From positions 9,751-30,758 of the forward strand of contig JAMYWO010000404.1 in assembly GCA_024220525.1 (NCBI GenBank): a DNA stretch of 21,008 nucleotides, given 5' to 3'. The stretch's first letter is position 1. The number at the start of each line of letters is the position of its first letter. Shown in pieces: positions 1 to 21,008 of this stretch. The stretch comes from Cochliopodium minus (taxonomy: Eukaryota; Discosea; Himatismenida; Cochliopodiidae). Below the pieces are notes generated by a model. The model had not been told where the DNA came from, ran no database searches, and worked only from the letters and a program-made list of their open reading frames with translations. Position numbers and translations under genes: made by a program.

Positions 1-109
1 ATAGCTTTCTTAATAATGTATGATTTATCAAAATTGAAATTGTATTTCAGATAATACATTAAAGTGATATTAATTGAAAAGAAAAGTTCAAATAAATAAA
101 TAATCCTAT
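1..109. other. 3' flank of the methyltransferase gene
   Basis: AT-rich sequence after the methyltransferase stop codon, probably its 3' UTR and spacer. A small inverted repeat (TAATGTAT at 14-21, ATACATTA at 54-61) is present. No coding segment is recognisable. Confidence 0.4.
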
Positions 110-1065
110 TTATTTCTTATTCTTTGTTATTTTATAGATCATGATGGTATCTGATTGATACACTTCATCTAATTCATTATCTGGAACTCTATTATAAATA
201 TAATTGGATTCCTCCAAAAGTTTGAAAAATTTTTTGTCCAATTCTGGCTTCCTTTCTTCATATACAAGATAAATCATCCCATCTTCTTCGAGATAATTAT
301 CAAAATCCTCAATTAAGAATTTATAGTCAGAACTGTAGCATTCACAAACGACATCAATAGCCAAAATATAGTCATATTTACCTTCAATATTCTTTTCTCC
401 CCAACCATGCTTTAGATTATAAAAAATATGAAAATTAAAAATAAAATAAAAAAAGAGAAAATACCGATTGTACAACTATGATTGTGAAAAATAAGTTTAG
501 ATGATACAATAAATGTAAAATGAATTAATTTAATTGAATTACCACAATCCACATTGTTTAATCTAACATTTTTTTTGGCCAAATCAACTATCTCATCAAT
601 TTTATCTGTCATAATCACCTTATTTCCGAATAATTTTGATACTGAAAAGTAAAATGTAAAGATTAAGGTTGATATTAAATAATTTTGGATAAATTACTTG
701 TTATTGAAGATATTCCTGTTCTATAAAAGTAATATTAGATTACAACATGCATTTCAAAGTATTTTACCCACATCCCAATTCTATTTCAAAAACAAAGATT
801 ATAATGTGAATATTAAGCATTTATTGTCAAATTTACCAAGTATCTTTTTTTTTTCGAATATTTTTGGTGATTGTTTTATTATATAGTATACAAAACTCAA
901 GGCAGAATCCCATACTGTTTTCCCCAATTCACCTTTTAATTTTAGAAAGTAATTTTTTGTTGTAAAAATAAAATTTCAATTGTTTTGATTAATCAAACCA
1001 TCAAATATTTGATTTATTTTGATTGTAATATCATCTGTAATCTCTATTTCTCTCATCAAGCTCAT
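110..1065 (-). CDS. METTL21-like (Methyltransf_16) protein methyltransferase, 7 exons
   Basis: Predicted SAM-dependent methyltransferase of 202 residues. Exons in transcript order: 1065-999, 932-837, 780-768, 720-698, 641-543, 475-465, 409-110; 609 nt in total, frame kept through all joins. The start is the first of two in-frame ATGs (M1, M4) and an in-frame TGA lies upstream. Visible motifs: G-K-T-V-W-D-S-A near residue 27 (family N-terminal signature); motif I LELGCGTG at 54-61, formed only after joining exons 2, 3 and 4; acidic D79 in VIMTDK; HGWGE at 104-108 rebuilt through the 11-nt exon; then YDYILAIDVV. In the family's (D/E)xx(Y/F) motif this protein has DVVC (122-125), so the aromatic residue is missing. 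METTL21-type enzymes usually methylate lysines in chaperones or elongation factors; the substrate here is unknown. An AATAAA (minus strand, 114-109) overlaps the stop codon. It is divergent to the USP9X-like gene. Confidence 0.88.
465..475 (-). other. 11-nt micro-exon (exon 6) of the methyltransferase gene
   Basis: Exon between introns 476-542 and 410-464. It contributes TTGTACAATCG; spliced, it reads D-C-V-V-Q-S-H-G-W-G-E, giving the hydrophobic strand expected before the W-G motif of Methyltransf_16 proteins. Skipping breaks the frame. Confidence 0.8.
768..780 (-). other. 13-nt micro-exon (exon 3) of the methyltransferase gene
   Basis: Exon between introns 781-836 and 721-767. It encodes the E-L-G-C-G part of SAM-binding motif I. 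The next exon (720-698) is only 23 nt and supplies the following T-G-I-S-S-I-T. Without either one, the cofactor site and the frame are lost. Confidence 0.87.
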
Positions 1066-1233
1066 TCTCACCCCTTTTTTTTTAAATTTTCTTCAATTCA
1101 CACTTATTTAAATAAAAAAATTGGGTTCAATTGTTAACAAAGTATTTCCTTTTTATTCAAAATACCTCAACATATATTTCTATCAACAATTCATGTAACC
1201 CAATTATCTTTAAATAGATTAATCAATTAGAAA
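1066..1233. promoter_or_regulatory. Divergent intergenic region, putative bidirectional promoter
   Basis: These 168 bp separate the start codons of the methyltransferase gene (leftward) and the USP9X-like gene (rightward). The region is AT-rich. The 9-mer AACCCAATT occurs once in each orientation: on the plus strand at 1197-1205, about 30 bp before the rightward ATG, and on the minus strand at 1127-1119, about 55 bp before the leftward ATG. Each copy contains CCAAT read toward the gene it precedes. No clear TATA box stands out from the general AT richness. The regulatory role is inferred from position and symmetry only. Confidence 0.5.
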
Positions 1234-4200
1234 ATGAGTAATCAACAAGAAATATCAAAGGAATTACAAAACATGACTGTGATACTCAAAATTATAGAAG
1301 GTTCCATTTTGGATGGTTTGATAATTTTTTTAATTATAAATTTTTGCTGTTATTTTTAATTTTCATTTTCAGAGGAAGATCCCAGCCAAAAAATGGAAAT
1401 ATTGCATCATAATTTGGAAGAATCATTGACATATGAACCATATAAATTGAATTTTTTCGTAAATAAATATCTGCCTGATATAATATCTGCCATACTAAGA
1501 AGAGAGTAAAAAAAAACAATTTTTTTCATTTACATGCTTTATATATCTCAAAAATATCTTAAAAACTCAAAATTATATTTCAAAAATATTTTAATCAAAA
1601 CCATTATCCCAATACAGAAAATCTGGACATTCCAAATTAAATCTTACCCTTCAAATAATAATGAAATACTCATTATCAATGCAAATCCCATGCAATGAGC
1701 TCATGAAAAGTTTGGTCAAGATATTCAATCCACAAAATGAATTTTACACAGAAAGATATAATGTCAAGGAGGGAATTGATGAGGAAGAGAAAAAGAAACA
1801 GAAATCAAAATTTGTATCAAAGGTTGCATGCTGGAGATATTCAATTAGTTTGTTGAAGAATGTGAATTTCTTTGCAGATAATAACGGATTCGAATATATA
1901 CATGAGAAAATACAAAATTATGAACAAAGAATATCTATCGATTGTGCCATTGCATTCGCCGATATAATCATTAATGTAAATTTCTTTTTTAAATATCAAA
2001 TTAAATGTCAAATCTTTTTAAATACACCCGAAATTTTATTAGATGAAACACTTCTTTAAAGATGAGACTTATGAAGAATATGCAAAAAATTTTATTGAAG
2101 ATTCTTTCAAGTATGTGGAGACTTTGAAGGAAGCAGAGTTGAGATTGATCAATTTGAACTATCTCAGCGAGTTTGTAAACAAGGTTGGGCAGATTTTCTT
2201 GAGGCTCACAACTGGGTTCATGGGAAGTTTTTATAATTTCAGATTGAATTTATATCATAAGTGTTTGACCACCAACCTACTTACTGTAAGACTTTACGGA
2301 CTGAACGAGTTGAAGAGTATTCTTTCTGACATCACATTTAGCTCTCATCAAAAGCAATTCATATCTTTGACAAGTGAGGAAGCATGCAACTGGCTCTTTA
2401 AAAACAAAATAGTGGAATATTTGTACGGGGATCAAATTCACTTGGAGTTGATTAGCAGGTCTGGATTCATTCCTTTTTTCTTGATTCAAGACAAGAAATT
2501 GAGCAAGGAACACATCGATCTTATTTGGAATGCTTCAAGAAGGGAGGGAGTGAATGATGCAATCCAAATTGAAGTTTACAAGACTATCGCTGATCTTCCA
2601 CTCAACCTTGACGAAGAGAACACCGAATATATCTTCCAAAAAATATGCAATGTTCCTCTTGAAAAATACGACATCACTTTTGTACAAATGTTGGAGAGGT
2701 TCACTAAAAATGCGATAAAAGGGTTCGAAAACAGAAACAAAAAGATCAATTACATCAAGATTGACATTGATATGTCTGATGAGGAGACAGAAGAGTTTAC
2801 AATCAAGAAGATGAAGCACTGGTTTGGACTTGAAGTATTTTGGAATTTGTTGCAAGAAGATACGAATGTGCAAAGTGTAGAAGTTTCAAACTTTGCTTTC
2901 AAAGCTCTCATTGATATCCTCCACGAGTCAAGCGATTTCAACGCTGGTTCTCAAAAGCTTATTTACCTTTGCAAGGCTATTGAAAACATCAAAGTAGGAA
3001 AGTCTATCGAAAATTCCATCAATCTCATCGAGACCATCTTCAATAGAAAGAATCCTCTTCCCAACACTCCTTCTCAAGATGATGAATTGCCAGCAAGCAC
3101 AGCTGCAGTGATAGAAATGTTCGAACAAGATTTTGGTTTGATAAAACTTGTCACAGAAGATTTGATTCGTTTTCATAATCTTGTAAAGTCCAAAGTTTCC
3201 GAAAACCAAGATGTGGAGAAGTTAGTGTTTGCGAGAGTCAGTTACAGGAACAATCTTCTTTGCAGACTCAACTTTTTGAAGTTTCTCACATCCTATTCCA
3301 AAGTAATCATGTCCAAAGAAGTGGTGGAGTTGATATGGAACACTATTTTTGAGAACAACAACCTTGTTCTTGAAAAATTTGACATTGCTATCTTGATCAA
3401 GTGGTTTCAAGATATTTTCAACTTAATTTCCAGGGAGCCTTCTTTTTCTGAAGAGACATTGGTACATCTATTTTCTGAGAAGATATTCAAGGGAGACATT
3501 TCTAATCTTAGCTTTGATTTGTTCGAAATTGCAAAGTTCATTTTCATTAACATCAACCACAGCCAAAAGAAGATCAAAAATCTCATGGGTGGTCGTATTT
3601 TGGTGCTCTCTTTCGATTTTTTTGGATTGGATCAAATTTGGAAATGTATTTTCTCTTGCAACAATCAAAGTGTAGTGGAGTCTGCCATGGGAATCGTTTT
3701 ATCAGCACAAAGGAGAGTTGGCATCACATTGGTACAACAACTTTTGGAGTATAGAAAGAAATTCATTGAGACATGCGTTTCTTACATTCAAAACGAAAAC
3801 GTGGAGATTGTCGAAAGGGCTATCACTTTGTTGAAAAAATTGATTGCTTCGTATTATGAGATCGTCCCAAAGAAGATCAAAAAGATCACCTTTCGTGTGA
3901 GATTCACAAACAAAAATGAATTGACCCTTTCTATGTTTCCTTTTGATACTGTTGGGAAGTTGAAAAAAGAGATTGCAGAACAGACAAAAGCAAATCCTCT
4001 CTTTTTGAGATTGATCAAAGACGCCAAAGAAATGAAACCAAGTTCCTCTTGCATTTCTTTGTATGCTGTTGAAGAAGGAAGTATCATCCATTGTGTCACC
4101 TCTTCCTCGATGAACGAGAACAAAATGGTCTTGAAACCAAAGATTGGAGGTGTAAAAATTGTGGAAGAGGCAAGGTTGGAAAGTCAAGGGAACCACTCTC

Positions 4201-7200
4201 TCAATCCTTCTTTCATCGCTTCTTCTTATTTTGATCTCATTTTCAGGCTTTTGGATTTCAATCCCAAGATATCTAGCACTGCTTGGGAAGTCATCGTCCA
4301 GCTTCCAAAAATTGAAAAGAGAAAGGATCAGATCAGATTATTTTACCAACAAAGTTTCGAATGGGATGAATTGATCAACTCTCGTTCTATTTACAGTCTC
4401 TACTACTCCCTTTTGATTGTTGACTCTGTCTGTAATGAACGTGAAGGAGAAGAAAACAATCGTGTTTTGACGGAGGCCGCCAAAAATTGGAGACAAATGT
4501 TCAGCCAGAAGGGTGGAGTGAATCACTTGTCGAAGATCTTTGTTAACGGGAATTTCTTTGATCTTGAAAACAGAGAAAAGAAAGTGGAATGTGTTTACTT
4601 GATCCTCAACATCTTGTATCCATTTTTCTTTGATGAGAAATCTTTATCTAAAGATTTAGAAAACTACATCCAGCCTCAACTTTTGATTTCAAAGCTCATG
4701 GAAATAACCAGGGAAACATCTCTCATCGCCACAAAGAATAACACAAGTAACATTGAAAAAATAATCCAAGCTTCTCTTTCTTTACTCAGTGCTGCTTCAT
4801 CGAACTCTCATCTTTTGGGTATCATCTTATCTTATCCTAACATTGAGAACTGGCTCTATTCAACTTTAGTTTCTCCTAATGTAGAGAAAGTAAGAAAGAT
4901 AAATGTGAAATTGATCAAGCATCTTTCTTTGAACTCTGAAGCAAGAAACATCTTGTTCCAAAAACTTGTTGCTATTTTGAACAACGACCACAAGGAGAAT
5001 TCTAACGAATATTTTGAGCTGATCAATCATTTGTTGGAGGAAATTTCAAAAGAGAATATCCTTACTTACCAACATTCCATACAACTTTTGGAGATGATTT
5101 CAAAAAAGATTTTGGAAAGGCCTGTGATTGAGAGATCCTACTCCAAAGACATTGATTTCATTTTGGTTGGTCTTATCAACTTTGCTTCTACTCTTTGTAA
5201 ATACAGCCCGGAGGTTAGATCGGAATCAAGAAAGAATGGCCTTGTTCAACACATTCTTAGAGACTGTTTGTTTGACATTGCCAATATTGAAAACAATGGG
5301 CCATTTGCTCCTCCAAAATGCAAGAGTTCCAGGTCTAGAGTTGCTGCTTTCAAGTTGTTGTTGGAATTGTCCAAAGATCAATCTAATTTCCAGATCATTT
5401 GCAATACTTTGGCTGAAGATCACAAAGATGGACACAAAAACACTCTTTGGCATTACTCTACCGAAAACTACGAGAAAGATACTTCAGGATATGTCGGACT
5501 CTTGAATTTGGGAGCAACTTGTTACATCAACAGTTTAACACAACAACTTTTCATGGTACCAGAGTTACGTCATGCAATTTTGTCTGAGTGTAAAGTGAAT
5601 GAGAACATGGGAGATTACAAAAAGAGCAGATTGTATCAGTTTCAACTCCAATTTGCGAATCTCCAATGTTCTGAAAAAAAGTTTTACGATACAAGAAACT
5701 TTTGTAACGCTTTCGGAATCGTGACAGGTGAACAACAAGATGTAGATGAGTGGATGGGAAATTTGTTTGACAAATTGGAAGAGGAGTTGAAATTTAGCCA
5801 CAAAGAAAAGTTATTTCAGGATCTTTTCAGAATAAAGTTAATTTACCAAGTTATCTCGAACGATTGCGAGCACATTTCTGAAAGAGAGGAGGTTTGCTTT
5901 TCTTTGGGTCTCGAAATTCAAGGCAAGAAGAATTTGGGAGAGTCTTTGAAGAATTTCATTCAAGGAGACAATTTGGTGGGAGATAACAAGTATCAGTGTG
6001 CTCAGTGTAACAACAAAGTTGATGCAATCAGAAGATGTTGCCTCTCGGAATTGCCAGACAATCTCATTGTTCACATGAAAAGGTTCTCATTCGATTTCGA
6101 GACTTTTTTGAGAAATAAAGTCAACTCCTTCTACGAAATTTGGCATGAATTGGACTTGGAACCTTATACCAAACAAGGGTTGGCAAGGTTGGAAGGAAAA
6201 CCTATCGAAAACGAAAAGCCTCACGAGTACTTTCAATACAAACTCGTTGGGATCTTGGTTCACACTGGATCGGCTCAGATGGGACATTATTACTCCTTTG
6301 CAAAAGAAAGAATTCCTACTTATGTGAAAGATTGCAGATGGATCTCTTTCAACGACAGCTCTGTTGAAGTTTATAACCCGGAGAGAATTGTGAACGATTG
6401 TGGTGGTGGTCCTGACTTTATGAACAACGAAAAACAGTTCAGTGCTTATTTGTTGTTCTATGAAAGAGTTGGTCTTCAACACAACGAGGATCTCTTGAAA
6501 GATGTAAAGTCGTTTGTACCAAAGGACTTGTTGGAAGAGATTTGGATGGACAACACAAAGTTTTTGCACGATAAAAACAAGTTTGATCTTGATTACATCA
6601 ACTTTGTTTGGGATCAAGTTTTGTTATACAAAGATCAAGAGAGTTTCTACAACACCAATTATGATGCTTCTTATGATTCAGCGCATCCTCTCGCCAAATC
6701 ATTCGAACTAGGATTTAGATTCGTTGTGGAAACACTTGCACACTTCAAAGAGAAATCTTTCATTCCAAAATACTTCAAAGATCTCAAGGAGATTCTCTCC
6801 AAATACGTTCCATCTTGTAATTGGTTGTTATCTTTTTTGGATCAAAACACCATCATGTTGAAAACGATCCTCTTTTCTTGTCCTATCGAGTCATTCAGAG
6901 AAGAGTTTGTCGATCTCATTTTGCATGCATCTAATATCATTTCTCCCAACCAAAGATCATCGTATCTCCTCAAGAACAAGGAAGAAAACATGGAAATTGA
7001 AAACTCTCCGCGCACAAAGAGAAGCCCCAACTCCTTCAACCGCTTCTCGACAGACAAAGAGAAATACGACAAGAACTGCTCCATCCTCAAGCTGATCGAC
7101 ACCTCCTTCTATCTGGTGAGCATTTCAAGGGATCATTGGAAATTCTTTGGTGAACTTTTCAGATTGATCTATGGATTGTGCAAATTGGGGTATGCCGAGA

Positions 7201-10200
7201 AGAAATACATTGTCGATCAAAGATACATCGTCTACTTGTTGGATTGGTATCTTGGTGATGAATCTCCTTTGGATGATCATTCCTCCAAAAGACCGAAGAT
7301 GATCGAGGGAGAAAGAACTCCCAACCTCAAGTTCCTTTTCTTCTTCTTGATCGATATCTTGTCCACTGTGTCCCTCAACCAAGATCCTTTGCAACTTACT
7401 GAGCAGGAGGTAGATTTCTTCACCAATCATACTTTTCTCGATTTTTTCTTCAGCGATTGTCAAGATCAACAGGTAAAATTTAATTATTTTTTTTTTTCAT
7501 CTTTATCTTGCATCTTTTATCTTTTAAATTAAATTTCATCATATTTGTTTTTTTATTTTATCTTTTTTTTTTAAAATTCAAATTCATCATTTATTTTTTC
7601 ATTATATTTTTTCATTATTATTTTTTTCATTATATTTTATTTTACTTTATCTTTTTTTTTTGAATCATTTCATCAATTTCATTTTTTCTTTTTATTTGAA
7701 TTATTCTCTATTTAAATTTTTATTTCAACGACAGTGCATCTCTCAATTTGCTTCGAAACTCTGCACCAACAACAGCAAGAACACAAAACACATTCTCGAC
7801 GTGGCCTTCAACATCTTCGCCAAAGTGAACGATCATTCAAAGTCGAACAACATTTTGGAGTTTCTGAAATCGATGATCTTGATTCAAGATCAAAACACAG
7901 AAGATAGGGTCAACTACATCATCTCCAACTTTTTCGAGAAGCTCAGCTCTCGTTCTCACATAAATGGCCACACTTTGCTTTGTGTCAGTTTCATTTACAA
8001 CATCTCGGAGCATCCTCAGGTTGCCAGCTTTTTGCTCAAGAACGTTGAGTTGTGGGTCAAGCCTTATCTTTATGCGCACTCAAGGTAAAATAATTTAAAA
8101 TAAAACAATAAATCGAATTTTAAAATAAATAAAAATATAAATAAAATTAAAATAAAATGATAAAAAATTAAAAATAAAAATTGTATTTATTAAATAATAA
8201 AATGTGTTCTAATTTTTTTTTTTATTATTTAATTATAAATGTTTTAATTTTTTTAAAAAAATCACTTTAGCTGGAAGGTGAGAACCACCATTGAGAAGAT
8301 CATCTACAAACTCTTTCCCAAATTCCCTCCTCTTCAAGATTCCACAATCTTGAAAGACAAAGACCGTCCAGAAAAGTTTCAGTTATTTCACATTGAAAGT
8401 GAGAATGAAGTAAAGGTAAAAATTTTTTTTATTTTTTTTATTTTTTTATTTTTCAATTTTATTTTATTTTTATTTTTATTAATTCATTTTTTTCATTTTT
8501 TTCAATTTTATTATTTTATTTTTGTTTTTTATTTTATTTTTTTCATTTTTTTCATTTTTTTCATTTTTTTCATTTTTTATTTTTTTATTTTTTTATTTTA
8601 AAGATTCCTGAAGAGATGAGAACGTTGTACTATTCTCTTATCCAATATCTATTCGAAGAAGGCAAAAATCATGGTGTTGGAGTTTCTGACAAAGAAGACA
8701 AGCTTCCTGACGATGTTTTCTTGGACGAATGGAAACTTGTTTCACTCTTTCGTGTATTGAGATGGTAAAAAATAAATAATTTTTTAAAATATCTTTTTAA
8801 TTTTTTTTTTTTATTTATTAAATATATTTTTTATTTTTTATTTATTAATTTTAATTTTTTTGTTTTTTATCTTTTCTATTTCTGTTTATTTTTATTCTAT
8901 TATTTTTTTATTTTTTCAACTCTAAATTTTAAATTTTTTATGTTTTATTTTCATTTTTATTTTTTGTTTTTTGTTTTTAACTTTTTTTTTTTCATTCATT
9001 TGTTTTAAATCTTTTATCTGATCAAAAAAAGGTGTTTGAGAGAAAACCAAGACATGAACTTCTTCGCGGAGATTTACGGAAGCGAGATGTGCGACTTCTT
9101 CATCAACTGCATCGACAACCCCAACAACAGATTCGAGCAAGACCTCAACAAACAAGAGTTCTTCCACCTCTGGCTCATCTTGTGCAAGTTCGCGCCAGAA
9201 AACAAAAAGTTCATCTTTGAAGATAAGAATGTGATCGACAGAATCATCCACACCTTCATTTCTTTGAAGGAGTCGGAGAGATACATCAACTATAACAGAT
9301 ATTCCTTGTATGTTTATTATTCTTTCAAGTTGGAGTTGTTGGGTAACTCTTCTTTCTACAAGGCTTTCTTCGAAACTAATTCCTTTAACTGGTAAAAAAA
9401 ATATTTTTTTATTATTTCGTTTGTTATTTCTTAAATTTTTATTTTTTCATTTTTCATTTTTCATTTTTCATTTTTATTTTTTACATTTTATTTTTTATTT
9501 TTTATACATTTTATTTATTTTTATTTTTTTATTTTTTTATTTTTTATACATTTTATTTATTTTTATTTTTATTTTTTTATTTTTTATACATTTTATTTAT
9601 TTTTTATTTTTTTTTAGGTCTATCAACTTTTTGTGGATGAACAATAACGGAAACTATCCAGAAGCAGGTAAAGTTATCAAAACAATATCTTCTCAATTCG
9701 CAAAAGTTCAGCAATACAGAAAGTAAAAATTTTTTTATTTTTCATTTTTTATTATTTTTTATTTATTTTTTATTTATTTTTTATTTATCTTTATTTATTT
9801 TTTATTCATTTTAATTTTTTTTAAAAGGGAGAGACTCTTATACTTCAAAGAATCTTTCCGTCTCGAAAAAATGAAATTCACAACCAACAATGTCGCTACG
9901 ATGGTCGATGGAATCTCATTGTTTATGCAAACTAACGAAGATGCAAAGGATTTTATTGAATATGGACTGTTGGTAAAAAATTTTTCTTTTTTGATTTTTT
10001 TTTTAAATTTTATTTTATTTTTTTCTTTTTTAGGATTATTTTTCGGAGTATCTTTTGATAGTTCAAAGTGATTTCCTCAAAAACACTCGTCCTTTTGAGC
10101 AAGGTATCTTTTCATTTTTTTTTAATTTATTTCGTTTATTAATTTATTAATTTATTATGATTTTATCTTTTGTATTTGTTTGTTATTATTTATTATTTAT

Positions 10201-11358
10201 TTTTGTTTATTTATTTATTATTTTTTTATTTCATCTTTTTTATCTATTTTGAATTTTGTTCATTATTTTTTCGTTTAATTTTTTTTTTTTAAAAAAAGGT
10301 TTAAAAATCTTCACAATGTGCGTCAACAACATCCAAGAGAGAAAATCCAACCTCAACAAATGGGACAACAAAATCGAGGCAGTTACCTCCACCCTCAACT
10401 ACCTCAGCACCTACCCCGAGTTCTCCATGGAACTCACCACCTCCTGCTACACCTTTCTCGAAGTTATCTCCTCCGTTGACTTTGAGTGTGTCTCGCAGAT
10501 TGTCGATTTTTTCTTGGAAGAGCACCGTTCTTTGTTTGTTAAGAAGGTTTCTTCTTCTAACATTGCTTCTATTATTGCTACTCAAGATTTTAATAGAATT
10601 GAAACTTTGGGTAAAAATTATTATTATTTTTAATTTTATTTCAATTATGAATTTTTATTAATTTAATTTTTTAGGTTTCTTTAAATTGTTTTTTAATTAT
10701 TTGTTTTATTTTTATTTTTATTTTTATTTTCATTTTATTTTATTTTTTTTTAGGTTTGTATAATTGTCTCCAAAAATTATGTTACATAGCAAACAAGATC
10801 TTCGATAAGCAACAAAGAGAGCTCAACAACACTCTCCATCTCATCCTCTTCATCTTCATGGGCCTCCCCATCACCAAATTCCAAGCCACACTCGAAGCCA
10901 TAATGTCCGTAGCTCGAAACATTTCCAAAAAAATCAACTTTGACAACAATGAGATTTACGAAACCTTTTTTTCTAAAGTTTTTGTCGACATGGTTTTCCA
11001 ACAAAAACTTTTAATGGAAAATTTTTATTTGTTTTTGTTGGAGGCTTTCCCAAAGATCACTTTTGATTCTCCTCAAAAACTCTCCGCCTTTCAAAACACT
11101 TTGAATTCGATTTACAAGAATTTGTTGGGTGATTTGACTAACAAAGAACTCAGTAAGAATGATTTGGAGAGGTTGTTGGTCGTTCTTAGACTCGTCAGAA
11201 TCTCTTTGGGGAATACTACAATGAAGAACTCTTTTGTGGAAGAGAATGGGGAGAATGGTTCTTTGTTTGAGATTGTTTCTTCTTTGAATGATCACAAGGA
11301 GAGCGAGATTTCTCAAAGCATAATATCTTTGACAAACGAAATAAATGAAATAATATAA
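1234..11358 (+). CDS. USP9X: USP9X/fat-facets-type ubiquitin-specific protease, 13 exons
   Basis: Giant deubiquitinase of 2751 residues, near the usual length of USP9X. Exons: 1234-1315, 1373-1505, 1618-1975, 2043-7472, 7735-8084, 8271-8415, 8604-8764, 9032-9391, 9618-9722, 9828-9972, 10034-10103, 10299-10610, 10754-11358; total 8256 nt in frame. An in-frame TAG sits two codons before the ATG. Residues 1 to about 1340 look helical and repeat-like, with a ubiquitin-like segment near 800-880 (KKITFRVRF start). The USP domain runs about 1340-1700: Cys box NLGATCYINS with Cys1351, finger pair CAQC, His box MGHYYSF with His1606, then F-N-D with Asn1628/Asp1629. EPYT..G.A.LEG matches USP9X rather than USP24 or USP34. 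The C-terminal thousand residues are helical. Expected role: cytosolic removal of ubiquitin from substrates. Family call is firm; exact orthology is inferred. An alternative donor at 1301 would shorten exon 1 by 15 nt in frame. Confidence 0.93.
8485..8579 (+). repeat. Intronic 9-nt microsatellite CATTTTTTT
   Basis: Intron 6 of the USP9X-like gene (8416-8603) holds two blocks of a 9-nt repeat, CATTTTTTT. The C positions fall at 8485, 8494 and 8503, and again at 8544, 8553, 8562 and 8571, an exact period of 9. The rest of the intron is T with scattered A. This looks like slippage expansion of the T-rich tract; no function can be read from it. Confidence 0.8.
9448..9475 (+). repeat. Intronic 7-nt microsatellite CATTTTT x4
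   Basis: In intron 8 of the USP9X-like gene, C residues at 9448, 9455, 9462 and 9469 give four copies of CATTTTT at an exact period of 7. It is shorter in period than the 9-nt repeat of intron 6 but has the same CA plus T-run design. Confidence 0.8.
9493..9612 (+). repeat. Intronic tandem repeat, three units of 40-42 nt
   Basis: Intron 8 of the USP9X-like gene (9392-9617) contains three near-identical units centred on TATACATTTTATTTATTTTT. The single C of each unit lies at 9507, 9549 and 9589, giving spacings of 42 and 40. The units run almost to the 3' splice site and account for about half of the intron. Confidence 0.85.
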
Positions 11359-11408
11359 AAATTGAAAAGATATAACATTAAATATATAAAATATATAAAA
11401 TTTTTTTT
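11359..11408. other. Convergent intergenic gap, 50 bp
   Basis: The stop codons of the rightward USP9X-like gene and the leftward RRM-SURP gene are only 50 bp apart. The gap is almost pure A/T and ends in a run of T on the plus strand. There is no room for two separate 3' UTRs, so the mature transcripts probably overlap antisense. ATTAAA-like hexamers exist but cannot be told apart from background composition. Confidence 0.75.
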
Positions 11409-13776
11409 TTAATAATCAAAAGGATTTGATTCTTCAATTTTTTTGTCAATGAATGTTGTCAAGTTTTTCAAACTTTCTTGTTTTCTTTCTCTCAAGAAAG
11501 GCAAATCTATGAAACCATTTTTAAAATCTTGATATATTTTATCCATATTTTCTAATTCTTTTTTATTGGATGGAAATACTTCATTTTTGTTTGGGAAAGA
11601 CAAGTATTCAACAGGTTCATAATTCTTTTTTTGTTCAGAAGGAATTTTGTTGACATAATCACAAATACTTCCCATAGAAACGTTTAACTCTTTAGGTGTT
11701 TCTCTTTCAGTTTTTGGTTTTTTCTGTTCTGAGCTCATTATCTTTGAAATAAGTTGTTTTTGTTCTTCCAAAGAAATACCTCCTTTTTGAACAGACAAAA
11801 CTTTCCTTTAAAAAAAAAAAAAAGTGAAATTTTTTTGATTTCTTTATTTTGAAGTATTGTTTACCATCTGAAATAATTTTGATGCTTTCCTCCAAACAAA
11901 AATTGATAAACAGAATTAAAACATACTTCTCTTTGCTTGACGAGATCAGAATATACTCTCTTTCCTCCCTTTGAAATTTTTTCTGAAGTTTGATCAATCA
12001 ACTTTTTCATGTTGTCATCTTTAGGAGCATTATGAACTTCAGGTTCTAAAAATAAAAATAAAAAAAATGAAAATAAAAATAAAAATTTTAAAAAGTTAAC
12101 CATTATTTTTGGATAATCCCTCTTCAAATGTTGATAAATTAATGAAATCGTCATTGTTAGGAGTAATGTCGGAATAATCAAATGTCAATTTGTTTTCTTT
12201 CTTGAAATGAAGTTCTAATTCGTTGAGTGCTTTTTTGGAGACTTTGATATCAGAAAAGGTGAGGTAAATTGCTTTTTTGTCGTTTGTAGAATGTATAGAT
12301 TGAATTGTCTGTTCCAATTTGTTAAGAAAATAGTGCAATTCAAAGATTAATTCACAAGTAAAGTCCCCTTTTTTTCGTTATTTTTTTAAATTTATAAAAA
12401 TATTTTTAGTATTTTATTTTTTGTTTTTTAATAAATTTTCTTTAGGTATTAACCTTTCACCACTATAATTTTAGTAACGAGGTTGGAAATGTCAGAGGAT
12501 TCACTGGGATCATACAAGTCATTTCTAGGCCAAGTAATGTCCAAAACGCAGTTTTTGAAGTTCATTCCTCCTAAGTTTTTGATAGTCTTATCTGCTGCTT
12601 CAAAACTGTCCATTGTAACGAAGAAACCTATAAATCAATATTTTATATTAAAATTAATTTTATTTTTATTTATTTTTTAAATTTTATTTTTAACCTTTTT
12701 TCAATGGGACACGTTCCAATGCAAGTATTTTTCCATATGAAGAGAAAAGGATATGGATATGCTTGTCTTCTACTTCTTCGGATACATTCCCTACCCACAA
12801 CATAGCAGGTGGATCTTTTTTTAAAAAAAAAAATGAAAATACATAAAGAAAATTAAAATAATGAAAAAATAAAAAATAAATAAAATGAAAAATAAAATAA
12901 ACTTATAATAATCTTTACTTTTTGGTTGAAAATTAAATGGTTGATTTCTTTGCAAATTGTTATTTGGGAATTGATGATGGAACATTTGTTGTTGGTTAAT
13001 TTGCATGTTGTTGTATCCTTGATTTTGATAAGGGTTGAATGGTTGGTTTATCGTGGGCTGTTGAGTGGGTTGTGTTGGATCATAAGCAAGGTTATTCAAA
13101 TTGTTATATCCTTTTTAAATTAAGTATTAAAATTTAAAAATAATAATATAAATTTAAAATATTAAAAAATTTTAATTTCGTTTGATTTTAACATACCTTG
13201 TTGAAGTGGTTGATTCGGATCGTACATTTGGTTGTTTTGCATGTTGTTGTATCCTTGATTTTGATAAGGGTTGAATGGTTGGTTTATCGTGGGCTGTTGA
13301 GTAGGTTGTGTAGGATCGTAAGGCTGATTATATCCTTTTGAAAAGTTTTAATAATTTAATTATTTCTGTGAATTTTTTTTATTTGATTTTATACCTTGAT
13401 TGTTATATCTTTGTTGCTGTTGTAAATTTTGTTGGATATTTTGATTAAAATTTGGTCCTTGTTGCTGTTGATTCTTTATGTTGATGAGCTGCTTTATCAT
13501 CTCCATTTTGTTTTGATGGTTGAGTTGATTGCCAAAATTCTGAAGCAAATTCGTGATTTGATTGGGATTATTGTTGGGCTGAATATTGGGTTGATTAATA
13601 GGTTGATTATGTATCCCTGGAGGATTCATACCTGGTGGAGAAATGATATTTGGCCTGATATTAATATTTGGTTGATTATTTGGTTGATTTATGTAGGGAT
13701 TTTGATTATTTTGTGGGATGTTTGGCCTATTCTGATTATTCATTTGGAATACAAATTTATTATTGTTATTTTGCAT
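11409..13776 (-). CDS. Q/N-rich RRM + SURP protein, U2SURP/SR140-like splicing factor, 8 exons
   Basis: Predicted RNA-binding protein of 616 residues. Exons in transcript order: 13776-13395, 13334-13197, 13110-12919, 12814-12695, 12627-12454, 12367-12101, 12045-11865, 11805-11409 (1851 nt). Residues 1-237 are dominated by N, Q and P. RRM1 (about 241-315) begins MLWVGNVSEE and has a FFVTMDSFEAADKTIKNL core. A weaker RRM-like segment follows (about 329-402; KIIVVKGD and KAIYLTFSD as RNP2/RNP1 equivalents). A SURP module (about 437-490) shows LID..., YQFLFG and NYFRWKVLSV, close to the RWKLYSI of SR140. The C-terminus is charged and ends in SNPFDY; no CID domain is visible, unlike SR140. Role inferred: nuclear pre-mRNA splicing. 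The first six introns are all phase 1, so the internal exons are symmetric. Exons 2 and 3 are duplicates. The SURP call depends on reading exon 7 straight through. Confidence 0.85.
13003..13086 (-). repeat. Exon-duplication copy B (exon 3 of RRM-SURP gene)
   Basis: This 84-bp stretch matches 13239-13322 in the same orientation. The first 64 bp (13003-13066) are identical to 13239-13302; the remainder differs at three positions (13067, 13076, 13082). It encodes a Y-D-P-T-Q-P-T-Q-Q-P segment followed by an N/Q/P-rich run. All three differences are synonymous third-position changes (CCC/CCT, CCA/CCT, TAT/TAC). Confidence 0.95.
13239..13322 (-). repeat. Exon-duplication copy A (exon 2 of RRM-SURP gene)
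   Basis: Partner of 13003-13086, centred 236 bp away. The two copies lie in adjacent exons that both begin with GGATATAA after a phase-1 intron. The intervening introns (13335-13394 and 13111-13196) do not look alike beyond composition, so either the duplicated block was mainly exonic or the introns have diverged rapidly. Confidence 0.95.
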
Positions 13777-13979
13777 TTCTATTGATTATATAAGAACAAT
13801 TTTTTTATAATTTTTTTGTTGGTTCAAAATTATAACCATTTTGGAGTTTGAATCATAAATATGTTCATTATTGACGCACAAAATAAAATTTGATAGAACA
13901 TTATTTGATTTTATAAATATTGTGTTTTTATAGTTCTTATATTGCAATGATTTTTGATTTCAAATTGTATAATCACATC

Positions 13980-14763
13980 CTATACTTTCTCAATATTGAT
14001 TTGGGAATCATTGATGATAGAATTCTGCTTCTGCTCGCTCAAAATCTTGAGGAGATTCAATTTCTCATCCTCCAACTTGATGATCTGAGCCTCCAATTGC
14101 TTTTCAACGATAGGAGATAATCTAAGGAGATCCTGCTCAGCCTTTCTGTAGATGAGATCCCTTTCATGCAATACCCTTTTGATTCTGGCCATAGCCTTCT
14201 TAGTCTTTCTGAATCTTCCTTTGGCTTTCACTTGACTGCCATCCCTTTTCTTTTCGGATAATAATTTCACTCTTTCTCTCGCAAGGATGTGCCATAGGGT
14301 GTGGAGATCTTCGAAATTTTTTCTTCTCAAATCATCTGCTTTCTTAATTGATTATAAATGTTAGATAATGAGAATATACTTGTTATTAAGGATTATTAGG
14401 ATTGGATATTATATTAACGTTAATTTATTTGTACATTTATCTCCTTAATAATCATCATTATTCTTTAATTATTTATGAACAAAAGAAATAAAAGTGATCT
14501 TATTGAGTGTTGAATGAAATAAATTTTGGATCATCTTTATTCTTCTTTTATATAAATAAAATGATGGTTCTTATGAAGTTGAATAAACCAATTATATAGT
14601 GGGAGGATATTTTTGTTTCTAATATGATTTTTACCCATTCTCTTCCAGTTTTATGCTCTGGGATCTCTTCATTACCTTCCTTTTTTGCAACAGGAAGCAA
14701 ATCATCAATACCTCTATTGATAGAGAATTTATTCTTGACAAAAGAATTTCTAAATACCTTCAT
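13980..14763 (-). CDS. MRPL47: Mitochondrial large-subunit ribosomal protein uL29m (MRP-L47), 2 exons
   Basis: Predicted 163-residue protein of the mitochondrial 54S/39S ribosomal subunit. Exon 1 is 14763-14635 and exon 2 is 14342-13980, joined in phase 0 across a 292-nt intron. The join restores TGREW-KADDLRRKNFEDLHTLW, matching the family pattern R-x-W-x-A-x-[DE]-LR-x-KSFEDLHkLW. Further family features are KAMARIKRVLHERD near residue 90 and a C-terminal helix rich in E, K and L. The N-terminus (MKVFRNSFVKNKFSINRG) is basic, lacks acidic residues, and fits a mitochondrial presequence. The protein is shorter than animal MRPL47 but holds the whole L29 core. The intron separates the presequence and linker from the L29 domain. 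It lies 203 bp upstream of the RRM-SURP start and 180 bp downstream of the calpain stop, on the same strand. Confidence 0.9.
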
Positions 14764-14943
14764 TTTTTTTTTTTTTTAAAAAAATTTGATAGAGAAATAA
14801 AAAGGCATTGAATCCATTGGTTGTAAAATCCATCAAAAAAAAATTAATGATTTGAAACCACATTGCTTAATTTAATCATAGATTTTAATTGGAACAAATT
14901 TTTTTTAATATTTTCAAATTTTAAACTTTTTTTTTGTAGGTCA

Positions 14944-17900
14944 TCAATCAAGATGATTCATCTGAATCAAATCAAGCTTTTCTGTTGATTCAATCGTAAG
15001 TAAGTGATTATTTTCTTGTCCAGGTTTTTCTGTGGTGGCCATAACTTTTTAAAATAAAATTAATTTAAAACCTTTAAAATAAAATCTTTTCTTTTTACTC
15101 AGGTAAGGAGCCTGACTTGCAACAAAAGTGAAATCTAATGTTATGATTTCTTGTCTTACAAGAGGAGAATTAGAATCAAGAAACTTTTCAGTGAACTTTT
15201 GAGCGCCACCAGTGTAGTTGGAGAAGACCAAAATGCATGCTTTGAACATAAGATCTTTTGGTTGTTGGAGTGTGATACGTACAGGGAACTTGGAAGGTAC
15301 TGGGCTTAATGGATGAAGATGGAAAAGAAGATTGTCTGTCCAATCTAAGTCTTGTTTGTCTGATACACTTCCAATGGATCCACCTTTAAGAATAAAATTT
15401 ATTTTTGGAAAAAAAAAAAATTAAAGTTTCTTTACCTGCACATGCTCCAATCCAATGACTTTTCAGTTGAAACTTAAATTTGAAAGAAGGATTTCTAGAA
15501 ACTTGAGTATTTGTGTTGGTGGTTGTGTTGGTGGTAGATTTGTTTGTATTTGTATTGGTAGTAGTTGAGGTGTTGTTAGTGGAAGGTTTAGTGTTTCCTT
15601 GAGGTTTTTTATCTTCTTCATCATCTTTTTCTTTATTTTTATTGAGTTTCTTCATCTTTTCACTTTGATCTTCAAATTTTTGTGGTTTCCCTTGAAATCC
15701 AGTTTTTCCACCTAAGAAAATAAATTTTATTTAAAAAATTTTGAATCTACTAAATAATTTTGGTTTACCTATCTCTCCACATTTAATGTCATCATCACTG
15801 TAAATCGACAAAAAAAAGTTTCCAGCTTCTCCTGCATTGAAAGTACATGGCATCAAAACATAGTAACCCTTATTGACGGAAAGGTGAGCAGTGTTTTCTC
15901 TACCACGAGTAAAAACAGGTCTAAAAATGGATTTGGCTCCTCTGTCTGTGATTTTTTGTTGAGGATTGGTGGATTCCCATAGATATATTCCGATACCTCC
16001 ATATTGTCTTGACCTTTGTCCCTTACTTCTGTTGTCTTCTTGAGCTAAGTGAGCAAATATCTGAGTATTATTCTTGGTTACTTCTATCCAGTATTGGTAA
16101 TTTCTTGTCCTTTTAAAAAAAAATTTAACACAATAAAAAAAAAAATCAAAAATTGATTATTTACCAAGTGGGATTATTGCAACATCCACCCGCTGTTTTT
16201 TGGTCCCATGTTCCTTGAAAGGAGAATTTGTTCCAAACTTTTCCGACTTCATCAGTCAACAATCTACAGACAGCAATTGAATTGTATTGGGTGAGGAAAT
16301 CTTGGTATGAAATCCAAAATACTCCATCATCTATAAAACAAATCAAAATTTTAAAATCATTCCAAAAATTTGAATTTTTTAGAAATTTCACCCCCAAATT
16401 TGTAATCTAATTTTTTTAAAGTTTCTTCGTTCCATTCTTTGCTCCCATCACTCCACTAAAAATAAAAATTATGAGTAAAAGAATGAAATTATTTTAAAGT
16501 AAAAAAAATAATTACAGGACCTTTCCACTCTAAAAAAAAATATAATTCAAAAAAAAAAAATATTTAATTTTACCGTGCTTTCCCCAAGGGTTTCTGATTT
16601 GAAGTAACTTTATTAATTTGCCTCCTGTTTTGAGTTCTTTAGCTTTCAAGATACTGTAAGCATGCCCAGTGAGTATACCCATACCGTTGTCATTTTCGAT
16701 TCCTCCTCCTGAGTTTGAACATCCCATCAAAAACTCCTCGTCATAGTGGTTTCTTATCAAATCCCACAAAGTCCCATCCTTTATCATCACTTGCACTTTT
16801 TCATCTTCAAAGTCTAAACTCTCTGATCCTTCTCCAGTTAAATCGGTCATTCCCTCTTCCTAAAAAAAGAAATATATTAATATATTAATATTATTTCATA
16901 ATAAAAATGAAAATAAAAAAGGAACATATGGAGAACATCAAAAATATTTTTTTATAAAGTTACTAATTGTCCAGATTCCAAGACAGAATAGGAACCATTT
17001 AGTTTTGCAAAAGCTTTTTCTAAAAGTGGAACCCAGAACTCATCTTTTTCCCTACTACGAGCAAATACACATTGCCCTTGTGAATTACAAGGTATTCTGT
17101 CGTCTATGGTGACAACTCTCCAGTCTCCGTCCAAATAAAATTTAATCTATCAAAAGAAATTATTGAGGAAAAAAAAAAATTTTGAAAATAATTTTTTTTA
17201 ACCTGATAGAATCCATACTCTGGATGAGATGATACGAACAAAGGTAAAAGGAGATCTTTTCTTGTTGCAACTATAAAGATGATGTAAATTTTTATTAAAA
17301 AAGTTTTGGGAATAGGATCATTATAAATGGTATCTTTTCAATAAAATAAATTAAATGTTATAATTTATAAAATATATCTTCAAGTTCTCCAATAAAAAAA
17401 AATTAAATTGGGATATCGTATTAAATCAAGACAATTTTAATATTTTTCTTACTCACTGACATTGATCCTATCAACCAACAATCTCCAAGCTCTCCTTGCA
17501 TCACATCACCACTGCTCACTCCATCAACAAATAATGATGGTTTTTTATTTATTTCGGCTTTTAAAAAATATTTTTTTTATTGAATTTTTTTTTTTAATTT
17601 TTAAAAGATAAAGTTCTTGATTTTATATTACACGGCCTTTTCCATGAATCAACACTTCTCACTATAAAAATTAAATTTAATTGTTAATATTATTTTTATT
17701 GAAACAATAATTTTTTTTTTAACGGTAAATTAGAGATGTTCAAAACTTTACAACAGTTCAAAATTTGTTAGTCATAAATTAATATCCGCTAACAAAGTTG
17801 TAAGTTTTGGACATGTCTATAAATTTATTTTTTTGAAGATACCTCTTTTTCCTATACTTTGATCATTTGCAGGAAATTCATCATCCAGATACTTTGAATT

Positions 17901-18048
17901 GCTCTTTTTCAAAGCTAAAATTTATTTCGGAGAAACAACAAAAAGTTATTTCATGGAGATCAAAAAAAAATAACGATTTATTATTACAATTTATGAGATT
18001 CTCTTCTATTTTTTTGGCTTGTTGTAATGTTGTGGATCTTTTTTCCAT
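14944..18048 (-). CDS. Calpain-like cysteine protease with two C2-like (domain III) modules, 14 exons
   Basis: Predicted cytosolic cysteine endopeptidase of 683 residues. Exons in transcript order: 18048-17988, 17914-17843, 17661-17632, 17557-17453, 17270-17203, 17146-16964, 16859-16574, 16529-16516, 16455-16392, 16330-16165, 16109-15769, 15711-15436, 15383-15099, 15044-14944 (2052 nt). The catalytic triad is complete: Cys81 in QGELGDCW, His239 in LTGHAYS, Asn263 in IRNPWG, with normal calpain spacing. WKRPSEI, the run before Cys81, and the EWKGPW motif all appear only after splicing. Two domain III-like modules follow (about 330-463 and 531-675), each with a W...AGG start, separated by a charged then T/N/S-rich linker (about 464-530). 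No penta-EF-hand domain, so Ca2+ control would act through the core and C2-like modules. It ends in tandem TGA stops. Expected role: limited proteolysis of regulatory substrates. Confidence 0.92.
16516..16529 (-). other. 14-nt micro-exon (exon 8) of the calpain-like gene
   Basis: A 14-nt exon lies between introns 16530-16573 (44 nt) and 16456-16515 (60 nt), each with GT-AG ends. It supplies two bases of the Glu codon plus Trp-Lys-Gly-Pro of the conserved EWKGPW segment that follows NPWG in calpains. Leaving it out shifts the frame, so it must be constitutive for a functional enzyme. Confidence 0.85.
17733..17817. mobile_element. 85-bp TA-flanked inverted-repeat element, MITE-like, in calpain intron 2
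   Basis: Ends are imperfect inverted repeats of about 21 bp: GAGATGTTCAAAACTTTACAAC on the left and, read from the other end, GACATGTCCAAAACTTACAAC. Pairing extends inward to TTTGTTAG/CTAACAAA, so most of the element can fold into one hairpin around an AT-rich loop. A TA dinucleotide abuts each end (17731-17732 and 17818-17819), as left by Tc1/mariner-type insertion. The host intron (17842-17662) is 181 nt, about 100 nt longer than most of its neighbours. There is no coding capacity. The alternative is a structured intronic element unrelated to transposition. Confidence 0.6.
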
Positions 18049-18201
18049 TTTTTTTTTTTTTAATTTATTTATTTTTCCCTTTAGAACTCTAAATTACTTT
18101 ATTATTTCGAAATATAATGTGGTATATTATATAGAATAGATGTTTGATTTGAAAAATGGAATCAAACAAAAAATATAAAGATAGAAAAAGGACTATTTTA
18201 T

Positions 18202-20419
18202 TTAAATATCCAAATTCTGATCATCATTCTCTTCATTCTCGGGGTTGGATAGATTATCGATATAAGTCTTGATGGTGGAAGAAATCTTGGTAGGCTCTAA
18301 ATCCTGGGCAAGAGAAAAGTAAACGAGAGCTTGTTCCTTGTCTCCGTTTTGGGCGGAAATTTTACCTAACAAAAAGTAAATCAATCCTTCTTTCGGAGTG
18401 AGCTGTTTCAACTCATTTAACACTTTCAAAGCATCGTCAAAGTTTTTGAGTGATACAAGTACTTCTGCTTTTTTGTATTTTGCCAAAAAGTTTAGTTCAT
18501 TATGGCTTAGGGCAAGATCCAAAGTCTTCAAAGAATCTTGCAAGTTCCCCTGTTTCTTCAGGACCATCGCCATGTAACACAATAATGCAGAACTCTCTGA
18601 ATTTATCTTGAGAGCTCTGTCAAAGTGGTAATAAGCAAGATCAAACTTGGCTGTTCTATAGTAAATCATTCCAAGACCGTACCAAGCGTTAACATGTCTT
18701 TTTAAATTATTTTATTTTTCATAATTATTTTCTTTTTAAAGGAAAAGTAGGCTTTTTACCTTGGGTTCAAGTTTATTGCGTTTTGAAAGAAAGACAAAGA
18801 TTTGTCCAAATCTTCGTTTGCTGCATATTCATGACCGCAAAGAGTGTAGGCATATTCAAAGTTGTTGTCAAGTTGTAAAGATCTGTAGAAGAATTTGAGA
18901 GAAATGTCATGTTCCTTTTGCAAAGAAAAGCAATTTCCAACAGCAAACCAACTTTGTGGAGAAAGTCTATCAATGTCCACAAGTTCTTGTGCCAAAGTGC
19001 TAAGTTTAGATTCTTTTTTCAAGTGCCAAAGAGTGCTGCTGTACCATTCCATTCCTTCAGTTCTGAGATAATCGATTTTTCTTGCTTTTTCGAACGCACT
19101 TTCTGCTTCTTTATATTTGGTAAGTTCAAAATAACATCTTCCGATCAAAATCCATATCCACCCATTGTTTTTGTGTTCTTCTGGGAAGTTGTCAATCTCA
19201 TCAAGTGTTTTGGTGCATTTGTATTGACAAAACAACCAATAGATATAAGTGAGTTTCTTCAAAAAATGTACGAGCGAATCTATTTCTCTGTTGTTATCAT
19301 ATGATTGTAAAGGAGTGGAAGGATCCAGGGGTTTGATCACTTTTCTTTTCTTTGGCTTGTTTTTTGGTTTTGTTGAAGAAAAAGAAAGTTTTGAAGTGAT
19401 GCTGTCCCCAATCTTTGTTTTTTCATCATTATTGTCATTCACCAAGAACCTGTTTTTTTCTTTAGGAAAGTCTTTCTTATTGTTTTGTTTTTGAGGAACC
19501 TTCATTTTGACAGAGCTGAAATCGTTTTTATGGTTTGGTGTAGAAAAGTGATCGTTTTTGGACAAAGGTGTCTCCATTATCTTTGGAGTTTCCAATTTCA
19601 ATGAATTTACTTGAAATGGAATCGGTGTGCTTGATGGTATTGGTGAATACTCTGGAATAAATAGATTCGAAGATGGTTTTTCTCTATTCCCAATGAATAT
19701 ATCTTCATTAAGCAATGATGATGGATCCTCATCACCCAATTCACATAACGCTTTGATTGCGCACCACATTGATGGATCAAGAGATATACATTTTCTATAA
19801 CATTTTATTGCTTTCTCTCTTTGTATTAATCTTTGATATGAGAGTCCCAATAAATATAATCCTTTATAAAATATTAAAATTAACGTTAATTTTTTTTAAA
19901 AAAAGGGTATATTGAATGATGGAATTATATTAAGAAGAGGAAATGTTTTTAATGAAAAATTATTTTCATTTTAATGCGATTCAAATGTACACCAAATGAA
20001 AATTATATATATTTAAGGTTATATTTTAAAAATATTTGTATATCCATACATTTATAAAAAGGAAAAATTATTTCTTATGAAATGATAGATATTATTTTAA
20101 TACCTGCAGCACCATTTGGAACCCCATTTGTTATATCTGAATCTCCTCTTAATGCTATCTCTGCTTCTTGATATTTCCCTGTCAAAATACAAGATTGTGC
20201 AAAGAGATATTTATTTAATGGTGTTGTTGATGATAATAATAGCCTATATGCTATATTTGGTTTCCCTTTTCTCATATAAGCTGTTGCAAGAAGATTCAAA
20301 GATTTCTCTGATTTATCAAGTGAATATAATTTTTCACATAAAAAGATCGCATTATCATGCAAATTATAATCGAGAGAATTTTGTCCAGCAGCATATAATT
20401 GATCCACAAGGTTTTCCAT
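18202..20419 (-). CDS. CDC27: Anaphase-promoting complex subunit CDC27/APC3 (TPR protein), 3 exons
   Basis: Predicted 637-residue scaffold subunit of the APC/C ubiquitin ligase, which in known systems binds coactivators (Cdc20/Cdh1) through its TPR superhelix. Exons in transcript order: 20419-20104, 19861-18760, 18697-18202 (1914 nt). The N-terminal part (1-150) has TPR helices with the APC3-type pattern NAIFLCEKLYSLD...LLATAYMRKG. A disordered loop (about 154-297) is rich in S, T, P, K and N, with several S/T-P sites (ETPK, ETPL, STPN, STPL) like those phosphorylated by CDK in APC3. The C-terminal TPR array starts near residue 298; the exon 2-3 join restores LNPRHVNAWYGLGMIYY, very close to the CDC27 consensus. 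It is shorter than human CDC27, mainly in the loop. An AATAAA overlaps the stop codon by one base. Confidence 0.94.
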
Positions 20420-20932
20420 TTTATTTTTTTTGAAAAATTAAAAATATAAAAAATGCGCCAATGAATTTGCACTCATTTCACAATTGGAAGGATTAACTTT
20501 TTCATACCCCACTGAATAAATTTTTAATCAAATAAAATAAAAATAAAATAAGAAAAAGAGTATATCAGGTTTGATGGATTTGTTGGAACAAGATCTTACA
20601 ATTTGGAACAATACATATCTTTGTCTATATGATTTATATCAATCATATTTTATTTTTTTTCAAATATAAAAATATGTGGAACATATATGTTCACCTGTAA
20701 ATGCAGTAAAATTAAAGTGAATATAACATTCAAAATTAAAACCTTGAGAGAGATAATTTTAAGGTAAATAATTTATATACAATTTACTTTTAATTTATAT
20801 AGCATTATTTACATCATTCTATTCCAATCTATCCATTTATAAAATATATCTAATTGATTTTAAAGTGGGATTGAAGTTTTTTAATTTGAGTTTAGATTCA
20901 AATTATATAAAAACTTATATAGAAAATGAAAA
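20420..20932. other. Intergenic region upstream of CDC27
   Basis: About 510 bp between the CDC27 start codon and the tRNA gene. It is AT-rich with stops in all frames, and I found no conserved protein segment or recognisable RNA gene. It should contain the CDC27 promoter, but no specific element could be named. Confidence 0.6.
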
Positions 20933-21003
20933 GCACGTTTTGTTCAGTGGTAGAATGGACCCCTGCCACGGGTCAGACCCGGGTTCGATTCCCGGAACGT
21001 GCA
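20933..21003 (+). tRNA. tRNA-Gly (anticodon GCC)
   Basis: A complete 71-nt cloverleaf without CCA. Acceptor stem GCACGTT/AACGTGC with discriminator A21003; D arm GTTC-AGTGGTA-GAAT; anticodon stem GACCC/GGGTC with loop CTGCCAC, anticodon GCC at 20965-20967; T arm CCGGG-TTCGATT-CCCGG. All stems pair fully apart from a G-T pair in the D stem. It is intronless. The T arm holds a good B box (GGTTCGATTCC) for RNA polymerase III. Sequence and length match the standard eukaryotic nuclear tRNA-Gly(GCC), reading GGC and GGT. The T-run terminator would lie outside the window. Confidence 0.98.
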
Positions 21004-21008
21004 TAATT

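Follow-up and report, generated by a model that had tools for sequence, protein, structure and literature searches.

Can the SAM-binding motif of a methyltransferase be pieced together from exons of 13 and 23 nt and, if so, how would exons so short be recognized? The question is raised by a gene near one end of the window, the 21,008-nt stretch of Cochliopodium minus DNA analysed here. This amoebozoan belongs to the order Himatismenida, and its draft genome is described, in the available text of its report, as 50.57 Mb in 1474 scaffolds with 26.33% G+C and 4.7 introns per gene; RNA-seq was employed there along with BRAKER2 and STAR, and the project given for the assembly is PRJNA811952 (PMC9198077). 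The assembly analysed has 44,654,751 bases in 598 contigs, and G+C is 21-29% in sampled stretches without N runs and 29.9% in the window. The reading preferred below is that this is very probably a constitutively spliced METTL21D-like Methyltransf_16 gene of an intron-dense amoebozoan, with introns short enough for intron definition and with micro-exons that came about through dense intron insertion.

Structure of the gene

The predicted gene occupies 1065-110 of the minus strand. It has seven exons (67, 96, 13, 23, 99, 11 and 300 nt) and six predicted introns (66, 56, 47, 56, 67 and 55 nt), each GT-AG, and the spliced product is of 202 aa with no internal stop (Table 1). The introns are A+T-rich, begin with GTA(A/T), or GTT in the case of intron 1, and end in AG. 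The junctions put forward in the initial annotation (932-837/780-768/720-698/641-543/475-465/409) proved exact, each being bounded by GT...AG, and the range of 47-67 nt that it gave for the introns around the micro-exons agrees with the 56, 47, 56, 67 and 55 nt measured; its statement that the open frames alone amount to disconnected fragments holds with the 60-aa limit that was applied. It had further described three consecutive micro-exons, but while those of 13 and 23 nt adjoin, an exon of 99 nt precedes that of 11 nt. Of its proposal that motif I and the downstream W-G strand appear only with the micro-exons spliced in, the first part stands, as LELGCGTG needs the 13- and 23-nt exons, but the W-G codons are in the 300-nt exon 7, to which another open model, with exon 5 extended to 508, also leads without recourse to the 11-nt exon.

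Table 1. Predicted exons and introns of the methyltransferase gene, and putative micro-exons of other genes
Feature	Sequence	Position	Strand	Observation
Exon 1, 67 nt	window	999..1065	minus	ATG start codon 1065-1063; open frame; blind prediction
Intron 1, 66 nt	window	933..998	minus	GTTTGA...AAAAG
Exon 2, 96 nt	window	837..932	minus	codes (G)ELGKTVWDSA...KKIL(E); within Methyltransf_16 match; blind prediction
Intron 2, 56 nt	window	781..836	minus	GTAAAT...ATAG; donor in top 1.9% of minus-strand GTs of the window
Micro-exon 3, 13 nt	window	768..780	minus	ELGCG of motif I; blind prediction; motif I in 0/300 shuffles
Intron 3, 47 nt	window	721..767	minus	GTAAAA...ATAG; donor in top 0.6% of GTs
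Micro-exon 4, 23 nt	window	698..720	minus	(G)TGISSIT(I), completing motif I; blind prediction
Intron 4, 56 nt	window	642..697	minus	GTAATT...TCAG
Exon 5, 99 nt	window	543..641	minus	blind prediction; alternative end 508 (open 134-nt exon)
Intron 5, 67 nt	window	476..542	minus	GTAATT...ATAG
Micro-exon 6, 11 nt	window	465..475	minus	VVQS; likely, not certain
Intron 6, 55 nt	window	410..464	minus	GTATTT...AAAG
Exon 7, 300 nt including stop	window	110..409	minus	HGWGE... to C-terminus; open frame
Second Methyltransf_16 gene, 13-nt exon	L013	5541-5529	minus	deletion −19.5 bits
Na/Ca exchanger gene, neighbouring 25- and 15-nt exons	L019	2619-2643, 2714-2728	plus	Na_Ca_ex −21.9, −22.0 bits
Na/Ca exchanger gene, 8-nt exon	L019	3241-3248	plus	Na_Ca_ex −4.0 bits
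ABC transporter gene, neighbouring 29- and 26-nt exons	L021	2005-2033, 2090-2115	plus	removing either loses ABC_membrane match (E 0.01)
Calpain gene (14944-18048), 14-nt exon	window	16516..16529	minus	EWKGP; blind prediction; Peptidase_C2 283.9 to 261.4 bits (−22.5)

The training set of a home-made semi-Markov gene model comprised 23 stretches from elsewhere in the genome, amounting to 207,994 non-N bases and not including the window. Seven of the stretches (L011-L017) had been chosen around Methyltransf_16 matches and 16 by contig position; labels such as L011, L013 and L035 stand for sampled stretches of this same Cochliopodium minus genome. Blind to the window, the model recovered exactly the same seven exons, so that the expectation in the initial annotation that standard gene finders would miss the gene did not hold even for a simple one. 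Two forerunners of this model were set aside: one had too weak an intron penalty and placed 1703 introns, judged to be mostly false, in 35 genes, and the other had the window inside its training set and was superseded by the leave-out model.

In addition, 300 dinucleotide shuffles were made of the sequence that separates exon 2 from exon 5, and open in-frame GT-AG paths with at most two inner exons and introns of 40-120 nt were tried for a relaxed motif I. It appeared in none of the 300 shuffles, which offered a mean of 26 paths each, as against 3 of the 12 paths in the real stretch. The seven-exon structure, in which exons of 13 and 23 nt would supply motif I, is confirmed as a prediction from genomic sequence. 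The donor of exon 1, ATG followed across the junction by GTTTGATT, has the lowest score of the gene's six; exon 1 itself is supported by alignment of the product to METTL21D from residue 2 onward.

As to neighbours, the gene is head to head with, and 168 nt from, a USP9X/UBP24-like ubiquitin protease gene (window 1234-7476, plus strand, perhaps reaching ~11358) which has one predicted exon of 5367 nt. Elsewhere in the window there is an APC3/CDC27-like TPR gene (18202-20419, minus strand) with an ANAPC3 match.

The encoded protein

Comparison of the 202-aa product with Methyltransf_16 (PF10294), which the initial annotation had named as the family to align, gave 84.2 bits (E 1.1e-23) over residues 11-170 against a curated cut-off of 21, with motif I present; exon 7 alone scores 23.7 bits. 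Motif I, LELGCGTG, is assembled from exons 2-4, and without the 12 residues of exons 3 and 4 the family score drops from 84.2 to 51.1 bits (−33.1). The best matches among PDB proteins, an incomplete protein set, were METTL21D (64.9 bits; E 1.1e-16) and then METTL21B (45.0 bits). In an alignment of the product with three other Methyltransf_16 proteins from the genome, L56, G57, G59 and G61 of motif I are invariant, and so is W106, whose codon is in exon 7 (409-110). W106 is the conserved Trp which, in the accessible part of a report on the MTF16 family, appears to stack on the adenine of SAM (PMC4482628).

The same report gives as a hallmark of MTF16, again in its accessible part, a DXXY motif, (D/E)-X-X-(Y/F), after motif II (PMC4482628). 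Here the aligned site reads D122-V-V-C and the three other genomic proteins have DIVY, DLLY and DLTY; because of this the protein is not filed as a proven MTF16 lysine methyltransferase. The family's DXXY place is occupied by DVVCECY (residues 122-128; window 355-335, minus strand). What is likely from its sequence is that it is a Methyltransf_16-domain (seven-beta-strand) protein, closest among solved structures to METTL21D. With METTL21D/VCP-KMT and the MTF16 family it shares motif I, W-G and, for METTL21D, an alignment that spans residues 2-201, but differs from them in having DVVC where the family has DXXY; its catalytic activity may be changed. When the genome was searched with the protein no other close copy turned up, matches off the window's contig being 27-35% identical, and among viral contigs ten stretches fitted the pattern with none confirmed as a relative.

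Competing exon structures

Of all parts of the gene model, the 11-nt exon carries the most doubt. It adds VVQS and sets the frame, and removal of VVQS costs 5.5 bits in PF10294. What if the gene has two micro-exons only? Exon 5 would then continue to 508 (134 nt) and be followed by a single 98-nt intron up to 409, with GNSIKLIHFTFI replacing VVQS in the protein. This model is open and in frame, and protein comparison does not condemn it. With PF10294 it has 85.8 bits versus 84.2 for the 11-nt form, and with the PDB entry 7oas 43.1 versus 41.5, 4m36 and 1dus leaning slightly the same way; for METTL21D the two are essentially equal (64.0 and, for the 11-nt form, 64.9 bits). Judged by eye, the span from N95 to W106 in the 11-nt form is 4, 6 and 8 residues shorter than in the three other genomic Methyltransf_16 proteins, and in the form without that exon it would exceed two of them by 4 and 2 residues and match the third in length.

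Splicing signals and coding character point the other way. The model with two micro-exons has the weaker donor (1.7 versus 4.9), its 98-nt intron is longer than about two-thirds of predicted introns, its added segment has a non-coding score (−3.3), and on the combined splice and coding score it is 7.9 nats worse overall. Other families and structures also tend toward the 11-nt form: of 12 further Pfam families listed, ten had the higher score with it or were listed solely with it, one was equal and one was lower by 0.1; MTS (35.9 versus 31.0) and PrmA (35.0 versus 31.7) both favour it, as do the PDB structures 3grz, METTL21A and METTL21B, with METTL21C equal. On this showing the alternative with two micro-exons is rather unlikely, and the 11-nt exon, as predicted, is probably genuine.

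The initial annotation regarded all the micro-exons as obligatory. Taken singly this applies to each, none being a multiple of three, but 13 and 23 add up to 36, and a transcript lacking exons 3 and 4 together would stay in frame while losing motif I. Regulated skipping of the pair by way of one 195-nt intron, giving a controlled inactive isoform of 190 residues with no motif I, would meet no stop codon, and alternative splicing in C. minus is on record for MER3 in the available text of the genome report (PMC9198077). There is, however, no sign of its occurrence, the sites of the introns around exons 3 and 4 score well in the gene model and the double-skip model is 11.2 nats worse, so that such a switch is very improbable. 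That the exons are chance, a reading artefact of decayed or non-coding sequence, is scarcely credible: one other predicted micro-exon in the window, that of MRP-L47 considered below, is indeed a false call, but the empty shuffles, the blind recovery, the 84-bit family match and the 33 bits lost without exons 3 and 4 all contradict it.

Predicted micro-exons across the genome and their recognition

Are the tiny exons of the preferred seven-exon model peculiar to this gene? A census covered 8 genes predicted in the window and 82 elsewhere, 90 in all. Outside the window, 218 of the 407 predicted introns are of 45-75 nt, a range that takes in all six of the methyltransferase gene, 275 are of at most 100 nt and 132 are longer than 100 nt. 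(The mean intron of 682 bp and mean exon of 1361 bp in Table 1 of the genome report, PMC9198077, are misfits to introns of 45-75 nt and, as far as the available text of that report goes, may be per-gene totals.) With the window included, the predictions contain 171 internal exons flanked on each side by an intron of at most 100 nt, and 30 of these exons are themselves no longer than 30 nt, a figure to be taken as an estimate since false calls may be present among the 30 as well. One call was rejected, a 9-nt exon (14443-14435, minus strand) in the MRP-L47 gene at 13980-14763, where the Pfam score is 50.6 with the exon and 57.9 without it; it is outside the 30 of 171 because one of its introns exceeds 100 nt. 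The gene codes for mitochondrial ribosomal protein L47, and its presence suggests mitochondrial ribosomes in this amoeba.

For ten proteins (five in part), picked for likely domains from 20 listed other genes, a Pfam scan was made. Eleven of the 14 micro-exons in the scanned parts fall inside a Pfam match, one of the eleven, of 4 nt in L017, being at the edge of its match. Uncounted, because the Pfam match misses the exon, are a 10-nt exon near Walker A in an AAA gene of L031 and exons in L011 (23 nt) and L029 (30 nt); a 15-nt exon of an actin-like gene, also of L031, is inside its match. When the residues of micro-exons were deleted the family score fell in 10 of 11 tests, two of which were on the methyltransferase gene itself (Table 1 has individual cases), the 9-nt call in MRP-L47 being the one exception, and joint deletion of the 5- and 22-nt exons of a SPRY gene cost 7.7 bits. 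The EWKGP encoded by the calpain micro-exon directly follows an RNPWG motif. The second Methyltransf_16 gene also has its 13-nt exon within motif I, at a position that differs by 5 nt as judged by eye; this may be coincidence or intron sliding.

Micro-exons look to be common in this amoeba, and the methyltransferase gene does not seem special. Of the suggestions in the initial annotation, intron definition agrees with the short introns, and a natural test case is a reasonable description though not a distinctive one: predicted micro-exons are frequent in the sampled stretches, and micro-exons with short introns have already been tested in worms, as the available portion of that study reports (PMC8378409).

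How might recognition work? Introns of 47-67 nt would let U1 at the 5' site pair across the intron with the factors at the branch and 3' site. Where introns are short enough to be recognized across themselves, the length of the exon between them should be nearly free, and the 13- and 23-nt exons, and probably that of 11 nt too, would be the outcome of dense intron insertion with no special device involved. We infer from the sequence that the gene is transcribed, that its RNA is spliced as modelled by intron definition and that inclusion of the micro-exons is constitutive. A bolder version, in which C. minus relies on intron definition to such a degree that its exons lose any lower size limit, catalytic motifs routinely come from runs of micro-exons and skipping of the 36-nt cassette serves to switch off SAM binding, is doubtful indeed.

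A gene in L035 has WW matches of 67.2 bits and FF matches of 45.8 bits, each in two stretches, and scores 21.6 bits with the FF_PRPF40A model, under its cut-off of 27. WW and FF domains together form the layout of PRP40, and the L035 gene is presumably PRP40-like on that account. Caenorhabditis elegans is instructive in this regard. According to the available text of the pertinent study, its micro-exons need PRP-40 unless the flanking introns are very short, a 58-nt intron relieving the need, and its authors invoke intron definition; two PRP-40-independent micro-exons were detected, with introns down to 49 nt (PMC8378409). The likeness between the tcer-1 type described there and the C. minus gene is in having exons of at most 27 nt beside introns of ~50-60 nt, which the worm study links to intron definition; the difference is that just two PRP-40-independent ones were detected in the worm (PMC8378409), whereas two are predicted side by side in C. 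minus and others in further genes.

Plants provide other parallels. Annotation frequently overlooks their micro-exons (1-15 nt), which are similarly tiny and needed by the protein (PMC8831610), and like the 1-nt exon of plant APC11, described in the available part of PMC4674806, some are not multiples of three. Those of plants, in these accessible accounts, have been shown by RNA-seq, whereas the C. minus ones are deduced from one genome. For worms and plants, micro-exons this small have already been published, together with a link to intron definition. For Amoebozoa no paper on micro-exons was found in one open-access collection, which lacks most subscription papers; judged by title, its papers on micro-exons and introns in protists included one on the protist Creolimax (PMC4739763) and none on Cochliopodium or an amoeba. 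Neither 'microexon' nor 'micro-exon' occurs in the main text of the report on the C. minus genome (PMC9198077).

What the methyltransferase gene would provide is a compact test gene for recognition of tiny exons, two adjacent micro-exons carrying an essential motif with the result that any failure of splicing should show in both RNA and protein. It also suggests a check of C. minus annotation for motifs that have dropped out where micro-exons were overlooked. Should the genome-wide picture prove true, C. minus would offer a free-living protist for the study of micro-exon splicing without neuronal regulators.
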